Source of the DNA: Halalkalicoccus sp. CG83
Lineage (GTDB): Archaea > Halobacteriota > Halobacteria > Halobacteriales > Halalkalicoccaceae
Reading direction: 5' to 3'
NCBI RefSeq assembly: GCF_037081715.1
Contig: NZ_JAZDDH010000001.1
Coordinates: 1,736,001-1,800,000, forward strand
DNA: 64,000 bases
In this document: positions 1 through 64,000 of the stretch, one piece after another
Layout of the letters: each line of letters opens with the position of its first letter
Position numbering within the stretch: position 1 is the first letter of the stretch
The notes under the pieces: model-generated
What the model was told of the DNA's origin: nothing
The model's input: the letters and a program-made list of their open reading frames with translations, nothing else
Database searches by the model: none
Made by a program: the position numbers and the translations under genes

Positions 1-1
1 G

Positions 2-73
2 GAGCTGAAAGCGACGATCTCCCCGGAGTCGGAATCGCTCTCGGCGATACTATCCGTGATACGTCATGTCTAG
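2..73 (+). CDS. Possible C-terminal tail of a gene entering from upstream
   Basis: Frame 2 is open from the window edge to a TAG at 71-73 and gives 23 residues, mostly with G/C-ending codons as in real haloarchaeal genes. The peptide begins ELKATISPES and ends VIRHV. It is too short to assign to a family, and another frame is also open here. A TATA-like CTTATAA follows at about 86-92, consistent with a gene end followed by a new promoter. I cannot tell the product. Confidence 0.25.
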   Translation, partial: ELKATISPESESLSAILSVIRHV

Positions 74-205
74 GTCTAAGAGAAAGCTTATAACCACGCT
101 GATGGAAGACGGGAGTGGAAGCCGGAACGGCCCCCGGGTAGGGGTACTCGGGCCGTCCCGGCCCACGGAACCGATCCTACGACGTCAAGCCGATGAGCGA
201 CCGCG

Positions 206-904
206 ATGAACTTCGAGAGCTGGGAACCGATCTACGAGGCGATCCTCTCGGATCTGGGGTTCGACCGGCGGAGTGACGAACGCGCACGCGACGAACTCGC
301 CGAACTCGCCGAATCGTTCGACGAGCGCCGTCTCGTCCCCATCGAGGGGGCGACGGTCGCGGTCGCGGGCGCCGGCCCCTCGCTCGACGCGGAGCTCGAG
401 GTCGCCGCGGACGCCGACGTCGTGATCGCGGCCTCCACGGCGGCTGACCGGCTCCTCGAGGCCGGCGTCGCGGTCGACGTGATGACCACGGATCTGGACA
501 AGAATCCCGGGACGGCCCGGACGCTCTCCCACCGTGGCGTTCCGGTCGCGGCCCACGCCCACGGCGACAACCGCCCCGCGATCCGCGAGTGGGTCCCGCG
601 GTTCGATCCCGAGAACGTGCTCGCGACGACGCAGGCCGCACCCGTCGGTCCCGTACGGAACTTCGGCGGCTTCACCGACGGCGACCGGGGTGCCTTCCTC
701 GCCGACCACCTCGGCGCCGCCCGACTGGCGTTTCCCGGCTGGGACTTCGACGACCCCTCGGTGACGCCGACGAAACGCCGCAAGCTCGAGTGGGCCGAAC
801 GACTGCTCCGCTGGCTCGAGATCCGCCGAGGTGAGCGCTTTGCCGTCCTCGACGGCCGCCGCGAGGCGATCGATCCGCCGGACTCGGCGGGAGGTCCGTC
901 GTGA
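206..904 (+). CDS. mptE: 6-hydroxymethylpterin diphosphokinase, MptE-like
   Basis: This 232-residue protein matches the archaeal MptE/DUF115 family, which transfers diphosphate from ATP to 6-hydroxymethyl-7,8-dihydropterin in tetrahydrofolate/methanopterin synthesis. Visible family marks are the glycine-rich GAGPSL segment at residues 55-60, TDLDKN at 95-100, HAHGDN at 117-122 and NFGGFTDGDRG at 152-162. Length is normal for the haloarchaeal form. The ATG at 206 is the first in frame after a TATA-like box near 86-92. The protein is cytosolic and the gene appears to be transcribed alone. The assignment rests on recognised motifs, not on a search. Confidence 0.85.
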   Translation: MNFESWEPIYEAILSDLGFDRRSDERARDELAELAESFDERRLVPIEGATVAVAGAGPSLDAELEVAADADVVIAASTAADRLLEAGVAVDVMTTDLDKNPGTARTLSHRGVPVAAHAHGDNRPAIREWVPRFDPENVLATTQAAPVGPVRNFGGFTDGDRGAFLADHLGAARLAFPGWDFDDPSVTPTKRRKLEWAERLLRWLEIRRGERFAVLDGRREAIDPPDSAGGPS

Positions 905-941
905 GGAGCCTCGTTCGGCTCGACCGTCCACGACCTGTCGG

Positions 942-1130
942 TCAGTCGTCGGCGAACGCGTCGTCGGGTCCCTCGAGCGTCAACAGCTGATAGGATGTAT
1001 GGCTACAGCACGACCGGCCCTGCATTCCGAGCGGTCTGACCTCGTCGGTCGGCGTGATCTCTATCGGGGAGATGCTCCCACAGTTCGCACATCTCGCCAC
1101 TCCCTTCTCGACCTCTTCGTGTCCGCTCAT
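942..1130 (-). CDS. Small zinc-ribbon-type protein of unknown function
   Basis: A 62-residue acidic protein with a CANCGS motif near the N-terminus and a vicinal CC about 30 residues later, a likely single zinc site. I start it at the ATG at 1130 (MSGHEEVEKG) because the upstream in-frame extension is arginine-rich and unlike a haloarchaeal protein. It is convergent with the mptE homologue, 37 bases away. Many haloarchaeal genomes encode such short zinc proteins; none has a function I can name for this one. Confidence 0.6.
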   Translation of the reverse strand: MSGHEEVEKGVARCANCGSISPIEITPTDEVRPLGMQGRSCCSHTSYQLLTLEGPDDAFADD

Positions 1131-1293
1131 CGGCTCGCCGATACGCGCCCGCGAGTCATGACCGTCGTACCCTACTGGTCGGGTACGCCGTCGCGCCGGT
1201 CGAGGCACGCTCGGCGCTCGACGGCCGCCGGGCGGCGATCACGCCGCCGTGCAACGTCGCGTCTTATGTGACACACCCACGCACCCCGAACCG

Positions 1294-1590
1294 ATGCGCG
1301 CGGCTGTCCTACAGGAGTACGGCGAACCGCTGTCGATCGAGTCGGTCGATGCGCCCGACCCCGAGAGCGTCGTCGTCGACGTCGAGGCCTGCGGCATCTG
1401 CCGCAGCGACTGGCACGGCTGGCAGGGCGACTGGGACTGGCTCGGCATCCAGCCACAGCCGGGTCGGATCCTCGGCCACGAACCCGCCGGTACCGTCGCC
1501 GCCGGCGAGGACGCCGAGGACGTCTCCGAGACGCTCGAGGCGACGAGCGAGTACGACACCGTCGGCATCCCCGTGATCGACTCGTTCTGA
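1294..1590 (+). pseudogene. Internally deleted zinc-type alcohol dehydrogenase
   Basis: The first ~70 residues (MRAAVLQEYGEP, then CGICRSDWHGWQGDWDWLG and ILGHEPAGTVAA) are the GroES-like N-terminal half of a medium-chain Zn alcohol dehydrogenase, including the first catalytic Cys and the GHEPAG turn. They run directly into EDVSETLEA...TVGIPVIDSF, which is the C-terminal end of the same family. About 240 codons, covering the structural zinc site and the whole NAD-binding domain, are missing, yet the frame is intact. A 7-bp direct repeat GAGGACG (1507-1513 and 1516-1522) lies at the junction, suggesting recombination between short repeats. The 98-residue product cannot bind cofactor normally, so I call a pseudogene; a retained small protein is less likely. 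Confidence 0.8.
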
Positions 1591-1674
1591 GCGACGGCCG
1601 CGCGCTCGCGCTCCGATGGGGCGGCCGACCCCGGGCGAGTCCGCGATTCGACCGCATCCTCCCGTGCGGGCGGA

Positions 1675-2646
1675 TTACGGGACGAGAACGACCTTCCCGC
1701 TGCTCTCGCGGTTCTCGATGAACCGGTGGGCCTCGTCCGCCGCCGAGAGCGGGAACGTCTCGCCGACGCTCACCTCGAGGTCCCCCTCGGCGAACCCCTC
1801 CGTGAGATCCGAGACCGACTTCAGCACGCGGTTCGGCTCGTGTCGGAGCGCTCGCCCGAGGTGGTAGCCGATCACGGAGGCGTTCCGGAAGAACACCTCC
1901 GGAGTCTCGATCCGGCCGGGCTCCCCGCTCGCGACGCCGTAGGTCACGACCCGGCCGAACGGCACCAGCGTCTTCAGGCTCCGCTCGAACGTCTCGCCGC
2001 CGACGCCGTCGAGGACGAGGTCGACCCCCTCGCCGCTGGTGCGTTCGCGGATCTCCTCGACGAAGTCCCCTTCCGTGTAGTCGATCGGGTGGTCACAGCC
2101 CATACGGGCGGCGTGCTCGAGCTTCTCGTCGCTGCTCGCGGTGCCGAACACCTCCGCACCGGCGCGCGAGGCGAGCTGGACGGCGGCGGTCCCCACGCCG
2201 CCGGCCGCGGCGTGGATCAACACCCGCTCGCCCTCCTCGAGGCCGCCCCACTCGAACAGACAGCCGTGAGCGGTGAGAAACTGGACGGGAAAACCCGCAG
2301 CCTCCTCGAAGCTCATCCCCTCGGGGACGGGGAAGATCGACTCGGGTTCGGCGATCGCGTACTCCGCGTACCCCCCGCGATCGAGCATCGCGACGACGCG
2401 ATCCCCTGTCTGAACCGAGACGTTCTCGCCGACGGCGTCGACGGTGCCTGCCGCCTCCATCCCGGGTGTGAACGCCGGTTCCGGCCCGCCGGGGTACTCG
2501 CCGCGGCGCTGCATCACGTCGGCGAAGTTGATCCCCGCGGCCTCGACCTCGATCCGGACCTCGCCGGGACCCGGCTCCGGCCGGTCGGCCTCGGCGGGTT
2601 CGAGCACGTCGCTGTCGCCGAACTCCTCGGCTCGGATGAGCTCCAT
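1675..2646 (-). CDS. NADPH:quinone oxidoreductase (zinc-free MDR family)
   Basis: A 323-residue medium-chain reductase of the zinc-independent quinone oxidoreductase group, probably reducing quinones or enones with NADPH in the cytosol. It has the N-terminal GroES-like fold (AAGINFADVMQRRG at 37-50), no zinc ligands, and the Rossmann motif AAGGVG at 147-152. The start at 2646 (MELIRAEEFG) is chosen because a TATA-like TTTATGAA lies about 27 bases upstream, as expected of a leaderless transcript; the longer ORF start would lie within that promoter. It is divergent from the carotenoid oxygenase gene. Confidence 0.85.
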   Translation of the reverse strand: MELIRAEEFGDSDVLEPAEADRPEPGPGEVRIEVEAAGINFADVMQRRGEYPGGPEPAFTPGMEAAGTVDAVGENVSVQTGDRVVAMLDRGGYAEYAIAEPESIFPVPEGMSFEEAAGFPVQFLTAHGCLFEWGGLEEGERVLIHAAAGGVGTAAVQLASRAGAEVFGTASSDEKLEHAARMGCDHPIDYTEGDFVEEIRERTSGEGVDLVLDGVGGETFERSLKTLVPFGRVVTYGVASGEPGRIETPEVFFRNASVIGYHLGRALRHEPNRVLKSVSDLTEGFAEGDLEVSVGETFPLSAADEAHRFIENRESSGKVVLVP

Positions 2647-2738
2647 GTCGTCGGCTACGGACCCCCGATTCATAAAGACGGGACCGATCGGGACCGAGCG
2701 TGACCAGAGCTATGGCCCCCGCCGTCGTGGATCGACGC

Positions 2739-4148
2739 ATGGCCGATCACCGTCTCGGGTTCGAGTCGTTCGAGGAGGAGCCGTCGCCGACCACGCTCGA
2801 CGTCGAGGGCGAGCTTCCCGACTGGTTGACGGGCACGCTCCTTCGCAACGGTCCAGGACTGTTCGACGTCGGCGGCGAGGCGGTGACCCACTGGTTCGAC
2901 GGCCTCGCCCTACTCCGTCGCTTCCGCTTCGACGACGGCATCGAGTACTCGAGTCGCTTCCTCCGAAGCGAGGCGTACCTGGCCGCCGCTCGGGGCGAAC
3001 TCGCGTTCCGGGAGTTCGGGACGAACCCCTCACGATCGCTGCTCGATCGCGTCCGCGAGATCACGGGCGAGACGATGACCGACAACGCCTCGGTCACCGT
3101 CCGCCACCGCGACGGCGAGTTTCGGGCGGTCACCGAGACCAGTAGGGAGCTCGCGTTCGACCCCGAGGAGCTGACCACGCTCGGCGAGCGCCGTGACGCT
3201 ATCGACGCGACGGGAACGCTCGCTCACGACCACTACGACCCGCTCCAGGAGGAGCGCGTCGGCCTCGGAATCGACTTCGGGTCCCGCTCGGGCTACCTCG
3301 TCTACCGCGATCCGGACGACGGACCAACCGAGGAGATCGCGAGAATAGGGGCCGACGAGCCGGCGTACATGCACAGCTTCGCGCTCACCGATCACTACGT
3401 CGTCCTCACCGAACACCCCTTCACCGTTCCGCCGACCCGACTGCTCGGCGACCGGCCGTTCATCGAGAACTTCCGCTGGTACCCCGAGCGCGAGACGCGG
3501 TTCCTGGTGGTCGACCGACGGACCGGCGAGACGGTCGCCGCGCCGTCCGTCCCCCCGTTCTTCACGTTCCACCACGTCGACGCCTACGAGCGCGCAAGCC
3601 AACTCGTGCTCGATCTGGTCGCGTTCGAGGACCACTCGTTCGTCGAGTCGCTCGCGCTAGCGAACCTGCGCTCGCGCTCGCCCGCGATCCCCGGCGGGGA
3701 GCTTCGACGCTACCGTATCGATCTCGACGCCGAGACGGCGAGCGACGAGACGCTCTTCTCGGGACCGATCGAGTTCCCCACGATCCACTACGCCGAGGCG
3801 AACACTCACCCCTACCGATACTGTTACGGCGTCGGCAAGGAGCCGGGATCGTTCAACGACCGGCTCCACAAGGTTGACGTCGAGCACGCCACCACGGAGA
3901 CCTGGGACGAGGAGGGACTCCACCCGGGCGAGGCGCTGTTCGTCCCCGATCCCGGCGGCGAGGAGGAGGACGACGGCGTGTTGCTCTCGGTCGCGCTCGA
4001 CGTCGAGGAGGAACGCTCCTGCGTGCTCGTCCTCGACGCCGCGGGGTTCGAGGAGGTCGCTCGGGCGTACCTCCCCGACGCGCTCCCCTTCGACTTCCAC
4101 GGTGCGTTCTACCCCGACGGCGAGCGACCGATCCCGTCGATGAGCTAA
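2739..4148 (+). CDS. Carotenoid cleavage oxygenase (RPE65/CCD family)
   Basis: A 469-residue non-heme Fe(II) dioxygenase of the carotenoid cleavage family, which cuts carotenoid or apocarotenoid double bonds. The four iron-binding histidines can be placed: AHDHYDP (about 163), MHSFALTD (about 212), FHHVDAYE (about 278) and FHGAFYP (about 454). The N-terminal LRNGPG block is also typical. I start at MADHRLGFES (2739), which fits the family N-terminus; a GTG at 2700 and an ATG at 2712 are in frame upstream. The TAA stop overlaps the stop of the convergent next gene by three bases. It could make retinal for rhodopsins, but no opsin gene is present here. Confidence 0.85.
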   Translation: MADHRLGFESFEEEPSPTTLDVEGELPDWLTGTLLRNGPGLFDVGGEAVTHWFDGLALLRRFRFDDGIEYSSRFLRSEAYLAAARGELAFREFGTNPSRSLLDRVREITGETMTDNASVTVRHRDGEFRAVTETSRELAFDPEELTTLGERRDAIDATGTLAHDHYDPLQEERVGLGIDFGSRSGYLVYRDPDDGPTEEIARIGADEPAYMHSFALTDHYVVLTEHPFTVPPTRLLGDRPFIENFRWYPERETRFLVVDRRTGETVAAPSVPPFFTFHHVDAYERASQLVLDLVAFEDHSFVESLALANLRSRSPAIPGGELRRYRIDLDAETASDETLFSGPIEFPTIHYAEANTHPYRYCYGVGKEPGSFNDRLHKVDVEHATTETWDEEGLHPGEALFVPDPGGEEEDDGVLLSVALDVEEERSCVLVLDAAGFEEVARAYLPDALPFDFHGAFYPDGERPIPSMS

Positions 4149-5143
4149 GGGGCGAGCGCGTCGATCGTCGCCTCGATCTCCGCTCGCTCGGCTCCCCTGG
4201 GAAAGCCTACCGCGACCGCGTCGAGTTCATCGACGCGTTCGAACCGCTCGAGTGCCTCCCTCGCCTCCTCGGGGGTGCCCGCCGCACAGAGGTCGTCGAG
4301 CATCGCGTCGTCGATCGCCTCGAGCGCGCGTTCCCGCTCGCCGCTCCCCCACGCAGCGGCGATCTCGGCGACCTCCTCCTCGTAACCCTGCCCGGCGAGC
4401 GAGTCGCGGTAGTAGGTGCCCATGCCGCCGACGTAGAAGGCGAGGTGCTGGCGGGCGAGCCGTCGGGCACGCTCGCGGTCCTCCAGCGCGCAACAGTTCA
4501 GCGACAGCGTAACCCGTGCCTCGTTCCGATCGCGATCGCCGAGTTCGGCTCCCCGGTGGAGGTCCTCGAGGCGCTCACGGATCCCCTCGGGCGTGAAGAG
4601 GATCGCGTGCCAGCCGTCGGCGAACCGTCCGGCGAGTTCGACCGCCTTCGGCCCCATCGCTGCGACGTCGATCGGCGGGGCAGGGGTGGGCGCCTCGCCC
4701 CGGAGGCGAAAGCCCGACAGCTGGAACAGCTCCCCCTGATACTCGACGCGCTCGCCCGAGAGCACCTGCTTTACGATCTCGACGTACTCGCGGGTCCGGC
4801 GCAGTGGCCGCTCGAACTCGACGCCGTGCCAGCCCTCGATCACCGCGGGACCGCTCGGACCGACTCCCAGCCGGAACCGTCCCCCGGAGACCTCCTGGAG
4901 CGTCGCGGCCGTCTGGCCGAGCAGCGCGGGCGAGCGCGAGTAGACCGGCAGGATGCTCGACCCCAGTCCGATCGAGTCGGTGCGTTCGGCGAGCACCGTG
5001 AGGACGCTCACCGTGTCGCGACCCCAGGTCTCGGGCAGCCAGAGTCGGTCGTAGCCGTCCGCCTCGGCCCGTCGGCCGTAGGAGACGATCGGGTCGATTC
5101 CCGTCTGGGCGGCGACCGGCATGTGGACGTCGAGCGTGGTCAT
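4145..5143 (-). CDS. F420-dependent LLM-class oxidoreductase
   Basis: A 332-residue luciferase-like TIM-barrel protein; haloarchaeal members of this group use coenzyme F420. Typical segments are the AEADGYDRLWLPETW strand near residues 28-42, GLGSSILPVYSRSP near 60-73 and the GRFRLGVGPSGP loop near 88-99. The substrate is unknown. It sits 66 bases downstream of the R2lox gene on the same strand, so the two may be co-transcribed, which would put an F420 enzyme beside an oxidase of unknown substrate. Its stop overlaps that of the carotenoid oxygenase on the other strand. Confidence 0.8.
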   Translation of the reverse strand: MTTLDVHMPVAAQTGIDPIVSYGRRAEADGYDRLWLPETWGRDTVSVLTVLAERTDSIGLGSSILPVYSRSPALLGQTAATLQEVSGGRFRLGVGPSGPAVIEGWHGVEFERPLRRTREYVEIVKQVLSGERVEYQGELFQLSGFRLRGEAPTPAPPIDVAAMGPKAVELAGRFADGWHAILFTPEGIRERLEDLHRGAELGDRDRNEARVTLSLNCCALEDRERARRLARQHLAFYVGGMGTYYRDSLAGQGYEEEVAEIAAAWGSGERERALEAIDDAMLDDLCAAGTPEEAREALERFERVDELDAVAVGFPRGAERAEIEATIDALAP

Positions 5144-5209
5144 CGGGATCCTCCCCCGCGCCGTTCGTGCATACCACCAGAGCGGAGGCCGGCGACTAAA
5201 AGACGCGGG

Positions 5210-6091
5210 TCACTCCATCGCGATCCTCGGCGGATCGATGCTCGCAGTCTCGATCTGGTCCATCCTGTGGAGGTGTTTCTCCGCGGCGTAGGCGACCAGG
5301 TCGTCCTCCCCGAGGCCGGTACCCCCTTCGCTCGCGGCTGCGGTCTTCGCGACCTCCTGGGTCAGCTCCAGCAGGTCGCCGACGGTCCCGTACACCAGGT
5401 CCGCGTCGACGGCGCCGCTCTCGATCAGCGCCGTCAGCTTCGCCATCCCGAACCCGACGTGGCGTCCCTCGTCGGCGCGGATCCGTGCGAACGCCTCGAC
5501 CAGTCCCGCCAGGCGCGGGAGCCCCGGCGTTCCGCCGTCGTAGTCCGTCTGGACGGCGTAGTAGCCCGTCTGGGCGAGGATCCCCTCGACCGTGAGGTGG
5601 TAGTGACAGTACGCTCGCGCCCGGTTCTCTGGACTGTCGGTCTCGAGCAGGCGGGCCATCGCGGCCTCGTTGCGTTCGAACAGCTCGTGGTAGGCGGGGA
5701 AGAACCACCGCTCGTCGGTCGGCGAACTCCGGTCGAGTCCGCGTGCCTCCTCCGCAGGCCCGATCACCTCCCGCCAGTAGCGATCGAAGAAGTCCGCGTG
5801 TTTGGCCTCCTCGTAGAGCTGGGTCGTCACGTAGAGCTGGTCCTCGACGTCCTCGAGGACGACCGCCAGCGGCGCGAGGTCCTCGGTGACCGCCTCCTCA
5901 CCAGCGCCGAACAGCGCGAGCGTCCGCCGCAGGTCGTCGAACGTCGCCCCATCCAGCTCCTCGATCCGCTCGCGATCCGTCGAGAGGTCGATCGTCCCGG
6001 GATCCCAGTGGCGTTCGACGGCGTTCCGGAAGTACCGGTACGATCGGGACTCGACGTTCAACGCGTTTCCTCCACTCCTCGACTGACTCAT
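5210..6091 (-). CDS. R2-like ligand-binding oxidase (R2lox)
   Basis: A 293-residue ferritin-like protein of the R2lox group, related to ribonucleotide reductase R2 and, in studied members, binding a Mn/Fe centre and a fatty-acid-like ligand. The metal ligands map to E65, E95/H98 (EEAKH), E169 and E208/H211 (DEGRH). The residues that form the Val-Tyr ether cross-link in the Mycobacterium protein are also present: V68, three after the first Glu, and Y164, five before E169. No class I R1 gene lies nearby, which favours R2lox over a true R2. Substrate and partner are unknown. Confidence 0.8.
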   Translation of the reverse strand: MSQSRSGGNALNVESRSYRYFRNAVERHWDPGTIDLSTDRERIEELDGATFDDLRRTLALFGAGEEAVTEDLAPLAVVLEDVEDQLYVTTQLYEEAKHADFFDRYWREVIGPAEEARGLDRSSPTDERWFFPAYHELFERNEAAMARLLETDSPENRARAYCHYHLTVEGILAQTGYYAVQTDYDGGTPGLPRLAGLVEAFARIRADEGRHVGFGMAKLTALIESGAVDADLVYGTVGDLLELTQEVAKTAAASEGGTGLGEDDLVAYAAEKHLHRMDQIETASIDPPRIAME

Positions 6092-6168
6092 GATTATCTA
6101 TCGCATGACGTCAAGAAAAGTGTTGCCGCCGGGCGGAGCCTTTTCGTGCTCCGGTCCGAACGTCGACC

Positions 6169-6408
6169 ATGTCGATCACCCTGTACCAGCTCGACGGCTG
6201 TCCGTACTGTGAGAAGGTCGCGGACCGCCTCGACGAACTCGACGTCGAGTACGAGACCGTCTGGACCGAGGCGCTCCACTCGGGACGAGACGAGGTGAAA
6301 CGCGTCTCCGGCCAACGGGGCGTGCCGGTGCTCGTCGACGAGGAGCGCGGCGTGACGATGCCCGAGTCCGAGCGGATCCTCGAGTTCGCGGAGAAGAGCT
6401 ACGCATGA
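6169..6408 (+). CDS. Glutaredoxin-like protein
   Basis: A 79-residue thioredoxin-fold protein with the dithiol active site CPYC at residues 11-14 and the cis-proline region GVPVLVD near 51-57, closest to glutaredoxins and GST N-terminal domains. Haloarchaea use gamma-glutamylcysteine rather than glutathione (the gshA gene is at 41.6 kb), so its reductant may be that thiol. It is divergent from the R2lox gene across 77 bp and may share its promoter region. The N-terminal half is canonical and no residue is missing. Confidence 0.85.
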   Translation: MSITLYQLDGCPYCEKVADRLDELDVEYETVWTEALHSGRDEVKRVSGQRGVPVLVDEERGVTMPESERILEFAEKSYA

Positions 6409-6496
6409 GATTCCGGTCCGCTCGACCCCCGTCCCGATGACGAGGGCTCCCCATCCCTCCGGAGACGAACCGAGCGGCACACGCCGGTAATGACAG

Positions 6497-6509
6497 ATAT
6501 TATAAACGA
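6497..6509 (+). promoter_or_regulatory. TATA-like promoter of the small HTH operon
   Basis: The AT-rich stretch ATATTATAAACG lies 31-43 bases upstream of the ATG at 6540 in otherwise GC-rich DNA, the position expected of an archaeal TATA box for a nearly leaderless transcript. It would drive the two overlapping genes downstream. Confidence 0.55.
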
Positions 6510-6539
6510 ATAAGCGACGCCCGATCGACCGTTCACCCG

Positions 6540-6815
6540 ATGGGGGAACGCACCATCGACACGTCCGAACCCGCGACCGACGGTTCCGATGCGACCGTCG
6601 ATCCGTTACCGTCCAGTCTCGACTCGACCACGTCGAAACTCGTCTCCCTCTACCTGCAGATCGAGGGAGAGGCGACGATCGACGAGATTCAACGTGCGCT
6701 CCGCGTGAAGAAGATCGCGCTCTATCCGTCGCTGCGGACGCTCTCGTCGACGGGCCTCGTCCGCAGGGTCGGAACCACCTACCTCGCCCGGGAGCACGCG
6801 GAGGGGGCGGAATGA
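6540..6815 (+). CDS. Small winged-helix DNA-binding protein
   Basis: A 91-residue protein with a polar N-terminal tail of about 30 residues and then a compact winged helix (TSKLVSLYLQIEGEATIDEI, RALRVKKIALYPSLRTLSSTGLVRRVG). It resembles the TrmB/MarR-type wHTH modules common in haloarchaea. Its stop overlaps the start of the next gene (ATGA), so the two are translationally coupled. No effector domain is present; the target is unknown. Confidence 0.7.
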   Translation: MGERTIDTSEPATDGSDATVDPLPSSLDSTTSKLVSLYLQIEGEATIDEIQRALRVKKIALYPSLRTLSSTGLVRRVGTTYLAREHAEGAE

Positions 6816-7299
6816 GACCGAACCCGCGTCCGGTTCGTGCGGTTCTATGGCTCCGGACGCTGGCGCCCCACGGGATCAACGAGACCCAGACCGGGGTCAT
6901 CGATCGGCTCCGGCGGCTCGAGGCGGACGGTCGGATCGCCGGCCTCGACGTCGACGTCTGGGGGGCGTCGATGGGGATCGATCGCTCGGTCGACCGGAAT
7001 CCCTCGGACGTACACGAAGCGGTCACCGAGTTCGAGCGCTGGCGGACGACCGGGACTGTACGCTCCGGCCAGCCTTCGAACGGCGCAGTGCTCGCGTTCC
7101 CGAGGAGACACGTATCGTGCTTCCACTGCTCTGTCTCGCCGTCTACGAGGCGGAGACCATACGAGCGGTCTATCCCCACGTCAACGGTGAGGACGTTCAC
7201 ACGATCCACGACGGCGTCGACGCGCTCGAATCAATGACGCCGGGCGACGAAGGCCTGTCGGGCCGGGCGGACGGGGAGACGACACCTCCCCACCTCTGA
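6812..7299 (+). pseudogene. HTH-domain regulator broken by a one-base frameshift
   Basis: The N-terminal half is read in one frame (MRPNPRPVRAVLWLRTL to EFERW) and the rest in the next frame (ADDRDCTLRPAFERR, then PLLCLAVYEAETIRAVYPHV, ending near 7299). Joined, they resemble the haloarchaeal HTH-domain proteins of about 150 residues that carry a C-terminal LCLAVYxDGxxxxVxPH signature. The frames meet at 7040-7043, where TGGCGG would read Trp-Ala if one more G were present (TGGGCG). This is a single G deletion in a G run: either a true inactivating mutation or a sequencing error. It overlaps the upstream HTH gene by four bases. Confidence 0.75.
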
Positions 7300-7398
7300 G
7301 GATCGGCGATGACGATGCGTCGGTGTGACGTCGAGATCGGAGCTACTACTGCCGTTCCCACGGAACAGAGCGGCCCGAATCGGTTTCGCCGAGCGGGA

Positions 7399-8400
7399 CT
7401 ACTCCCGAGGCGAGGGGGCGGCCCGCTGGAGCGCGGTCTCGGCGACGTTGCCGCCGTAGTCGCCGATCCGTGACAGCGAGTCGACGATCAGCCCGAGCAG
7501 TTGGGCGTCCGACGGTTCGACCCCGCGGAGGCGGTCGTCGATCGTCCCGGCGCGTTCGTCGATCCGTTCGGTTCGCGCGAGCACGCCGGTAGCGAGCTCC
7601 GTCGCCCGCTTGCCGTCGTCGACAAGGAAGGCGTCTAGAGCGTCCTCGACGATCCCCCGGGACTCGGCCTCGAGCGCTGCGAGGGGTTCGCGGACGGGCT
7701 CGGGGAGGCGTTCGAGCTCGCGGGCGTGGGCCGCGATCTTCACCGCGTGGTCCGCGACGCGCTCGATCTGTCTGGCAGACGATCGGTAGTCGAAGCAGGC
7801 CTCGCGCCCGAGTCCGACCGTCGCCGCGGATCGCGGATCGCGAAGGACGTTCCGGAACAGCCGCGAGACGACGTACCAGAGCCGGTCGACGTCGTCGTCG
7901 CGCTCGATCACGTCGGCCGCACGGTCGTCGTCGCCCTCGAGCAGGGCGGCCATGGCGTCCTCGAGCATCGACAGCGCGAGCAGGCGCATCTGCATCACGG
8001 TGTCGTGGACCGAGAGCTCCGCCGGGTCCAGGAAGTCCCGAAGGACGACCTCGCTCTCGGTCTCGGCGCTCACCTCGAAGCCGACGAGCCGGTCGGCCGC
8101 ACGTCGGGCGGCCCGTCGCTGCTCGGCGCCGATGGAGTCGGCCTCGACGACCACCTCGGAGAACCCGTTGACGTAGAGCGTGACCAGTCGGCTCGTGAGC
8201 TCCCGCGGATCGAGACCCGCCGCGTCGATCCGGGCGCTCCCCTCGTCGTCGATCCTCGAGGGGGTCGCGATCAGGGTCTCGCCCTCCGGGAAGAACGCGA
8301 GTTCGCTCCCCGCCTCGATCCCCGAGTCGGTCGCCCATTCCTTCGGCAGTGAGACCGTGAGCGTCGAACCGCCCGTGATTTGGACCTTTCGGACCTCCAT
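7399..8400 (-). CDS. AbrB-PhoU phosphate uptake regulator
   Basis: A 333-residue fusion typical of archaea: an N-terminal SpoVT/AbrB swapped-hairpin DNA-binding domain ([22 protein letters not shown], residues about 1-45) followed by two PhoU-type three-helix repeats. It is likely a transcriptional regulator of phosphate uptake. The start at 8400 is chosen because a TATA-like GTTTATGTG lies about 26 bases upstream; a second in-frame ATG 24 bases further upstream is less likely. It is divergent from pstB, and the 368-bp region between them carries inverted repeats that it may bind. Confidence 0.85.
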
Positions 8401-8421
8401 ACGTCTCCCTTCGAGCCCCTT

Positions 8422-8430
8422 CACATAAAC
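8422..8430 (-). promoter_or_regulatory. TATA-like box for AbrB-PhoU gene
   Basis: On the minus strand GTTTATGTG is centred about 26 bases upstream of the chosen ATG at 8400, consistent with a leaderless transcript. An AT stretch follows at 8435-8448. Confidence 0.5.
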
Positions 8431-8461
8431 CCTTTCAAAAATATATAGTCAGGATCACAGC

Positions 8462-8534
8462 CGATCGTATCGGTACGATCGACTCTTGTAAAGCGGCGGT
8501 TCGACGGGATCTAGGAGGGTTTCGTACCGATACG
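8462..8534. promoter_or_regulatory. Inverted-repeat operator candidates between phoU-type gene and pstB
   Basis: Two elements are visible. First, CGATCGTA (8462-8469) and TACGATCG (8474-8481) form a perfect 8-bp dyad with a 4-base spacer. Second, the 13-mer CGTATCGGTACGA at 8466-8478 recurs in exact reverse complement (TCGTACCGATACG) at 8522-8534. Such repeated sites between two divergent phosphate genes are likely binding sites for a phosphate regulator, possibly the AbrB domain of the adjacent protein. Binding itself is inferred, not shown. Confidence 0.55.
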
Positions 8535-8560
8535 TCGTGCTGTAGGTCGATATATTGTAG

Positions 8561-8574
8561 TATAGATATCTATA
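8561..8574. promoter_or_regulatory. AT-rich palindrome in pst promoter region
   Basis: TATAGATATCTATA is a perfect 14-bp palindrome inside an AT-rich block (about 8550-8590) that stands out from the surrounding GC-rich DNA. It may serve as TATA element and operator together, and would leave a leader of roughly 180 bases before pstB. Because it is symmetrical its direction cannot be read. From about 8640 to 8768 I see no gene. Confidence 0.45.
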
Positions 8575-8768
8575 TAGTTATCTTAGAAGGGTACTTACTC
8601 GTTCGCGCTCTGGCCTTCGAACGAGGGGAGCGGAACCAGCGGCCGGCCGTCAACCAGGGAGGGAGCTTCGCTCTCTCACGGTCGTCGGACGCGTCGTCCC
8701 GTCGTCGTGTCGCGCTCGACGAACGGAGTCGCGGAAGGACTGGGGACCAACACGAGGAGACTCAACGA

Positions 8769-9602
8769 ATGGCATCACAGGAATCACGACCCGACACCGA
8801 CGATCCGATCATCCAGACGGACATCGAAACCGGAACGACGCGTCCGAGATCCGACGAGACCGTCCTCGAGGCGAGAGGTCTCGACGTCTACTACGGCGAC
8901 GACCGCGCGATCGATTCGGTTGACGTCGAGATCCCGGAGAAGCAGGTGACGGCGATCATCGGTCCCTCGGGCTGTGGGAAGTCCACGTTCCTCCGGTGTA
9001 TCAACCGCATGAACGACCAGATCGTCGTCGCCCGGATCGACGGCGAACTCCTGTTCCGGGGGAAGAACGTCTACGATGAGGACGTCGACCCGGTGGCGCT
9101 ACGCCGAAAGATCGGGATGGTGTTCCAGAAACCCAACCCGTTCCCCAAGTCGATCCGCGAGAACGTCGCCTACGGCCTGAAGGTTCAGGACGAGGAGATG
9201 ACCGATGGGAAAATCCGACGAGCGCTCGAACGCGCGGCACTGTGGGACGAGGTGAAGGACAAGCTCGCTTCCTCGGGACTCGACCTCTCGGGCGGCCAGC
9301 AACAACGACTGTGCATCGCGCGAGCGATCGCGCCCGATCCCGACGTCCTGCTGATGGACGAACCCGCCAGCGCGCTCGATCCGATCGCTACCTCCCGGAT
9401 CGAGGACCTGATCACCGACCTCGCGGAGGAGTACACCGTGGTGATCATCACTCACAACATGCAGCAGGCCGCCCGGATCAGCCACAAGACCGCCGTGTTC
9501 CTTACCGGCGGAAAACTCGTCGAGTTCGGCGACACTACCGGCGTCTTCGAGGACCCCGACCACCAGGAGGTCGAGGACTACATCACGGGGAAGTTCGGAT
9601 AG
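8769..9602 (+). CDS. pstB: Phosphate ABC transporter ATP-binding protein PstB
   Basis: A 277-residue ABC ATPase with all PstB marks: Walker [10 protein letters not shown] at 65-73, MNDQI after the conserved LRCINR segment, the [11 protein letters not shown]-loop, the LSGGQQQRL signature and Walker B LLMDEP. PstB energises high-affinity phosphate import with the PstC/PstA permease and PstS binding protein, none of which is encoded nearby. The phoU gene follows with no gap (stop TAG, then ATG). The N-terminal 30 residues are an unstructured polar extension. The permease genes are presumably elsewhere in the genome. Confidence 0.95.
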
Positions 9603-10271
9603 ATGGCCCGAAACGAGTACCGACGGCGCCTCTCGGACCTCAGAGGGGACGTCGTCGAGATGGGCGATCTCGTCCTCGAACGCCTCGATACGGCGCTGGA
9701 CGCCCTCGAGGCACGCGACGGAACGCTCGGACGGGAGCTCGCAGAGCGCGACTACGAGGTGAACGAGCGATATCTCGACCTCGAGAGCGAGTGTACCGAC
9801 CTGATCGCGCTCCAACAGCCCGTTGCGGGCGACCTGCGCTTCATCGTCGCGTCGTTCAAGATCATCACCGATCTCGAACGCATCGCCGACCTCGCGACCA
9901 ACCTCGGCGAGTACGCGGGTCGAGCGGAGGACGAGATCGGTCCCGACGTCGACGTTATCTACATCGGTGAACGCATCCGGGAGTCGGTGGCCGACGCGAT
10001 GACCGCCTACGCCGAGGAGGACGCCGAGGCGTGTCACCTGATCGCCGATCGGGACGACGAGATCGACGACCTCTGTGAGCGCGCGAGCGAACTCGTCATC
10101 CGCGACCTGATCGAGACCGACCTGAGCACCGCCTCGGCCGACCCCCTCTTCGCGGAGGTCTCGCGTTTCCTGCTCACGATCCGCGACCTCGAACGCGTCG
10201 GTGACCATGCGGTGAACGTCGCGGCGCGGACGCTCTACATGATCGAGAACGACGCCGAACTCATCTACTGA
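9603..10271 (+). CDS. phoU: Phosphate signalling protein PhoU
   Basis: A 222-residue all-helical PhoU with two three-helix repeats; the metal-cluster type motifs are visible as DLERIADLATNLGEYA (about 97-112) and DLERVGDHAVNVAARTLYM (about 196-214). PhoU damps Pst transport and the phosphate response. Its ATG immediately follows the pstB stop codon, so the two are co-translated. This is distinct from the AbrB-PhoU fusion on the other strand; here there is no DNA-binding domain. Confidence 0.93.
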   Translation: MARNEYRRRLSDLRGDVVEMGDLVLERLDTALDALEARDGTLGRELAERDYEVNERYLDLESECTDLIALQQPVAGDLRFIVASFKIITDLERIADLATNLGEYAGRAEDEIGPDVDVIYIGERIRESVADAMTAYAEEDAEACHLIADRDDEIDDLCERASELVIRDLIETDLSTASADPLFAEVSRFLLTIRDLERVGDHAVNVAARTLYMIENDAELIY

Positions 10272-10290
10272 AACGAGGAAGACGACACAT

Positions 10291-10698
10291 ATGACACACA
10301 TCGCATTCGTCTGCGTACAGAACGCGGGCAGGAGCCAGATGGCGACGGCGTTCGCTGAGCGCGAACGGGAGGAACGCGGCCTCGACGACCTCGAGATCCT
10401 CTCCGGAGGGACTCACCCGGCCGAGGCGGTCCACGACGTGGTGGTCGAGGTGATGGACGAGGAGGGGATCGACCTCTCCGAGCGCGTCCCTCGAGAGATC
10501 ACCGGAGAGGAACTCGAGAAGTGTGAGTACGTCGCGACCATGGGCTGTTCGACGCTCTCGCTCGACGACTCGATCGACGTGCGCGACTGGGACCTCGACG
10601 ATCCCCACGGAACGGAGCCCGAGGAGGCCCGCGAGATCCGCGAGGAGGTCCGCGAACGCGTCGAATCGCTGTTCGACGAGCTAGAGACCCGGTCGTAA
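10291..10698 (+). CDS. Arsenate reductase / low-MW phosphatase family protein
   Basis: A 135-residue low-molecular-weight tyrosine phosphatase-fold protein. The P-loop C8-VQNAG-R14-S is complete and the acidic DPHG region lies near residues 104-107. The family contains arsenate reductase (ArsC) and protein phosphatases, which cannot be told apart here; resolving-cysteine placement (C77 and C85) is compatible with ArsC. It lies 19 bases downstream of phoU and probably belongs to the pst operon, where arsenate reduction would make sense because Pst systems take up arsenate with phosphate. Confidence 0.8.
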   Translation: MTHIAFVCVQNAGRSQMATAFAEREREERGLDDLEILSGGTHPAEAVHDVVVEVMDEEGIDLSERVPREITGEELEKCEYVATMGCSTLSLDDSIDVRDWDLDDPHGTEPEEAREIREEVRERVESLFDELETRS

Positions 10699-10820
10699 CC
10701 GTCGACGGACCGGATTTCGAGGGTCGCGACGACGGAGCGGTCGGGGCACGGCTCCCCGCGACTCGATCGTGAGGGCTTAGTCGACGGACGCGCTATCACT
10801 CGAACATCCGAGGTCATCGA

Positions 10821-12077
10821 ATGCGACTGCACGAAATGGCGGACGAGGAGATGCCCACCCCCGTTACGTGGGTCCGCAAACGCGAACGAACGGCCGCGGC
10901 GCTCGCGCTCTCGCTCGTCGGGTTCGACACGCAGAACCCGCCGGGCCACACGGCGGAGATCGTCGACTGGATCGAGGAGCGGCTCCGAACGTGGGGCATC
11001 GAGACCGAGCGGGTCGTCGCCGACTCCGCCAAGCCGAACCTCGTCGCGACGATCCCCGGCGAGAGCGATCGGACCCTGCTGTTCAACGGCCACCTCGACA
11101 CCGTTCCCTATCGGCCAGGGCGATGGAGCTACGACCCGCTTGGCGAGCGCGAGGGCGACCGGATCTACGGCCGCGGCGCCGAGGACATGAAGGGGCCGAT
11201 CGCCTCGCTGCTGCTCGCGGCGCGGGCGTACGCCGAGACGGGGACGACTCCACCCGTCAACGTGCGGTTCGCGTTCGTCGCCGACGAGGAGACCGGCGGG
11301 GAGGCCGGGACCGCGACGCTCCTCGATCGGGGGGCCGTCGATCCGGAGGCGTGCGTCGTCACGGAGACGACCTCCGCGGCCGACCGACGGTCCGTGACCG
11401 TCGCGGAGCGGGGGAAGCTGTGGCTCACGCTCGAGGCGAGGGGACGGGCGGCCCACGGCTCGCGTCCGATGCTCGGCGTCAACGCGATCGACCGGCTTGA
11501 CGACGCGATCGAGGCGTGTCGGGACTCGATCGATGGCCGCCGGCTGTCGATCGATCCCGTCCTGAATCCAGTGATCGAGGAGTCCGTCGACTACTACGCG
11601 CCGGCGGTGGGTCGCGAGACGGCGCGAGCGATGTTCGAACGACCGACGACGAACCTCGGGACCTTCAACGGCGGGGAGTCGATCAACAGCGTGCCGGAGC
11701 GGGCGGTGGCCGAACTCGACGTCCGGCTCACCCCCGGCGTCGATCCGACCGAGGTACTGGCGGCGCTACGTGACGTGCTCGACGAATACGATCGCGTCTC
11801 GATCCGGGACATCGACTCGACCACCGGGACGTACGAGGCGGCCGACAGCCCCATCGTCGACCCGATCACCGAGGCGGCTCGACGCGTGACCGGCGACCGG
11901 ATCCACCGACGCTGTGCGAGCGGCGGCAGCGACGCACGCCTGCTGCGGAACGCCGGCGTCCCGAGCGTCGAGTTCGGCCTCGGCATCGGCACCGCACACG
12001 CGACGAACGAGCACACCACGGTGGGGACGATCGTCGGGAACGCGGCCGTCTACTCCCTGCTACCGCTGCTCTGTTGA
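10821..12077 (+). CDS. M20-family metallopeptidase (ArgE/DapE-like)
   Basis: A 418-residue di-zinc amidohydrolase. Metal-binding motifs are NGHLDTVPY near residues 92-100, RGAEDMKG near 117-124, and the catalytic ADEETGG near 154-160; the late metal His is in GIGTAHATNEH. The family includes acetylornithine deacetylase, succinyl-diaminopimelate desuccinylase and peptidases; no biosynthetic neighbours settle the substrate. Length is normal. Its stop almost abuts a photolyase remnant, so a deletion probably ended just after this gene. Confidence 0.85.
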   Translation: MRLHEMADEEMPTPVTWVRKRERTAAALALSLVGFDTQNPPGHTAEIVDWIEERLRTWGIETERVVADSAKPNLVATIPGESDRTLLFNGHLDTVPYRPGRWSYDPLGEREGDRIYGRGAEDMKGPIASLLLAARAYAETGTTPPVNVRFAFVADEETGGEAGTATLLDRGAVDPEACVVTETTSAADRRSVTVAERGKLWLTLEARGRAAHGSRPMLGVNAIDRLDDAIEACRDSIDGRRLSIDPVLNPVIEESVDYYAPAVGRETARAMFERPTTNLGTFNGGESINSVPERAVAELDVRLTPGVDPTEVLAALRDVLDEYDRVSIRDIDSTTGTYEAADSPIVDPITEAARRVTGDRIHRRCASGGSDARLLRNAGVPSVEFGLGIGTAHATNEHTTVGTIVGNAAVYSLLPLLC

Positions 12078-12081
12078 CCGT

Positions 12082-12312
12082 TCGACTCAGCCCTACTTCA
12101 GGATGTTCAACCCGATGACCCAGGGCGAGCGTTACGATCCCGACGCCGAGTACGTTCCGGAGCTCCGCGGAGTCGATCCGGAGACGATTCACTCGTGGTA
12201 CGAACTCGACGAGGCGAGTCGTTCGGACGTCGGCTACCCGGTCCCGGTCGTCGATCGCGCCGAACGCAGAGAGGTAGCGATCTCGACGTTTGAGCGAGCG
12301 CGCGGAGGTTGA
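12082..12312 (+). pseudogene. C-terminal fragment of a DNA photolyase
   Basis: Starting only a few bases after the peptidase stop, an open frame without its own start codon gives QPYFRMFNPMTQGERYD, then YVPELRGV, IHSWYELDEA and a final segment ending FERARGG. This is the FAD-domain C-terminus of a cryptochrome/photolyase (class I CPD photolyase type); roughly 75 of about 460 residues remain. The photoactive domain and FAD pocket are absent, so it cannot repair DNA. The first ATG (12103) lies inside the conserved block. This is a remnant left by a deletion. Confidence 0.8.
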
Positions 12313-12382
12313 TATACGATAACATGGGGCTTCTAAAGCTTTAACAGCGCGGCCGGAGATGGTAGGAGTGGAGCAGATCACT

Positions 12383-12997
12383 ATGCCAGAGAAATCCAAC
12401 GCCGAACTGCCGCCGCTTCCGTACGACTACGACGCGCTCGAACCGCACCTCTCCGAGCAGGTCGTCACGTGGCATCACGACACCCACCACCAGGGATACG
12501 TAAACGGCCTCAACTCGGCCGAGGAGACGCTAGCCGAGAACCGTGAGGCGGGCGATCACGGTACCACGCCCGGCGCGCTGGAGAACGTGACCCACAACGG
12601 CTGTGGGCACTACCTCCACACGCTGTTCTGGGAGAACATGAGCCCCGACGGCGGTGGCGAACCCTCCGGCGACCTCGCGGACCAGATCGAGGAGGACTTC
12701 GGCTCCTACGAGGGCTGGAAGGACGAGTTCGAGGCCGCCGCGAGCGCCGCGGGCGGCTGGGCGCTTCTGGTGTACGACCCCGTCGCGAAGCAGCTGCGCA
12801 ACATCAAGGTCGACCGCCACGACCTCCACGCGCTGTGGGGTGCCCACCCGGTCCTGGCGATCGACGTCTGGGAACACTCGTACTACTACGACTACGGCCC
12901 GGACCGCGGCAGCTTCATCGACGCGTTCTTCGAGGTCGTCAACTGGGACGAGGCCGAACAGCAGTACCAGAAGTGCCTCGACCAGTTCGAGTCGTAG
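12383..12997 (+). CDS. sod: Iron/manganese superoxide dismutase
   Basis: A 204-residue cytosolic Fe/Mn SOD that converts superoxide to peroxide and oxygen. Metal ligands are recognisable in WHHDTHHQGYVNG (from residue 30), HYLHTLFWENM and DVWEHSYYYDYG. Haloarchaeal SODs are manganese enzymes, but the metal cannot be read here. I start at 12383 (MPEKSNAELP), the normal family N-terminus; an in-frame ATG 24 bases upstream adds atypical residues. A TTTAAC box lies near 12339-12344, and a T6 run follows the gene. Confidence 0.95.
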   Translation: MPEKSNAELPPLPYDYDALEPHLSEQVVTWHHDTHHQGYVNGLNSAEETLAENREAGDHGTTPGALENVTHNGCGHYLHTLFWENMSPDGGGEPSGDLADQIEEDFGSYEGWKDEFEAAASAAGGWALLVYDPVAKQLRNIKVDRHDLHALWGAHPVLAIDVWEHSYYYDYGPDRGSFIDAFFEVVNWDEAEQQYQKCLDQFES

Positions 12998-13029
12998 AGT
13001 CGTAACGCGACGACCGGCAGATCCACACG

Positions 13030-13035
13030 TTTTTT
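13030..13035 (+). terminator. T-run terminator after sod
   Basis: A run of six T bases 33 bases downstream of the sod stop, in GC-rich surroundings, fits an archaeal oligo-T transcription terminator. No strong hairpin precedes it. Confidence 0.5.
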
Positions 13036-13089
13036 GCGCGACCGTCCACCGACCGTGAGCTTTACCGCCGTCTCGGGCGAACCCGGGGT

Positions 13090-13368
13090 ATGCCGAAACC
13101 GAAGGCGGAGTTCGACCGGCTTCACCCCTGTGACTTCTACACCGCGGAGGAGCTGCTCGAGCCCGAGCAGATGTACACCGTCTACGAGATCGCCCGCCTG
13201 CTCCAGGGGCTCGAACCCGACGCCGACCTCGAGCCCGAGACGGAGGTCGTGTTGATGGACTGGGCGATCCCGTGGGTCGTGGTCAACGCGGACGACCTGC
13301 TCGTCGGGGATCCGACCGCGGAGGACCAGCCCGGCCACTACGGGCTGAAGCGCTCGGAAGACCTCTAG
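13090..13368 (+). CDS. Conserved haloarchaeal protein (DUF5827-like)
   Basis: A 92-residue acidic soluble protein with the segments LHPCDFYTAEELL, MYTVYEIARLLQGL and DWAIPWVVVNADDL. I recall this as a widely conserved haloarchaeal family of unknown function, probably DUF5827, but could not confirm it. One cysteine, no membrane segments. Its TAG stop overlaps by three bases the stop of the convergent hydrolase gene. Confidence 0.7.
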   Translation: MPKPKAEFDRLHPCDFYTAEELLEPEQMYTVYEIARLLQGLEPDADLEPETEVVLMDWAIPWVVVNADDLLVGDPTAEDQPGHYGLKRSEDL

Positions 13369-13940
13369 AATCGCGCGGCCTGCCCGGCGAGTTCGACGTG
13401 CTGGTAGGCGTCGCCCTCGATGCTCGGCCCATGACCCGGATGGAGCGCGGCGAGCTCCTCCGAGACCGTCTCCCGGACGCGGTCGATGCTTCGGATCAGC
13501 GTCTCGCGATCACCCTCCGCGAGGTCGGTTCGACCGAAGCTGCCGTTCTGGAAGATCAGATCGCCAGCGAAGAGGATCCTCGGCTCGGCGGCGTAGAAAC
13601 AGAGGTGGTCGTCCTTGTGGCCGGGGGTGTGAAGCGCCGAGTACTCGTGATCGCCAAGCCTGACGCGTCCCTCGTCCCCGATCGCGTGATCGACGAGCTC
13701 GTGGTCGGGGTCGAACCCCCAGACGTCGACGCCGAATGCCTCGCGAACGGCGGACACGTTCTCGATATGATCGGGATGGGTGTGGGTGAGGACGATCGCG
13801 TCGAGGCCGTCGGTCCGCTCGCGGATCGCCCCGACCGCGTCGAAGTTCGCCCCCGCGTCGACGAGGACGGTACGCTCGCCGTCGACCAGAAACGCGTTGC
13901 TCGTGAAGGCCTGGACGCCCGCCGCGAGGTTCGAGATCAT
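13365..13940 (-). CDS. MBL-fold metallo-hydrolase
   Basis: A 191-residue metallo-beta-lactamase-fold hydrolase, glyoxalase-II-like in size, with the zinc motif THTHPDH (residues 52-58), the HTPGHKDDH strand, GDLIF and a C-terminal HPGHGP. Substrate unknown. The start at 13940 (MISNLAAGVQAFTSN) is chosen because everything upstream belongs to the end of the histidine kinase gene, whose stop is 13 bases away; the two are probably one transcript. Confidence 0.85.
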   Translation of the reverse strand: MISNLAAGVQAFTSNAFLVDGERTVLVDAGANFDAVGAIRERTDGLDAIVLTHTHPDHIENVSAVREAFGVDVWGFDPDHELVDHAIGDEGRVRLGDHEYSALHTPGHKDDHLCFYAAEPRILFAGDLIFQNGSFGRTDLAEGDRETLIRSIDRVRETVSEELAALHPGHGPSIEGDAYQHVELAGQAARF

Positions 13941-13953
13941 GTTCGAACGAGGG

Positions 13954-15879
13954 TCACCGGCCATTTGGCCCTTGTTCTTCACCCGTGAGAACGACGAGCC
14001 GCAGTCCACCCGTCTCGCTCTCCTCGAGGCTGCACCGCCAGCCGTGGCCCTCTGCGACGCTCTCGATGATCGACATCCCGAAGCCGGTACCACCGTCCGC
14101 GTCGGTGTAGCCCGGCTCGAACACCGACTCGCGCTTCGCCGGGGCGATCCCGGGGCCGTCGTCCGCGATGGCGAACCCCTCCTCACAGTCCTCGACCCTG
14201 ACGGTCACGTCGGGTCCGGCGTGTTCGACCGCGTTTCCGAACGCGTTCTCGAGCAGCTGTACGAGCCGGTTCTCGTTCGCCGTGACCGTCCCGTCGCCGT
14301 CGATCTCGAGGGTCGCCTCCGGCGTCGCCACGTTCTCCCACGCCCGGCGGGCGACCGTCTCCAGGTCGATCGACCGGGTCGCGCCGACGCTACTTCCCTC
14401 ACGTGCGAGGACGAGCAGTTCGTCGATGATCTGTTCCATGCGTTCGTGGCTCTGCTGGACGCGCTCGAGATGCGAATCCTCGCCGGTCTCCCTCGCCAGA
14501 TCGACGTATCCCTTCGCGACCCCGAGCGGGTTGCGAAGGTCGTGGGAGACGACGCCGACGAACTCCTCGAGCTGAGCGTTCTTGTACTCGAGGGCGGCCT
14601 CGCGGTTCGCCCGCCCAAGCGCGCTCGTGATGGTGGCCGCGAGCAGCTTCGCGAAGTAGACGTCGGTCTCGTCGAACTCGTCGGCGTCGTCGGAGGAGAC
14701 GATCATCACTCCGTGCTCGCCGAGCGAGAAGATCATCTCGCTTCGGAGATCCGTCTCGGGGTTCTGGATCCCCGACTCGCGGCTGACGTCGTCGTACACC
14801 CGATCCGAGCCGGTCTCGAAGGACTCCCAGGCGAGGCTCTCGCCCTTGCGAAGGTCGGGGACGGTGCCGAGCGACGCCTCCGTCGCGTCGGTGACCGCGA
14901 TCGGCTCGAGGCGCTCACCCGTCTCGTCGACGAGGTGAATACCGGTCTGATCGAGGTCGAGGACACGGCTCGCCGCCGCCACGGCCGACTCTGCGACCGC
15001 GGGCTCGTCCTCGGCGGCCATCAGCTCACGGGTCGCCTCGAGCAGCCGCTCGAGCGTCCGCTCGGTCCGTCTCCGGTCGGCCACGTTCCGGCCGACGCCG
15101 ACGACGCCGACGACCTCACCGTCGTCACGGAGCAGCGAGTTGGTGAACTCGTAGGGGACGGCCCCCCCGTCGGTCCCGAGGGTTGCCTCGAGCGTCAGCG
15201 GGAGTTCGTCGGTGGTACAGCCCTCGATCGCCTCGGCGATCCGATCCGCTTCCTCGCCCTCGAAGAGCTCCGGCGGCCGCAGCCGGGACAGCTCCCCGCC
15301 GGCGCGGCCGGTCACCTCCTCCAAGCGGTCGTTCCACTGGACGAACCCCTCCCCGTCGAACGCGTAGACGAGGTCGTCGAGCGCGTCGAGCATCTCGACG
15401 ACGAGGCGTCGATCCCTGCGGCCGTTCGCCGAGGAGACGTCTCGAGTCGACCCGTCGGCCTGGCCGGTCGCGTTCGCCTCCGGCCGGTCGACCCCGCTGT
15501 GCGAGCGCGGATCGCGATCGCGCTCGTCGTGGGGGGTGTGATCGACGGCGTGTTCGATCCGCGCTCTGAGAAGCTCGGGCGGCTCGTCGGACGAGGCGAC
15601 TGCCGCCACGTCGGCGGCGAGCGCTTCCCTGGCTGACCGCTCGTCGTCGACCAGCGCCACGATCGGTGGCGAGTCGAACCGGTTGCGGACGGTCCGCACT
15701 ACCCCTGCAGGATCCTCGACCGGGCCGACGACCGCACACGCGACGGGCTCATCGGTCGTACGGGTCGGCAAGTCTCCCGGATCGACCCGCACGACGGTCA
15801 CTTCGCCGGTCAGAGTCTCCTCGACGGCCCCGTCGGTCGAGGGATCGCCGACGTAGAGCACGGTGAGCCGCCCGTTCAT
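13954..15879 (-). CDS. Sensor histidine kinase with receiver-like, PAS and GAF domains
   Basis: About 641 residues, no membrane segments, so a cytosolic sensor. In order: an N-terminal receiver-like domain (MNGRLTVLYVGDPS, about 1-110), a PAS domain (LDALDDLVYAFD, about 160-270), a GAF domain (ATRELMAAEDEP onwards), a HisKA dimerisation domain with phospho-acceptor in VVSHDLRNPL, and an HATPase domain with N box NAFGNAVEHA and G boxes DDGPGIAP and GTGFGMSI. The start at 15879 is at the domain edge; upstream in-frame sequence is antisense to thyX. No dedicated response regulator lies beside it, a common situation in haloarchaea. Confidence 0.88.
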   Translation of the reverse strand: MNGRLTVLYVGDPSTDGAVEETLTGEVTVVRVDPGDLPTRTTDEPVACAVVGPVEDPAGVVRTVRNRFDSPPIVALVDDERSAREALAADVAAVASSDEPPELLRARIEHAVDHTPHDERDRDPRSHSGVDRPEANATGQADGSTRDVSSANGRRDRRLVVEMLDALDDLVYAFDGEGFVQWNDRLEEVTGRAGGELSRLRPPELFEGEEADRIAEAIEGCTTDELPLTLEATLGTDGGAVPYEFTNSLLRDDGEVVGVVGVGRNVADRRRTERTLERLLEATRELMAAEDEPAVAESAVAAASRVLDLDQTGIHLVDETGERLEPIAVTDATEASLGTVPDLRKGESLAWESFETGSDRVYDDVSRESGIQNPETDLRSEMIFSLGEHGVMIVSSDDADEFDETDVYFAKLLAATITSALGRANREAALEYKNAQLEEFVGVVSHDLRNPLGVAKGYVDLARETGEDSHLERVQQSHERMEQIIDELLVLAREGSSVGATRSIDLETVARRAWENVATPEATLEIDGDGTVTANENRLVQLLENAFGNAVEHAGPDVTVRVEDCEEGFAIADDGPGIAPAKRESVFEPGYTDADGGTGFGMSIIESVAEGHGWRCSLEESETGGLRLVVLTGEEQGPNGR

Positions 15880-15963
15880 CGGGAGTAATATATCCGTTGT
15901 GATACATAACCCTGGCGGCGTCGGATCAGCAGGTGTTTTCATGGCCGGGATCGATCCCCGGGT

Positions 15964-16707
15964 ATGGACGTCACCCTGCTCGAAGCGACCGACGACCCCG
16001 AGCGGGTCATCTGTACGGCCGCGCGGAACGACTACATGGGCGAGTTCGTCGGCGACCAGTCGTTCGAGGAGACGATGGCGTCGGTCGACGGCGACTCCCT
16101 CGAGGAGAAACAGCGGACGCTGATCGGCCACCTCCTTTCCCATGGTCACTTCGGCCCGTTCGAACATCCCCAGGCGACGTTCGCGATCGAGGGGATGAGC
16201 CGATCCTGTATGGCCCAGATCACCCGCCACCGACACGTGAGCTTCGACGTCCAGTCGATGCGCTACGTCGCCTTCGACGAGGTCGACCCCGAGGCGGTCC
16301 GCGCGGGCGAGATGGTGGTCGTCCCGCCCTCGGCGACGGATCCCGACTGGGTGGGTCGCAACCAGCGATCGGGCTCGGTCGACGAGGCGACGATCGAGAA
16401 GCGAGAGGAAGTGTTTCGCGAGTCGGTCTCCCGATCGGTCGAGGACTACCAGCGGCTGCTCGATCTGGGAATGGCCCCCGAGGACGCCCGGTTCGTCCTC
16501 CCCATCGGGACGAAGGTCAACGTGGTGATGTCGATGAACGCCCGCATGCTAATGCACGTCGCCGACATGCGCGCCGCGGCGGACGCCCAGTGGGAGATCC
16601 GCGAACTCACCGAACGCGTCCTCGAACTCGCCGCCGACTGGTGTCCGATCACGTTCGACTATTACGAGGAGAACATGAAGGGACGGAAGAACCGACTCGC
16701 GCCGTAA
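15964..16707 (+). CDS. thyX: FAD-dependent thymidylate synthase ThyX
   Basis: A 247-residue flavin-dependent thymidylate synthase, making dTMP from dUMP with methylene-tetrahydrofolate. The ThyX signature RHR-X7-S is complete (R88, H89, R90 ... S98 in RHRHVSFDVQS). Further conserved segments are the HYFxPFEH-like HFGPFEHPQ and the C-terminal RVLPIGTKV-type FVLPIGTK. Divergent from the histidine kinase across 84 bp that hold an AT-rich TAATATATCC element. It pairs logically with the pterin enzyme MptE at the window start. Confidence 0.95.
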   Translation: MDVTLLEATDDPERVICTAARNDYMGEFVGDQSFEETMASVDGDSLEEKQRTLIGHLLSHGHFGPFEHPQATFAIEGMSRSCMAQITRHRHVSFDVQSMRYVAFDEVDPEAVRAGEMVVVPPSATDPDWVGRNQRSGSVDEATIEKREEVFRESVSRSVEDYQRLLDLGMAPEDARFVLPIGTKVNVVMSMNARMLMHVADMRAAADAQWEIRELTERVLELAADWCPITFDYYEENMKGRKNRLAP

Positions 16708-16775
16708 CGGACCGACCCCGCTTTCGATTCTCGTCTCCGTGTCTCCGACGTCACGTCCGACCCGCCTCGGTGCGA

Positions 16776-17621
16776 TCACCCGTCGGACGCGTCGGTTCGC
16801 GGAGCGCGACCGACGTCGGCGAGGAACTCCCGCACCGCTCGGGTGAAGAACTCGGGGTCGTCGAGGTTCGAGGCATGTCCCGCGCCCGGCACCTCACGAA
16901 CGGTGACGTCCGGGAGCGTGGCGTTCAGCCTCGATGCGTGGCCCCGGACGAACGCCGGTTCGTTCTCGCCGTAGAGGACCAGCGCCGGAACCGTGATCGA
17001 CGGGAGATCGACTCTCGTCTCGTCGAACCGCGCGACCGCACGGATCACCTTGGCGAACTCGTCCGTTTCCATTCTCGGCCCCTCGGCCCGGAGCCGCTTG
17101 ATCTCCCCGTAGTCACCGCTCGATCCCCTCCGGAGTCGCTCGTGGAGCCACACCATCGCCCGCTCCACTCGTTCGTATCCGAGGAGGCGGACCGGCGGGA
17201 TCGTAGCCCGCAACAGCACCGATCGCTGCAACCGTTCGCCCCACGTGAGAAACGCGGGTGTGAAGGTGTCCGCGAGCACGAGGCCGGCCAGCCGATCCGG
17301 GTGACGAGCCGCGTACGTCTGTGCGATGCACCCCCCCATCGAGAGCCCACAGAGGACGGGCCGCTCGAGGTCCAGTGCCGTAACGAACGCGTCCAGGTCA
17401 TCGGCGAACAGGTCGATCGAGTACGCCTCTACAGCCGAACCGCCGGTCCGACCGTGGCCTCGAACGTCGTAGGCGATCGTCGTGTAGTCGTCGCTCAGCG
17501 CGTCCATCTGGAACGCCCACTGGGCGTGATCGAGGGCGGCTCCATGAAGGAAGACGATCGGGGGTCCGTCGCCGCGGCGCTCGTAGTACGTCTCGACGTC
17601 GTTCGTCTGCACGGTCGGCAT
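16776..17621 (-). CDS. Alpha/beta hydrolase
   Basis: A 281-residue alpha/beta hydrolase of the 3-oxoadipate enol-lactonase/haloperoxidase-like type. Oxyanion strand IVFLHGAALDH (22-32), nucleophile elbow GLSMGG with S94, acid in LYGENEP, and catalytic His in GAGHASNLDD. The start at 17621 (MPTVQTNDVETYYE) removes an arginine-rich upstream extension. Substrate unknown. Divergent from the CoA transferase across about 200 bp in which I see no other gene. Confidence 0.85.
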   Translation of the reverse strand: MPTVQTNDVETYYERRGDGPPIVFLHGAALDHAQWAFQMDALSDDYTTIAYDVRGHGRTGGSAVEAYSIDLFADDLDAFVTALDLERPVLCGLSMGGCIAQTYAARHPDRLAGLVLADTFTPAFLTWGERLQRSVLLRATIPPVRLLGYERVERAMVWLHERLRRGSSGDYGEIKRLRAEGPRMETDEFAKVIRAVARFDETRVDLPSITVPALVLYGENEPAFVRGHASRLNATLPDVTVREVPGAGHASNLDDPEFFTRAVREFLADVGRAPRTDASDG

Positions 17622-17824
17622 GGCCTCTCTAGGTCGCTGGCGGGGATAACGTTCTCCGGACCGGCGGGGCGAACCCTGAAAGAGTCGTCCCGCCCGTCGA
17701 GCACGATTTCGCTGCGTCGGAAGGGTTTTGGAGGGATCGTTCCGAACCGCTACGCGACGATGGCTAGACAGACACCCGCCGCCCGAATCGCAGTACCGAG
17801 ACGTTCCGAGCACCCTCCCGTACC

Positions 17825-19045
17825 ATGACCGGCGAGGCGCGCGACGCCGAGGGCGAGGGGCCGCTCACGGGACTCACGGTGCTCGACTGCTCGCAGGTGC
17901 TCGTCGGCCCGTTCTGTACGATGCAGCTCGGCGACCTCGGGGCGGACGTGATCAAGGTCGAACGTCCCGGCGTCGGCGATCAGACCCGCGGCTGGCATCC
18001 CCCGCGCTTCGGCGCGGACGGGCCGAGCGCCTACTACGCGAGCGTCAACCGGAACAAGCGCTCGGTGACGCTGAACCTCGCGAGCGAGGAGGGCCGGCAG
18101 GTCCTCCGGACGCTCGCGGCCGAGGCCGACGTGCTCGTCGAGAACTTCCGGACGGGGACGATGGAGGAGTGGGGAATCGGATACGCGGACCTGAAGGAGA
18201 TCAACCCCGAGCTGATCTACTGCTCGCTGTCGGGCTACGGCGAGTGGGGGCCATATAGCGAGAAGCCGGCCTACGACCTGATGATCCAGGCCGAGGGCGG
18301 GATGATGAGCATCACCGGCGAGCGGGACGGCGATCCGGTCCGCGTGGGGGTCGCGATCGCCGACATCGGCGCCGGGATGTACGCGACCCAGTCGATCCTC
18401 GCAGCGCTCCTGGCTCGCGAGCTACGCGACGCCGGCGGCCAGAAGGTCGACGTGAGCCTGCTCGACGCGCAGGCCGCCTGGATGTCGTACATGGCGACGA
18501 ACTACTTCGCGAGCGGCGAGGTCCCGGGGAAGATGGGAAGCGCCCATCCGACGATCGTCCCCTACCAGGCGTTCGCGACCCGCGATGGCCACGTCGTGGT
18601 CGCCGCCGCCTCCGAGAAGATCTGGCGGGCGTTCTGTACCGCCGTCGGCCGCGAAGAGCTCCTCGAGGACGACCGATTCGAGACGAACGCCGACCGGGTC
18701 GAGAACCGCGAGGCGCTGGTGTCGATCCTCGAGGCCGACCTCGGGGAGTACACCACCGAGGAGGCCGTTGCCCTGCTGGGCGAGCACGACGTGCCCGCAC
18801 GGGCGGTCCACGACATGGCCGAGGTCTTCGGCCACCCCCAGATCGCCGCCCGTGGGATGGTCCGCGAGGTCGACCATCCCCGAGGGAGCCTCGAGATGCC
18901 CGGAAGTCCCATGTTCCTCTCGGAGACGCCGACGGCGATCCGTCGTCACCCGCCCGAACTGGGCGAGCACACCGAGGAGGTGCTCGCGGAGGCGGGCTAC
19001 ACCGAGCACGAAATCGCGGGGTACCGCGACGCCGACGCGATCTGA
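17825..19045 (+). CDS. Class III CoA transferase (CaiB/BaiF family)
   Basis: A 406-residue family III CoA transferase, which moves CoA between carboxylic acids through an aspartyl-CoA thioester. The catalytic Asp is D151 in KPAYDLMIQAEGG; VENFRTGTMEEWGIG and the N-terminal VLDCSQVLVGPFCTMQLGDLGADVIKVE are typical. Substrate pair not predictable (formyl-CoA, carnitine, 2-methylfumaryl and other types exist). Downstream and convergent is a short-chain dehydrogenase. Cytosolic. Confidence 0.9.
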   Translation: MTGEARDAEGEGPLTGLTVLDCSQVLVGPFCTMQLGDLGADVIKVERPGVGDQTRGWHPPRFGADGPSAYYASVNRNKRSVTLNLASEEGRQVLRTLAAEADVLVENFRTGTMEEWGIGYADLKEINPELIYCSLSGYGEWGPYSEKPAYDLMIQAEGGMMSITGERDGDPVRVGVAIADIGAGMYATQSILAALLARELRDAGGQKVDVSLLDAQAAWMSYMATNYFASGEVPGKMGSAHPTIVPYQAFATRDGHVVVAAASEKIWRAFCTAVGREELLEDDRFETNADRVENREALVSILEADLGEYTTEEAVALLGEHDVPARAVHDMAEVFGHPQIAARGMVREVDHPRGSLEMPGSPMFLSETPTAIRRHPPELGEHTEEVLAEAGYTEHEIAGYRDADAI

Positions 19046-19064
19046 CCCGTTCGTCGCGGCGAGG

Positions 19065-19805
19065 TCAGAAACCGCTGAACTTGTCGCGCCGGTAGAGGTC
19101 GAGTTCGCTCACCGTCGAGTTCCGCTGGCCGGCAGCGAAGACGACCGCCTCGGCGATCTCCTCGGGTTCGGTGACCTCACCCTCCTCGAACCGTTCCTCG
19201 AACGACTCGCCCATGTCGGCGCCGAACTCCGTGCGGACCTCGGAGGGATTGATGACGCTGACGCCGACGCCCTCGTCGCCGACGCTGGCCTGGACGCTGT
19301 GGGCGAACCCGCGGGTCCACCACTTGGTCGCGGCGTAAACGGGGTTCGACGGGCGAGGGAACCGGCCCGCGAAGCTCCCGACGAAGATCAGGTTGCCCCG
19401 CGACTCCTTGAGGTGGGGCAGCGCGGCCCGCGTGGCGAAGAACATGCCGTCGACGTTGGTCTCCTGCATCAGCCGGTAGTCCTCGGTCGAGAGCGACTCG
19501 ACGTCTCCGCCCCGCCCGAGGCCCGCGTTGTTGAGCAGGACGTCGAGCCCGTCGAAGCGCTCGACGCAGGCCTCGACCATCGCGTCGACGGCCTCCTCCT
19601 CGCGGACGTCTGCCGGCACCGTGAGCGTCTCGGTACCGTACTCCGTTTCGAGTTCGTCCGCGATCTCCTCGAGTCGGTCCTCGCGCCGCGCCGAGAGCGC
19701 GACGTTCACCCCTTCGCGGGCGAGTGCGCGCGCCGAGGCGGTCCCGATCCCGGAACTCGCGCCGGTGACCAGAGCGGTCCGTCCGTCCAGCGATAGCGTC
19801 TCCAT
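19065..19805 (-). CDS. Short-chain dehydrogenase/reductase
   Basis: A 246-residue classical SDR with the nucleotide motif TGASSGIG (14-21), NNAG (92-95), catalytic S144 and the Y157-x3-K161 pair (YAATK). It is close to the YdfG/serine-dehydrogenase-like cytosolic SDRs, probably NADP-dependent since an Arg pair (SARRED) follows beta-strand 2. Start at 19805 (METLSLDGRT) because longer in-frame sequence is arginine/serine-rich antisense. Substrate unknown. Confidence 0.88.
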   Translation of the reverse strand: METLSLDGRTALVTGASSGIGTASARALAREGVNVALSARREDRLEEIADELETEYGTETLTVPADVREEEAVDAMVEACVERFDGLDVLLNNAGLGRGGDVESLSTEDYRLMQETNVDGMFFATRAALPHLKESRGNLIFVGSFAGRFPRPSNPVYAATKWWTRGFAHSVQASVGDEGVGVSVINPSEVRTEFGADMGESFEERFEEGEVTEPEEIAEAVVFAAGQRNSTVSELDLYRRDKFSGF

Positions 19806-19897
19806 GTTCGCCGATCGTCCTCGGGGTTGTTGACTGTTCGCTTCTGACGCACGTCGGTCATAAGATCTTTTATAATTGAGGTGATATATTCGGATGG

Positions 19898-20338
19898 ATG
19901 TACCAATCGCCGACGTCCGTGAGGGGGGTGATCGCCGAGGCAACAATCGTCCTCCAGACGGCCGAGAGCGGCGTTCCGCTCTGGTTCGTCGTTCTCGGGA
20001 CGTGCTCCGTGCTGCTGGGAGTGAGCATCGTCGTTCGGCGGCGAACGCGCTCGCCGTCCGAACCGCCCACGCCACCCTCCCAACCGTCAGCCCCGACGTC
20101 GTCGGTCTTGACCGACGAGGAGCGGGTCGTCGGCCTCCTCGAGTCCAACGGGGGGCGGATGCGCCAGCGGCGGATCGTCGAGCGAACCGACTGGTCGAAG
20201 TCGAAGGTGAGCATGCTGCTCTCGGAGATGGAGGACGACGGGACGATACACAAGCTCCGAGTCGGCCGCGAGAACGTCATCAGTCTCCCCGGCTCAGAAC
20301 CGGTCGCTACCCGGCCCGCGGACGAGCACGAACGGTAG
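19898..20338 (+). CDS. Membrane-anchored winged-helix regulator
   Basis: A 146-residue protein with one N-terminal membrane helix (VPLWFVVLGTCSVLLGVSIV, about 26-45), a Pro/Ser-rich linker and a C-terminal winged helix (LTDEERVVGLLESNGGRMRQ ... SKSKVSMLLSEMEDDGTIHK). This architecture is common in haloarchaea, and the wHTH resembles DUF7343. It should tether a DNA-binding domain at the inner face of the membrane. AT-rich TTTTATAATTG and GATATATTCGG elements lie just upstream. Confidence 0.8.
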   Translation: MYQSPTSVRGVIAEATIVLQTAESGVPLWFVVLGTCSVLLGVSIVVRRRTRSPSEPPTPPSQPSAPTSSVLTDEERVVGLLESNGGRMRQRRIVERTDWSKSKVSMLLSEMEDDGTIHKLRVGRENVISLPGSEPVATRPADEHER

Positions 20339-20370
20339 CGCGAACCCGCTCGCCCTCGGCGTGAAACGTA

Positions 20371-20383
20371 ACCGTTAAACGGT
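20371..20383 (+). promoter_or_regulatory. Promoter element of tRNA-Glu
   Basis: The palindromic ACCGTTAAACGGT is centred about 31 bases upstream of the tRNA 5' end, the position of an archaeal TATA element. Confidence 0.4.
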
Positions 20384-20407
20384 CCTCCCGACTACTCGAA
20401 ACTGCGC

Positions 20408-20482
20408 GCTCTGGTGGTGTAGTCCGGCCAATCATATTGCCCTCTCACGGCAATGACCTGGGTTCGAATCCCAGCCGGAGCA
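20408..20482 (+). tRNA. tRNA-Glu (anticodon CTC)
   Basis: A 75-base cloverleaf without intron. Acceptor GCTCTGG pairs with CCGGAGC (one G-T), discriminator A at 20482. The anticodon stem TTGCC/GGCAA encloses the loop CTCTCAC, giving anticodon CTC, which reads GAG. The T arm CTGGG/CCCAG has a TTCGAAT loop. No duplicate of its 3' end was seen downstream, so no attachment site is apparent. Confidence 0.95.
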
Positions 20483-21163
20483 TACCCTTCCTACGGTTTT
20501 CTGCCATAGCTAACCAGACGTGAACCCACCCTGACGCCTCGTCACGGGTCCTTAGCGTGTTGGAGACGGTCATCGGCCCGGGCGGCCGTCCGGACCGGCG
20601 AGTGATACATCGGGGCGCGACGTTCTCCAGGCGCTCGTCTCCACGGCGGATCATCCGAAGCGCGACGGAGCGGACACGGCTTCAACGCCTCGGTAGGGGC
20701 GTCTACTGGTCGGGCGCGCTACGAGATACGAACGAAGCGCCCGCTAGCGCTTCAGAAGAAGCGGGTCGGCTCGTCGTCGTCGGTGGTGTTGATTCGCTGG
20801 CGGTGCTCTAGATCGTTGAGGCCGAGGAACGTCGGTGTCATCACTGATTACTAACTCGGGAACGAATAAATACATTGCGTGATACATTGGGGCCTACTCT
20901 CACGATCGGAGCGATCTCATGGCTACACAGAGCGCAGGGCTCGCGGAGCATGGGGGTTGAACACGTCGCTCACGTCGAGGGGCCTCCCTGCCCAGAAGGA
21001 GGCCGGTGGCCCGGTTCACGCGATCGATGGTGCTGTTCGACAGTGAAATCGCAAAACCGCTCCGACCCTCCTACCGTTTTCGGACTATTCGAAGGAGGTG
21101 ATTACTCGTTTCACTATCGCACTCGTCGAGTCGATGCATGTAGCGGCCACAACGCGGTGGTCG
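20483..21163. other. About 680 bp nearly without genes after tRNA-Glu
   Basis: No convincing long gene in either strand. Open frames here are arginine/proline-rich and lack the acidic bias of haloarchaeal proteins. The one plausible unit is a 29-codon minus-strand ORF with its own TATA box (separate entry). AT-rich spots near 20860-20885 and a GGAGGTGAT string at about 21092-21100 are present. The stretch may be a decayed insertion next to the tRNA, but no integrase or transposase similarity is recognisable. Confidence 0.5.
20752..20841 (-). CDS. Candidate leaderless small protein, 29 residues
   Basis: ATG at 20841 opens MTPTFLGLNDLEHRQRIN and closes at a TGA at 20752-20754, an acidic peptide ending DEPTRFF. 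A TATA-like TATTTATT (plus-strand 20865-20872) sits 24-31 bases upstream of the ATG, as in leaderless haloarchaeal genes. Immediately after the stop there is a perfect hairpin: GAAGCGC (20734-20740) against GCGCTTC (20747-20753). Promoter, frame and hairpin together suggest a real unit, but coding evidence from 29 codons is weak. Confidence 0.35.
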   Translation of the reverse strand: MTPTFLGLNDLEHRQRINTTDDDEPTRFF

Positions 21164-21394
21164 TTACGAATCGATCAGCCTGACCCGACCGTTCGCCACG
21201 AGTCGCTCCATCTCGGGATAGTCGAACCGGTAGGTCGGAACCGCACCCGATCGGTCGGGGGCGTCGTGCCGTTCGAACGAGACCGACGTGTCGTCGATCG
21301 AGACGACCTTGTATCGGCCGAGCCACGCGTCCTCCCACTCGAACACGCTCCGCTCTCCCAACCCCGGCCGTCGTCGGATTCCCGCCGCCTCCAT
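21164..21394 (-). CDS. Conserved-looking small acidic protein, unknown
   Basis: A 76-residue soluble protein (MEAAGIRRRPGLGERSVFEW, later DAWLGRYKVVSIDDTSVSFE and DYPEMERLVANGRVRLIDS). The alternating pattern suggests a small beta-rich fold. A CATATATG element lies only about 10 bases upstream of the ATG, so the real start or promoter may differ slightly. I do not recognise the family. No cysteines or membrane segments. Confidence 0.55.
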   Translation of the reverse strand: MEAAGIRRRPGLGERSVFEWEDAWLGRYKVVSIDDTSVSFERHDAPDRSGAVPTYRFDYPEMERLVANGRVRLIDS

Positions 21395-21590
21395 GGAGCA
21401 TATATGGGGCGAGAGAGGGATCTAGGTTCGCCTTTGGTACGCCAGGTCGATATGCTCCGTCGATCCCGTCGGCTTCCTTGGCCACGGAACGTCAGCCCCG
21501 AAGCCGACGAGCATGCTCGCCGCTCCACGACGGTGATCGCCGTGTCCAACCGCCGTCGGGTATCGGTCTCGACCGGTCGTCGTCGACCGG

Positions 21591-21956
21591 CTACTCGATG
21601 CCGAGTTCGTCGTCCGTCTCGACGTCCTCCGACGACCAGTTCAGCGAGAACACGACGCCGCGTTCGCCTGTCGGTCCGCCGAGCAACGAGTCGTCCGCGT
21701 CGACCTCCACTCCGAACGACAGCGTCTTCGGAGGGTTGATCGTCGCGCTCTCGTTGCCGACGATGACCGTTACCTTCCCGTCGTTGCCCGTTCGTGACTC
21801 CTCGGTGGTCGATCGGTCGTCGCCCATGAGCGACCCCTCCCCTCGATCCGTGTCCGTCGATCGTTCCTGCTGGGGACTGAGTTCGTCGGCGAACTCGTGG
21901 AGGTACTCGGCGACTTCAGCGCGGGTCTTCTCGGTCTCTGCGGAGACGTCGGCCAT
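21591..21956 (-). CDS. Amphi-Trp domain protein
   Basis: A 121-residue acidic protein. Residues about 1-30 (AETEKTRAEVAEYLHEFADEL) form an amphipathic helix, and the C-terminal part (GKVTVIVGNESATINPPKTL, VFSLNWSSED) matches the amphi-Trp domain of haloarchaea and some bacteria, whose function is unknown. A Ser/Thr/Asp-rich linker separates the two. It is divergent from the hydroxyacid dehydrogenase gene. Confidence 0.8.
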   Translation of the reverse strand: MADVSAETEKTRAEVAEYLHEFADELSPQQERSTDTDRGEGSLMGDDRSTTEESRTGNDGKVTVIVGNESATINPPKTLSFGVEVDADDSLLGGPTGERGVVFSLNWSSEDVETDDELGIE

Positions 21957-22123
21957 GGGAGGAAATCGGGTCGCATCCCCTTATGAATACGGGGTGGCGG
22001 GCCGGTGTCCGCTCCGGGCCTGCGACGAGCGATCGCGCTACGGGCTCCATGGCGCTCGTCGTGCGATCTCCGGCGACCCCCTACCGAGGTTATTTACGAG
22101 CGTTGATCGCAGTAGGGGACGTC

Positions 22124-23035
22124 ATGTCATCGAAGACGATCGGATTCATCGGACTCGGAATCATGGGCCTCCCGATGGCGAAGAACCTCGTCGACGCCGG
22201 GTACTCCGTCGTCGGCTACAACCGCTCGGACGAGCCGGCAGAGGAGCTCGCCGAGCACGGCGGCGACCGCGGTGAGTCACCGGCGGACGTCGCGGAACGA
22301 ACCGACGTCGTCCTGCTGTGTCTCCCCGATTCGCCTGACGTCGAGAACGTGGTCCTCGGCGAGGGCGAGGAATCGGATCCCGTCATCGACGGCGTGAGCG
22401 AGGGGATGACCGTCGTCGACCACTCGACCATCTCGCCGACGGTCGCCGAGACGGTCGCCGAGCGACTCGCGGACGCCGGCGCGAGCCTGCTCGACGCACC
22501 GATCTCGGGCGGCGAGGAGGGCGCCATCGAAGGGACGCTCTCGATCATGGTCGGCGGGGACGAGGACACGTTGGACGAACAGATGGACGTCCTCGAGGTG
22601 CTCGGCGAAACGATCACGCACTGCGGGCCGAGCGGCGCCGGCCAGACGACGAAGGCGTGCAACCAGATCGTCGTCGCCGCCCAGATGGTCGGCGTGAGCG
22701 AGGCGCTGGTGTTCGCGCACAACGCGGACGCCGACCTCGAGGCCGTAGTGGAGGCGATCAGCGGCGGTGCGGCGGGCTGCTGGACGCTCGACAACCGCGC
22801 CCCGGACATGATCCAGGGCGAGTTCGACCCGGGCTTCTTCGCGGAGTACCAGTACAAGGACCTCCGGATCGCCACCGACGCCGGCGAGGCCTTCGGTTCG
22901 CCCATGCCCCAGACCGCGCTCGCCAACGAGCTTTACAAGACGATGGTCCAGAACGGGATGGAACGGGACGACAACTCCGGCGTGATGCAGGTCCTCGAGA
23001 TGATGGCCGGCGAGGAGGCGCGCGTCGACGAGTAG
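22124..23035 (+). CDS. 3-hydroxyisobutyrate / beta-hydroxyacid dehydrogenase
   Basis: A 303-residue beta-hydroxyacid dehydrogenase (3-hydroxyisobutyrate or tartronate semialdehyde reductase type). N-terminal Rossmann motif GFIGLGIMGLPMAKNL, the substrate motif DAPISGG, and the catalytic lysine region GAGQTTKACNQ are intact. Start at 22124 is supported by a GTTATTTACG TATA-like box at about 22089-22098; upstream in-frame codons precede that promoter. Substrate cannot be fixed. The PadR gene that follows is convergent. Confidence 0.9.
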   Translation: MSSKTIGFIGLGIMGLPMAKNLVDAGYSVVGYNRSDEPAEELAEHGGDRGESPADVAERTDVVLLCLPDSPDVENVVLGEGEESDPVIDGVSEGMTVVDHSTISPTVAETVAERLADAGASLLDAPISGGEEGAIEGTLSIMVGGDEDTLDEQMDVLEVLGETITHCGPSGAGQTTKACNQIVVAAQMVGVSEALVFAHNADADLEAVVEAISGGAAGCWTLDNRAPDMIQGEFDPGFFAEYQYKDLRIATDAGEAFGSPMPQTALANELYKTMVQNGMERDDNSGVMQVLEMMAGEEARVDE

Positions 23036-23085
23036 CGTCCGACGCGCTCCGGACCCGATGGCGAGGATCCCGCCGGACGTCGCTC

Positions 23086-23376
23086 CTACTGCGTCTTCAG
23101 CTCGTCCCCGACGAGCTGGTCCTCCCACTCGCGTCGGGCCTTGATCTCCCGGCGACCGCGGGACGTCAGCTTGTAGACGTTCGTCCGCCGATCGCGCTGA
23201 CCCTTCTCGACCAGCCCCTTGTCGACGAGCGTGTCGAGGTTCGGATAGAGCCGTCCGTGGTGGACCTCCTTCTCGTAGTAACTCTCGAGCTCCTCCTTGA
23301 GCGCCAGTCCGTGTGGATCGTTTAGGCCCGCGATCGTATACAGTAAGTCCCGCTGAAACCCAGTTAGATCGTTCAC
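23086..23376 (-). CDS. PadR-family transcriptional regulator
   Basis: A 96-residue PadR winged helix, complete in length for the short archaeal type: TGFQRDLLYTIAGLNDPHG, then the wing region HHGRLYPNLDTLVDKGLVEK and a basic C-terminal helix. I start at the GTG (23376), giving the usual family opening V/M-NDLTGFQRD; a TTG 30 bases upstream is in frame, and an AGGAGGAGG purine run lies between the two. It is divergent from the AI-2E transporter gene and may regulate it. Confidence 0.85.
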   Translation of the reverse strand: MNDLTGFQRDLLYTIAGLNDPHGLALKEELESYYEKEVHHGRLYPNLDTLVDKGLVEKGQRDRRTNVYKLTSRGRREIKARREWEDQLVGDELKTQ

Positions 23377-23618
23377 GCCGGTCGGTTTGGGCCTCCTCCT
23401 TGTCAATCTATTGTACTTTCGTATCGTCTACCCGTTCATGGCTGAAAATTGTCCGTCCTCTCCGCGATAATAACGTCCTCCTCGTCGAGGGACGGAGAAC
23501 GGCGTGTTCTCCCCGCGTGGCCGGCGGAGTCCGCACCGTTCGACGACCGGCCGGGATCGAACGGGTGGGTCGAGACCCACCATCAGGTGATTTATGTGTC
23601 CTCCGCCTATCTCTCCTC

Positions 23619-24611
23619 GTGAACCGATCCCAGGCGTTTCTCCTCCTCTGCATCGGGCTCTCGGCCGCGGTGTCGCTGCTGGTGATCCGACCGTTTCTAC
23701 AGTACGTGCTGGGAGCGATCATCGCAGCGTACGTCCTCCATCCGGTGTATCGACGCGTCATTCCACACCTGGGACGGCTGCTCTCGCCGATCGTCCTCAT
23801 CCTTGGCTCGCTCGTCGTCGTGATCCTTCCGCTGCTCTACATCGTGCGGGCGTTCATCGCCGATCTCCAGCAACTCGCCCGCGGCGAGACCGACCTCCAG
23901 ATCGAGCGGATCGAGGCGACGGTCCTCGAGTACACCGGCGAGGAGGTCGACGTCGCCGAACAGTTCCGGCTGTTCGTCGGAAACCTGTTCGAGGTGCTGT
24001 TCGGGAGCGCAGCAGACATCGCTACTGCGGGGATGAAGCTCTCGCTCGGGCTCGTCCTCGTGCTGTTTCTCGTCTATTACCTCCTGAAGGACGGCACGCG
24101 GTTCGTCGCGTGGTCGCGGACCGTGATCCCGCTCCCGCCCGAGGTCACCGATCGGTTGTTCGAGCGGATCGACCGAACCATCTGGGGCGTCGTCATCGGC
24201 CACATCTCCGTCGCGCTGATCCAGTCGCTGATCGCCGGCGTCGGCCTCTACGTCGCCGGGATCCCGAACGTCGTCTTCTGGACGTTCGTGATGGCGGTGC
24301 TCGCGCTGTTGCCGCTGATCGGCGCCTTCCTCGTCTGGGGCCCGGCGGCGGTGTACCTCGCGCTGATCGGCGACGTCACCACGGGTGTGCTCCTCGCCGT
24401 CTACGGAATCGCAGTGGTGAGCATGGTGGACAACTACGCCCGGCCGATCGTCATCGACCAGCGCGCCCAGCTCAACCCGGGCGTGATCCTGGTCGGCGTC
24501 TTCGGCGGCGTCTACACGATCGGGTTCACCGGCCTCTTCGTCGGTCCGATCGTCCTCGGCGTGTTCGCGGCGACGCTCCAGACGTTCAAACGGGAGTACG
24601 ACCGGCTCTGA
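23619..24611 (+). CDS. AI-2E family transporter
   Basis: A 330-residue polytopic membrane protein of the AI-2E exporter (PerM/YdiK) family with about seven helices: an N-terminal pair, a long periplasmic-type loop rich in acidic residues, and a C-terminal bundle containing WGVVIGHISVALIQSLIAGVG and NPGVILVGVFGGVYTIGFTGLFVGP. Substrate unknown; some members are Na+/Li+-H+ antiporters. The GTG at 23619 is preferred because TTTATGTG lies about 26 bases upstream (leaderless), and the in-frame extension is basic and non-hydrophobic. Confidence 0.88.
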   Translation: MNRSQAFLLLCIGLSAAVSLLVIRPFLQYVLGAIIAAYVLHPVYRRVIPHLGRLLSPIVLILGSLVVVILPLLYIVRAFIADLQQLARGETDLQIERIEATVLEYTGEEVDVAEQFRLFVGNLFEVLFGSAADIATAGMKLSLGLVLVLFLVYYLLKDGTRFVAWSRTVIPLPPEVTDRLFERIDRTIWGVVIGHISVALIQSLIAGVGLYVAGIPNVVFWTFVMAVLALLPLIGAFLVWGPAAVYLALIGDVTTGVLLAVYGIAVVSMVDNYARPIVIDQRAQLNPGVILVGVFGGVYTIGFTGLFVGPIVLGVFAATLQTFKREYDRL

Positions 24612-24614
24612 CGT

Positions 24615-25931
24615 CTACGTCTCCCAGTTGTGGAGCGCGTCCCTGTAGATCGCCGCGACGTCCTCCTGGGTGACCGGTCGTGGGTTGACCCGGAGGAGTC
24701 GATCCTGTGACTCGACGGTTCGTCGCGCGAGATCGTCGACGTCCTCGACGGTGGCCCCGGTGAGCTCCGCGAGTCCGCTGGGAACGACGTTCAGATCGCG
24801 CTGGAGCCGGACGTACTCCTCGCGCGCTCGGTCCGCTGCCTCGCGGGTTCCCAGCCCGTCGGTGTCCGCGCCGAGCATCCCCGCGATGCGGGCGAAGCGC
24901 TCTGGATCGCTCGCGGCGTTGTAGCCGAGCGTGCTCGCCGGCGTGAGCACCGCGATCGTCTCGCCGTGGTACGTGTGGTACTCGTTTCCGACCGGATACG
25001 CCATCGCGTGACAGAGACTGGCACCGGCGGTGAGACCGGCGATCGCGCCGAACAGCGCCCCCTTCAGCATGGCAGAGCGCGCCTCGAGGTCGTCGCCGTT
25101 GTGGACCGCCCGCCGGACGTTCCCCGAGAGCAGCGAGATCGCCTTCTCGCTGAACATCTCGGTGAGCTCGGTCCGCCCGGCGTAGACGGGTCTGGTCTCC
25201 GGATTCGACGGCCGGAGCAGCGAGTCGTGAGGATGGGTCGTATAGCCCTCGATCGCGTGACCGAGCGCGTCCATCGCCGTCTTCGCCGTGGTCTCGGCGG
25301 GGAGCGTCGTCGTCAGCGTCGGATCGAGGACGGCCGCGTCCGCGCGGACGTGGTTGCTCGAGATCCCTTCCTTGATGTCCTTCTCCTCGACCGAGAGGAT
25401 CGCCACCGGCGAGATCTCCGCGCCGGTGCCGGCCGTCGTCGGCAGCAACACGAGCGGTGGGCCCGACTCCGTGAGCGCCTGCCCTTCGCCCGTCGGCTGG
25501 GCGACGTAATCGAGGATCTCGCCGCCGTTCGCGATCACGGATCGCGTCGTCTTCGCGACGTCCATGCAGCTCCCCCCGCCGACGCCGAGATAGAAGTCGA
25601 AGCCGCCATCGCTCGTCTGCTCGCGTACGAACGAGATGCAGCGCTCGACGTTCTCGATCGACGGCTCGCGCTCCGTGCCGTCCCAGATCGTCGTCGTGAA
25701 ACCGGCATCCTCGAGGTGGTCGGTGACCCGATCGACGTGACCGATCTCCGAGAGCACCTCATCGGTGACCACCAGACCGTGGGCGTCCTCCCCGACGCCG
25801 AGGTCGGAGAGCTGGAACCCGAGTTCGCGGATCGAATCGGGTCCGAAGCGGAGCTGTGGCATCTGGAGGTGCCAGACCGTCTCGGGTCGCAGTTCGTGGG
25901 GGTCGGCCGAGACCGAGCGATCGTAGCTCAC
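24615..25931 (-). CDS. Iron-type dehydrogenase, hydroxyacid-oxoacid transhydrogenase-like
   Basis: A 438-residue group III (iron-type) dehydrogenase. GGGSCMDVAKT is the nucleotide loop; metal ligands D and H are in AMDALGHAIEGY and a further H in TYHGETIAVL. Where FucO-type enzymes have AHPLG this protein has AYPVG with His four residues earlier, as in the hydroxyacid-oxoacid transhydrogenase (ADHFE1) subgroup. I start at GTG 25931, which overlaps the upstream TGA (GTGA), so it is translationally coupled to the lactonase-like gene. Product may oxidise a 4-hydroxy acid released by that hydrolase; this link is inference. Confidence 0.8.
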   Translation of the reverse strand: MSYDRSVSADPHELRPETVWHLQMPQLRFGPDSIRELGFQLSDLGVGEDAHGLVVTDEVLSEIGHVDRVTDHLEDAGFTTTIWDGTEREPSIENVERCISFVREQTSDGGFDFYLGVGGGSCMDVAKTTRSVIANGGEILDYVAQPTGEGQALTESGPPLVLLPTTAGTGAEISPVAILSVEEKDIKEGISSNHVRADAAVLDPTLTTTLPAETTAKTAMDALGHAIEGYTTHPHDSLLRPSNPETRPVYAGRTELTEMFSEKAISLLSGNVRRAVHNGDDLEARSAMLKGALFGAIAGLTAGASLCHAMAYPVGNEYHTYHGETIAVLTPASTLGYNAASDPERFARIAGMLGADTDGLGTREAADRAREEYVRLQRDLNVVPSGLAELTGATVEDVDDLARRTVESQDRLLRVNPRPVTQEDVAAIYRDALHNWET

Positions 25932-26731
25932 GCGCCCCACCCCTCGCGGATCGCCTCGAACTGCTCGGGATCGTGGCCGTAGACGACCTCCGCGTCGTGT
26001 CTCCGCTGGAGCTCCTCGATCCGCCGGAGGCTCTCGAACCAGGGCCGCTTCCCCCAGAGCAGCCCCGCGCCGAGCGGGATCTCCTCCTCGAAGTTCGGCG
26101 CCTGATACACCTGGTCGCCGGTGAAGACGAGCGTTCCCTCCTCGAGGTGGATGACGGTTCCGGTGAGCCCCGGCGTGTGACCGGGGAAGCGGACGAACTC
26201 GACGTCCTCGAAGCGCCGTTCGCGGTCCTCGTGAAGCAACTCCCAGTTCAGGTCGTGATCGAAGTCCCCGAGGACGTAGGCCGCGCTCCCCTCGTCGGTC
26301 TTCGCGCTGCGGTAGGCGAACTCGAGCTCCCGCTCGTGGACGAAGACCGGCACGTCGGTGCCGTCGAAGAACTCCAACCCGCCGGCGTGATCGAGGTGGA
26401 GGTGGGTCTGAAAGACGTAGTCGATGTCGTCGATGCCGAAGCCCGCCGCCTCGAGGTCGTCGTCGAGCCGGTGTTCGTCGGCGTCGTACGGGTAGAACGC
26501 CTGCCACAGCGGTTCCGGCCAGTGGCCGTCGAGCGCGTCGTGATGCGAGCCGGTGTCCCAGAGGATCGTCCCCTCGGGGTGATCGATCACGAGGTTCCAG
26601 ACCGGAATCTCGCCGTAGTCCGTCTCCGGGTTCGGTTCGTCGTGCGTGCCGAGCGTGTGCCCCTCCATCATGTAGTTGAGGTCACACTCGAGGTTTCCCC
26701 GATCGATGACGTGGACGGTAGCGTCGACCAT
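25928..26731 (-). CDS. N-acyl-homoserine-lactonase-like MBL-fold hydrolase
   Basis: A 267-residue metallo-beta-lactamase-fold protein of the AHL lactonase (AiiA/AttM) group: zinc motif H110-L-H112-L-D114-H115-AGG, FPGHTPG, FTGDQVYQ and the C-terminal YGHDPEQF. It should open lactone rings; the natural substrate is unknown, and sugar or gamma-lactones are as likely as acyl-homoserine lactones. TATTATGA lies about 25 bases upstream of the ATG (leaderless). Its stop overlaps the start of the iron-type dehydrogenase, paralleling the attKLM logic of lactonase plus dehydrogenase for gamma-butyrolactone. Confidence 0.85.
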   Translation of the reverse strand: MVDATVHVIDRGNLECDLNYMMEGHTLGTHDEPNPETDYGEIPVWNLVIDHPEGTILWDTGSHHDALDGHWPEPLWQAFYPYDADEHRLDDDLEAAGFGIDDIDYVFQTHLHLDHAGGLEFFDGTDVPVFVHERELEFAYRSAKTDEGSAAYVLGDFDHDLNWELLHEDRERRFEDVEFVRFPGHTPGLTGTVIHLEEGTLVFTGDQVYQAPNFEEEIPLGAGLLWGKRPWFESLRRIEELQRRHDAEVVYGHDPEQFEAIREGWGA

Positions 26732-26868
26732 GGCGCCGTGCTACACCACCGTCCGTCATAATAGTACGGCAGGCACTCACGAACGAGACGACCCGCTGCA
26801 GGCACCTGCCACGTCTAGGCTTTCCTGCATGGACGCGGTAGGTTCGTCCATCCGACGAAGATGATCTA

Positions 26869-27504
26869 ATGAGCGTCACCATCGAAGCCCAAGTCGACGC
26901 GGACGAGTTCGAGTTCGGCCGCGTGATCGAATCCGTCGAAGCCGATCGGATCGAACTGGAGACGATAATCCCGATCGGCGAACAGGCGCTACCGCTGATC
27001 GAGGTCCACGACGAGGACCATCGCGCGCTCGTGGAGCAGCTTCGCGAACACGCGGTAGTAGCAGCGGTCCACGTCGTCGAGGAGTACGACGACCGCGGCG
27101 TCTACGCGATCGAGTGGCACGAGGATCCGGATACGTTCTTCAAGTCGATTCGCGATCAGGACGCCCAAATACTGAACGCGGTCAGACCGAACGCACACTG
27201 GGAGTTCGAGATACGCTTCCCGTCCCAGGAGGCGCTCACGGCGTTCCGGAAGGAGACCGATCAGGACGGGTTCGGCCTCGAGGTGGTCCGAGTCTCCCAG
27301 ACCGGCCGACCGACGAGGAATCCGGAGGAGGGGCTCTCGGAGCCACAGCGCGAGGCGTTAGATCTCGCGGTCGCTCGCGGTTACTACTCCATTCCGCGAA
27401 AGGCGACGACCGCCGAGTTAGCCGACGAGCTCGGAATCTCCGATCAGGCCGTCGTCGAACGGCTACGGCGGGCGACGATCACACTGGCCAAAGAGGAGCT
27501 TTGA
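26869..27504 (+). CDS. Bat-type HTH transcriptional regulator
   Basis: A 211-residue regulator with an N-terminal bacterio-opsin-activator-like sensor fold (about 1-150) and a C-terminal HTH_10 (Bat) domain: LSEPQREALDLAVARGYYS, IPRKATTAELADELGIS, then QAVVERLRRATITLA. One of the many paralogous regulators of haloarchaea; target unknown. It is transcribed away from the lactonase gene, sharing a 137-bp intergenic region, so it may control it. Confidence 0.85.
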   Translation: MSVTIEAQVDADEFEFGRVIESVEADRIELETIIPIGEQALPLIEVHDEDHRALVEQLREHAVVAAVHVVEEYDDRGVYAIEWHEDPDTFFKSIRDQDAQILNAVRPNAHWEFEIRFPSQEALTAFRKETDQDGFGLEVVRVSQTGRPTRNPEEGLSEPQREALDLAVARGYYSIPRKATTAELADELGISDQAVVERLRRATITLAKEEL

Positions 27505-27603
27505 CGCCCCGTCTCGGCCACGGAACGCTCCGGTGTCGACCGGCTTCGCGATCTCATTCGGACGGGCGACGTATCGAGACGACTGTCCCGTTCGTCGATC
27601 GTC

Positions 27604-27765
27604 TCACGCGTTCGCTACGGGATACTCGATAGTCAGCGACTCGATGTCGTGGCCGCACTCGTAGTGGTGTTCGACGGCTAGCTCGCTCACCTCCTGGCGG
27701 GAACGGTGTTCCTCGGTGGTCGCCTCCCACCCGCACTCGATGCAGTAGTTCCTGTAGTACTCCAC
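27604..27765 (-). CDS. Zinc-ribbon microprotein, 53 residues
   Basis: GTG at 27765 opens a 53-residue acidic peptide beginning VEYYRNYCIECGWEAT and containing HHYECGHDIESLTIEYP before the TGA at 27604. The CxxC plus a later C..H spaced by about 29 residues makes a likely one-zinc ribbon, and the sequence is in good haloarchaeal codons. An in-frame stop lies 33 bases upstream and no ATG exists between, so GTG is the only good start. Haloarchaea have many such microproteins, some with roles in swarming and biofilm formation; this one is unassigned. Confidence 0.65.
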   Translation of the reverse strand: MEYYRNYCIECGWEATTEEHRSRQEVSELAVEHHYECGHDIESLTIEYPVANA

Positions 27766-27938
27766 GTGATGGATAGCGTCCGAACGTCCCTGAAATCAAC
27801 GGTGGTAGACCAAGGACGCCTTCTCACGGTGCGAGGACGGGGAGATCGGCGGCTCTCCGATCCCGGGACGTCCCGATCAGCCGCCGTCGGATTCGGTGGG
27901 GTCGTCGTCCGTCTCCTGCCCACCCTTCTCGCCGTCGT

Positions 27939-28955
27939 TCACGTCCGTGTCGTCGGTCCCGTCACCGGTTTCGCCGCACTGCTGGTCGAGTCGTTGGATT
28001 CTCCGCCCTCGGTCTCGTTCCCGGACTCCTGCGCGACGCCGTCGCCCTCCTGCTCGCCGTTACCGTCGCTGACGTCCGTTCCCTCGGATCCCGTCGACTC
28101 CTCAGTCCCGTTCTCGTCGGTTTCGTTTTCCGGCTCCGCGCTCGCTGCCGTCGGCTCCTCGGTTTCGTTGTCGGATCCCTCCGTGGCGTCGTCCGTACTA
28201 CCGTCGCTCGAGTCGGACGTCTCCGGTTCCTCCGTATCGGTGTCGTTCTGGCCGTCGCCGGTCGCGGTCGCGTTCGCGTCACCGTCGCCATCGCCCTCGT
28301 CGGGCGCATCCGAAGCGTCACCGTCGTCGTCCTCACTCGTGGTCCCACCGTTTTCACCGGTGTTCGCGTCGTCTCCGTCGGTGCCTGCGTCGTTCGCGTC
28401 GGTCGCGGTGTCGTCTCCATCGCCGTCCGCATCTGCACTGCCTGCGTCGTCCTCGCCGTTCCCGTCAGAGCCGTCAGTGGCCGCGTCCTCCCCGCCTGCG
28501 TCGTCGCTCGTGGTGTCGTCGGCAGCGCCGTCGCCGGCACCGGAACTCTCCTCGCCGGCGTCGTCGCCCTCGGTGCCGTCCGAGGACGCCTCGGACGTCC
28601 CGTCGTCCTGGACCGGGGCGGCGTCCTCGTCCGCATCACCCTCGTCGGTCTCGTCCGAGTCGGGCGGCGGTGTGTCGGCTCCCTCGTTGCCCTCGTCGCC
28701 GTTCGTCCCGGCGTCCTCAACCGCGTCGGAGTCGTCCTCGTCGGGTTCGCCGTTCCGCTCCTGGCTTCCCTGCGCTCCGTCCGACACGTTCGCCGCGCTG
28801 CCGTCGGCGTCGTCACCGTCGACCGGACCCGAGAACGACGGGAACGTGTGGAGGATCCCGCCGACCGAGACGATCGTCGCCGTGACGACGAACATCATGC
28901 CGGCGAAGACGAGGAAGTCCCGGCCGGTGAGCTGGTCGGCCTCGGCGCTGCTCAT
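27939..28955 (-). CDS. Single-pass membrane protein with long acidic low-complexity tail (C-terminus frameshifted)
   Basis: A 338-residue protein in the open frame. A short N-terminus is followed by one membrane helix (DFLVFAGMMFVVTATIVSVGG, about 12-32) and then ~290 residues made almost only of Asp, Glu, Gly, Ser, Thr, Asn and Ala, presumably extracellular. The frame ends with an atypical AAKPVTGPTTRT, while the neighbouring frame continues the same acidic composition from about 27974 to a TGA at 27877. A missing G near 27972-27977 would join them. The reading is therefore probably truncated by a sequencing error or mutation. Function unknown; surface hydration or filament protein is possible. 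Confidence 0.65.
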   Translation of the reverse strand: MSSAEADQLTGRDFLVFAGMMFVVTATIVSVGGILHTFPSFSGPVDGDDADGSAANVSDGAQGSQERNGEPDEDDSDAVEDAGTNGDEGNEGADTPPPDSDETDEGDADEDAAPVQDDGTSEASSDGTEGDDAGEESSGAGDGAADDTTSDDAGGEDAATDGSDGNGEDDAGSADADGDGDDTATDANDAGTDGDDANTGENGGTTSEDDDGDASDAPDEGDGDGDANATATGDGQNDTDTEEPETSDSSDGSTDDATEGSDNETEEPTAASAEPENETDENGTEESTGSEGTDVSDGNGEQEGDGVAQESGNETEGGESNDSTSSAAKPVTGPTTRT

Positions 28956-29054
28956 CGATCGCCTCCGAACGTGGGGTCCGTCGTGTGGCACTCCACTGTC
29001 GTTAGTACCCCTTTCGGCGACGGCTATTTGTAGGTGACTACCTCCGTCGCCGCC

Positions 29055-29195
29055 TCACCGGCGGGCCGGCGCCCCGTTCACGATCGCCGTCATCTCCATG
29101 CAGGTCGGACAGCCGTACACCTCACCGTCGTTCCCCGCGAAGACCCGCTGGAATCGAGCGGTCACGTGCTCGCCGCATGTGGCACAAGTTGGCAT
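29055..29195 (-). CDS. Zinc-ribbon microprotein with two CxxC motifs, 46 residues
   Basis: ATG at 29195 gives a 46-residue protein: MPTCATCGEHVTARFQRVF, then YGCPTCMEMTAI and a basic tail ending PARR. The pair CATC/CPTC separated by about 25 residues is a classic zinc ribbon, and the layout resembles the haloarchaeal DUF7563 family (not confirmed). Codon use is typical. It lies between the acidic membrane protein and the Gfo/Idh gene, all on the minus strand, but is probably separately transcribed. Confidence 0.75.
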   Translation of the reverse strand: MPTCATCGEHVTARFQRVFAGNDGEVYGCPTCMEMTAIVNGAPARR

Positions 29196-29278
29196 TCCAC
29201 TGCCCACCTACTACGGACTCGGTTATCAACTTCTCCCCTCGGGATCGCGACAGAAACGGTCTCCGTTCTCGGAGGCGG

Positions 29279-30346
29279 TCACTCGACCCGAACCGACGAT
29301 CCCTCCTCGCTGGAACGGTAGATCGCGTCGATCACTCGCTGGACGGTCAGTGCCTGCTCGACCGTGTTCAGCTCGGGCGTCTCGCCGCTGGCGACGCTCT
29401 CCACGAACAGCTTGTCGGTCGCCGCCCACCCCGTCTCGGGGAGGCTCCCCTCGAGCTCCGAGCGGACGAAGTGATCGGTCCCCTGCCGGCCGGTATCGAA
29501 CAGCCGGAGGTCGTCCTCGCCGAGTTTCAGCTTCGCCCCCGCGTCGGTCCCCCGGATGGTGAACTCGTTGGTCGGCTCCTGGGAGGCCGCCCACGCGACC
29601 TCGAGCGAGATCGTTTTCCCGCCCGCACACCGGACCAGCGCGGTCACCGAGTCCTCGACGTTGAACTCCCCGCCGCCGTCGACTCCCCAGTCCTCGGGGT
29701 CGGCGTAGTCGTCGCGGGTGGCGAAGTTCGATCGGGTGATCCCCATGACCTCCTCGACCTCCGGGAAGTCGAGCACGTAGAGCGCGAAGTCGATGGCGTG
29801 GACGCCGATGTCGACGAGCGCGCCGCCGCCGGCCAGCTCGCGGTCGGTGAACCACGATCCCAGCCCGGGGACGCCCCGCCAGCGGACGTAGTTGCCCTGG
29901 ACGTGGGTCACCTCGCCGAAGCGACCCTCCTCCTGGTAGCCCTTGAACATCTCGGCGGCCGCGGTGATCCGATTGTGGAAGTTCACCGCGCAGAACCCCT
30001 CGGACTCGCGGGCGACCTCGGTGATCCGTTCGGCGCTCTCGAGGGTGTGAGCCAGCGGCTTCTCACATAACACGTCCAGCCCGCGTTCGAGAGCGGCGAC
30101 GACCGCCGGCTCGTGGATCTTGTTGGGCACGGAGACCGCGACCGCGTCGAGCTCCTCCTCCTCGTACATCGCCTCGAAGTCCTCGTAGGTCGCCGCGCCG
30201 AAACGCGTACCGAACGTCTCGCGCACCTCGTCGTCGAGGTCCGCGCCGGCGACCACGTCGTGACCGAACTCGCTGACGTTCTCGGCGTGAACCTGGCCCA
30301 TGAACCCGAGACCGACGACGCCGATGCGAACGGAGGAGAAATCCAT
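29279..30346 (-). CDS. Gfo/Idh/MocA family oxidoreductase
   Basis: A 355-residue NAD(P)-dependent oxidoreductase. N-terminal Rossmann motif GVVGLGFMGQVHA (9-21), the conserved CEKPLAH near residues 92-98, and the C-terminal catalytic DIGVHAIDFALY segment. Haloarchaeal relatives act on sugars such as glucose, xylose or inositols, but the substrate cannot be predicted. Start at 30346 follows a TACTTATC box about 28 bases upstream (leaderless); the longer ORF crosses that promoter. Confidence 0.88.
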   Translation of the reverse strand: MDFSSVRIGVVGLGFMGQVHAENVSEFGHDVVAGADLDDEVRETFGTRFGAATYEDFEAMYEEEELDAVAVSVPNKIHEPAVVAALERGLDVLCEKPLAHTLESAERITEVARESEGFCAVNFHNRITAAAEMFKGYQEEGRFGEVTHVQGNYVRWRGVPGLGSWFTDRELAGGGALVDIGVHAIDFALYVLDFPEVEEVMGITRSNFATRDDYADPEDWGVDGGGEFNVEDSVTALVRCAGGKTISLEVAWAASQEPTNEFTIRGTDAGAKLKLGEDDLRLFDTGRQGTDHFVRSELEGSLPETGWAATDKLFVESVASGETPELNTVEQALTVQRVIDAIYRSSEEGSSVRVE

Positions 30347-30424
30347 GTACGAACCGTCGCCCCACTGCCGATAAGTATCTGACCATATCGAAAGACACCT
30401 GTCCGACCCGATCCGACCGCGACC

Positions 30425-30676
30425 ATGGGCGATCCGGCCACCGTCACCGTCTACTCCCGAGAGGACTGTCACCTCTGCGAGGAGGCGATCGAGACGATCG
30501 AGCGCGTCGCGAGCGGGGTCGATCGCCGCGTCGAGATCAGCGAGGTCGACGTCGACGACGACCCGGAACTGGCGACGACGTACGGCGAGCGCGTCCCCTA
30601 CGTGCTCGTCGATGACCGACCCGCGTTCAAGTTCAGGGTCGACGCCGACGAGCTCGAACGCCGACTACGCCGGTAG
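30425..30676 (+). CDS. Glutaredoxin/thioredoxin-like protein
   Basis: An 83-residue thioredoxin-fold protein with dithiol CHLC (residues 15-18) in VYSREDCHLCEEA, and the cis-Pro region RVPYVLVDDRPAFKF. It matches the small glutaredoxin-like family related to DUF836. Probably a cytosolic thiol-disulfide carrier. Divergent from the Gfo/Idh gene by 78 bp. Confidence 0.85.
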   Translation: MGDPATVTVYSREDCHLCEEAIETIERVASGVDRRVEISEVDVDDDPELATTYGERVPYVLVDDRPAFKFRVDADELERRLRR

Positions 30677-30706
30677 GACGCGCTCGGTCTCGTTTCCGGT
30701 CGAGGA

Positions 30707-31669
30707 CTACGTCCACAGCTCGTAGAGGTCGTCGCGAACCGGCTCCGTGATCCGTTCGCCGTCGAGCTCCAGCGCCGGCTCGCCTGCGACGACCTCGCCG
30801 ACGACGGCGGCGTCGATCCCCGCCGTCTCGAGGTCGGCGAGTGCCCGATCGACCCGCTCGGCGGGAACCGACGCGAGCAGCGCGCCGGAGCCGAAGATCC
30901 GGAGCGGATCGACGCCCATCGCCTCGCAGATGTGAGCCGTGGGCTCGCGGATCGGCACGCGCTCGCGCTCGACTCGCGCGAGCGCTCCGGACGCGACGGC
31001 GAGCTCGAGCGTCCCGTCGATCACGCCGCCCTCGGTCGGGTCGTGAAGCGCGCTCGCGTGCTCGCGGAGGACCCGCGCGTCGGGGCGGACGCTCAGCTCC
31101 TCGAACAGCGCCGCCCCCCTATCGAGGAGGTCACCGGGTAGGTCCTCCTCGAGCTCCGCGCGGAAGTCGGTCGCCAGGATCGCCGTCCCCTCGATCCCCG
31201 CGCCCTTCGTCAGCAGCAGCTTCTCGCCGGGCGAGGCGCCGCCCGTCGGGAGGTACTCGTCGGCCAGTCCGAGACAGGTCAGCGCGAGCAGCGGTCGGTC
31301 GCGCTCGGGGGCGTACTCGGTGTGGCCGCCGACGATGGCGACGTCTGCCTCGCGGGCCGCGCCGTCGAGCTGCTCGACGACCGCCTCCAACACCGCGGAA
31401 TCGTCGTCGGGAAGGAGGAGCGCGACGGTCAACCAGCGCGGGTCCGCCCCCGAGGCGGCGACGTCGTTGCAGGCGACGTTGACGCCGATCTGTCCGATCC
31501 GGTCGGCCGCGAGCGAGACGGGATCGGTGTTGACGACGAGCAGTCGCTCGCCGATCCGGATCGCCGCCGCGTCCTCGCCGTACGACGGGCCCACCACGAC
31601 GTCCTCGTCGGGAGCGCCGGTCCGGGACAGGACGGTCTCGAGGCGCTCCGGATCGACTTTCCCGATCAT
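30707..31669 (-). CDS. AIR synthase-related protein (PurM/HypE-like)
   Basis: A 320-residue protein with the two PurM-type domains: N-terminal GEDAAAIRIGERLLVVNTDP and VACNDVAASGADPRW, C-terminal SGALLASVPAERV. It belongs to the archaeal AIR-synthase-related group near HypE and ThiL; it is not the purine enzyme PurM. No hydrogenase or thiamine genes lie nearby, so its reaction is unknown, but an ATP-dependent step is expected. Start at 31669 (MIGKVDPERLE); an in-frame ATG 48 bases upstream is possible. Confidence 0.75.
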   Translation of the reverse strand: MIGKVDPERLETVLSRTGAPDEDVVVGPSYGEDAAAIRIGERLLVVNTDPVSLAADRIGQIGVNVACNDVAASGADPRWLTVALLLPDDDSAVLEAVVEQLDGAAREADVAIVGGHTEYAPERDRPLLALTCLGLADEYLPTGGASPGEKLLLTKGAGIEGTAILATDFRAELEEDLPGDLLDRGAALFEELSVRPDARVLREHASALHDPTEGGVIDGTLELAVASGALARVERERVPIREPTAHICEAMGVDPLRIFGSGALLASVPAERVDRALADLETAGIDAAVVGEVVAGEPALELDGERITEPVRDDLYELWT

Positions 31670-31813
31670 CACCCCCACCCAGGGGTCGGTCGCTTGTATG
31701 TCATGCGGTCGGCGCATCGCCCGCCGACGTCGCCGCGGAACGTATCGGAAAACGTATGCATGTATGACGGATAGCTGACTCAGATTCAAGACGGTGGAAT
31801 CGAGAGGGAGGGT

Positions 31814-32167
31814 ATGGACTCGCTCGGAGACCAAGCCCGACGGCGTTCCTCGGGGGGCCGCTCTTCCAGGCGGCGCTCGACGGGGGACACCGGCGGGACG
31901 TTACGACTCGCAAACAGAATCCTGCTCCTCTCGGGAGCGTTGTTGTTCGTCAACGGGATCACGATCACACTCATCACCGCACTCATACCCGTCGCGATCA
32001 GCAGCGCCTTCGTCGCCACGTTCGTCACTAGCATCCTCGTCGCCGGCTACGCCACGGCGCGTTCGCCGGGACGCCCCGCCGCGCTCCGGGCGGTGATCCG
32101 GCCGCTGGTGACGACGCTGCGGTCGCGGTCACGGGACCGCTCCCCGCGCCGCCAGGGCGGGCTCTGA
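31814..32167 (+). CDS. Small membrane protein of unknown function
   Basis: A 117-residue protein with a basic Arg/Ser-rich N-terminus (about 30 residues), two adjacent hydrophobic helices (NRILLLSGALLFVNGITITL and ALIPVAISSAFVATFVTSIL) and a basic C-terminal tail. The positive flanks place both ends in the cytosol. Not recognised. The fluoride channel genes start 46 bases downstream, and a T5 run (32185-32189) lies between. Confidence 0.6.
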   Translation: MDSLGDQARRRSSGGRSSRRRSTGDTGGTLRLANRILLLSGALLFVNGITITLITALIPVAISSAFVATFVTSILVAGYATARSPGRPAALRAVIRPLVTTLRSRSRDRSPRRQGGL

Positions 32168-32212
32168 CCGGATTCGACGCGCTCTTTTTCCCGGTCCGCG
32201 CTACTCGACGTG

Positions 32213-32596
32213 ATGGATCAGCAACGGCCCTCGCGCCGCCTCGAGACGCTCGCTTTAGTGGCCGCCGGCGGCTTTCTGGGGTCGATCGCCCGTTACGGCG
32301 TGGCACTGCTCGTACCGGGACTGGCCGGGACCTTCGTCGTCAACGCCACCGGGAGCGCGGCCCTCGGGTACGTTCTCTACACCGCGACCACCACCGAGCG
32401 CATCCCTCGTCGTGTGCGCCTGTTGGCCGCGACCGGATTTCTCTCCTCGTATACCACCTACAGCACGTTCGCCCTCGAGACGCTCGGCGTCCATCCGGTC
32501 GTGGGGCTGGCGAACGTCATCGGGAGCTACGCCTGTGGCTTCGGGGCCGCCCTGTTCGGCAGGCGAATCGCGCTCGGAGGGCGGCGATGGCGATGA
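32213..32596 (+). CDS. crcB: Fluoride exporter CrcB, subunit 1
   Basis: A 127-residue four-helix Fluc/CrcB fluoride channel subunit. Signature elements are GGFLGSIARYG, the pore Asn in FVVNATGSAALGY, and the STFALETL phenylalanine-box region. The ATG at 32213 is preferred to the GTG three bases earlier. It overlaps the second crcB by ten bases, so two homologous subunits are made together, as in heterodimeric Fluc pairs with opposite membrane orientation. Confidence 0.92.
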   Translation: MDQQRPSRRLETLALVAAGGFLGSIARYGVALLVPGLAGTFVVNATGSAALGYVLYTATTTERIPRRVRLLAATGFLSSYTTYSTFALETLGVHPVVGLANVIGSYACGFGAALFGRRIALGGRRWR

Positions 32597-32949
32597 TCGA
32601 GGCGGTCCTGGTCGGCGTCGGCGGTGCCGTCGGCGCGACCGCGCGGTATCTCGTCGGCACGTTCGTCCAGCCCGCGGAGCGACGCTTCCCCGTCGGTACG
32701 CTCGTCGTGAACGTCCTCGGAAGCTTCGTCCTCGCGTTGGTCGCGTTCCTCGGTGTCCCCTCCGACCTCTTCCTGCTCGTCGGGGTCGGCGCCTGTGGGG
32801 CGTTCACCACCTTCTCGTCGTTCTCGGTCGACACCCTTCGGCTCTGGGAGAGCGACCGGCCCGGACTGGCCGCGGTATACGCGCTCTCGACCCTGATGCT
32901 CGCGACCGGCGCGGTCGCGACGGCGGGCCTCCTCGTCGGTCCGGCGTAA
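32587..32949 (+). CDS. crcB: Fluoride exporter CrcB, subunit 2
   Basis: A 120-residue CrcB paralogue: GGAVGATARYLVG, pore Asn in LVVNVLGSFVLA, and TTFSSFSVDTL. It overlaps the end of the first subunit by ten bases and is translationally coupled to it. Two ATGs (32587 and 32593) are possible starts. Together they form a passive F- exit channel in the cytoplasmic membrane. No fluoride riboswitch was seen upstream, as expected, since archaeal examples here are unusual. Confidence 0.92.
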   Translation: MAMIEAVLVGVGGAVGATARYLVGTFVQPAERRFPVGTLVVNVLGSFVLALVAFLGVPSDLFLLVGVGACGAFTTFSSFSVDTLRLWESDRPGLAAVYALSTLMLATGAVATAGLLVGPA

Positions 32950-32989
32950 GTAGTCGGGTTTTTACGTACGGGCTCCGCTGATGGAGGAT

Positions 32990-33286
32990 ATGGCCACGGA
33001 CGAGGTTCCGGAGCAACTCGCAGCGCTCGCCGAGAAGATAGCGACCGAGTACCGCGACTCCGAGTACGACATCGCTCGCGCGCTCGCGGCGACCGAGGAC
33101 GGCGAGGGACTGTCGATCGAGGAGCTCGCAGAGGAGACGGGCTACACCGAGCGGACGATCAAGAAGCGGGTCGGGACACTGGAGGAGGAACTCGGGGGCG
33201 ACCCCCTGCTCCGGCGCGACGAGGACGACCGTCCGGTGCTTCACCCGGAGCTCGCGGCGGCGATCAGGGCCCGCGACGAGTCGTAA
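32990..33286 (+). CDS. Small HTH DNA-binding protein
   Basis: A 98-residue soluble protein with helices DEVPEQLAALAEKIATEYRD and a wHTH (SIEELAEETGYTERTIKKRV, then TLEEELGGDPLLRRD). Conserved in type among haloarchaeal small regulators; the target is unknown. I start at 32990 because GGGTTTTTACG at about 32956-32966 would place the transcript start close to this ATG; the ATG at 32981 is the alternative. Confidence 0.65.
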   Translation: MATDEVPEQLAALAEKIATEYRDSEYDIARALAATEDGEGLSIEELAEETGYTERTIKKRVGTLEEELGGDPLLRRDEDDRPVLHPELAAAIRARDES

Positions 33287-33349
33287 CTCCGCGACGAGTC
33301 GGTTTCACGAGGCGTGGAACCGCCCAACGAGAGCGGCCCGCGGGCGTTC

Positions 33350-33636
33350 TGGGTGATCCATCGACGGATCACCGGGTACGAAAGGATGGCGGAACACCGC
33401 CATCGAGAGTGCGATGGGGAGGGGTGGCCTCTGACAGGCACAACGCCGTCGTTTCGACGGCAATCGTCCCGACGAGCGCCGATCATATATGCTTTCTGTC
33501 TTTCGAAACGTGAAGTTAACGGGATAGGTGAGGTAGAGACGGTGGCTCGCAGGTCTGGATCGAAAACACAGGAACGGGGTCGTAGTAGGTGACCCCGGCT
33601 CATCCACCCGTGGTTTTCGCTGGCGGCCACCAGCAC
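33350..33636 (-). ncRNA. Candidate structured RNA with five hairpins
   Basis: The 510-bp gap between the HTH gene and the transporter holds five perfect stem-loops: 33352-33373 (8-bp stem GGTGATCC), 33385-33404 (8-bp stem GATGGCGG), 33445-33461 (7-bp stem GCCGTCG), 33575-33597 (7-bp stem CGGGGTC) and 33619-33634 (5-bp stem GCTGG). A TATA-like element at 33658-33665 read on the minus strand would start a transcript near 33636, just before the first hairpin; a second, symmetrical CATATATG lies at 33484-33491. I see no convincing protein frame. It does not show the conserved elements I know of RNase P or SRP RNA. The strand is uncertain. Confidence 0.3.
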
Positions 33637-33799
33637 GAGGAACTGGACGGTCCAGGGTTATATAGATGCCTGAATGACAGCCGGTTACAAGAGTCGCGTC
33701 CGGCGGTCGTCGCCGACGGCAGCCGTATGACGCGATGATATTCGTCCATTTTATACGCGGCGGCCGCGCGGTGTTCCGTATGTACACGAACGGTTCCCG

Positions 33800-35332
33800 G
33801 TGGCGGTCCGCGTGGTGAGCTCGAGCGTTGCGCTCTCGCTGGTCGCGGTCACGGTGGTGGCCGTGACGGTGATCGGGCTCCGCTACTCGCGTGGAGAGGT
33901 CGGCTCCGTCGAGGAGTTCATCACGGCGCGCGACTCGATCGGAACGCGGACGATGGTCGCGACGCTGCTCGCGTCGAACCTGGGCGGATGGATCCTGTTC
34001 AGTCCCGCGGAGGCCGGCGCGGCGTTCGGCGGCATCACCGCCATCGCGGGTTACGCGCTCGGTAGCGCCGGCGCGAGCCTCGTCTACGTCCTCGTCGGCC
34101 CGCGGATCCGGCGACTGATCCCGCGGGGTCACACCCTCACCGAGTACGCCTACGTCCGGTACGGGCCCGCGATGTACGCCTACATCCTCCTCATCAGCCT
34201 CTGTTTCATGTTCATCTCGCTGGCCGCGAACATGACCGGCATCGTCGGCGTGCTCTCGCTGGTCGCCGGCGTCCCCGCCTGGCAGACCGCGGGGCTGGTC
34301 GGCACGTTCGTCCTGGTCTACACCGCCTACGGCGGGCTGAAGGCGAGCATCTTCACCGACACGGTACAGCTCGTGGTGGTCCTCCCCCTGTTGGGGCTCG
34401 TCTTCGCCGTCACCCTCCTCTCGCTCGGCGGTCCCCGCACGATCGGATCGACCGTCGCCGCGTCCGACCCCTCGCTGCTCGACCCCGGGTTCGTCCCCGG
34501 CCTGCTGTTCGGCGTCTACATCGTGGTCGCCATCGCCGGCGCCGAACTGCTCAACCAGGCGTGGTGGCAGCGCGTCTACGCCGCCCAGGACGAGCGGACG
34601 GTTCGGCGCTCGTTCGCCGTTTCCGGGCTGGCGGTCGTCCCGATCGTCGCCGTCGCGGGGCTGTTCGGCGTCGCCGCGGCCGGCTACGGACTCGTCGAGG
34701 GGCCGGGCGACGCCAGCGTCGCGCTCTTCCGACTGGTCCTCGAGACGCTGCCCGAGTGGGTCGGTCTCGTGGTCGTCCTGCTCGCCGTCCTGCTCGTCAT
34801 GAGTACAGCGGACACGCTGTTCAACGCGATCGCGAGCGTCGTCACCGCGGACCTGCCGCGGCTGCTCGACGATCCCTCGGAGCGCTCGCTCACCTTCGCC
34901 GCGCGCGTCACGACCGTTGCGGTCGCGCTCGGGGCGACCGTTATCGGGGCGCGTGCCTACAGCGTCCTCGCGCTGTTCCTCACGGCCGACCTGTTCGCCG
35001 TCGCGGCGGCCGTCCCGCTGGTCTACGGGCTCTACTCGATGCGGGCGACCGAGAGGGGGATGCTCGCCGCGAGCGTCTCCGGGCTGGTCGTCGGGATGGC
35101 GTTCCTGCCGACGGTGCACGGCCCGCTGTCGGCGCTGCCCGTCCTCGGAGGGCTGGTGCCCGCGCCGTCGTTCCTGTGGGCGTTCCTCGGTGCTGCAGCG
35201 GTCTCGGCCGGCCTCGCCGTGCTCTCGGCGCGGCTCACCGACGCGGGCTTCGACCCGAACAGGCTCTCCCGTGAGATCGGTCTCCTCGGTGCCGGGCCGA
35301 CCGAGACGCACCTCTCCGAACGCGACGACTGA
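33800..35332 (+). CDS. Sodium:solute symporter (SSS family)
   Basis: A 510-residue integral membrane protein of the SSS family with about 13 helices, related to proline/pantothenate/urea-type Na+ symporters. Typical are the EEFITARDSIGTRTMVATLLAS start of helix 2, LTEYAYVRYGP, and the Na+-site helix STADTLFNAIASVVTAD near residue 335. The solute is not predictable. GTG at 33800 is the start; ATTTTATACG lies at about 33752-33761. The C-terminal ~30 residues are polar and cytosolic. Confidence 0.85.
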   Translation: MAVRVVSSSVALSLVAVTVVAVTVIGLRYSRGEVGSVEEFITARDSIGTRTMVATLLASNLGGWILFSPAEAGAAFGGITAIAGYALGSAGASLVYVLVGPRIRRLIPRGHTLTEYAYVRYGPAMYAYILLISLCFMFISLAANMTGIVGVLSLVAGVPAWQTAGLVGTFVLVYTAYGGLKASIFTDTVQLVVVLPLLGLVFAVTLLSLGGPRTIGSTVAASDPSLLDPGFVPGLLFGVYIVVAIAGAELLNQAWWQRVYAAQDERTVRRSFAVSGLAVVPIVAVAGLFGVAAAGYGLVEGPGDASVALFRLVLETLPEWVGLVVVLLAVLLVMSTADTLFNAIASVVTADLPRLLDDPSERSLTFAARVTTVAVALGATVIGARAYSVLALFLTADLFAVAAAVPLVYGLYSMRATERGMLAASVSGLVVGMAFLPTVHGPLSALPVLGGLVPAPSFLWAFLGAAAVSAGLAVLSARLTDAGFDPNRLSREIGLLGAGPTETHLSERDD

Positions 35333-35338
35333 TCGCCG

Positions 35339-35770
35339 TCACGGGGTTCGCGTCGCCAACTCCTCCTCGAGCGCGTGGCGGTGACACCGCTTCGAGTCGC
35401 CCTCGTAGCAGACGAGCGCGACGTCCTCGCCGTTTGCGACGCGATCCGCAAGCGCCGAGAGTGCCGCCCGCGCGTCAGGCGTATCGAGGTGCTCGCGATA
35501 GCGCTCCTCGAACCCCAGCTCCTCCCAGGCGGCGTTGTGTGCGCCCTCCTCGCACATCCCCTGCATCTTGAAGTCCTCACGCCGCTGTTGAAAGGCGTCG
35601 AGCAGCTCCTCGGGCGGCGCGAGTTCGGGAACGTTCTCGTCGATCTCTCCGTGGAACCACGACGTCGGCCGGCGGACGACGCCGATACGGCTCGTCCCCT
35701 GGGGGAGGTCGACGAGGCCGTGGGCGAGCGCCGCGTGGTAGGTCTCCCGGATCGATCCCGGTTCGCTCAT
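35339..35770 (-). CDS. DUF488 family protein
   Basis: A 143-residue soluble protein of the DUF488 family, whose C-terminal mark CYEGDSKRCHRH is complete (about 121-132). The N-terminal half carries RIGVVRRPTSWFH and ELAPPEELL. Function is unknown; the conserved Cys-His cluster suggests metal or nucleotide handling. The gene is convergent with the transporter, six bases apart. Confidence 0.85.
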   Translation of the reverse strand: MSEPGSIRETYHAALAHGLVDLPQGTSRIGVVRRPTSWFHGEIDENVPELAPPEELLDAFQQRREDFKMQGMCEEGAHNAAWEELGFEERYREHLDTPDARAALSALADRVANGEDVALVCYEGDSKRCHRHALEEELATRTP

Positions 35771-35902
35771 GGGAGAAGTAGCCGCTCGTCGATCCTAACC
35801 GTTCGGGTGGGTTTTTACCGCCGCTCGCCGGACCTCCGTCATGGTACCTCCGACCGACGGCCGCCGCACGATCGAGCCCGAACGACGCGCCCGCCCGAGG
35901 CC

Positions 35903-36709
35903 GTGATCGGCGCACCGATTCGCCGGGGGAGATGGGCCGACCACCCGTACGTCGCGGTCGGCGACGGTCCGCGGACGCTCCTCGTGATCCCGGGTCTCAA
36001 CGACCCGCTGTGCCGGGTCACCGACGCGTGGTGGTTCAGCCTGCTCGTCGCGGCCTACTGCAACCGCTACGCCGGCCGGCATACGGTGGCGATGGTCAGC
36101 CGGCCCGAGGGACTCCCCGCCGACGTCTCGACGCGGGAACTCGCGGACGGTTACGCCCGCGTGCTGGAGGAGGTCGGCCCCGCGGACGTGATGGGGCTCT
36201 CGTTGGGCGGGTTCGTCGTCCAGCGTCTCGCGGCGGATCGCCCCGAGAACGTCGAGCGCGCGGTCCTCGGGCTGGCCGCGGTCCGGCTGAGCACCCACGG
36301 CCGCGAGGTGGTCGAGCGCTGGCGCGCGCTCGCCGAACGCGAGCAATGGCGTCCGATCTGCGGGGAGGCCGCGCACATGGTCGCGAGCGGTTTCCGAGCT
36401 CCCGTCGTCCGGGGGGCCGCGACCCTCTACGGTCGGTTCGGCTCGCGATCGTCCGTCGACCGCCGCGATTTCGTCGCCTCGGCCGACGCCTGCCTGGACC
36501 ACGACGCGACTCCCTGGGTGGACGACGTCGCCGTCCCGACGCTCGTCGTCGGCGGAACCGAGGACCCCTTCTTCGCCCGCGAGGAGTATCGTCGGACCGC
36601 GGCCTCGATACCCGATGCCCGCTACGTCGAGATCGACGCGGGTCACGACGCCGTCCTCGATCGCCGGCGGGAGTTCGACGGTGCGATCCACGGGTTCCTC
36701 TACGACTGA
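35903..36709 (+). CDS. Alpha/beta hydrolase
   Basis: A 268-residue alpha/beta hydrolase. The oxyanion strand is LLVIPGLNDP rather than the usual HG, the nucleophile elbow is GLSLGGF, the acid lies in VVGGTEDPFF and the His in IDAGHDAVLD. Start GTG 35903 (VIGAPIRRGRW); a GGGTTTTTACC element lies near 35810. Esterase or lipase-like activity is likely; the substrate is unknown. Its end overlaps by ten bases the convergent hydratase remnant. Confidence 0.8.
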   Translation: MIGAPIRRGRWADHPYVAVGDGPRTLLVIPGLNDPLCRVTDAWWFSLLVAAYCNRYAGRHTVAMVSRPEGLPADVSTRELADGYARVLEEVGPADVMGLSLGGFVVQRLAADRPENVERAVLGLAAVRLSTHGREVVERWRALAEREQWRPICGEAAHMVASGFRAPVVRGAATLYGRFGSRSSVDRRDFVASADACLDHDATPWVDDVAVPTLVVGGTEDPFFAREEYRRTAASIPDARYVEIDAGHDAVLDRRREFDGAIHGFLYD

Positions 36710-37065
36710 AACGCCGAGTCCCGATCCTCGAGGAACGCCGAGACGCCCTCCCGGTGCTCGTCGGTCCCGAGCGGCTGCGACTGGACGGGGCTCTCGTAGT
36801 CGAGCGCCTCCTCCAACCGTCCGAACGTCTCGTCGATGCGCTCGTAGGCCGCCGCCGGCGTCCCCTCGAGCGCGGCGATCGACTCGAGATCCTCCGCGCT
36901 GAACGCCCTCCCCTCGCCGGTGAGGACGATCGCGTCCAGTTCGTCGGGATCCGCTTGCGAGAGCACGTCGGCGAGTTCGGCGGCGCTCTCGGTGGTGAGG
37001 GCGTTCGACGCGTCGGGCCGATCGAACGTGACGGTTCGCACGCCGTCCCGGTCGGTGATCCCTAT
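36700..37065 (-). pseudogene. Internally deleted enoyl-CoA hydratase
   Basis: The N-terminal part (GITDRDGVRTVTFDRPDASN, LVLTGEGR-type AIVLTGEGRAFSAEDLE) and the C-terminal part (EALDYESPVQSQPLGTDEHRE, VSAFLEDRDSAF) belong to the crotonase family, but about 130 central residues, including the GxG oxyanion helix and catalytic Glu, are gone while the frame is preserved. The usual FSAGGDL is reduced to FSAEDL. The natural start appears to be mutated: an ATA at about 37063-37065 stands where Met would fit; only a GTG at 37041 remains. The gene is downstream of the HerA-like gene on the same strand. Confidence 0.8.
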
Positions 37066-37110
37066 TTCCGGGAGTCCCGTTCCCGTCAGTTGAGCGCTCG
37101 CCCGCCCCGG

Positions 37111-38661
37111 CTACGGCGCCAGCGGATCCGCGCTCTCGAGAACCAGATCGCGGGCGACCGGCGACAGCGAGTAGACGCCGTCGGACGTGCGCTCGACGCA
37201 GGCACACTCGCGAAGCTCCAACAGCAGCGTCCAGACCCACTGGAACGGCGCGTGTACCCGATCCTCGACCTCGCGGGCGGTCGCGCCGCCGGTCTCCGCG
37301 AGCACCTCGATGACCGCCCACGTCTGGCGCTCGTTACAGAGCGACCGCCGGCTCGCGGCCTCGATCTCGGCGGCGATCGCCACCGCGTCGGCCGAGCCCT
37401 CCTCACGCTCCCGCCCGTCGATCGGCACGTCGACGAGCGCCTCGTCCTCCCCGGACTCCGAACCCGAATCGGACTCCGCCTCGCCTGCGTCCCCGTCGCG
37501 CTCGTCGAGCCGCCGGCGCAGTTCCTCGATCTCGGCCTCGAGGGCGGTGTTCTCGGAACGGAGCCGCTCGAACTCGTCGTCCATCGTCACCTCCGGGAGC
37601 GTCGCCTGTGGCGGCGGGGTCTCGGTCCCGCGCTCCTCGGAGAGCGCCGCGGCCATCTGCCGGGCGGCCGCGCTCACGTCCCGAGCGGACTCCAGTTCGC
37701 GTTCGAGCTCGGCGATCCGCTCGTCCCTGCGCTCCAGTTCGCGTTCGAGTTCGGCGATCCGGTCGGCCTCGCGCTGCTGGGACTCGGTGATCGTCTGGAG
37801 GTCGTCGACGAGGGTGTCGCTCACCGACTTGAGCTCGGGGCGTTCGAAGTCGTCGAGTCCGGGGGTCGCGCCGGCGTCGAAGGTACGTTTCCGCTTGAAC
37901 CGGACCCGGCGGACGTCGGCGTCGGTCCAGTCGGTCTGGAGAAAGGCCTCGCCGGCGTCGAGTTCCGCGACGCGGTCGCCGTACTCGGTACCGACGATCC
38001 GGCCGACCACCTTGGTGTCGTTGTCCCAGGTCAGCCGGTGCCAGACCAGCCAGTTGGCCTGGGTGATGAAGTCCTTCTTCACGTCGGCGGGTCGCTGGCT
38101 GATCCCCACGATGCCGAGGCCGTGTTTGCGCCCCCGCTTTCCGACCTTGATCAGCATTCGGCCGGTCTCGTCCATCCCCCCGCCCTCGGGGATGTACTCG
38201 TGGACCTCCTCGACCACCAGGAGGAAGGGCTTCTTCAGCTTCTTCTCCTTCGCGAAGAGGTGGCGTGCCGTCTCCCGAAGCAGTTCGTCGGCGGCCTCCT
38301 CGTCGAGGTAGCCCGAGACGTCGAGGATTGTGGGGACGTTCTGCTCGAGCGCGAGCGCGGCGACCTTCTCGGCGTGTTCGGGACCGACCTGGATGTCACA
38401 CTCTTCATCGGCGCCCGCGTGGAGCAGTTCGTACTCCTCCTTGAGTCCGTAGTACTCGCCGTCGGTGTCGACGATCAGGACGGGATAGCCCGCCTCGAGC
38501 AGCTCCTCGACGACGACGCTCGCGGTGTTCGACTTGCCGGATCCCGATTTTCCGGTGACGAACCCCCGGCCCGTCAGCACCTCGACGACCGGTAGCTCGA
38601 TGGTCTCGCGGTCTCCCGAGCCGACGCTCTCGCCGACGGCGATGCGCTGTTTCTCGCTCAT
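37111..38661 (-). CDS. HerA-like ATPase with coiled coil and C-terminal winged helix
   Basis: A 516-residue protein. Residues 1-250 form a HerA/FtsK-type hexameric ATPase: Walker A GKSGSGKS (37-44), Walker B LLVVEEVHE, and ISQRPADVKKDF. Residues about 290-400 are a predicted coiled coil (repeats of RIAELERELE), then an acidic linker, then a winged helix (RQTWAVIEVLAETGGATARE onward). Archaeal HerA works with NurA in DNA end resection, but no nurA is adjacent; this haloarchaeal variant may be a DNA-tethered motor of other function. Intact start and length. Confidence 0.85.
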   Translation of the reverse strand: MSEKQRIAVGESVGSGDRETIELPVVEVLTGRGFVTGKSGSGKSNTASVVVEELLEAGYPVLIVDTDGEYYGLKEEYELLHAGADEECDIQVGPEHAEKVAALALEQNVPTILDVSGYLDEEAADELLRETARHLFAKEKKLKKPFLLVVEEVHEYIPEGGGMDETGRMLIKVGKRGRKHGLGIVGISQRPADVKKDFITQANWLVWHRLTWDNDTKVVGRIVGTEYGDRVAELDAGEAFLQTDWTDADVRRVRFKRKRTFDAGATPGLDDFERPELKSVSDTLVDDLQTITESQQREADRIAELERELERRDERIAELERELESARDVSAAARQMAAALSEERGTETPPPQATLPEVTMDDEFERLRSENTALEAEIEELRRRLDERDGDAGEAESDSGSESGEDEALVDVPIDGREREEGSADAVAIAAEIEAASRRSLCNERQTWAVIEVLAETGGATAREVEDRVHAPFQWVWTLLLELRECACVERTSDGVYSLSPVARDLVLESADPLAP

Positions 38662-38783
38662 GGTCGTCCCCGCTCGTTCATTGCCGGAACGTATCGGTTA
38701 GATTACTTAAATCCGCCGGGCGACGAAACGCCACCGGCTCGGTGCTTCGACCGTCGAGCGTGGTAGTCCGAGCCACGCCGTGG

Positions 38784-39980
38784 TCACCAGGCCTCGCGGA
38801 GCACTCGCTCGATCCCTTCGGCGGTCGGCTCCAGGCTCGTCGGCACACGGGTCATCGGCGAGTCGTCGACGACGAACTCGGCGATCGCCGGCAGGTCCTC
38901 CTCGCGGGTCTCCGGAAGATCCCGGAGGCGTGTCGGCGCATCGAGCGCGTCGCGCACGTCGGCGACGGCCTCGACGATCTCCTCCCCGAGTTCGACGTCG
39001 GAGCGTCCGGCGGGGTCGATCCCGAACCCCTCCGCCAGCAGGGCGCGACCGGCGTCGACCTCCTCGAAGAGGTACCGGAGCACGTGCGGGGCGACGACCG
39101 CGTGTACCGACCCCTGCTGGAGGGAGTACCGGCGGGCGAACCCGTGGCCGAAGGCGTGAATGATCGAGATCTTGCGGTCGAGCTGGACGAGCAACGAGCC
39201 GACCACCGCTCGATCCATCGCCTCGCCGTCGTCGGACCCGTCGGCGATCCGTGGGAGCGCATCACTCAGCAGGCGGAGCCCGTGGACGGCCGCCGCGTCG
39301 CTTACGGGGTTCGCGTCCCGGGCATACGGCGTCTCGATCCCCTTATCGAGACCGTTCATCGCCGAGCCGGCCAGCGCGCCCGCGGGCGTCGTCTCGAACA
39401 GGGCCGGATCGGCGAAGTCCGCGATCGGCATCGCCGATCCGCCGACGCTCGCCGGCTGGCCCGTCGGCGATTCGGCGGCCGAGAGCAGCTCGATCGACCC
39501 GGTGTCGGAGACGTCGGCCCCCGCGAACGTCGTCGGAACGACGATCACCGGCGGTCGCTCGTCGTTCGAATCGGGCGGGCTGACCCCACCGTTACGTGCC
39601 TCCTCGCGGAGCTCCGACAAGGATCGGCCGTCCTGCGCGAAGACGCTCGTCTGTCGGGCGACGTCGAGGCTGCTGCCGCCGCCGATCCCCACGAGGACGT
39701 CGGCGTCCGTTTCGTGCATCTCGTCGATGGCGCCGAAGGCTGCCTCGGCCGATTTCTCCGGCGTCGTCCCGTCGAAGACGCCGGCGAGACGATCGCCGAG
39801 TCCCTCCTGGATCGGCTCCATCAGCTCGTCGCTCGCCCCGACGTTCGACCCACAGACGATCAGGGCGCGATCGAGGTCGTGTTCGGCGAGGTAGTCGCCG
39901 AGACGGCCCACGCAGCCGCGACCGTAGATCAGGTCGCAGCCGCGGTACTCGTACTCGAAGGACTCCGAGACGGGTAGCAT
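38784..39980 (-). CDS. Iron-ADH-fold protein lacking most metal ligands
   Basis: A 398-residue group III dehydrogenase-fold protein with a complete NAD(P) loop (GIGGGSSLDVARQ, 98-110). Aligning with FucO-type enzymes, the ligand Asp is N209, the first His is K213 (MNGLDKGIE in place of MDALxHAIE) and the last His is Q289; only H279 remains. It therefore probably does not bind the usual Fe/Zn, like maleylacetate reductases, or has a new function. It is not a decayed gene: frame, length and nucleotide loop are intact. Reductase on an unknown oxo-acid is my best guess. Confidence 0.75.
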   Translation of the reverse strand: MLPVSESFEYEYRGCDLIYGRGCVGRLGDYLAEHDLDRALIVCGSNVGASDELMEPIQEGLGDRLAGVFDGTTPEKSAEAAFGAIDEMHETDADVLVGIGGGSSLDVARQTSVFAQDGRSLSELREEARNGGVSPPDSNDERPPVIVVPTTFAGADVSDTGSIELLSAAESPTGQPASVGGSAMPIADFADPALFETTPAGALAGSAMNGLDKGIETPYARDANPVSDAAAVHGLRLLSDALPRIADGSDDGEAMDRAVVGSLLVQLDRKISIIHAFGHGFARRYSLQQGSVHAVVAPHVLRYLFEEVDAGRALLAEGFGIDPAGRSDVELGEEIVEAVADVRDALDAPTRLRDLPETREEDLPAIAEFVVDDSPMTRVPTSLEPTAEGIERVLREAW

Positions 39981-40097
39981 CCCTCCTCGGTTGTGGCGGC
40001 TCCACGATGTAGCTAGGGGGGCCGCGTCGTCCGCGCTCGGCGTCCGCGACCGGGCCGAACCCGTGAATTGATCCGTTGACCCCGTCGAGGAGTGTAC

Positions 40098-40949
40098 ATG
40101 AACGAGGGGTCCACGGCGAATGCGGGCTGGTTCGAGGGACTGGATCGCGGCGACCTCGACGGGGGCAGCGAAGCCATCGAGAGCGGGTCAGCCGAGTCGC
40201 CGTCGAACTGGCCCGAACGGGCGGTCGAGACGGGGTTCGCCGAGAGCGAGGACGACTACTACCGCGCGCTACACGAGACGACGATGCGGGCCACCCGCGA
40301 GGCGGTGACGGAACGCGAGCGGGCGGACGACGCCCAGCTCGTCCACGCCGTTCGGGCGATGGACGACGCGGAACGCACCGCCAACGAGCTTGCCGAGCGG
40401 GTCGCCGAGTGGGCGGGGAGCCTGTTCGACGTCGACGGCGCGGGCGTCGGGTACGCCCGCGAGGTGGCCGGACGCGAGCCCGATGGTCCTGCCGAGGAAC
40501 GTGCCGTCTCGCTCGCACAGCGTACGGTGGAACTCGCCGAGGAGGCCGATTCCCTGAGAGCGTTCGTCGAACGGACGACGCCCGCGGTCGCGCCCAACCT
40601 CGCGGCGATGGCAGGCCCCGTCCTGGCCGCACGATTGATCGCGCTCGCGGGCGGTCTCGAGGCGCTCGCGAGGAAGCCCAGCGGCACCCTTCAGGTGCTC
40701 GGCGCGGAGGACGCCCTGTTCGCCCACCTGCGGGGTCGCGCACCCTCGCCGAAACACGGGATCATCTACACCCACGAGTACGTCAGAGGGACCCGCGCCG
40801 AGGACCGCGGGTCGGCTGCCCGCGCGCTCGCGGGCAAGCTCACCATCGCAGCGCGGGTCGATCACTACTCCGGCGATCGTCGTCCCGAACTCGACGCCGA
40901 ACTCGACGAGCGCATCGCTACCATCCGAGCGCGGGAGGCCGAGGAATGA
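40098..40949 (+). CDS. NOP5/NOP56 box C/D RNP core protein
   Basis: A 283-residue archaeal Nop5, the scaffold of box C/D guide RNPs that 2'-O-methylate rRNA and tRNA. The N-terminal domain is acidic and short, followed by the coiled coil and the Nop domain with LIALAGGLEALARKPSGTLQVLGAE, HGIIYTHEYVRG and ARALAGKLTIAARVD. Start 40098 (MNEGSTANAG); a GTG six bases earlier is possible. The stop overlaps the fibrillarin start (ATGA), the usual archaeal pairing. Confidence 0.93.
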   Translation: MNEGSTANAGWFEGLDRGDLDGGSEAIESGSAESPSNWPERAVETGFAESEDDYYRALHETTMRATREAVTERERADDAQLVHAVRAMDDAERTANELAERVAEWAGSLFDVDGAGVGYAREVAGREPDGPAEERAVSLAQRTVELAEEADSLRAFVERTTPAVAPNLAAMAGPVLAARLIALAGGLEALARKPSGTLQVLGAEDALFAHLRGRAPSPKHGIIYTHEYVRGTRAEDRGSAARALAGKLTIAARVDHYSGDRRPELDAELDERIATIRAREAEE

Positions 40950-41575
40950 GCCTGCCCGACGGCGTCGAACGGCGGACGATCGCCGGCGAGGAACGCCTCG
41001 CCACCCGCGGCAAGCCGGTCTACGGCGAGCCGACCGAGGGGGAGTGGCGCGTCTGGGACCCCGACCGATCGAAACTCGGCGCAATGCTCGATTCGGGGAT
41101 CGAGACGGGACTCTCGGACGACGAGACGGTGCTCTACCTCGGGGCGGCCAGCGGTACCACTGTGAGTCACGTCGCCGACTTCGCCGGTCCCACGTACGCG
41201 ATCGAGTTCGCACCGCGGCCGGCCCGCGACCTGCTCTCGGCGGCCGAACCCCGCGAGAACCTCTTCCCGCTGCTGAAGGACGCCCGCAAGCCCGAGACGT
41301 ACGCCCACGTCGTCGAAAGGGACGTCGACGCGATCGTTCAGGACGTCGCCACCCGGGGACAGGCGGACGTGGCGATCCGCAACGAGCGCTTTCTGGCCGA
41401 GGACGGCCGCCTGCTCGCGGCGATCAAGGCCCGAAGCGAGGACGTCACCCGCGAGCCCGACGCGGTGTTCTCGGACGTGCTGGATCGGCTCGAAACGTCG
41501 TACGAGGTCCTCGAGACCCGCCGACTCGAGCCGTATCACACAGACCACCTCGCGGTCGTCGCCCGGCCGCGCTGA
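40946..41575 (+). CDS. flpA: Fibrillarin-like rRNA 2'-O-methyltransferase
   Basis: A 209-residue archaeal fibrillarin, the S-adenosylmethionine-dependent methyltransferase of box C/D RNPs. SAM motif [17 protein letters not shown] (about 62-78), [13 protein letters not shown], and the [17 protein letters not shown] catalytic region. It overlaps nop5 by four bases and forms one operon with it. Confidence 0.95.
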
Positions 41576-41615
41576 GACGGCGGCTATTTATCGGATGCGG
41601 CCGAAGCCCGTGGCG

Positions 41616-42794
41616 ATGGAGACGGGTTCGGCCGAGAACTTCGCGCGGGTGGGCACCCTTGGAATCGAGGAGGAGTTCTTCGTCGTCGACGAGTCGGGAC
41701 GTCCGGTCTCGGGCACCGACGACCTCGTCTACGCGAACGATCCGCCCGGCGTCCTCGAAGACCGGCTGGACCACGAGCTGTTCAAATGCGTAATCGAGAC
41801 CCAGACGCCCGTCATCGACTCGCTCTCCGAGGCCGGCGACGTTCTCCGCGAGGTCCGCGAGGCGCTCGTCGAATACGCCGGAGAACACGGGTATCGAATC
41901 GCCGCCGCCGGGCTACATCCGGCCGCGAAGTGGCGCGAACTCGAACACGCCGAGAAGCCGCGCTATCGCGCACAGCTCGATCGGATCCAGTATCCCCAGC
42001 ACCGGAACACGACCGCCGGACTGCACGTCCACGTCGGCGTCGACGACGCGGACAAGGCGACCTGGATCGCGAACGAACTGCGCTGGTTTTTGCCCGTTAT
42101 GCTCGCGCTGTCGGCCAACTCGCCGTACTGGAACGGCTTCGACACCGGCCTCCAGTCGGCCCGCGCGAAGGTGTTCGAGGCGCTGCCGAACACGGGGATG
42201 CCGACGGCGTTCTCGAGCTTCGCGGAGTTCGCCGACTTCGAGCGCCTGATGGTCGAGCAGGGGTCGATCAACGACCGTGGCGAGCTCTGGTACGACGTAC
42301 GGCCCCACTCCGGCCACGGCACCGTCGAGATACGGACTCCCGACGGACAGACCGACCCCCAGCGTGTGATGGCGTTCGTCGAGTACACACACGCGCTGGT
42401 CGAGGACCTCGCGGCCCGCTACGAGGAGAGCGCGGATCCGTGGGCCGCCTATGGGTCGAGTAGCGCGGAACTCCGTTCCGCCGGCCGTTCGAGCGGGCAC
42501 GGCCCGCGAGAGGGCGAGCACGGTTCGCGGGACGGCGAGGAGGGATACGACCACCGTCGGGAGCTGCTCGACGAGAACAAGTGGCGCGCGATGCGCTACG
42601 GCCACGACGCCTCGTTCATCGATCGTGATCGCTCGGGCGTGGTCGATCTGGGCACCGTCGTCGATCGAGAGTGCGACCGTCTCGGAGTCGAGGGGATCCG
42701 CGAGCTCTACGAGGGCGAGAGCGGCGCCGATCGCCAGCGCCGGATCCGCGACGAGCGAGGCCTCGACGCGCTGTGTGAGTCGCTCGTCCTGTAG
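41616..42794 (+). CDS. gshA: Glutamate-cysteine ligase (gamma-glutamylcysteine synthetase)
   Basis: A 392-residue GCS2-type ligase that makes gamma-glutamylcysteine, the main small thiol of haloarchaea. Family marks are [14 protein letters not shown] near residue 18, the THGGHVHV-like [10 protein letters not shown], and [16 protein letters not shown] hydrophilic insert of about 35 residues (from about 285, rich in Ser, Gly, Arg and Glu) precedes the conserved [16 protein letters not shown]; it looks like a species-specific loop. Start at METGSAENF (41616); an ATG 21 bases earlier is also in frame. Complete. Confidence 0.92.
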
Positions 42795-42849
42795 GCGGAC
42801 CGTAAACAAGTTTTTATGCCGCGTCGCCTTCCGTCCCTCCAGAGAGGAC

Positions 42850-43422
42850 ATGTCTGGAGACGACTCGAACGTCGACGACGAGATCCCCGTCGACGTCCAC
42901 GAAACCGAGGCCGAGCGCGACGCCCGAACGCGAATCGAGGAGGGGGCGGACCGGGCCGTCGAGGAGTTCGACCGGGGGATCGTCGACCTGCTCGCGTGGG
43001 TGCTCGACACCGAGACGCGCGCTCGGATCTACGTCTACCTCCGCCAGTACCCCGGCTCGACGAGCGAGGAGGTCGCCGCCGGGACGGGTCTCTACCCCAG
43101 TACCGTCCGCGAGGCGCTCGCGGAGCTCCACGATGAGGGGAAGGTCGACCGCGGAAAACGCGAGAACGAGGGCGCGGGCAACAACCCCTACGAGTACACC
43201 GCGATCGCGCCGAGCGAACTGGTCGGCGGGATCGTCCACCAGGTCCAGGACGAGCTCAACACAGTGATCAACCTCGATCGGTATCTCGACGAGAGCGACG
43301 ACGGCGAGCCCGCCGAACCGATCAGCATCACGGTCGACGACGTCGGCATCGAACCGGACGCGGACGGCCCCGCCGAGGACGTCGACGCCGGGGACGCCAG
43401 CACCGACGAGAACGAGGAGTAA
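42850..43422 (+). CDS. Winged-helix transcriptional regulator with acidic tails
   Basis: A 190-residue regulator. A central wHTH (TETRARIYVYLRQYPGSTSE, TGLYPSTVREALAELHDEGK, about 55-110) is flanked by strongly acidic N- and C-terminal tails; the C-terminus is almost all Asp/Glu/Ala. An AAGTTTTTATGCC promoter element lies at about 42807-42820. Conserved in type in haloarchaea; target unknown. Confidence 0.8.
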   Translation: MSGDDSNVDDEIPVDVHETEAERDARTRIEEGADRAVEEFDRGIVDLLAWVLDTETRARIYVYLRQYPGSTSEEVAAGTGLYPSTVREALAELHDEGKVDRGKRENEGAGNNPYEYTAIAPSELVGGIVHQVQDELNTVINLDRYLDESDDGEPAEPISITVDDVGIEPDADGPAEDVDAGDASTDENEE

Positions 43423-43467
43423 CCCACAGCCGAAGCCACTAAGCCACAGGCTCACATCGCCTTCGAC

Positions 43468-43968
43468 ATGCAGGTTGCGCTGGGTGGGACGTTCGATCCG
43501 ATACACGACGGCCACCGGGCTCTTTTCGAACGCGCCTTCGAGCTGGGTGACGTGACGGTAGGACTAACCAGCGACGACCTCGCCCCGGAGACCCGTCACG
43601 AGGACCGCCCCATCCGGCCCTTCGAGGAGCGGCGGTCGCGGCTCGAGGACGAACTCGCGGCGATCGAGGACGACTGTGACCACGACCGGGAGTACGAGAT
43701 CCGCGAGCTCGACGAGCCGACCGGCATCGCGATCGAACCGCAGTTCGACGCGCTGGTCGTCTCGCCCGAGACGCACGAGGGCGGCGAACGCATCAACGAG
43801 CGACGTCGCGAGCGGGGACACGACCCCCTCGAGATCGTCGTCGTCGAGCACCTGCTCGCCGAGGACGGCGGCGTGGTCTCGAGTACGCGGATCATCCGCG
43901 GCGAGATCGATGAGCACGGCAACCTCACGCCCGAGCGGGAGGGTCGTGGCGCACGACAGGAGAGCTGA
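43468..43968 (+). CDS. coaD: Phosphopantetheine adenylyltransferase
   Basis: A 166-residue archaeal-type PPAT, transferring AMP from ATP to 4'-phosphopantetheine in CoA synthesis. The nucleotidyltransferase motif GGTFDPIHDGH lies at residues 6-16 and VSSTRIIRG, the second ATP motif, near 132-140. The glutamate/arginine-rich middle is typical. Complete and cytosolic; the convergent TFB-like gene begins eight bases after its stop. Confidence 0.93.
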   Translation: MQVALGGTFDPIHDGHRALFERAFELGDVTVGLTSDDLAPETRHEDRPIRPFEERRSRLEDELAAIEDDCDHDREYEIRELDEPTGIAIEPQFDALVVSPETHEGGERINERRRERGHDPLEIVVVEHLLAEDGGVVSSTRIIRGEIDEHGNLTPEREGRGARQES

Positions 43969-43976
43969 GTTCCGAG

Positions 43977-44285
43977 TCACCAGGTCGGCGGTTCGAGTCC
44001 GGCGCGTTCGAGCAGCGGCTTCCACCGCTGCTGGATCGTCAGCCGGGTGACGCCGACCGCGTCGGCGACGGCGCCCTGTGAGCGCTGGTCGCCCGCGATC
44101 AGACTGCCTGCGTAGAGGCTCGCCGCGACCGCCGCGGGCTTCGAGCGGTCGTTCTCCGGGACAGTCGAGAGGAAGAGGTCCTCCGCGTTCGAGCGCGCCT
44201 CGCTCCCCAGATCGAGGCTGTCGGCGGCCCGCTGGAGGTCGGTCAGCCACCGTTCGTTCTCCAGGCGATCGCTTGCGCGGTACAC
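43977..44285 (-). CDS. Truncated TFB-like (cyclin-fold) protein
   Basis: A 102-residue protein that is a single TFIIB cyclin-like repeat: helices ENERWLTDLQRAADSLDLG, KPAAVAASLYAGSLIAGDQR and SQGAVADAVGVTRLTIQQRW. It has no zinc ribbon, no B-finger and only one repeat, so it cannot act as a full TFB; stand-alone cyclin-fold proteins of this kind occur in many haloarchaea. It may modulate transcription. Its start is 88 bases from tRNA-Leu on the other strand. Confidence 0.8.
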   Translation of the reverse strand: MYRASDRLENERWLTDLQRAADSLDLGSEARSNAEDLFLSTVPENDRSKPAAVAASLYAGSLIAGDQRSQGAVADAVGVTRLTIQQRWKPLLERAGLEPPTW

Positions 44286-44335
44286 GCCGCGAATTGGTCG
44301 TCGCCGGAAATAAACCCCCGGACCGGACGACAGCG

Positions 44336-44348
44336 ACGGGTTTTTATC
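44336..44348 (+). promoter_or_regulatory. Promoter element of tRNA-Leu
   Basis: The T-rich GGGTTTTTATCGC is centred about 31 bases upstream of the tRNA 5' end, fitting an archaeal TATA box. Confidence 0.5.
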
Positions 44349-44373
44349 GCGCTCGGCGGGTAGTAATCGGTGC

Positions 44374-44458
44374 GCGCGGGTTGCCGAGCTAGGCCAAAGG
44401 CGCAGCGCTTAGGACGCTGTCCCGTAGGGGTCCGCCGGTTCAAATCCGGTCCCGCGCA
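44374..44458 (+). tRNA. tRNA-Leu (anticodon TAG)
   Basis: An 85-base class II tRNA. Acceptor GCGCGGG pairs with CCCGCGC; discriminator A at 44458. The anticodon stem CAGCG/CGCTG encloses CTTAGGA, giving anticodon TAG, which reads CTA. A variable arm follows (TCCCGTAGGGGTC region) and the T arm CCGGT/ACCGG-type stem encloses TTCAAAT. No intron. Its last 24 bases plus one are repeated 120 bp downstream. Confidence 0.95.
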
Positions 44459-44579
44459 CTGAGCGAACGAAGTGAGCGAGGGAGCAGGGCCGGTTTGAAC
44501 CCTGCGAGTCGCAGCCGACGAACGAGCGAAGCGAGTGAGTCGGACCGTCTCGCTCCGGTTCAAATCCGGTCCCGCGCAC
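44435..44579 (+). repeat. 25-bp direct repeat of the tRNA-Leu 3' end (attachment-site-like)
   Basis: The 25 bases at 44435-44459, covering the T arm and acceptor end, recur exactly at 44555-44579. The 95 bases between contain short repeated strings such as GCGAACGAAGTGAGCGAG and GAACGAGCGAAGCGAGTGAG. Duplicated tRNA 3' ends are what tyrosine-integrase elements leave at attL and attR, so this may be the scar of a lost element or a tandem insertion site. No integrase gene lies within the window. An alternative is local duplication of tRNA-trailing repeats. Confidence 0.7.
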
Positions 44580-44945
44580 CTTTTGCTGCACTCCGCTCGC
44601 TAGCGCTCGCTCCGCTGGCAAAAGCTGCACCAAAACGCGGCTCGCTCCCGTTGGCCGCTCGCCGCGACCGCTCGCTTCGCTCGCGGGAGGAGAGCGATTA
44701 CTGTTGCTTCGAAAGATTCGATCGTTATTACCGACGAAATCGCAGAGCGAATTCGACCTCAGGAGTCCGAAGTTGATCGGCGTGAACTCCGAAATCGTAA
44801 CCACTGAATGAGCGAAATCCAACTCCTTCCCCGTAATTCGAAGTCCCGATTCTACGCAACGATTAAGCCATCCGGACGCCATCTATCTACACGATTCTTA
44901 CCGAGCTGGCAGTTTTCTGCGGTCTGGGAGAGTCGAGCGGTCACG
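44580..44945. other. Gene-free stretch after the tRNA-Leu repeat
   Basis: The first ~110 bases are rich in CGCTCGC/GCGAGCG-type short inverted strings flanked by CTTTTGC and GGCAAAAG; the rest (about 44690-44940) is distinctly lower in GC than its surroundings. I see no supportable gene. It may be residue of an integrated element. Confidence 0.45.
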
Positions 44946-45569
44946 ATGGCTCAGTACGAACGGCAACGGAAGGTGGAATCGATACCCGAGGGACGCTGGA
45001 TCCGCTTCGGCGGCTTGGCGGCAGTACTCGGCGGAGTAGTCGCAGTGGTGAACGCCCTTATCTTGTTCGCAGGGCTTCAACCGGAGAGCGGTTCCATCGG
45101 CGATCAGCTCGCGGCGATCATGGCCGCGCTCATCGCGGTCGGGCTCGTGGCGTTCTACGCCAGCGAACGGGGCTGGTTCGGCCGCCTCGCGCACCTCGGT
45201 ATGGCGCTCGTGGCGATCGGCCTAGTTCCGATGGTCGTCGGCTCTGCCGCAATAGGCTGGGTTCCGTCCTCCGGGGAGTCGTTCTTCATCGCCTATCTGC
45301 TCGGGCTACTGGTCGCGCTCCTCGGAGCGATCGTACTCGGTATCGCGATGCTTCGGAGCGACGCTGCCCCGCGTGCGGCGGCGTGGCTCCTGATCGTCGC
45401 GTTACCGGTCGGACTTCCCGCGACGATCGGATACACCCTCGTCACGATGGGCGTGGTCGATCACGCGTGGGTCGGCCCCGAACTGCTCTTCGGTCTCGCG
45501 TGGGTCGTCATCGGCTACTCCCTCTGGAACCGGCGAGCAACTCTCGGAGTCGAGGAAGCGTCCCGGTAG
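44946..45569 (+). CDS. Multi-pass membrane protein of unknown function
   Basis: A 207-residue protein with six hydrophobic helices after a charged N-terminus (MAQYERQRKVESIPEG). Helices alternate in pairs (for example GGLAAVLGGVVAVVNALILF and AIMAALIAVGLVAFYA) and resemble small uncharacterised haloarchaeal membrane proteins. I start at 44946, since the upstream frame runs through low-GC non-coding sequence. Being next to the tRNA repeat, it could be part of acquired DNA, but its codon use is normal. Confidence 0.65.
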   Translation: MAQYERQRKVESIPEGRWIRFGGLAAVLGGVVAVVNALILFAGLQPESGSIGDQLAAIMAALIAVGLVAFYASERGWFGRLAHLGMALVAIGLVPMVVGSAAIGWVPSSGESFFIAYLLGLLVALLGAIVLGIAMLRSDAAPRAAAWLLIVALPVGLPATIGYTLVTMGVVDHAWVGPELLFGLAWVVIGYSLWNRRATLGVEEASR

Positions 45570-45744
45570 AACTGCGAGACGAACTGCCGAACGTCGGATC
45601 GAACGGCATGCTCCCCGCGTCCCGATGACACCGCTCGAGTCGACCGCACTCCTGCTCGCCTCGCTCCCGACAGTCGTCCGCCGTCCGTCGTACGTGTAAC
45701 GCAGTCCCACAACGCTTTTTCGCGCGCCCGGAGTGATACCCATA
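45570..45744. other. Intergenic region upstream of dacZ
   Basis: 175 bp without a gene. A T5 run at 45716-45720 lies about 25-29 bases upstream of the dacZ ATG at 45745 and could serve as its TATA-like element or end the preceding transcript. Confidence 0.35.
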
Positions 45745-46557
45745 ATGAGTGCTGTCTCCGAACTTCTGGATGGGATCGTCGAGAACGTGGACGCCGTCGC
45801 GCTGTTCTCTCCGGGCACCTCCCTTTACGAACGCTTCGCCGCGCTCGAGGACGTCGACGTGCTCGTCGTCGGCACCGAGAACGGGGTCGACGCCGATCGG
45901 TTCGTCGAAATTCCCCTCGAGTTCACCGACGTCAAGGACCGCGTCAAGTTCGGACTCGGCGCGGCGATCGGCAAGGAGCTGATCGACGAGGGCGACGTCG
46001 TCGCCTGTGCCACCAGCATCTTCGACGAGGAGATCGACACCGTCTCGCGGGTCCGGGCCACCGACACGATGTACTCGACGCTCTACGACCTCTTCGCCCA
46101 CTCCCGCGCCGAACCGGAGGTGATCCGCGCCGTCCTCGAAGTCGCGATCGACCTGGGGAAGAAGGGCCAGAAGGGAAAGCCGGTGGGTGCGCTGTTCGTC
46201 GTCGGCGACGCCGGCAACGTGATGAACAAGTCCCGCCCGCTCAGCTACAACCCCTTCGAGAAGTCCCACGTCCACGTCGGCGATCCGATCGTGAGCGTGA
46301 TGCTCAAGGAGTTCTCGCGGCTCGACGGCGCGTTCGTCATCAGCGACTCGGGGAAGATCGTCTCCGCCTACCGCTACCTCGAGCCCGCCGCGGAGGGCGT
46401 CGACATCCCGAAGGGACTCGGGGCCCGGCACATGGCCGGCGGCGCGATCACGCGCGACACCAACGCCACCGCGATCGTCCTCTCGGAGTCCGACGGCCTC
46501 GTCCGGGCGTTCAAGGGGGGCGAACTCGTCCTGGAGATCGATCCGGAGGAGTACTGA
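45745..46557 (+). CDS. dacZ: Diadenylate cyclase DacZ
   Basis: A 270-residue archaeal diadenylate cyclase, making c-di-AMP from two ATP. The DAC domain occupies the C-terminal half: SRLDGAFVISDSGKIVSAYR carries the DGA motif and GARHMAGGAITRDTNATAIVLSES the RHxxxG motif as in haloarchaeal DacZ. The N-terminal half is the family-specific partner domain. Start at MSAVSELLDG; an ATG four codons upstream is possible. One base separates it from mscS, so they are one operon, fitting c-di-AMP control of osmotic balance. Confidence 0.95.
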   Translation: MSAVSELLDGIVENVDAVALFSPGTSLYERFAALEDVDVLVVGTENGVDADRFVEIPLEFTDVKDRVKFGLGAAIGKELIDEGDVVACATSIFDEEIDTVSRVRATDTMYSTLYDLFAHSRAEPEVIRAVLEVAIDLGKKGQKGKPVGALFVVGDAGNVMNKSRPLSYNPFEKSHVHVGDPIVSVMLKEFSRLDGAFVISDSGKIVSAYRYLEPAAEGVDIPKGLGARHMAGGAITRDTNATAIVLSESDGLVRAFKGGELVLEIDPEEY

Positions 46558-46558
46558 G

Positions 46559-47323
46559 ATGGTGAGCTTCCCGTTCGTGTGGGACCCGATCATATGGGCG
46601 GTGCTCGTCTTCTTCGGGATCCTCGTCATCGGCTACGTCTTCGGCCAGCTCGCAAAGCAGCTGCTGATCGCCGCCGGGGTTTCCGAGGCGGTCGAGGGGA
46701 CCGCCTTCGAGCGTACGGCCCAGGGACTCGGAAGTTCGACGGTGTCGGTCGTCTCGCGGCTGAGCTCCTGGTTCATCTACGGCGTCGGCGTGCTGGTCGC
46801 GCTGTACGTCGCACGCGTGCTGGAACCGGGACTGTTCTGGCAGCAGGTCGCCCGGCTGCTGCCGCGGGTGTTCATCGCCGCCTTCGCCGTGATCGTCGGC
46901 ATCATCGCGGGCGATAAGGCCGAGGTACTGGTCAACGAACGGCTGCGCAGCGTCAAGGTCCCCGAGGTGGCGCTCATCGGCACGATCGTCAAGTACAGCA
47001 TCATCTACGTCGCCGTTCTGATCGCGCTCGGCCAGCTCGGCGTCGCCACCTCCGCGCTGTTGATCCTGCTCTCGGTCTACGCCTTCGGGCTGGTCTTCCT
47101 CGGCGGCATCGCGGGCCGCGACCTCCTCGCCTCGGGGGCCGCGGGGCTCTATCTCTTCCTCAACCAGCCCTACGGCATCGGCGACCGGGTACGAATCGGC
47201 GACCGGGACGGCGTCGTCCAGGAGGTCGAACTGTTCATCACCCGAATCGAGGACGACGGCATCGAGTACATCGTCCCCAACCGAACGGTGTTCGAGGAGG
47301 GCGCGAGCAAACGCCGTCCTTGA
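46559..47323 (+). CDS. MscS-type mechanosensitive channel
   Basis: A 254-residue membrane protein: five or so helices followed by an MscS beta domain (GIGDRVRIGDRDGVVQEVELFITRIE, then DGIEYIVPNRTVF). The pore helix is likely GGIAGRDLLASGAAGLYLFL. The cytoplasmic cage of large MscS is absent, so it is a short variant. It starts one base after the dacZ stop, linking a tension-gated channel with c-di-AMP synthesis. Confidence 0.88.
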   Translation: MVSFPFVWDPIIWAVLVFFGILVIGYVFGQLAKQLLIAAGVSEAVEGTAFERTAQGLGSSTVSVVSRLSSWFIYGVGVLVALYVARVLEPGLFWQQVARLLPRVFIAAFAVIVGIIAGDKAEVLVNERLRSVKVPEVALIGTIVKYSIIYVAVLIALGQLGVATSALLILLSVYAFGLVFLGGIAGRDLLASGAAGLYLFLNQPYGIGDRVRIGDRDGVVQEVELFITRIEDDGIEYIVPNRTVFEEGASKRRP

Positions 47324-47378
47324 CGTCGACGAGGGGTCCGCCGACGAACCGAACCATCCGGTGAAGCGAGCGCGGCCC

Positions 47379-48518
47379 TCAGAGCTCGTCGAGCGTCCGA
47401 AGCAGTTGGCCGCGGTACTCCTCGTCGCTTCGCTCGCCCTTCAGCTCGAGCACGTTGCGCTCGAGCTTGTCCAGCGCGATCGAGAGCGCCTCGTCGCCGC
47501 CGTAGCCCTCGCCGGTACCCGCGAGCTCCTCCTGATCGGTCCACATGCGGACCTGACAGCGCACGAGCGAGCGGCCGCGTAGCTCCTCCTCGTGTTCCTG
47601 GAAGCGGACGTGAACGTGATGGACGTCGAGTTTGCGGTGCTTGCCGGTGATCTCCTCGAGGCGCTCTGCGATCTCCTCGCGGCTCGTCGAGTGCAGCAGA
47701 TCGATGTTGGTGATCTGGACGTCCATGACCTCCTCCCGCGTATAGGAGAGCGCCCGCATCACGTCGGTCTTCGTGAGCACGCCTGTGACGCGTTCGTCGT
47801 ACTCGGGCACGACCACGAGCCCGTCGACGTTCTGCTCGAGCATCGTCGAGACCGCCTCCGAGACGGTGGATTCGAGCGTGGTCGTCTTCGGGGGCCGGTC
47901 CATGACGTTCTCGACGGGGAGCTCGCGGAGGGTCGGCGAGTCCCCACCCCGGTCGCCGACGGACTGTTTCCGGGTATCGCGGACGACGAACTCGACGAGG
48001 TCGTCCGCGGTGACGATTCCGATCGGACGGTGGCCGTTCTCGACGACCGGGAGCCGCGAGATGCCGTGCTCGCGAAGCAGGTTGATCGCCTCGCTCAGGG
48101 TATCGTCCTCGGTGACGGTGACGACGTTCTGCGTGGCGATCTCCTTCACCGTCAGCACGTCGAGGTTCTCGAGGACGGCCTCGAGGATCGCGTCCTGGGT
48201 CACCCCACCCCAGAGCTCACCCTCGACGGAGACCGGTGCGACCCGCGTCTCGTTCTCGACGAGCAGGCGGGCGACCTCGCGGACGCCCTCGGTGCGGTCG
48301 ACCACCGGGACCGCCTTCATCACCTGGCGGGCGGCGGTCTCGTCGTCGGTCTGGGATCGAAGCAGCTCCTGGGGAGTGATGACTCCGACGCACTCGCCGT
48401 CCTCGACGACCAGGATCCCGCCGGGGTTCGCGTCCTCGAACGTCGATCTGAGTTCGCCGACCGTCTCGTCGGGACGAGCCCGAACGTACTCGTCAGTCGC
48501 GATGTCGCTGACGTCCAT
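47379..48518 (-). CDS. Four-CBS protein fused to an HPF/S30AE-like ribosome-binding domain
   Basis: A 379-residue soluble protein. Residues 1-270 contain four CBS repeats (for example ITPQELLRSQTDDE, GHRPIGIVTADDLVEFVV, VTGVLTKTDVMRAL), which bind adenosine nucleotides. The last ~110 residues (ITNIDLLHSTSREEIAERLE, VHHVHVRFQEH, YGGDEALSIALDKLERNVLE) resemble hibernation promoting factor/S30AE, notably the DxAIDLAVDKLERQ-type helix. A ribosome-hibernation role controlled by nucleotide level is inferred. Complete, with a normal start. Confidence 0.8.
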   Translation of the reverse strand: MDVSDIATDEYVRARPDETVGELRSTFEDANPGGILVVEDGECVGVITPQELLRSQTDDETAARQVMKAVPVVDRTEGVREVARLLVENETRVAPVSVEGELWGGVTQDAILEAVLENLDVLTVKEIATQNVVTVTEDDTLSEAINLLREHGISRLPVVENGHRPIGIVTADDLVEFVVRDTRKQSVGDRGGDSPTLRELPVENVMDRPPKTTTLESTVSEAVSTMLEQNVDGLVVVPEYDERVTGVLTKTDVMRALSYTREEVMDVQITNIDLLHSTSREEIAERLEEITGKHRKLDVHHVHVRFQEHEEELRGRSLVRCQVRMWTDQEELAGTGEGYGGDEALSIALDKLERNVLELKGERSDEEYRGQLLRTLDEL

Positions 48519-48572
48519 GTTCGATGGTGCTTTCCTCCCGCTGTTTAACGTTAGCCTTGCAGCTTCAGGCGT

Positions 48573-48971
48573 CTACGTCGCTCGGCCCCCGGCGTTCTCT
48601 ACCCCCTGAAACAGCGTGCCGTACTCGTCGGGGAGCTGCTGGCGGACGTTCCTGTACTCGTCTCCGGGCACCGCCTCCGCGATCGCGTCGGTCGTCGCCC
48701 GCGTCACGCGTCTCGCGAGCTCCTCGTCTACGCTCGCCCGCTCGGCGACGCGAGCGACGAACTCTTCGGGGCCGAACGACTCGGGCTCCGAGTCGGTCTC
48801 GAGCGCCGCGGCGATCTCCTCGGGCAGGAAACTCGTCAGGTCGTCGACCGCGCCGGCCGACAACCGTTCGCCCAGGGTTCGGAGAACGGGCCTGCTGGCG
48901 TCTTCCGCCTCCTCGACCGACTTCAGGTCGGCCTGCTGGCGTACGATCGTGTAGAATTCGGAGGGCTCCAT
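48573..48971 (-). CDS. DUF2267 family protein
   Basis: A 132-residue all-helical protein with DUF2267 features: SEFYTIVRQQADLKSVEEAE, RTLGERLSAGAVDDLTSFLPEEI and a second repeat ending NVRQQLPDEYGTLF. Function unknown. Start MEPSEFYTIV (48971); the longer ORF adds ten residues. It follows the CBS-HPF gene's promoter side on the same strand. Confidence 0.82.
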   Translation of the reverse strand: MEPSEFYTIVRQQADLKSVEEAEDASRPVLRTLGERLSAGAVDDLTSFLPEEIAAALETDSEPESFGPEEFVARVAERASVDEELARRVTRATTDAIAEAVPGDEYRNVRQQLPDEYGTLFQGVENAGGRAT

Positions 48972-49011
48972 GGTCCGAGGTTCGGCCGAGAGCTCCTTCA
49001 ACCCGGTGCCG

Positions 49012-49527
49012 TCAGTCGCCGGGATCCCGGTCGCGCACCTCCGCGGGCACGCCCGCGACCGTCACCCCGGGAGGAACGTCCTCGACGACCAGCGAGTTCG
49101 CGGCGACGCTCGCGCCCGCGCCGATCTCGACGCCGGGGAGGACGACCGCACCCGCGCCGATCATCGCCCGCTCGCCGACGACGACGGGGCCGGTCCGGTA
49201 CTCGTCCTGGAGGAACTCGTGACAGAGCAGCGTGGCGTCGTAGCCGATGATCGCGCCGTCCTCGACGGTGATGAGGTCGGGCCAGAACACGTCCGGCGTG
49301 GATTCGAGCCCCCACGACACCCCCTCGCCGATCGTCACGCCGATCCGCCGCAACAGCCAGTTCTTGGTCCGGAGGCTCGGCGAGTGACGCGCCGCCACGA
49401 TGGCCGCGTAGTTGATCGCTACCCGCAGCGGGTGGCGGGCCTCCGGCCAGGACCACAACGAGTTCGCCGGGCCGGGAGTGGGGTGGCGTGCGACGCGGTC
49501 GTGGCGCGGCGGGGTGTCGTCGCTCAC
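49012..49527 (-). CDS. Hexapeptide-repeat acyltransferase
   Basis: A 171-residue left-handed beta-helix transferase of the maltose/galactoside acetyltransferase-like type. Hexapeptide repeats run from VTIGEGV through TVEDGAIIGYDA, VVVGERAMIGAGAVVLPGVEIGAGASVAANS to a closing GVPAEVRDRD. The N-terminal ~50 residues are a helical cap. CoA acyl donor and acceptor are unknown. Located 40 bases after the DUF2267 gene's start, same strand. Confidence 0.82.
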   Translation of the reverse strand: MSDDTPPRHDRVARHPTPGPANSLWSWPEARHPLRVAINYAAIVAARHSPSLRTKNWLLRRIGVTIGEGVSWGLESTPDVFWPDLITVEDGAIIGYDATLLCHEFLQDEYRTGPVVVGERAMIGAGAVVLPGVEIGAGASVAANSLVVEDVPPGVTVAGVPAEVRDRDPGD

Positions 49528-49571
49528 GCCCCGCCATTGGCCGGGCGTACCCTTGAATCCGTACGGTCGGG

Positions 49572-49790
49572 CTACTCGGGGTCGGTCTCGTCCTGGCCGA
49601 GCGACTCGTCGTCGTCGGACTCGTCGTCGTCGGACTCGTCGTCACCGTTATCGTCGGTCCTCTCGCCCTCCACGTCCCCCTCGGCGCCCGCACTCCTCTT
49701 GTCGTCCCCGCCGTCCCCGGTTCCACCGTACTGTCCGTCCTCGTCGTTCACGTCGTTGCTGCCGTAGGCTGGCTCGTCGTCTTCTCCCAT
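49572..49790 (-). CDS. Small acidic low-complexity protein
   Basis: A 72-residue highly acidic protein (MGEDDEPAYGSNDVNDEDG, then GDGGDDKRSAGAE and a C-terminal DDESDDDESDDDES). The Asp/Glu/Ser stretch is encoded by an exact 15-bp tandem repeat (GACTCGTCGTCGTCG at 49603-49617 and 49618-49632 plus a partial third copy). No domain recognised. It overlaps no other gene and its neighbour upstream is the Rieske oxidoreductase on the same strand. Confidence 0.5.
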   Translation of the reverse strand: MGEDDEPAYGSNDVNDEDGQYGGTGDGGDDKRSAGAEGDVEGERTDDNGDDESDDDESDDDESLGQDETDPE

Positions 49791-49840
49791 GGAGCGGAGG
49801 AGAACGGCCACGGGCGAAAGGTTCGTGCCGGCAAGTGCCG

Positions 49841-51364
49841 TCACTTTTCACGTGCGTCACGACGCGGCAGGTCCTCGATCGCCGGCCCGTCGAGCACCTT
49901 CCCCCCGGGAGTGAACCGCGATCCGTGGCAGGGACAGTCCCAGCTCTCCTCGCCGTCGTTCCACCGGAGGACGCACTTCATGTGCGGACAGATCACCGAG
50001 ACGGCGTTGATCTCCCCTTCCTCGTCGCGGTGGACGCCCACGGGCCCGTCGTCGGTCTTGACCGTCGTCGCCTCGCCCGGCGAGAGCGTCGCCTCCCGTT
50101 CCGAGAGCAGCGACTTCGCCCAGTCGGCGGTGAAGTGTGCGCCGACCTCCGCGTTGTGCGTTACGAGCGACTTCGCCGACTTCGCGTTCACCCGCGCGGG
50201 CGAGAACACCTCGGCGTTCGGATGCTCGCCGTCACAGATCAGCCCGGAGACGATCCGGCCCGCCGCGGTCCCGCCGGTCATCCCCCAGCCGCCGAAGCCG
50301 GTGGCGACGTAGAGGTTCTCGCGGGCGGGACCGAGATGGCCGACGTACGGCACGCTGTCGAACGGGCTGTAGTCCTGCGTCGACCAGCGGTACTCGACCT
50401 CCTCGACGTCGAACTGCTCGCGGGCGAACGACTCGAGGCGGTCGTAGCGTTCCTTCGTCGAACCGCCCTGGCCGGTCTCGTGGTTCTCCCCACCGACCAG
50501 CACCAGTGGCTCGCCCTCGAAACGGTGATATCGGATGGAGCGATAGGGCTGGCCGGTGTTGTAGTACATCCCCTCGGGGGGATCGCCCGCGATCCGGACG
50601 GCGACGACGTGCGAACGCTTCGTCTTCATCCGCGCGAAGTAGCCCCCACGGTCGAAGACCGGGAAGTGGGTCGCGACGACCACGCTGTCGGCGGTGACGG
50701 TCCCACGATCGGTCTCGATCCGGCAGGGGTCGCCGGGGTCGAGATCCGTCGCGCGCGTCTCCTCGAAGATCGCGCTCCCGTCGCCGGGGATCGACTCGGC
50801 GAGCCCGAGGACGTACTTCCGGGGGTGGAACTGGCCCTGGTCGGTGAATCGGATCGCACCCCCGGTCTCGAAGGGAAGGTCGAGGTCGCCGTCCTCGGCG
50901 AACTCCGCGGGCAGGCCGAGGCGTTTCGCCGCCCGTACTTCGTCGCGGACCTGCTCGCGATCGCTCGCGTCGTCGGCGTAGACGTACGCCGGCAACCGCT
51001 CGAACTCGGCGTCCAGCCCCTCGCTCCGTTCGGCGATCTCCTCGAGGGCCGCCTCGTTCGCGTCGGCGTACTGTTGTGCGCGTTCCTCGCCGACCGTCTC
51101 GATCAGCTGATCGTACTTCAGGCCGTGCTGGGAGGTGACCTTCGCGGTGGTGTGGCCCGTCACCGCCGCCGCTACCCGATCACGCTCGATCACCGCGACC
51201 CTTCGTCCGCGTTCCTTCAGGTGGGTCGCCGTCGCGATCCCCGCCATTCCGGCCCCGATCACCGCCACGTCGGCGTCGTATCCGTCCTCGAGCGGCGAGA
51301 ACCGGGGGCCGTCGGTGGTCGCGAGCCATGCCGATTCGTCTCTGGTCCGGCCGTGTTCGCTCAT
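49841..51364 (-). CDS. FAD-dependent oxidoreductase with C-terminal Rieske domain
   Basis: A 507-residue protein. Residues about 28-400 are a DAO/GlpD-like FAD oxidoreductase (VAVIGAGMAGIATATHL GxGxxG motif, TGHTTAKVTSQHG, GFGGWGMTGGTAAGRIVSG). The last ~80 residues are a Rieske [2Fe-2S] domain with CPHMKC and CPCHGSRF. This architecture is known in bacterial YhfW-like proteins; the substrate is not established. Start MSEHGRTRDES normal for an acidic N-terminus. No membrane segment. Confidence 0.88.
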   Translation of the reverse strand: MSEHGRTRDESAWLATTDGPRFSPLEDGYDADVAVIGAGMAGIATATHLKERGRRVAVIERDRVAAAVTGHTTAKVTSQHGLKYDQLIETVGEERAQQYADANEAALEEIAERSEGLDAEFERLPAYVYADDASDREQVRDEVRAAKRLGLPAEFAEDGDLDLPFETGGAIRFTDQGQFHPRKYVLGLAESIPGDGSAIFEETRATDLDPGDPCRIETDRGTVTADSVVVATHFPVFDRGGYFARMKTKRSHVVAVRIAGDPPEGMYYNTGQPYRSIRYHRFEGEPLVLVGGENHETGQGGSTKERYDRLESFAREQFDVEEVEYRWSTQDYSPFDSVPYVGHLGPARENLYVATGFGGWGMTGGTAAGRIVSGLICDGEHPNAEVFSPARVNAKSAKSLVTHNAEVGAHFTADWAKSLLSEREATLSPGEATTVKTDDGPVGVHRDEEGEINAVSVICPHMKCVLRWNDGEESWDCPCHGSRFTPGGKVLDGPAIEDLPRRDAREK

Positions 51365-51578
51365 GGCCGTACCATCAACGGAACCCCCCTCGTCGTTGCC
51401 CCTGCAGTTGCCGGTGTCTATACGGAGAGTCCCCTCTCTCGAAACCCGTACCGATCGAGAGAAACGGCAGATCGTCCAGCGAGAGTCTCTTCAGGTGGCT
51501 ACGTCGCTACGTGTGGACCGATGCCGTCTCCGTGGCGAAGGGATCTAGGTCCGTAGAACCGGGCGGAAGGGCGGTGCC
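51365..51578. other. Intergenic region
   Basis: About 214 bp between the Rieske oxidoreductase and the membrane protein gene. It holds several inverted strings such as TCTCG/CGAGA at about 51439-51462. I see no gene or clear TATA box. Confidence 0.3.
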
Positions 51579-52001
51579 CTATACGCCCGGGATGCCCAGC
51601 GCCTCGGGCGTGACGATGCCGAGGGAGGTGAGCGCGAAGAGGATGAGGATGGCGATGATCCAGGCGATGAGCCCGATGCCGATCGCCGTCCCCCAGCCCC
51701 CGGGGTACTGCCAGTTGATGACGCCGATCCACACGATGAGCATGAGGAGCGGACCCAGCAGCGGGATCCAGCCGACGAAGAATCCCACCAGCGTGTACGC
51801 GACCGCTCCGATCAGCGCCGTGATGGCGGCCCGGATGAACCCGGTGTCGCGGTCGATCATCACCTGGGCGCCGAGGTGGATCGCCGCCGTGCCGATGAGC
51901 AGGCTGACGAGAAGAACGAAGACGGCACTGATGATCCCCTCCTGATTACCGCTCGCCTGCAGGAGGACCTCGCCGATCACGGCACCGAGGTCGGCTACCA
52001 T
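51579..52001 (-). CDS. Small multi-pass membrane protein
   Basis: A 140-residue protein with three or four membrane helices (IISAVFVLLVSLLIGTAAIHL, AITALIGAVAYTLVGFFVGW, LLGPLLMLIVWIGVI and IGIGLIAWIIAILILFALTSL). Conserved in haloarchaea in type, function unknown. The start MVADLGAVIGEVL (52001) is preferred; a longer ORF adds a polar stretch. No ligands or motifs seen. Confidence 0.65.
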   Translation of the reverse strand: MVADLGAVIGEVLLQASGNQEGIISAVFVLLVSLLIGTAAIHLGAQVMIDRDTGFIRAAITALIGAVAYTLVGFFVGWIPLLGPLLMLIVWIGVINWQYPGGWGTAIGIGLIAWIIAILILFALTSLGIVTPEALGIPGV

Positions 52002-52287
52002 CGGTCTTCCTCCTTTCGCGTCGTCTCCGATGTCTGTGTCGTCGTTTCGATCATGGTACCAGTCTCCACTTTGAGGGAACGAACGCATAAGACTGCGGCA
52101 TGCACTACCAGCGTCGGCACGTTCCGACCCCCTATGCGTGATTCCGTTATTCGACTCTCGCTGAAACCGTTAGTAACCGATAGAATACCGCGTTCGCTGA
52201 ATGTTCGACACAGCCGGACCCTCGTAACTCGTTCCCGGTTCGCCGCATCGAGGAATCGAACACCGCAGAACGGCGACTCCGTCCCTA
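52002..52287. other. Intergenic region upstream of membrane protein / end of purD
   Basis: 286 bp with no supportable gene. An AT-rich patch (about 52140-52200) includes ACCGTTAGTAACCGATAG. It probably holds the promoter of the membrane protein gene. Confidence 0.35.
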
Positions 52288-53610
52288 TCAATCCCCGCGA
52301 AGTTCGTTCGCGTGATCGATCCGTTTCTGTACCAGCGCCTCGGTGCCGACGTCGTGGCGGATCCTGACGCCCTCGTCGGCCCCTGCGAGGGCGTCATCGG
52401 CGATCGCCTCGGCCTCCGGGATGGTCTCGGCGATCCCAACGACGGCGAACGCCCGCGAGGTGGTGGTGTAGATGCCGTCCTCGCGCTCGTCGACGCTCGC
52501 GTAGAACAGCTGCGCGTCGTTCGCGTCTCCCGATCCGTCGCCCGCCGCGCGTCTCACGCTCTCCTCGTCGACGGCGATCCGCGTTCCTCCCGACGGGTCC
52601 TCGGGGTAGCCCTCGGGCACGGCGTACTTGCAGACGGTCGCTCGCGGGGCGAAGGAGAGCTTCGGGAGCTCCTCGCCCTCGCGGGCGGCGACGAGCACGT
52701 CGAGGAACTCCGTGTTCATCACGGGGAGCGTGTTCATCGCCTCGGGGTCGCCGAAGCGGGCGTTGTACTCGATCACCTTCACGCCGTCGGCGGTGAGCAT
52801 GAACTGGCCGTAGAGAACTCCCGTATAGTCGTCGAGCGCCTCGACGGTCGCGTCGAGAATCCTGACGGCCTCGCGGTACTCCTCCTCGGTCATGAACGGC
52901 AGCTCGAGGCCGGCGTCGCTGTAGCTTCCCATCCCGCCCGTGTTGGGCCCCTCGTCGCCCTCGTAGGCGCGTTTGTGGTCCTGTACGGCAGGGGTCGCCC
53001 GAAACGTGTCGTTGGCGACGAACGCCTGGACGGTGAACTCCTCGCCGACGAAGCGCTCCTCGAGGACGACGCGGTCGTAGTCGTTCTCCCTGAGGTACTG
53101 CTTCGCTTCGTCCCTGTTCACTTGATCGCCGATCACCTTCACCCCCTTGCCGCCGGTGAGCCCGGCGGGCTTCACCGCGAGATCCGTCTCCGATGAGTCG
53201 ATGTACTCGCACGCCCGTTCGGTGTCCTCGAACGTCTCGAACGCCGGACAGCCCGGGATCGAGTGTTCGCGCATGAACCGGCGCTGATAGGCCTTGTCCG
53301 TCTCGATTCGTGCCGCGTCGGCGTTCGGGCCGAACGCGAAGACGCCCGCCTCGGTCAGGGCGTCCGCGACGCCCGCTTCTAAGGGCTTCTCGGGGCCGAC
53401 GACGGCGAGTGTCGCACTGACCTCCTCCGCGTACGACGTCACGGCGCTCGAGTTCGTCGTCTCGAGCGTCTCGAATCCCGTGGCGATCCGGGCGATCCCC
53501 GGGTTCCGGTTCTCGGCACACGCGTAGAGTTCACAGTCGGTCCCCTCGAGCGCACGCGCGATCGCGTGTCCGCGTCCGCCGCCGCCGACCAGCAGCACGG
53601 TTTCGGTCAT
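52288..53610 (-). CDS. purD: Phosphoribosylamine-glycine ligase (GAR synthetase)
   Basis: A 440-residue ATP-grasp ligase joining phosphoribosylamine and glycine in purine synthesis. N-terminal VLLVGGGGRGHAIARALEG, the ATP-grasp glycine-rich AGLTGGKGVKVIGD, PNTGGMGSYSD near residue 216, and FNARFGDPE-type VIEYNARFGDPEAMN. Length is normal. It is not clustered with other purine genes here. Confidence 0.95.
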   Translation of the reverse strand: MTETVLLVGGGGRGHAIARALEGTDCELYACAENRNPGIARIATGFETLETTNSSAVTSYAEEVSATLAVVGPEKPLEAGVADALTEAGVFAFGPNADAARIETDKAYQRRFMREHSIPGCPAFETFEDTERACEYIDSSETDLAVKPAGLTGGKGVKVIGDQVNRDEAKQYLRENDYDRVVLEERFVGEEFTVQAFVANDTFRATPAVQDHKRAYEGDEGPNTGGMGSYSDAGLELPFMTEEEYREAVRILDATVEALDDYTGVLYGQFMLTADGVKVIEYNARFGDPEAMNTLPVMNTEFLDVLVAAREGEELPKLSFAPRATVCKYAVPEGYPEDPSGGTRIAVDEESVRRAAGDGSGDANDAQLFYASVDEREDGIYTTTSRAFAVVGIAETIPEAEAIADDALAGADEGVRIRHDVGTEALVQKRIDHANELRGD

Positions 53611-53652
53611 GGGTGAGAGACGCGCGGGCCCTACGGTAAAGATTGTCCTTCC

Positions 53653-54654
53653 CTATAGGCGAGGCGCGACCTCCTCGCCGAGTCGTCGGATACACTCGAG
53701 AAGCTCCTCGTTCTCGATCCCGGGCGCGTACGGCCGGAAGACGAAGTGAACGTCCTCGCCGAGCGCGTCGCGGTACTCCCCGAGCTCCTCGGCCACGTCC
53801 TCGGGCGTGCCGACGATCGCCCGCTCCTCAAGTTCCTCCCTCTGTTCGTCGGACAACTCGTCGACCTCCTCGCCCTCCGCCCACTCCTGGTACTTTCGCT
53901 GCTGGTAGAAGTAGCCGTCCCGGAGCGTCTCCCAGGCTTCTTCGTACGTGTCGCCGACGAAGCCGTACTGGACGACGTAGGTGGTGAACTCGCCCCCGAT
54001 GTCCTCTTCCTCGCGAACCTGCTCGATGTCGTCCTGTCTGAGCTCGATGTCGTCGACCGAGAGCATCTCGTTCGCACACCAGCCGTCGCCCATCCGCGCC
54101 GCTCGGCGCACCGCGGGCTTGGCGAGTGCGCCGAGCACGATTTCGGGGGGTTCGTCGGGCGTCGGCGTCACCTCGGCGTCGGGCGAGATCGGGTGGAAGT
54201 CGGAGTCGTATCCGAGAGAACCGGGCTCCCAGGCGTTCCGCAGCAGCTCGATCGCGTCCTCGGTGCGGTCGGTGCGTTCGTCCTTGGGGACGCCGAAGTT
54301 CTCGAACTCGAAGTCGAGATACCCGATCGAGAGGCCGAGCGTGAGCCGATCGTCCGAGATCGCCTGAACGGTTGCGGCGTCCTCGGCGAGGCGAACCGGA
54401 TCGTAGAACGGCGTCAGCGCGACCCCCGAGGCCAGTTCGATCTCCTCGGTCGCGCCGGCGAGCGCCCCCAGCGTCGGCATCGTCCCCGAGAGGTACTCGT
54501 CGTCGGTGAAGTGGTGCTCGGAGGTCCAGACGCTGTCGAGGCCGGCGTCCTCGGCTGCCCGTCCGAGTTCGAGCACCTCGCCGTAGCGCTCGCTCGCGGA
54601 ACGGTCGTCACCCGGCAGTCGCTGTGCGCTCAGAAGTCCGAGACCCAGTTCCAT
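53653..54654 (-). CDS. LLM-class flavin/F420-dependent oxidoreductase
   Basis: A 333-residue luciferase-like protein. GLLSAQRLPGDD, EDAGLDSVWTSEHHF, GVALTPFYDPVRLAEDAATV and GLSIGYLDFEFENFG are typical of the bacterial luciferase family. Cofactor (FMN or F420) cannot be read. Start MELGLGLLSAQR at 54654; the larger ORF is antisense to the enolase-family gene. It is divergent from that gene across 91 bp. Confidence 0.85.
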   Translation of the reverse strand: MELGLGLLSAQRLPGDDRSASERYGEVLELGRAAEDAGLDSVWTSEHHFTDDEYLSGTMPTLGALAGATEEIELASGVALTPFYDPVRLAEDAATVQAISDDRLTLGLSIGYLDFEFENFGVPKDERTDRTEDAIELLRNAWEPGSLGYDSDFHPISPDAEVTPTPDEPPEIVLGALAKPAVRRAARMGDGWCANEMLSVDDIELRQDDIEQVREEEDIGGEFTTYVVQYGFVGDTYEEAWETLRDGYFYQQRKYQEWAEGEEVDELSDEQREELEERAIVGTPEDVAEELGEYRDALGEDVHFVFRPYAPGIENEELLECIRRLGEEVAPRL

Positions 54655-54745
54655 GCCCGCCAGTTCGATACACGATGGGATAAGCGCCCGCCCGGACCAC
54701 GCCTCTGCCGGTAGTATTACTTGCCTCGGTTCGATTGCCCACCTG

Positions 54746-55921
54746 ATGCAGGACGTAGCGATCACCGACGTCGAGACGTACATCGTCGCGAACCCCTGGA
54801 AACCGTGGGTGTTCGTCGAACTCGAGACCGACGCGGACGTGACCGGTCTCGCCGAGGCCACCACCCACGACAAGCCCCGCACCGTCGCGGCCGCCATCGA
54901 GGAGATGTCGAACTTCTTCATCGGAAAGGACCCCTTCGACACCGAGGCCATCTGGCTGGAGATGTACCGCGACGAGTGGTTCTCGAAGAACGTCATCAAC
55001 ACCACCGTCTGTTCGGCAGTCGACATGGCCTGCTGGGACATCAAGGGCAAACTGCTCGATACGCCCGTCTACGACCTGCTGGGCGGGCAGGTTCACGGTG
55101 ACGAGCTGCGTGCGTACGCCAACGGCTGGTACACCGACACCGGAGGCGAGCCCGAGGGGTTCGCCGAGGCCGCAGAGCGCGTCGTCAACGACGGCTACGA
55201 CGCGATGAAGTTCGACCCGTTCGGTACCGCCTGGCAGCACATGTCGAAGAAGGACGTCAACCGCTCGGTCGACATCGTTCGGGCGGTCCGAGAGGCCGTC
55301 GGCCCGGACGTCGACCTCCTGATCGAGTGCCACGGGCGATTCTCGGCCGCCCAGGCGGTCGACATCGCGCGCAAACTCGACGAGTTCGACCCCACCTGGT
55401 ACGAGGAGCCCTGCCCGCCGGACTCGATCAACAGCCTCGCCGAGGTGGCCGATAAGTCGCCGATCCCGGTCGCGACCGGCGAACGCCACATGACCAAACA
55501 CGACTTCTTCGAGCTGGTCACACGGACGGACGTCGACGTCTTCCAGCCCGACCTGATGAACACGGGCGGGATCACCGAGGGAAAGAAGATCGCGGGGCTC
55601 GCGGAGGCCGACCATGTCAGCATCGCCCCACACAACCCGCAGGGCCCGGTCGCGGGCGCGATCTACTCGCACTTCTGCACCTCGACGCCGAACTTCCTGA
55701 TCCAGGAGATGTTCCAGACCTACGACGTCGACTGGGTCGACGACCTCCTCACGGAGCCACTGGAGGTCGAGGACGGCTACGTGCAGGTGCCCGAGGGGCC
55801 CGGATTCGGCATCGAACTCGACCACGACGTCGTCGAGGAACACACCTACACCGGCGAGGGCGTCCACACGATCAACCTCTTCGAGAAGGACTGGGAGAAA
55901 CGCGAAGTCGAGCTGCGATAA
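54746..55921 (+). CDS. Enolase-superfamily sugar-acid dehydratase
   Basis: A 391-residue mandelate racemase/muconate lactonizing-type enzyme. Catalytic residues are K155 (YDAMKFDP), metal ligands E194 (LLIECHGRF), E220 (WYEEPCPP) and E246 (VATGERHMT), and H296 (APHNPQG). The ECHGRF and TGER blocks and the length are like D-galactonate and related acid-sugar dehydratases. The convergent neighbour encodes a gluconate-type permease, supporting sugar-acid use. Start at 54746 with GTAGTATTACTTG about 30 bases upstream (leaderless). Confidence 0.88.
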   Translation: MQDVAITDVETYIVANPWKPWVFVELETDADVTGLAEATTHDKPRTVAAAIEEMSNFFIGKDPFDTEAIWLEMYRDEWFSKNVINTTVCSAVDMACWDIKGKLLDTPVYDLLGGQVHGDELRAYANGWYTDTGGEPEGFAEAAERVVNDGYDAMKFDPFGTAWQHMSKKDVNRSVDIVRAVREAVGPDVDLLIECHGRFSAAQAVDIARKLDEFDPTWYEEPCPPDSINSLAEVADKSPIPVATGERHMTKHDFFELVTRTDVDVFQPDLMNTGGITEGKKIAGLAEADHVSIAPHNPQGPVAGAIYSHFCTSTPNFLIQEMFQTYDVDWVDDLLTEPLEVEDGYVQVPEGPGFGIELDHDVVEEHTYTGEGVHTINLFEKDWEKREVELR

Positions 55922-55973
55922 CCCCGACTGCGAAACCGTTCCCAGTTTTTAAAGATACGGACTTCCGACCGCC

Positions 55974-57362
55974 TCAGGCGAGCGGGAGGATCGTCGCGAA
56001 GACGAGCGAGCTGATCAGACCGACGATCCCGATCAGTATCGTCGACACGGTCCAGGTTTTGAGCGTCTCGGCCTGTGTGAGCCCGCCGATCTCCTTGACG
56101 ATCCAGAAGCCGCTGTCGTTGTACCACGAACAGAACGAGGCACCCGCGCCGATCACCATGACCATGTAGGCGGGATTGACCGTCAGCTGGCCCGTGAACG
56201 GCGCCATGATGCCGGCCGTGGTGACGATCGCGACCGTCGCCGATCCCTGAACGACGCGCACCCCGGCGGCGATCACCCACGCCGTCACGAGGAGCCCGAA
56301 CCCGACGTTTTCCAGCGCACCGGCGATGTACTCGCCCGCACCCGCCGCCGCGAGCATCGCGCCGAAGGCACCACCGGCGGCAGTGATCGCGGCGATGTTA
56401 CCGCCGCTCTTGAGCGCCTCCGTGAGTTCGTCCGAGAACGTCTCCGAGGAGAGGTCGCTCATGCGGTAGAACGTGAACGCCGCGACCAGCGCGGCGATCG
56501 TCAGCGAGAAGTTCGGGTCGCCGAAGAAGCCCGTGACGGCCGCCGGTGTGCTCTCCTCGCCGACGAACGTCTCGACGCCCGTGTTCGCGGCTACGAGGAG
56601 GACCGCCAGCAGGATCGGGAGCAGCGACTCGAACAGCCCTGGAAGGGCGCTGGTCGGCCTGTTGACCTTCTCCTCGAGCTCGTCGACCGAGGTCCCCATC
56701 GCGTCTCGCAGCGGGATGTCCATGCGGCGATTGATCACGTACCCGTATCCGAGACCGGCGACGAGCGCGGTCGGGAGCCCGACGAGGACGCCGGTGATGA
56801 TCGTGGTTCCGATGTTGGCGCCGAGTTCGCCAGCCGCGAGGAGCGGGCCGGGCGTCGGCGGAACGAACCCGTGCGTGACCACGCCGGCTCCCCCCATGGC
56901 GACGATGAACAGCGCGTAGTTCCCTCCCGTCCGGGAGCGAGCCGCTCGCGCCAGCGGCGCGAGCAGATAGAAGACGTTGTCGAAGAAGACCGGTATCGCG
57001 ATCACGAAACTGCTTCCGAACAGCGATAGCTCGGTCCGGTCCTGGCCGACGACCGAGCTGAACCCGCGTACGATGCGATCCGCGGCGCCGCTTTCGACCA
57101 TCGACTTGCCGATGACCGCCGCCATGAGGATCGGGATACCGATCCCGGCCATGCCATCACCGAACGCGGCGGCGAACTCGCCGGGGATCTCTGCAAATGC
57201 GACCTCCGGCGTGACGATACCGACGACGAGCCCCGCCACGACGAGCGCGATGAACGGTGGCAGGTCGAGGACGACCAGGAGAAGGACGATCGCCACGATC
57301 CCCGCCAGGAGCGCGACGACCGGGCCCTGTCCCCCTAACTGGAGTATGGTAGTGTCGAACAT
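55974..57362 (-). CDS. GntP-family gluconate:H+ symporter
   Basis: A 462-residue permease with about 12 helices. GntP marks include the helix MVESGAADRIVRGFSSVVGQDR, VVTHGFVPPTPGPLLAA and MVIGAGASFCSWYNDSGFWIVKE. It imports gluconate or a similar acid sugar, matching the dehydratase beside it. Start at 57362; TATTAAATACC lies about 28 bases upstream, and a GGAGGG string precedes the ATG. Confidence 0.9.
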   Translation of the reverse strand: MFDTTILQLGGQGPVVALLAGIVAIVLLLVVLDLPPFIALVVAGLVVGIVTPEVAFAEIPGEFAAAFGDGMAGIGIPILMAAVIGKSMVESGAADRIVRGFSSVVGQDRTELSLFGSSFVIAIPVFFDNVFYLLAPLARAARSRTGGNYALFIVAMGGAGVVTHGFVPPTPGPLLAAGELGANIGTTIITGVLVGLPTALVAGLGYGYVINRRMDIPLRDAMGTSVDELEEKVNRPTSALPGLFESLLPILLAVLLVAANTGVETFVGEESTPAAVTGFFGDPNFSLTIAALVAAFTFYRMSDLSSETFSDELTEALKSGGNIAAITAAGGAFGAMLAAAGAGEYIAGALENVGFGLLVTAWVIAAGVRVVQGSATVAIVTTAGIMAPFTGQLTVNPAYMVMVIGAGASFCSWYNDSGFWIVKEIGGLTQAETLKTWTVSTILIGIVGLISSLVFATILPLA

Positions 57363-58079
57363 CACGTGTACCCTCCATGAATAATGGGTATTTAATAGTT
57401 TTCCACTGCGAAACCAAGTCGATCGACGATGGTTCATGGATCCATCAGCGGGCTTACCGCCCGCTACGGGATGGTTGAGTGGCGGTAGTCCGCAACGAGG
57501 AGTGACGGACATCATCCCGGCGAGCGACGGCACGGCGGCGCTCTCGCTCCTCACGAAGGAGACGGAAGGGTACTCACGACTTCGACACGCGGGCGGACGT
57601 TCCGTGGCTCGAAAACGGGAGTACAGTCGTGTGTCGACCGCAGCGACTGTGTTACATACGCCCAACTCCTGACCTCAAGTGGATCCAACGATCGGGGACC
57701 ACCCTCGTCACGGAACGAACTGGATGCACCGGATACCTTCGAAGGATTGTAGGGGGCATCCCGATCGAGTGAGCGAAAACGAGAGCCCTCGTGGAATCCC
57801 TCGATTAGCGATAGGTCACAGAAGTCGTGCTGAAGACGAAACAGGTATGTAGTGCTGGATATCGACTCGTCAAGTGACGGTCAGTCCTCTCCGTTCCAGT
57901 AAGCCATCTCTGCGTCTTCGACCAGGCATCTGGTGAGCGTACGCTGGTTAGGTGACCCGAAGGGAACTGACCCCGCGAACAAGCCGAACTTCCCCGAGTC
58001 GGGATAACTCCAATGAGACGGTGAATCGCTACACGCCTCAATACCCAGGTAGCTGATGGGGCCCGATAACTCGGACCTG
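57363..58079. other. About 715 bp without a supportable gene
   Basis: Lower-GC DNA at the left edge of an accessory segment. It holds a hairpin AGCGGGC (57447-57453)/GCCCGCT (57459-57465) and a palindrome ATGGATCCAT (57436-57445). Minus-strand frames near 57881-58090 end with RCLVEDAEMAYWNGED, which reads like a protein C-terminus, but the rest does not match a family I know. It may be a decayed gene or an insertion-sequence remnant; I claim neither. Confidence 0.4.
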
Positions 58080-58382
58080 TCACACAACATCACTCATAGC
58101 ATCGATGATATCGCGGAACTCATCGAATGTAAACGCCCGCAGCGTCTCGGTCGTGACGTTACCACTGCTGGCGAGCGTGAGTACCGTTTGCACCGCGATA
58201 TCATCGTTCGGGAAGTCGGCGATAACGAGACCGTCATATCGTCCCAACGTGTAAAAAAACGCCCGCCACGTCCCGCCCATCGACTCGACCAAGGCTTTCG
58301 CCTTCTCGGTCCGGTCAGGACTGTCGTGGACGTTTTCGATTCCCCGAGGGGTGAAGTTGGTCAGGAACACGTACGTCGGCAT
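58080..58382 (-). CDS. GYD domain protein
   Basis: A 100-residue protein of the GYD family (ferredoxin-like alpha-beta fold): MPTYVFLTNFTPRGIENV, then GTWRAFFYTLGRYDGLVIADFP with the GRYDG form of the GYD motif, and LTLASSGNVTTETLRAF. Function unknown. It is nine bases downstream of the arsM-like gene on the same strand, so an operon is likely. Confidence 0.88.
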   Translation of the reverse strand: MPTYVFLTNFTPRGIENVHDSPDRTEKAKALVESMGGTWRAFFYTLGRYDGLVIADFPNDDIAVQTVLTLASSGNVTTETLRAFTFDEFRDIIDAMSDVV

Positions 58383-58391
58383 AGACGGTTG

Positions 58392-59165
58392 TTATTGGCT
58401 GCTGTGCGCCCCAAGCGAGATACTCTTCACGCCGTACTTCTGACAGGCGTTCTGCGCCTGGTTCGACGTGAACTCGTATTGCGGATTCTCCCTCACCTCG
58501 ACCACATCGAAGCCGGCCGTTTCAATCATCGACGTGTACTCATTGATTTGTTCGGCACCGCCGATACACGCCGCCCAGAGATCCGCATTGGTCTTGATGC
58601 TGTCGGGCATCTCGGTCTCGCTGATGATGTCCGAGAGCGCCACCCGGCCTCCCGGTTTGAGCACGCGGCTCGCCTCCTCAAAGACGCGCTCCTTCTTCGG
58701 TGAGAGGTTTATCACGCCGTTCGAGACTACGATGTCGAACGTCTCGTCCTCGAACGGGAGGTCCTCGATGTGCCCCCGCTCGAAGGAGACGTTCTCAAGT
58801 CCCGCCTCGTCGCGCAATCCCCGGGCCTTCTCGAGTTGCTCGTTAGTCATGTCGAGACCGGTCACGCTTCCAGTGTTGCCGACGTGGAGCGCCGCGACGA
58901 AGACGTCCATTCCCGATCCACTGCCCAGGTCAAGCACGTCGTCGCCGTCCTGGCAGTTGGCGAGATCGAAGTGATAGCCCACCCCTGCGAAGGAGTCGAT
59001 CGCCTCGTCAGGTATCCGATCGAGATCGGCCGGCGAATAGCCGAGTTGTTCCGCCAACGGGCGCCCCATCTCGAAGTGGAACTCCTCGTTCGGCGTTCGG
59101 GCGACGTCCCGGTAGACTGCTTTGACCTCTCGTTCAAGTTTGTCGATGTCGAGTGTTTCAGCCAT
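58392..59165 (-). CDS. arsM: Arsenite methyltransferase-like SAM methyltransferase
   Basis: A 257-residue class I methyltransferase. SAM motif VLDLGSGSGMDVF (77-89), DMTNEQLEKAR, and a conserved post-motif GGRVALSDII. It has three cysteines, C71, C200 (AACIGGA) and C241 (ACQKYG), at the spacing of the ArsM As(III)-binding triad, which distinguishes it from related methyltransferases. It would methylate arsenite using SAM. Codon use and GC are lower than the chromosomal average here, as expected for an acquired gene. Upstream palindromes may be operators. Confidence 0.75.
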   Translation of the reverse strand: MAETLDIDKLEREVKAVYRDVARTPNEEFHFEMGRPLAEQLGYSPADLDRIPDEAIDSFAGVGYHFDLANCQDGDDVLDLGSGSGMDVFVAALHVGNTGSVTGLDMTNEQLEKARGLRDEAGLENVSFERGHIEDLPFEDETFDIVVSNGVINLSPKKERVFEEASRVLKPGGRVALSDIISETEMPDSIKTNADLWAACIGGAEQINEYTSMIETAGFDVVEVRENPQYEFTSNQAQNACQKYGVKSISLGAHSSQ

Positions 59166-59179
59166 CCATGATCACCTTC

Positions 59180-59248
59180 TCAGTCAGCGGCCGTCCCGGC
59201 CGCCGCGGCAGCGGTATCACCATGAGTGACTCGCTGGTCGTTGGACAT
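59180..59248 (-). CDS. Candidate upstream small ORF before arsM
   Basis: ATG at 59248 opens a 22-residue ORF, MSNDQRVTHGDTAAAAAGTAAD, which stops 14 bases before the arsM start. It lies in the arsM leader, so it could be a short coupled gene or a leader peptide. Composition is alanine-rich. There is no cysteine or arsenic-binding motif. Weakly supported. Confidence 0.25.
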   Translation of the reverse strand: MSNDQRVTHGDTAAAAAGTAAD

Positions 59249-59264
59249 AGGTTCGTTTTACCTT

Positions 59265-59306
59265 TCAGCGAAAGCTGATACGAGCGTGAGGGTTAGATAG
59301 CTATCT
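59265..59306. promoter_or_regulatory. Two palindromes upstream of the arsM operon
   Basis: TCAGC-GAAA-GCTGA (59265-59278) is a hairpin-forming dyad, and AGATAGCTATCT (59295-59306) is a perfect 12-bp palindrome 17 bases further upstream of arsM. Their location fits operators for the winged-helix regulator encoded at 60352-61179. Function is inferred from symmetry and position. Confidence 0.45.
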
Positions 59307-59590
59307 CGTGACATTCCCGCAGCCACTGCCCGCCTTGCAACTGGTGAAAACCGACTACCAGAGGTAAGCAGTGAACTGTCCGCCAGTGGGATCACCGCTC
59401 CAGCCGGTGAGTCTCCACCAGCAGGCATCTCCGGTGGCGACTACCCATCGAAACTAGTAGTGAGGAGGGCTTAATGCGCTTGTACGCCACGTTGTCGTCA
59501 CGCTACCAGCGGGTTCGAGGGCGAGCGGACGATACATCTCGTCAGCCAACCCCATTCGACTATCGATCTACTAAAATTTAGAACGGTCCA
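59307..59590. other. Gene-free stretch between arsM promoter and membrane protein
   Basis: About 285 bp of lower-GC DNA with no supportable gene on either strand. It probably contains the end of the membrane-protein transcript and the arsM promoter region. An AAAATTTAG string lies near 59574-59582. Confidence 0.4.
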
Positions 59591-60130
59591 CTAGGATCCA
59601 GCGTCCCCGTCAGGGTTTGTTAGCTGAGGTTCAGATCGGACGCCCCTGTATGCAAGCCCGGCCCCCACCACGAACACGATCGTCGCGAGGTAAATGGGCC
59701 CGAGGTGCGTCACCCAGTTGTGGGTGAAGAGGTCTGCGTAGTGCATCGGAAGCGCGATTCCCAGCCCGACCACAGCGGCGACGATTGCGGTCGTCCACGC
59801 CCATAGCTGCCCACTTCGCACCCCATACCACGCCAGCGCTGCCACGGCGATCCCTGTAGCGATGATGAACGCCGCAGTGGCGACGTGGAGATGATTGATG
59901 TAGTGCATGATCGCGGGGTCGACGGCGTCGAGGTCCGCCGGTGTGACTCCGTTGAGGGTTGCGACGCCGAGCTCGAAGCCGGTACCGAAGAACGTCCGGG
60001 CGAGGAAGACCAACCCATAGCCGATAAAGGCGACGCCCGCAAGCGCCATGAGGAGAGAACCATGCCGGAGCCCACGCTCGAGTTCATAGTCTGTCTCGTG
60101 TTGGTCGATGGTTGCTTGATCCGTACTCAT
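59591..60130 (-). CDS. Four-helix membrane protein of unknown function
   Basis: A 179-residue protein with four membrane helices (GSLLMALAGVAFIGYGLVFL, INHLHVATAAFIIATGIAVA, LWAWTTAIVAAVVGLGIALP, LGPIYLATIVFVVGAGLAYR). Conserved-looking HYINHLH and MHYADLFTHNW histidines at helix ends suggest heme or metal binding; I do not recognise the family. It lies between the arsM-like gene and the regulator, same strand. Confidence 0.65.
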   Translation of the reverse strand: MSTDQATIDQHETDYELERGLRHGSLLMALAGVAFIGYGLVFLARTFFGTGFELGVATLNGVTPADLDAVDPAIMHYINHLHVATAAFIIATGIAVAALAWYGVRSGQLWAWTTAIVAAVVGLGIALPMHYADLFTHNWVTHLGPIYLATIVFVVGAGLAYRGVRSEPQLTNPDGDAGS

Positions 60131-60351
60131 TGTACCACCGAGAGACGATATGACTCGGGGGATAGTGTAGCTAGCTAGTGGATTCCAGGCAACCGCTAAC
60201 CCGCTTTCATCGGCTGCAAGGAGAACACCGGCTGCAAACCAGTGAACCGGCCACTATACCGATCATCTCTTTACCGGAGCACACTCCCAACACCGAGTAC
60301 CCCGGCGATAACGCTCTTATCGAGGTATCCGTCGGTATGTCCCGCCGATGC
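60131..60351. other. Intergenic region
   Basis: 221 bp with no gene seen. It contains the string TGTAGCTAGCTA and probably carries the promoter of the four-helix membrane protein. Confidence 0.3.
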
Positions 60352-61179
60352 TCATGGCGTATGTGCCGTTGCTCGCTCAGCCCGTTTGAGAGCGAGCGTT
60401 GGCAGCTCGCGTTGGTAGGTTTCGTAGAGCGACTCTGCCCACTCACGGGCTTCTGGTGCGTCGGTATCGATCAACACCTTGACCGTCCCGCTGGTGGGGT
60501 CGTAGCCGGTGATAGCGGTTCGATCGTCGAAAATCCCGACGCCGTAGGGCGGCAAATCATCACGTAACCAGACCGTGAGGTTGCCGCTCTCTAACGCCTC
60601 AGCAAACCGTTCCGGGTAGGTCGAGCGGATGTGGACGACAACGCTCGGCGGATCGATGATCTCTGCTCGCATCCCGTCGATGATCTGCTGACAGAACTCG
60701 TCCTTGCACAGTTCGAACAAGGCTAGGTCGAACCCAACGAACCGAAATCGATCCGTTTCCTGGAGCAGGGACTTGAACCGGTACACCGGGCGGTAAGGGT
60801 CGTCCTCCTCGGCAACCGTTATGGCTGCATCAGCCACCATCTCGATCGCGAAGCCGCTCACATCGGACGGGAGCCATTGCCAAACATCGCGGAGCGTCCG
60901 CTCGGTTTCGAGCCGGTCGATTAACTTCCGCATCCCCGCTGCGATGAACACGCCAAGTTGTGTTGCCTCGTAATGCTGTCCGTCCCTGCGGATCCAGTTG
61001 CGTTCTTCGAACGCGCGTAGCATGCGTCCGATCGTGGACTGTGATACGCCCGTCATCGCCAGTAGATCGGCCCGGCTCTGCGGTCGCCTGGCTAGGGCGG
61101 CCAGCGCGATAACACGGGGTTCTGACCGCGCGAGAAACACGATGTCGTCGAGCGGTGAGCCTTGTGTGTGTGATTTCAT
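60352..61179 (-). CDS. Winged-helix regulator of the FilR1/ArsR-like type
   Basis: A 275-residue transcriptional regulator: N-terminal wHTH (RVIALAALARRPQSRADLLA, TGVSQSTIGRMLRAFEERNW), a central helical region, and a C-terminal sensor domain with FCQQIIDGMRAEIIDPPSVV and LRDDLPPYGVGIFDDRTAITG, which resembles the methanogen FilR1 middle domain found in haloarchaeal HTH proteins. Cysteines at the FELCKDEFCQQ segment could sense metal(loid)s. It is the obvious regulator for the arsM/GYD genes. Confidence 0.78.
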   Translation of the reverse strand: MKSHTQGSPLDDIVFLARSEPRVIALAALARRPQSRADLLAMTGVSQSTIGRMLRAFEERNWIRRDGQHYEATQLGVFIAAGMRKLIDRLETERTLRDVWQWLPSDVSGFAIEMVADAAITVAEEDDPYRPVYRFKSLLQETDRFRFVGFDLALFELCKDEFCQQIIDGMRAEIIDPPSVVVHIRSTYPERFAEALESGNLTVWLRDDLPPYGVGIFDDRTAITGYDPTSGTVKVLIDTDAPEAREWAESLYETYQRELPTLALKRAERATAHTP

Positions 61180-61211
61180 GGCATGTGTACGCGTACCAGT
61201 ACTATAGCTGA

Positions 61212-61589
61212 TTCGGTCATCTAGCGTCGCGTACCTCCTCGGTCTCTGATCTGCCGTCCTACGCGTTCAGAGGTTCTATAGAGATAACCCGTGGAAAACC
61301 AGTCTCGCCGAACCGGTGCAATCGGTGTGCGAATTGGGAAGAATCATACGTATCATGCGCCGGCACATCGATTGGCGGCCACCTCGTTCATGACCTCACG
61401 AAGTTTCCACGTTCTATCCTCCTCGGACTGGAGACGGTGGTTCCCGTGGCCGTCACGATACTTCTCGGCGTGGCGATACTGCGGCGGCCTGTCCGATCTA
61501 TCTCCGTGACCAGGGCGGGGTGGGCGCTCATCGTCATCGTGTTCGGCGGCGGCTCGGTTCTGCCGCTATCTCTCCCCGTTCGTTCCTGA
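61212..61589 (+). pseudogene. Start-less open frame encoding a two-helix membrane remnant
   Basis: An open frame of 126 codons with no ATG, GTG or TTG, ending at TGA 61587. It encodes RCNRCANWEESYVSC (a possible zinc-ribbon-like Cys cluster), then GGHLVHDLTKFPRS and two membrane helices (ILLGLETVVPVAVTILLGVA and GWALIVIVFGGGSVLPLSL). The coherent hydrophobic pattern and codon use suggest a real gene whose start is lost. No family recognised. Only CTG could serve as a start. Confidence 0.4.
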
Positions 61590-61825
61590 ACGGACGGTCG
61601 ACCACTATCTCGTCGACGGTGTCTACGCCCTCGCATGACCCCACTCCTATTGGTCGTCTTGGACACACTGTATTGGCCCTACCCACTCAAAGACTCGAGT
61701 CTACGCACTGTTCATCTCACAGTAGCTGAAATGAGCGCGGATTTCGCGCTGAACGCATCCTCTGTGTGCAGCACGCCGTTCTCGTCGAATTCGAAGCATT
61801 TCAACAGGGCCGAAACGAGAACGAT
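61590..61825. other. Intergenic region at the right edge of the accessory segment
   Basis: 236 bp with no supportable gene. GC rises again from about 61.8 kb, where normal chromosomal genes resume. Confidence 0.35.
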
Positions 61826-62620
61826 CTAGACCTGAACGTCCACGGGTTCGTACTCGCTCCGACACGGCGGTCCGTCCGCGAACCGGTAGGTGAACTTCCC
61901 GTCGGATTCCGTCCGAATGAGCGACGACGAGCGCGTGCCGAACCCCCTGCCGGAAGCGTTCGCTTCCGGCTGGTCCGCCGAGGATTCCTCGGTGACGTCT
62001 CCGTGGACGCAGAAGCCGTAGTCGTGGTCGCGAAGCGCCGTCGCCGCCCGCTCGTGCCAGGCCTCCGCGCGCTCGCCGGGTTCGGGCTGGAGCTTCTCGA
62101 TCGCCCGCCGGGCGTTCTCGGCCTGTCGTTCGCCGACCTCCGGACGAGCCGCGGGGATCTCGTAACGGTCGTCCGCGCCGACGTTCACGACGACGTGGAC
62201 GCCGGGATCGAGGTTCTCGACCCGGAGTCGGCCGTCCCACTCGAGGAGGAGTGCGGCGTTCTCGTCGAGCACAACGAGGTTGAACCCGTCGTACTCGTAT
62301 CGATCGGTCGACCGTTCGATGAACCTCGCGGCCTCCTCGGCGGACTCGCGTTCGAGGACGTCGGCTACGAGCAGCCCGCGCGAGCGTTCGGCGGCGAGGT
62401 CGGCGTCGATCCAGCGGTTGGTAACCGCGGCGACCACGCCGTGGTCGTTGTAGCCGATCCAGGTGCCGCCGGCCTCCTCGTCCCACGGGGCGACGATCCG
62501 TGGGTTCTCCGCGTACACTCCCGGCGGATGGGCGGGCCGATCCAGCGCTTCGTCACGGTTCGCCGCGACGACGACCGGCGCGTCGGGGAAGACCTGCCAG
62601 GCGACGATGAACGTACACAC
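61826..62620 (-). CDS. NRDE (TANGO2-like) family protein
   Basis: A 264-residue NRDE protein, related to TANGO2. With a GTG start at 62620 the protein begins MCTFIVAW, exposing the conserved Cys2 after Met removal; ANRDEALDRP is the name-giving motif, followed by GGTWIGYNDHGVVAAVTNR. The family has an Ntn-hydrolase-like fold; its biological role remains debated (heme or lipid handling). The longer ATG start would bury Cys2 and is unlikely. Confidence 0.88.
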   Translation of the reverse strand: MCTFIVAWQVFPDAPVVVAANRDEALDRPAHPPGVYAENPRIVAPWDEEAGGTWIGYNDHGVVAAVTNRWIDADLAAERSRGLLVADVLERESAEEAARFIERSTDRYEYDGFNLVVLDENAALLLEWDGRLRVENLDPGVHVVVNVGADDRYEIPAARPEVGERQAENARRAIEKLQPEPGERAEAWHERAATALRDHDYGFCVHGDVTEESSADQPEANASGRGFGTRSSSLIRTESDGKFTYRFADGPPCRSEYEPVDVQV

Positions 62621-62682
62621 GGCAGTGGGTAGATGCGCGAGCGCCATAAACGCACGATCCCACGGGACGACCGGCGTTCAGC

Positions 62683-62985
62683 TCACTCGAGGAGGAACCC
62701 CTCCTCGCGGAGCCGATCGGGCAGGCGTTTTCGGTGGTCGCCCTGGAGCTCGATCCGGCCGTCCTCGACGGTGCCGCCGGTTCCCAGCCGGCGTTTCAGC
62801 CGTGAAGCCAATTCGGCCAGATCGACGTCGCGGGGATCGAGTCCCTCGACGATCGTGACCGGCTTCCCGTAGCGGCGTTTCTCCATGCGGATGCTCGCGC
62901 GCTGTTGTGCCCGCGCGAGGTCATCGTCGATCCCGAGCTCCGGCGGGAGCCCGGCGATGTCGCCGAGCCCCTTCTTTCGTGCCAC
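62683..62985 (-). CDS. SUI1/aIF1-family translation initiation factor
   Basis: A 100-residue SUI1-fold protein: KKGLGDIAGLPPELGID, then RRYGKPVTIVEGLDPRDVDL, KRRLGTGGTVEDGRIELQGDHR. Archaeal aIF1 helps choose the start codon on the small ribosomal subunit. I start at GTG 62985 to give the usual short N-terminus; an ATG 27 bases upstream (63012) is in frame. Confidence 0.9.
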   Translation of the reverse strand: MARKKGLGDIAGLPPELGIDDDLARAQQRASIRMEKRRYGKPVTIVEGLDPRDVDLAELASRLKRRLGTGGTVEDGRIELQGDHRKRLPDRLREEGFLLE

Positions 62986-63098
62986 GGGATACCGTACGCG
63001 TTCCGAGACCATAGCTTCGCGCCGGTCGGGCCCGTCTCGACGGTAGCCTTGGGGGGCCGACCCCGACTTTACCCGTCGTCGTCCCGTAGCCCGGGACC

Positions 63099-64000
63099 AT
63101 GAGCGTCACCGATCGCAACCGCCTCGACGAGGAGGAGAGCCCGTACCTCCGCCAGCACGCGGACAACCCGGTCAACTGGCAGCCCTGGGACGACGCCGCG
63201 CTCGAGGAAGCCCGCGAGCGTGACGTCCCGATCTTCCTCTCGGTCGGCTACTCCGCGTGTCACTGGTGTCACGTGATGGAGGACGAGAGCTTCGAGGACG
63301 AGGGGATCGCCGAGAAGCTGAACGAGGGGTTCGTTCCGATCAAGGTCGATCGAGAGGAACGGCCCGACCTCGACAGCATCTATCAGACGATCTGTCAGCT
63401 GGTCACTCGCAGGGGCGGTTGGCCGCTGTCGGTCTGGCTCACGCCCGACGGCCGGCCGTTCTACGTGGGTACCTACTTCCCGAAGGAGTCGCGCCAGGGG
63501 ATGCCCGGCTTCGGCGACCTCCTCGGGAGCATCCGCGACTCCTGGGAGACCGACCGCGAGGAGATCGAGCGCCGGGCGGACCAGTGGACCGCCGCGCTCG
63601 ACGACGAGCTCGAGGACGTCCCCGAGGGAGGCGAGCGCCCCGAGGGCGTGCTCACGAACGCCGCCCAGGCGGCGCTCCGCGCCGCCGACCGCGAGCACGG
63701 CGGGTTCGGTCAGGGCGGCCCGAAGTTCCCCCAGACCACGCGGCTCGACCTGCTGGGACGCGCGTTCGATCGCACGGGTCGGAAGGCGTACCTCGAGGTC
63801 GTCCGTGAGACGCTCGACGCGATGGCCGACCGCGGGATGTACGACCACCTCGGCGGCGGTTTTCACCGGTACGCCACCGACCGCGAGTGGATCGTCCCCC
63901 ACTTCGAGAAGATGCTCTACGACAACGCCGAACTCCCGAGGGCGTACCTCGCGGGCTACCAGCTCACGGGCGAGGAGCGCTACGCCCGGGTCGTCCGCGA
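63099..64000 (+). CDS. Thioredoxin-domain (DUF255/YyaL-like) protein, truncated by window end
   Basis: The first 300 residues of a DUF255-family protein: SPYLRQHADNPVNWQPWDDAA, the thioredoxin-like site SACHWCHVM (CHWC), VKVDREERPDLD, and the C-terminal (alpha/alpha) domain starting GGFGQGGPKFPQTTR and KMLYDNAEL. Eukaryotic relatives include SSP411/spermatogenesis-associated proteins. Enzyme activity is unproven. The gene runs past 64000 with no stop; full length is typically 700 residues or so. Confidence 0.92.
   Translation, partial: MSVTDRNRLDEEESPYLRQHADNPVNWQPWDDAALEEARERDVPIFLSVGYSACHWCHVMEDESFEDEGIAEKLNEGFVPIKVDREERPDLDSIYQTICQLVTRRGGWPLSVWLTPDGRPFYVGTYFPKESRQGMPGFGDLLGSIRDSWETDREEIERRADQWTAALDDELEDVPEGGERPEGVLTNAAQAALRAADREHGGFGQGGPKFPQTTRLDLLGRAFDRTGRKAYLEVVRETLDAMADRGMYDHLGGGFHRYATDREWIVPHFEKMLYDNAELPRAYLAGYQLTGEERYARVVR

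Follow-up and report, generated by a model that had tools for sequence, protein, structure and literature searches.

A probable minus-strand non-coding RNA conserved in Halalkalicoccus, with hints of an RNA-to-RNA pairing network in haloarchaea

In bacteria, an RNA that carries the target word of a small RNA (sRNA) could titrate that sRNA and so act as a sponge, and the C-rich sRNAs of Staphylococcus pair through their C-rich tract. The sRNAs of haloarchaea are numerous but mostly species-specific: one study, built on an H. volcanii sRNA deletion set, reports 22 of 27 as restricted to H. volcanii and three of the 27 genes as conserved in more than ten other haloarchaeal genomes (PMC3956466). 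Two further Haloferax volcanii sRNAs are reported as intergenic RNAs for which base-pairing targets were proposed, namely sRNA132, said to be confined to Haloferax (PMC6560208), and s479, linked to CRISPR-Cas processing (PMC8155600). Here we describe an intergenic locus in a 64,000-nt stretch of Halalkalicoccus sp. CG83 (hereafter the window) that appears to encode a comparable RNA, the likeness to sRNA132 and s479 being one of description.

The hairpin-rich gap and its predicted RNA

The gap at 33287-33799 is flanked by genes for a small winged-HTH protein and for a sodium:solute symporter (33800-35332). The initial annotation had described it as dense in hairpins, and denser in clean stems than the rest of the window, and both descriptions stood up to counting. 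It contains eight non-overlapping perfect hairpins with stems of at least 5 bp (shuffled mean 3.9, reached by 7 of 200 shuffles), in four of which the stem reaches 7-8 bp (mean of the shuffles 0.28, 0/200), and when 167-nt windows were slid over the 64 kb (n = 1277), two of the four that held three stems of at least 7 bp fell on the RNA site. The proposed extent of 510 bp was retained in part. The long-stem excess sits in 33301-33467, with three stems of at least 7 bp (0/500 shuffles), and about two thirds of the gap falls outside the RNA; 33502-33799 holds just one such stem (82/500 shuffles have as many), and its 5-bp stems are slightly enriched (5 against a shuffled mean of 2.1; 11/500). 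Of the checks that the initial annotation had suggested, folding against shuffles gave a clear signal for the minus strand of 33301-33467 (z -3.57, 0/200) and a slight one for the whole gap (plus strand, z -1.82, 3/100; minus strand, z -1.23, 12/100), while an Rfam scan yielded no known family that explains the gap, with no covariance-model match at gathering score and sub-threshold matches only (E 2.3 and 3.9).

Taken with the comparison among congeners given below, these results argue well for a real non-coding RNA, about 165 nt long, on the minus strand of the gap, with transcription from that strand inferred (Table 1). An RNA on the plus strand was rejected, as the TATA-like element, the 5' hairpin and the T-run of the relatives all fit the minus strand. 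The earlier choice of promoter, a TATA element at 33658-33665, had to be replaced, since it lies outside the DNA matches of the genus and the conserved element is the one at 33485-33495; the outermost hairpin, previously taken as the transcript start, is likewise not within the conserved part. AAAG[TC]AT[TA]TAT starts exactly 34 nt ahead of the 5' hairpin in all seven loci. The earlier view that no protein is convincing was borne out: differences in the length of the C-rich tract are not all multiples of three and break reading frames, which argues against a protein, and Pfam matched neither of two ORFs in the gap (92 and 131 codons). Antisense to the symporter gene, a frame of 668 codons also crosses the gap, and a 12-codon ATG frame on the plus strand (33780-33818) overlaps the likely symporter gene start.

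Table 1. Features of the locus (window coordinates)
Feature	Position	Strand	Remarks
Structured non-coding RNA (predicted), ~165 nt	33301..33464	-	covariance-model match 33309-33466, 118.7 bits; 3' end uncertain in this copy (no T-run)
TATA-like promoter element (putative) AAAGCATATAT	33485..33495	-	conserved in 7/7 loci
5' terminal hairpin GCCGUC..GACGGC	33445..33461	-	7-bp perfect stem; pairs kept in 7/7
Box UGUCAGAGGC	33427..33436	-	single copy in the 64-kb window; invariant in 7/7
C-rich tract CACCCCUCCCC	33416..33426	-	length variable in relatives
Hairpin GAUGGCGG..CCGCCAUC	33385..33404	-	8-bp perfect stem; kept in 7/7, invariant
Hairpin GGUGAUCC..GGAUCACC	33352..33373	-	8-bp perfect stem; one pair changed on both sides in 2/7
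Weak counterpart of the relatives' last hairpin and outer stem	33316..33349	-	several pairs broken in the window copy
Four hairpins with 7-8-bp stems	33352-33373, 33385-33404, 33445-33461, 33575-33597
Winged-HTH neighbour gene	32981..33286	+	tail to tail with the RNA, adjacent in 6/7 loci; outside the RNA

Two known classes were considered and set aside. For an rRNA guide (C/D or H/ACA), comparison of the first 90 nt with the 16S/23S loci of the same genome revealed no Watson-Crick stretch of at least 10 nt, guide-RNA box motifs and kink-turns being assessed by eye only. A fluoride (crcB) riboswitch was raised by two nearby CrcB genes; Rfam matched nothing in the window except two tRNAs, and the RNA faces away from the symporter gene and converges with the HTH gene.

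Conservation and covariation within the genus

When 59 genomes were searched at the DNA level, all six congeners matched over window positions 33364-33502, and each of the seven Halalkalicoccus genomes examined carries one copy of the RNA. In an alignment of the seven sequences that was fitted to the structure, 97% of cells are paired (92% after shuffling) and eight pairs show changes in both partners (2.3 on average after shuffling; 0/500 shuffles); sliding the partners by 1-3 columns lowered the covariation score from 0.158 to at most 0.059. Covariation among homologues, another check named in the initial annotation, is thus present, and its reading of the gap as a structured minus-strand RNA, transcription being presumed, is upheld by these compensatory changes. 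Three of the eight compensated pairs belong to the outer stem and come from the window row alone, in which that stem loses two more pairs; the remaining five are independent of the window row and sit in two 3' hairpins, four of them in the relatives' last hairpin. The core of the seven loci is nearly invariant and its helices never vary, and the 5' hairpin and the hairpin at 33385-33404 show no covariation because their pairs are invariant. For the two relatives tried, of the six, fold z values of -7.86 and -7.23 were obtained.

The window copy has diverged from the others. Its outer stem is partly broken, the apical loop of the hairpin at 33352-33373, C-rich in the six relatives, is not C-rich here, the run of three to four T that follows the last stem in the same six is absent, and its model score is the lowest (118.7 bits vs 159-187). 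The C-rich tract is predicted to be mostly unpaired in all seven copies (mean unpaired probability of the tract with its preceding C, 0.67 in the window copy); in the box, UGUCA is predicted open, as is most of the tract, and GAGG paired. At loci L002-L006 an inverted repeat, AATRC-ACAAA-GYATT, was seen by eye some 35-45 nt upstream of the 5' hairpin; at four of these loci it overlaps the TATA-like element, and at L006 it nearly does. It was not seen in the window copy and is a possible regulator site.

Searches beyond the genus returned little. An order-wide model search of 286 genomes matched eight, the seven of the genus and one chance hit, and laxer filters on 40 relatives found nothing beyond the genus better than E 0.03. 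That hit, in G213, scored 28 bits with the core absent and was dropped as a wider homologue. Short DNA matches outside the genus came from four genomes in one search and 14 in another. Scanning 84,980 species for the exact core matched H. paucihalophilus, a contig from an archaeal metagenome and two contigs of Bacteroidales, of which we take the last two as chance, and a search of plasmids, phages and viral contigs gave no match of the window RNA. In three genomes of a sister genus the HTH gene is present and a window-type RNA was not found; a G/C-rich hairpin stretch, similar to the window RNA in appearance and unlike it in sequence, directly follows the HTH gene at three sister-genus loci (L050, L051, L052).

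The box word and its complement in haloarchaea

The box UGUCAGAGGC in the RNA core led to the 12-mer TGTCAGAGGCAC, which occurs in 155 copies against seven of the reversed word (40 genomes searched, 25 with a match) and, within the genus, in 104 against three. The window box is followed by CAC, one C more than in the common 12-mer. We surveyed 60 distinct 12-mer sites in 52 loci, chosen by availability out of the 155. Seventeen span the start codon of a gene of the PadR family (AUGUCAGAGGCAC), five are a two-hairpin RNA on the other strand that carries the complement of the word (the antibox), and 38 lie elsewhere. Among these 38, ten have a flanking stem of at least 5 bp (mononucleotide-shuffled flanks: mean 2.8, maximum 9, 200 runs) and four a 5' hairpin of at least 6 bp ahead of the word (shuffled mean 0.8, maximum 4).

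Both box-start PadR genes tried carry PF03551 (Pfam), and genes of this kind were taken as leaderless because many of them have a TATA-like element some 30 nt upstream, as judged by eye. A motif-blind sample of plasmid PadR genes (16 genes, from 60 listed of 266 records) offered mixed support for the box rule: eight begin with MS and the other eight are without that N-terminus, and among the eight MS starts ATGTCA occurs in five, TGTCAGAGGC in three and the full 12-mer in two, the remaining three having ATGTCG, all in Halocatena. In 19 such PadR-type genes TCA accounts for one of 86 serine codons in the rest of the gene, vs 101 of 772 in 53 plasmid genes; at codon 2 TCA was found in two of 15 among the plasmid genes, one of the two being a PadR gene. 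A set of 27 contigs (12 read, 15 by script) contained no PadR start of the box type. PadR-type genes of several families were also seen to open with near-identical DNA, ATGTCAGAGGCACA (L137:420, L138:391 and similar).

In 50 kb of an annotated plasmid, H. jeotgali has five copies of TGTCAGAGGC, four intergenic and one at a PadR start. Similar stretches with several box copies near PadR genes were noticed on plasmid-like contigs of two Halalkalicoccus genomes (L144, L154), some of the copies forming divergent pairs about 230 bp apart, and in H. jeotgali a multi-box stretch also lies near a VapC toxin gene.

A scan of 392 genomes of the order for the pattern GTGCCTCTGACA-N(4-34)-TTGCCCG gave matches in 42, from 18 of 95 genera (reversed control 0), once per genome except for two genomes with two. 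The two-hairpin arrangement of GUGCCUCUGACA and UUGCCCG (class II; 30 loci, L155-L184, with L156 from the same genome as the window) may represent an RNA family of its own, for which Rfam gave no match. Its second stem, around UUGCCCG, varies in sequence while pairing is kept, and reaches at least 8 bp with 13 of 30 own arms vs 6.4% of swapped arms; a looser measure, at least six enclosing pairs, was weak (29/30 own vs 76% swapped). A first stem of at least 5 bp, typically GCCGG..CCGGC, encloses the antibox in 23 of 30 loci and is barely longer than with swapped arms (5.5 vs 4.9 bp). Arm swaps were used in place of MAFFT with RNAalifold, which returned only four pairs, in our view through misregistration of arms that differ in length. 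Two class II-like or box RNA queries gave no match against plasmids. The genome of the window has six 12-mer sites: a single class II match (C1:2074788) with a fold unlike that of most relatives, a terminator-like hairpin whose loop contains most of the antibox and which is followed by TTTTCG (C1:882487), two box-bearing PadR starts (C2:254620, C3:126691) and two others (C1:803597, C1:1350281).

A search for the box together with CTCCCCAT beyond the genus found three genomes against five for the reversed control, and one of the three (G201) proved to be an antibox RNA on the opposite strand, so box plus C-rich tract beyond the genus is not demonstrated by that search; six viral contigs with this combination were set aside. 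Within the genus, scanning the seven genomes for the complement of the C-rich tract gave 28 places, seven of them the RNA itself and 21 non-self (reversed control 7). Two of the 21 (L078, L082) have UGUCAGAGGCAC just before a C-rich tract, L078 resembling the window RNA in its order of TATA-like element, 5' hairpin, box and CCCCUCCCCAUC; TGTCAGAGGCAC in L084 lies more than 1 kb from the scan site and was left out of the count. At another locus (L075, ~1500; G004:C1:2311954) inspection by eye showed a TATA-like element upstream of a T-run and of a hairpin that has a long, C-rich loop, perhaps another small C-rich RNA.

A possible pairing network and its alternatives

The presence of the box and of its exact complement in separate RNAs points to a possible, so far unrecognised network of RNA-to-RNA control, in which the window RNA may be a box-bearing target or sponge, a reading to which we give somewhat less than an even chance. 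A stand-alone RNA of about 165 nt would be made leftward from the TATA-like element, with the 5' hairpin, the core of box and C-rich tract, and further hairpins in that order. Its box would pair with antibox RNAs. These, for their part, would block PadR-type mRNAs by masking the start codon (AUGUCAGAGGCAC). The window RNA would either draw the antibox RNAs away or be itself their target. By comparison of genomes, the fold, the promoter spacing, the single copy per genome and the box and antibox elsewhere in haloarchaea speak for this proposal. In its wider form, that one 12-nt word underlies a haloarchaeal network, with GUGCCUCUGACA antibox sRNAs silencing leaderless PadR mRNAs at the start codon and being titrated by box sponges, the window RNA serving as the chromosomal, genus-wide sponge of Halalkalicoccus, the idea is doubtful. 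If true, a pairing word across many genera on regulator start codons would amount to a seed-and-target rule open to direct testing in a model strain.

UGUCAGAGGC of the window RNA is exactly complementary to GCCUCUGACA of class II, and the extra base of the window box (UGUCAGAGGC-C-AC) leaves 10 contiguous perfect pairs, not 12. Predicted duplexes of the box segment with two antibox loci of the same genome reach -27.5 and -26.5 kcal/mol. For the full-length hybrid with the genome's own class II RNA, 107/200 shuffles are as good, which leaves it without advantage over shuffled RNA; the hybrid with the second antibox locus is matched by only 3/200 shuffles. The pairing argument rests on the shared exact words, not on hybrid energy; against it, GAGG of the box is predicted to be paired inside the window RNA, and the own class II copy is predicted to fold unlike most relatives'.

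The RNA might instead serve a different function. If it were an sRNA acting in trans, with the C-rich tract pairing to G-rich sites such as Shine-Dalgarno sequences of mRNAs and the box only a part of the fold, this would agree with the mostly unpaired tract of all seven copies and with the second C-rich loop of six relatives; we consider it unlikely, since among the 21 non-self complement sites (7 in the reversed control) no gene recurs in the seven genomes, one site (G001) is near a plausible gene start, 17 nt before it, the second loop is lost in the window copy, and the spread of the box goes unexplained. Conservation of the core far beyond the needs of pairing, and the occurrence of the box in several structural settings, would also suit a protein scaffold or ligand whose box is an RNA-protein binding site common to other RNAs, yet this would not account for the conserved exact complement in the two-hairpin RNA of 42 genomes and is distinctly improbable.

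That TGTCAGAGGCAC is a DNA operator, for example of a PadR-type regulator, placed just past promoters and included in RNAs by accident has a similarly small probability in our view: the word does stand at the start of PadR genes and in both orientations, but it is not palindromic, its distance from the promoter varies (the PadR start codon vs 25-26 nt into the window-type RNA), and in class II it precedes a second stem that changes sequence yet keeps pairing. Least probable by far is cis-antisense control of the convergent HTH gene through an overlapping read-through transcript. The tail-to-tail order in six of seven loci fits it, but the RNA as defined stops before the HTH stop codon, the HTH match of the seventh genome is on another contig (a fragmented assembly), and in the three sister-genus genomes mentioned above the HTH gene is present but the searches revealed no RNA of this kind.

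Placed among known systems, the window RNA, box and antibox are unreported in the titles and abstract openings of the open-access matches listed. One of the three conserved H. volcanii sRNAs (PMC3956466) could be the antibox RNA. Set beside the sRNA sponges of bacteria, the window RNA is archaeal and a predicted case. Its exposed C-rich tract is similar to that of the Staphylococcus C-rich sRNAs, for example IsrR (PMC9410917); IsrR is bacterial, whereas the tract of the window RNA gave no convincing targets in the seven genomes and the word conserved in this RNA is the box.
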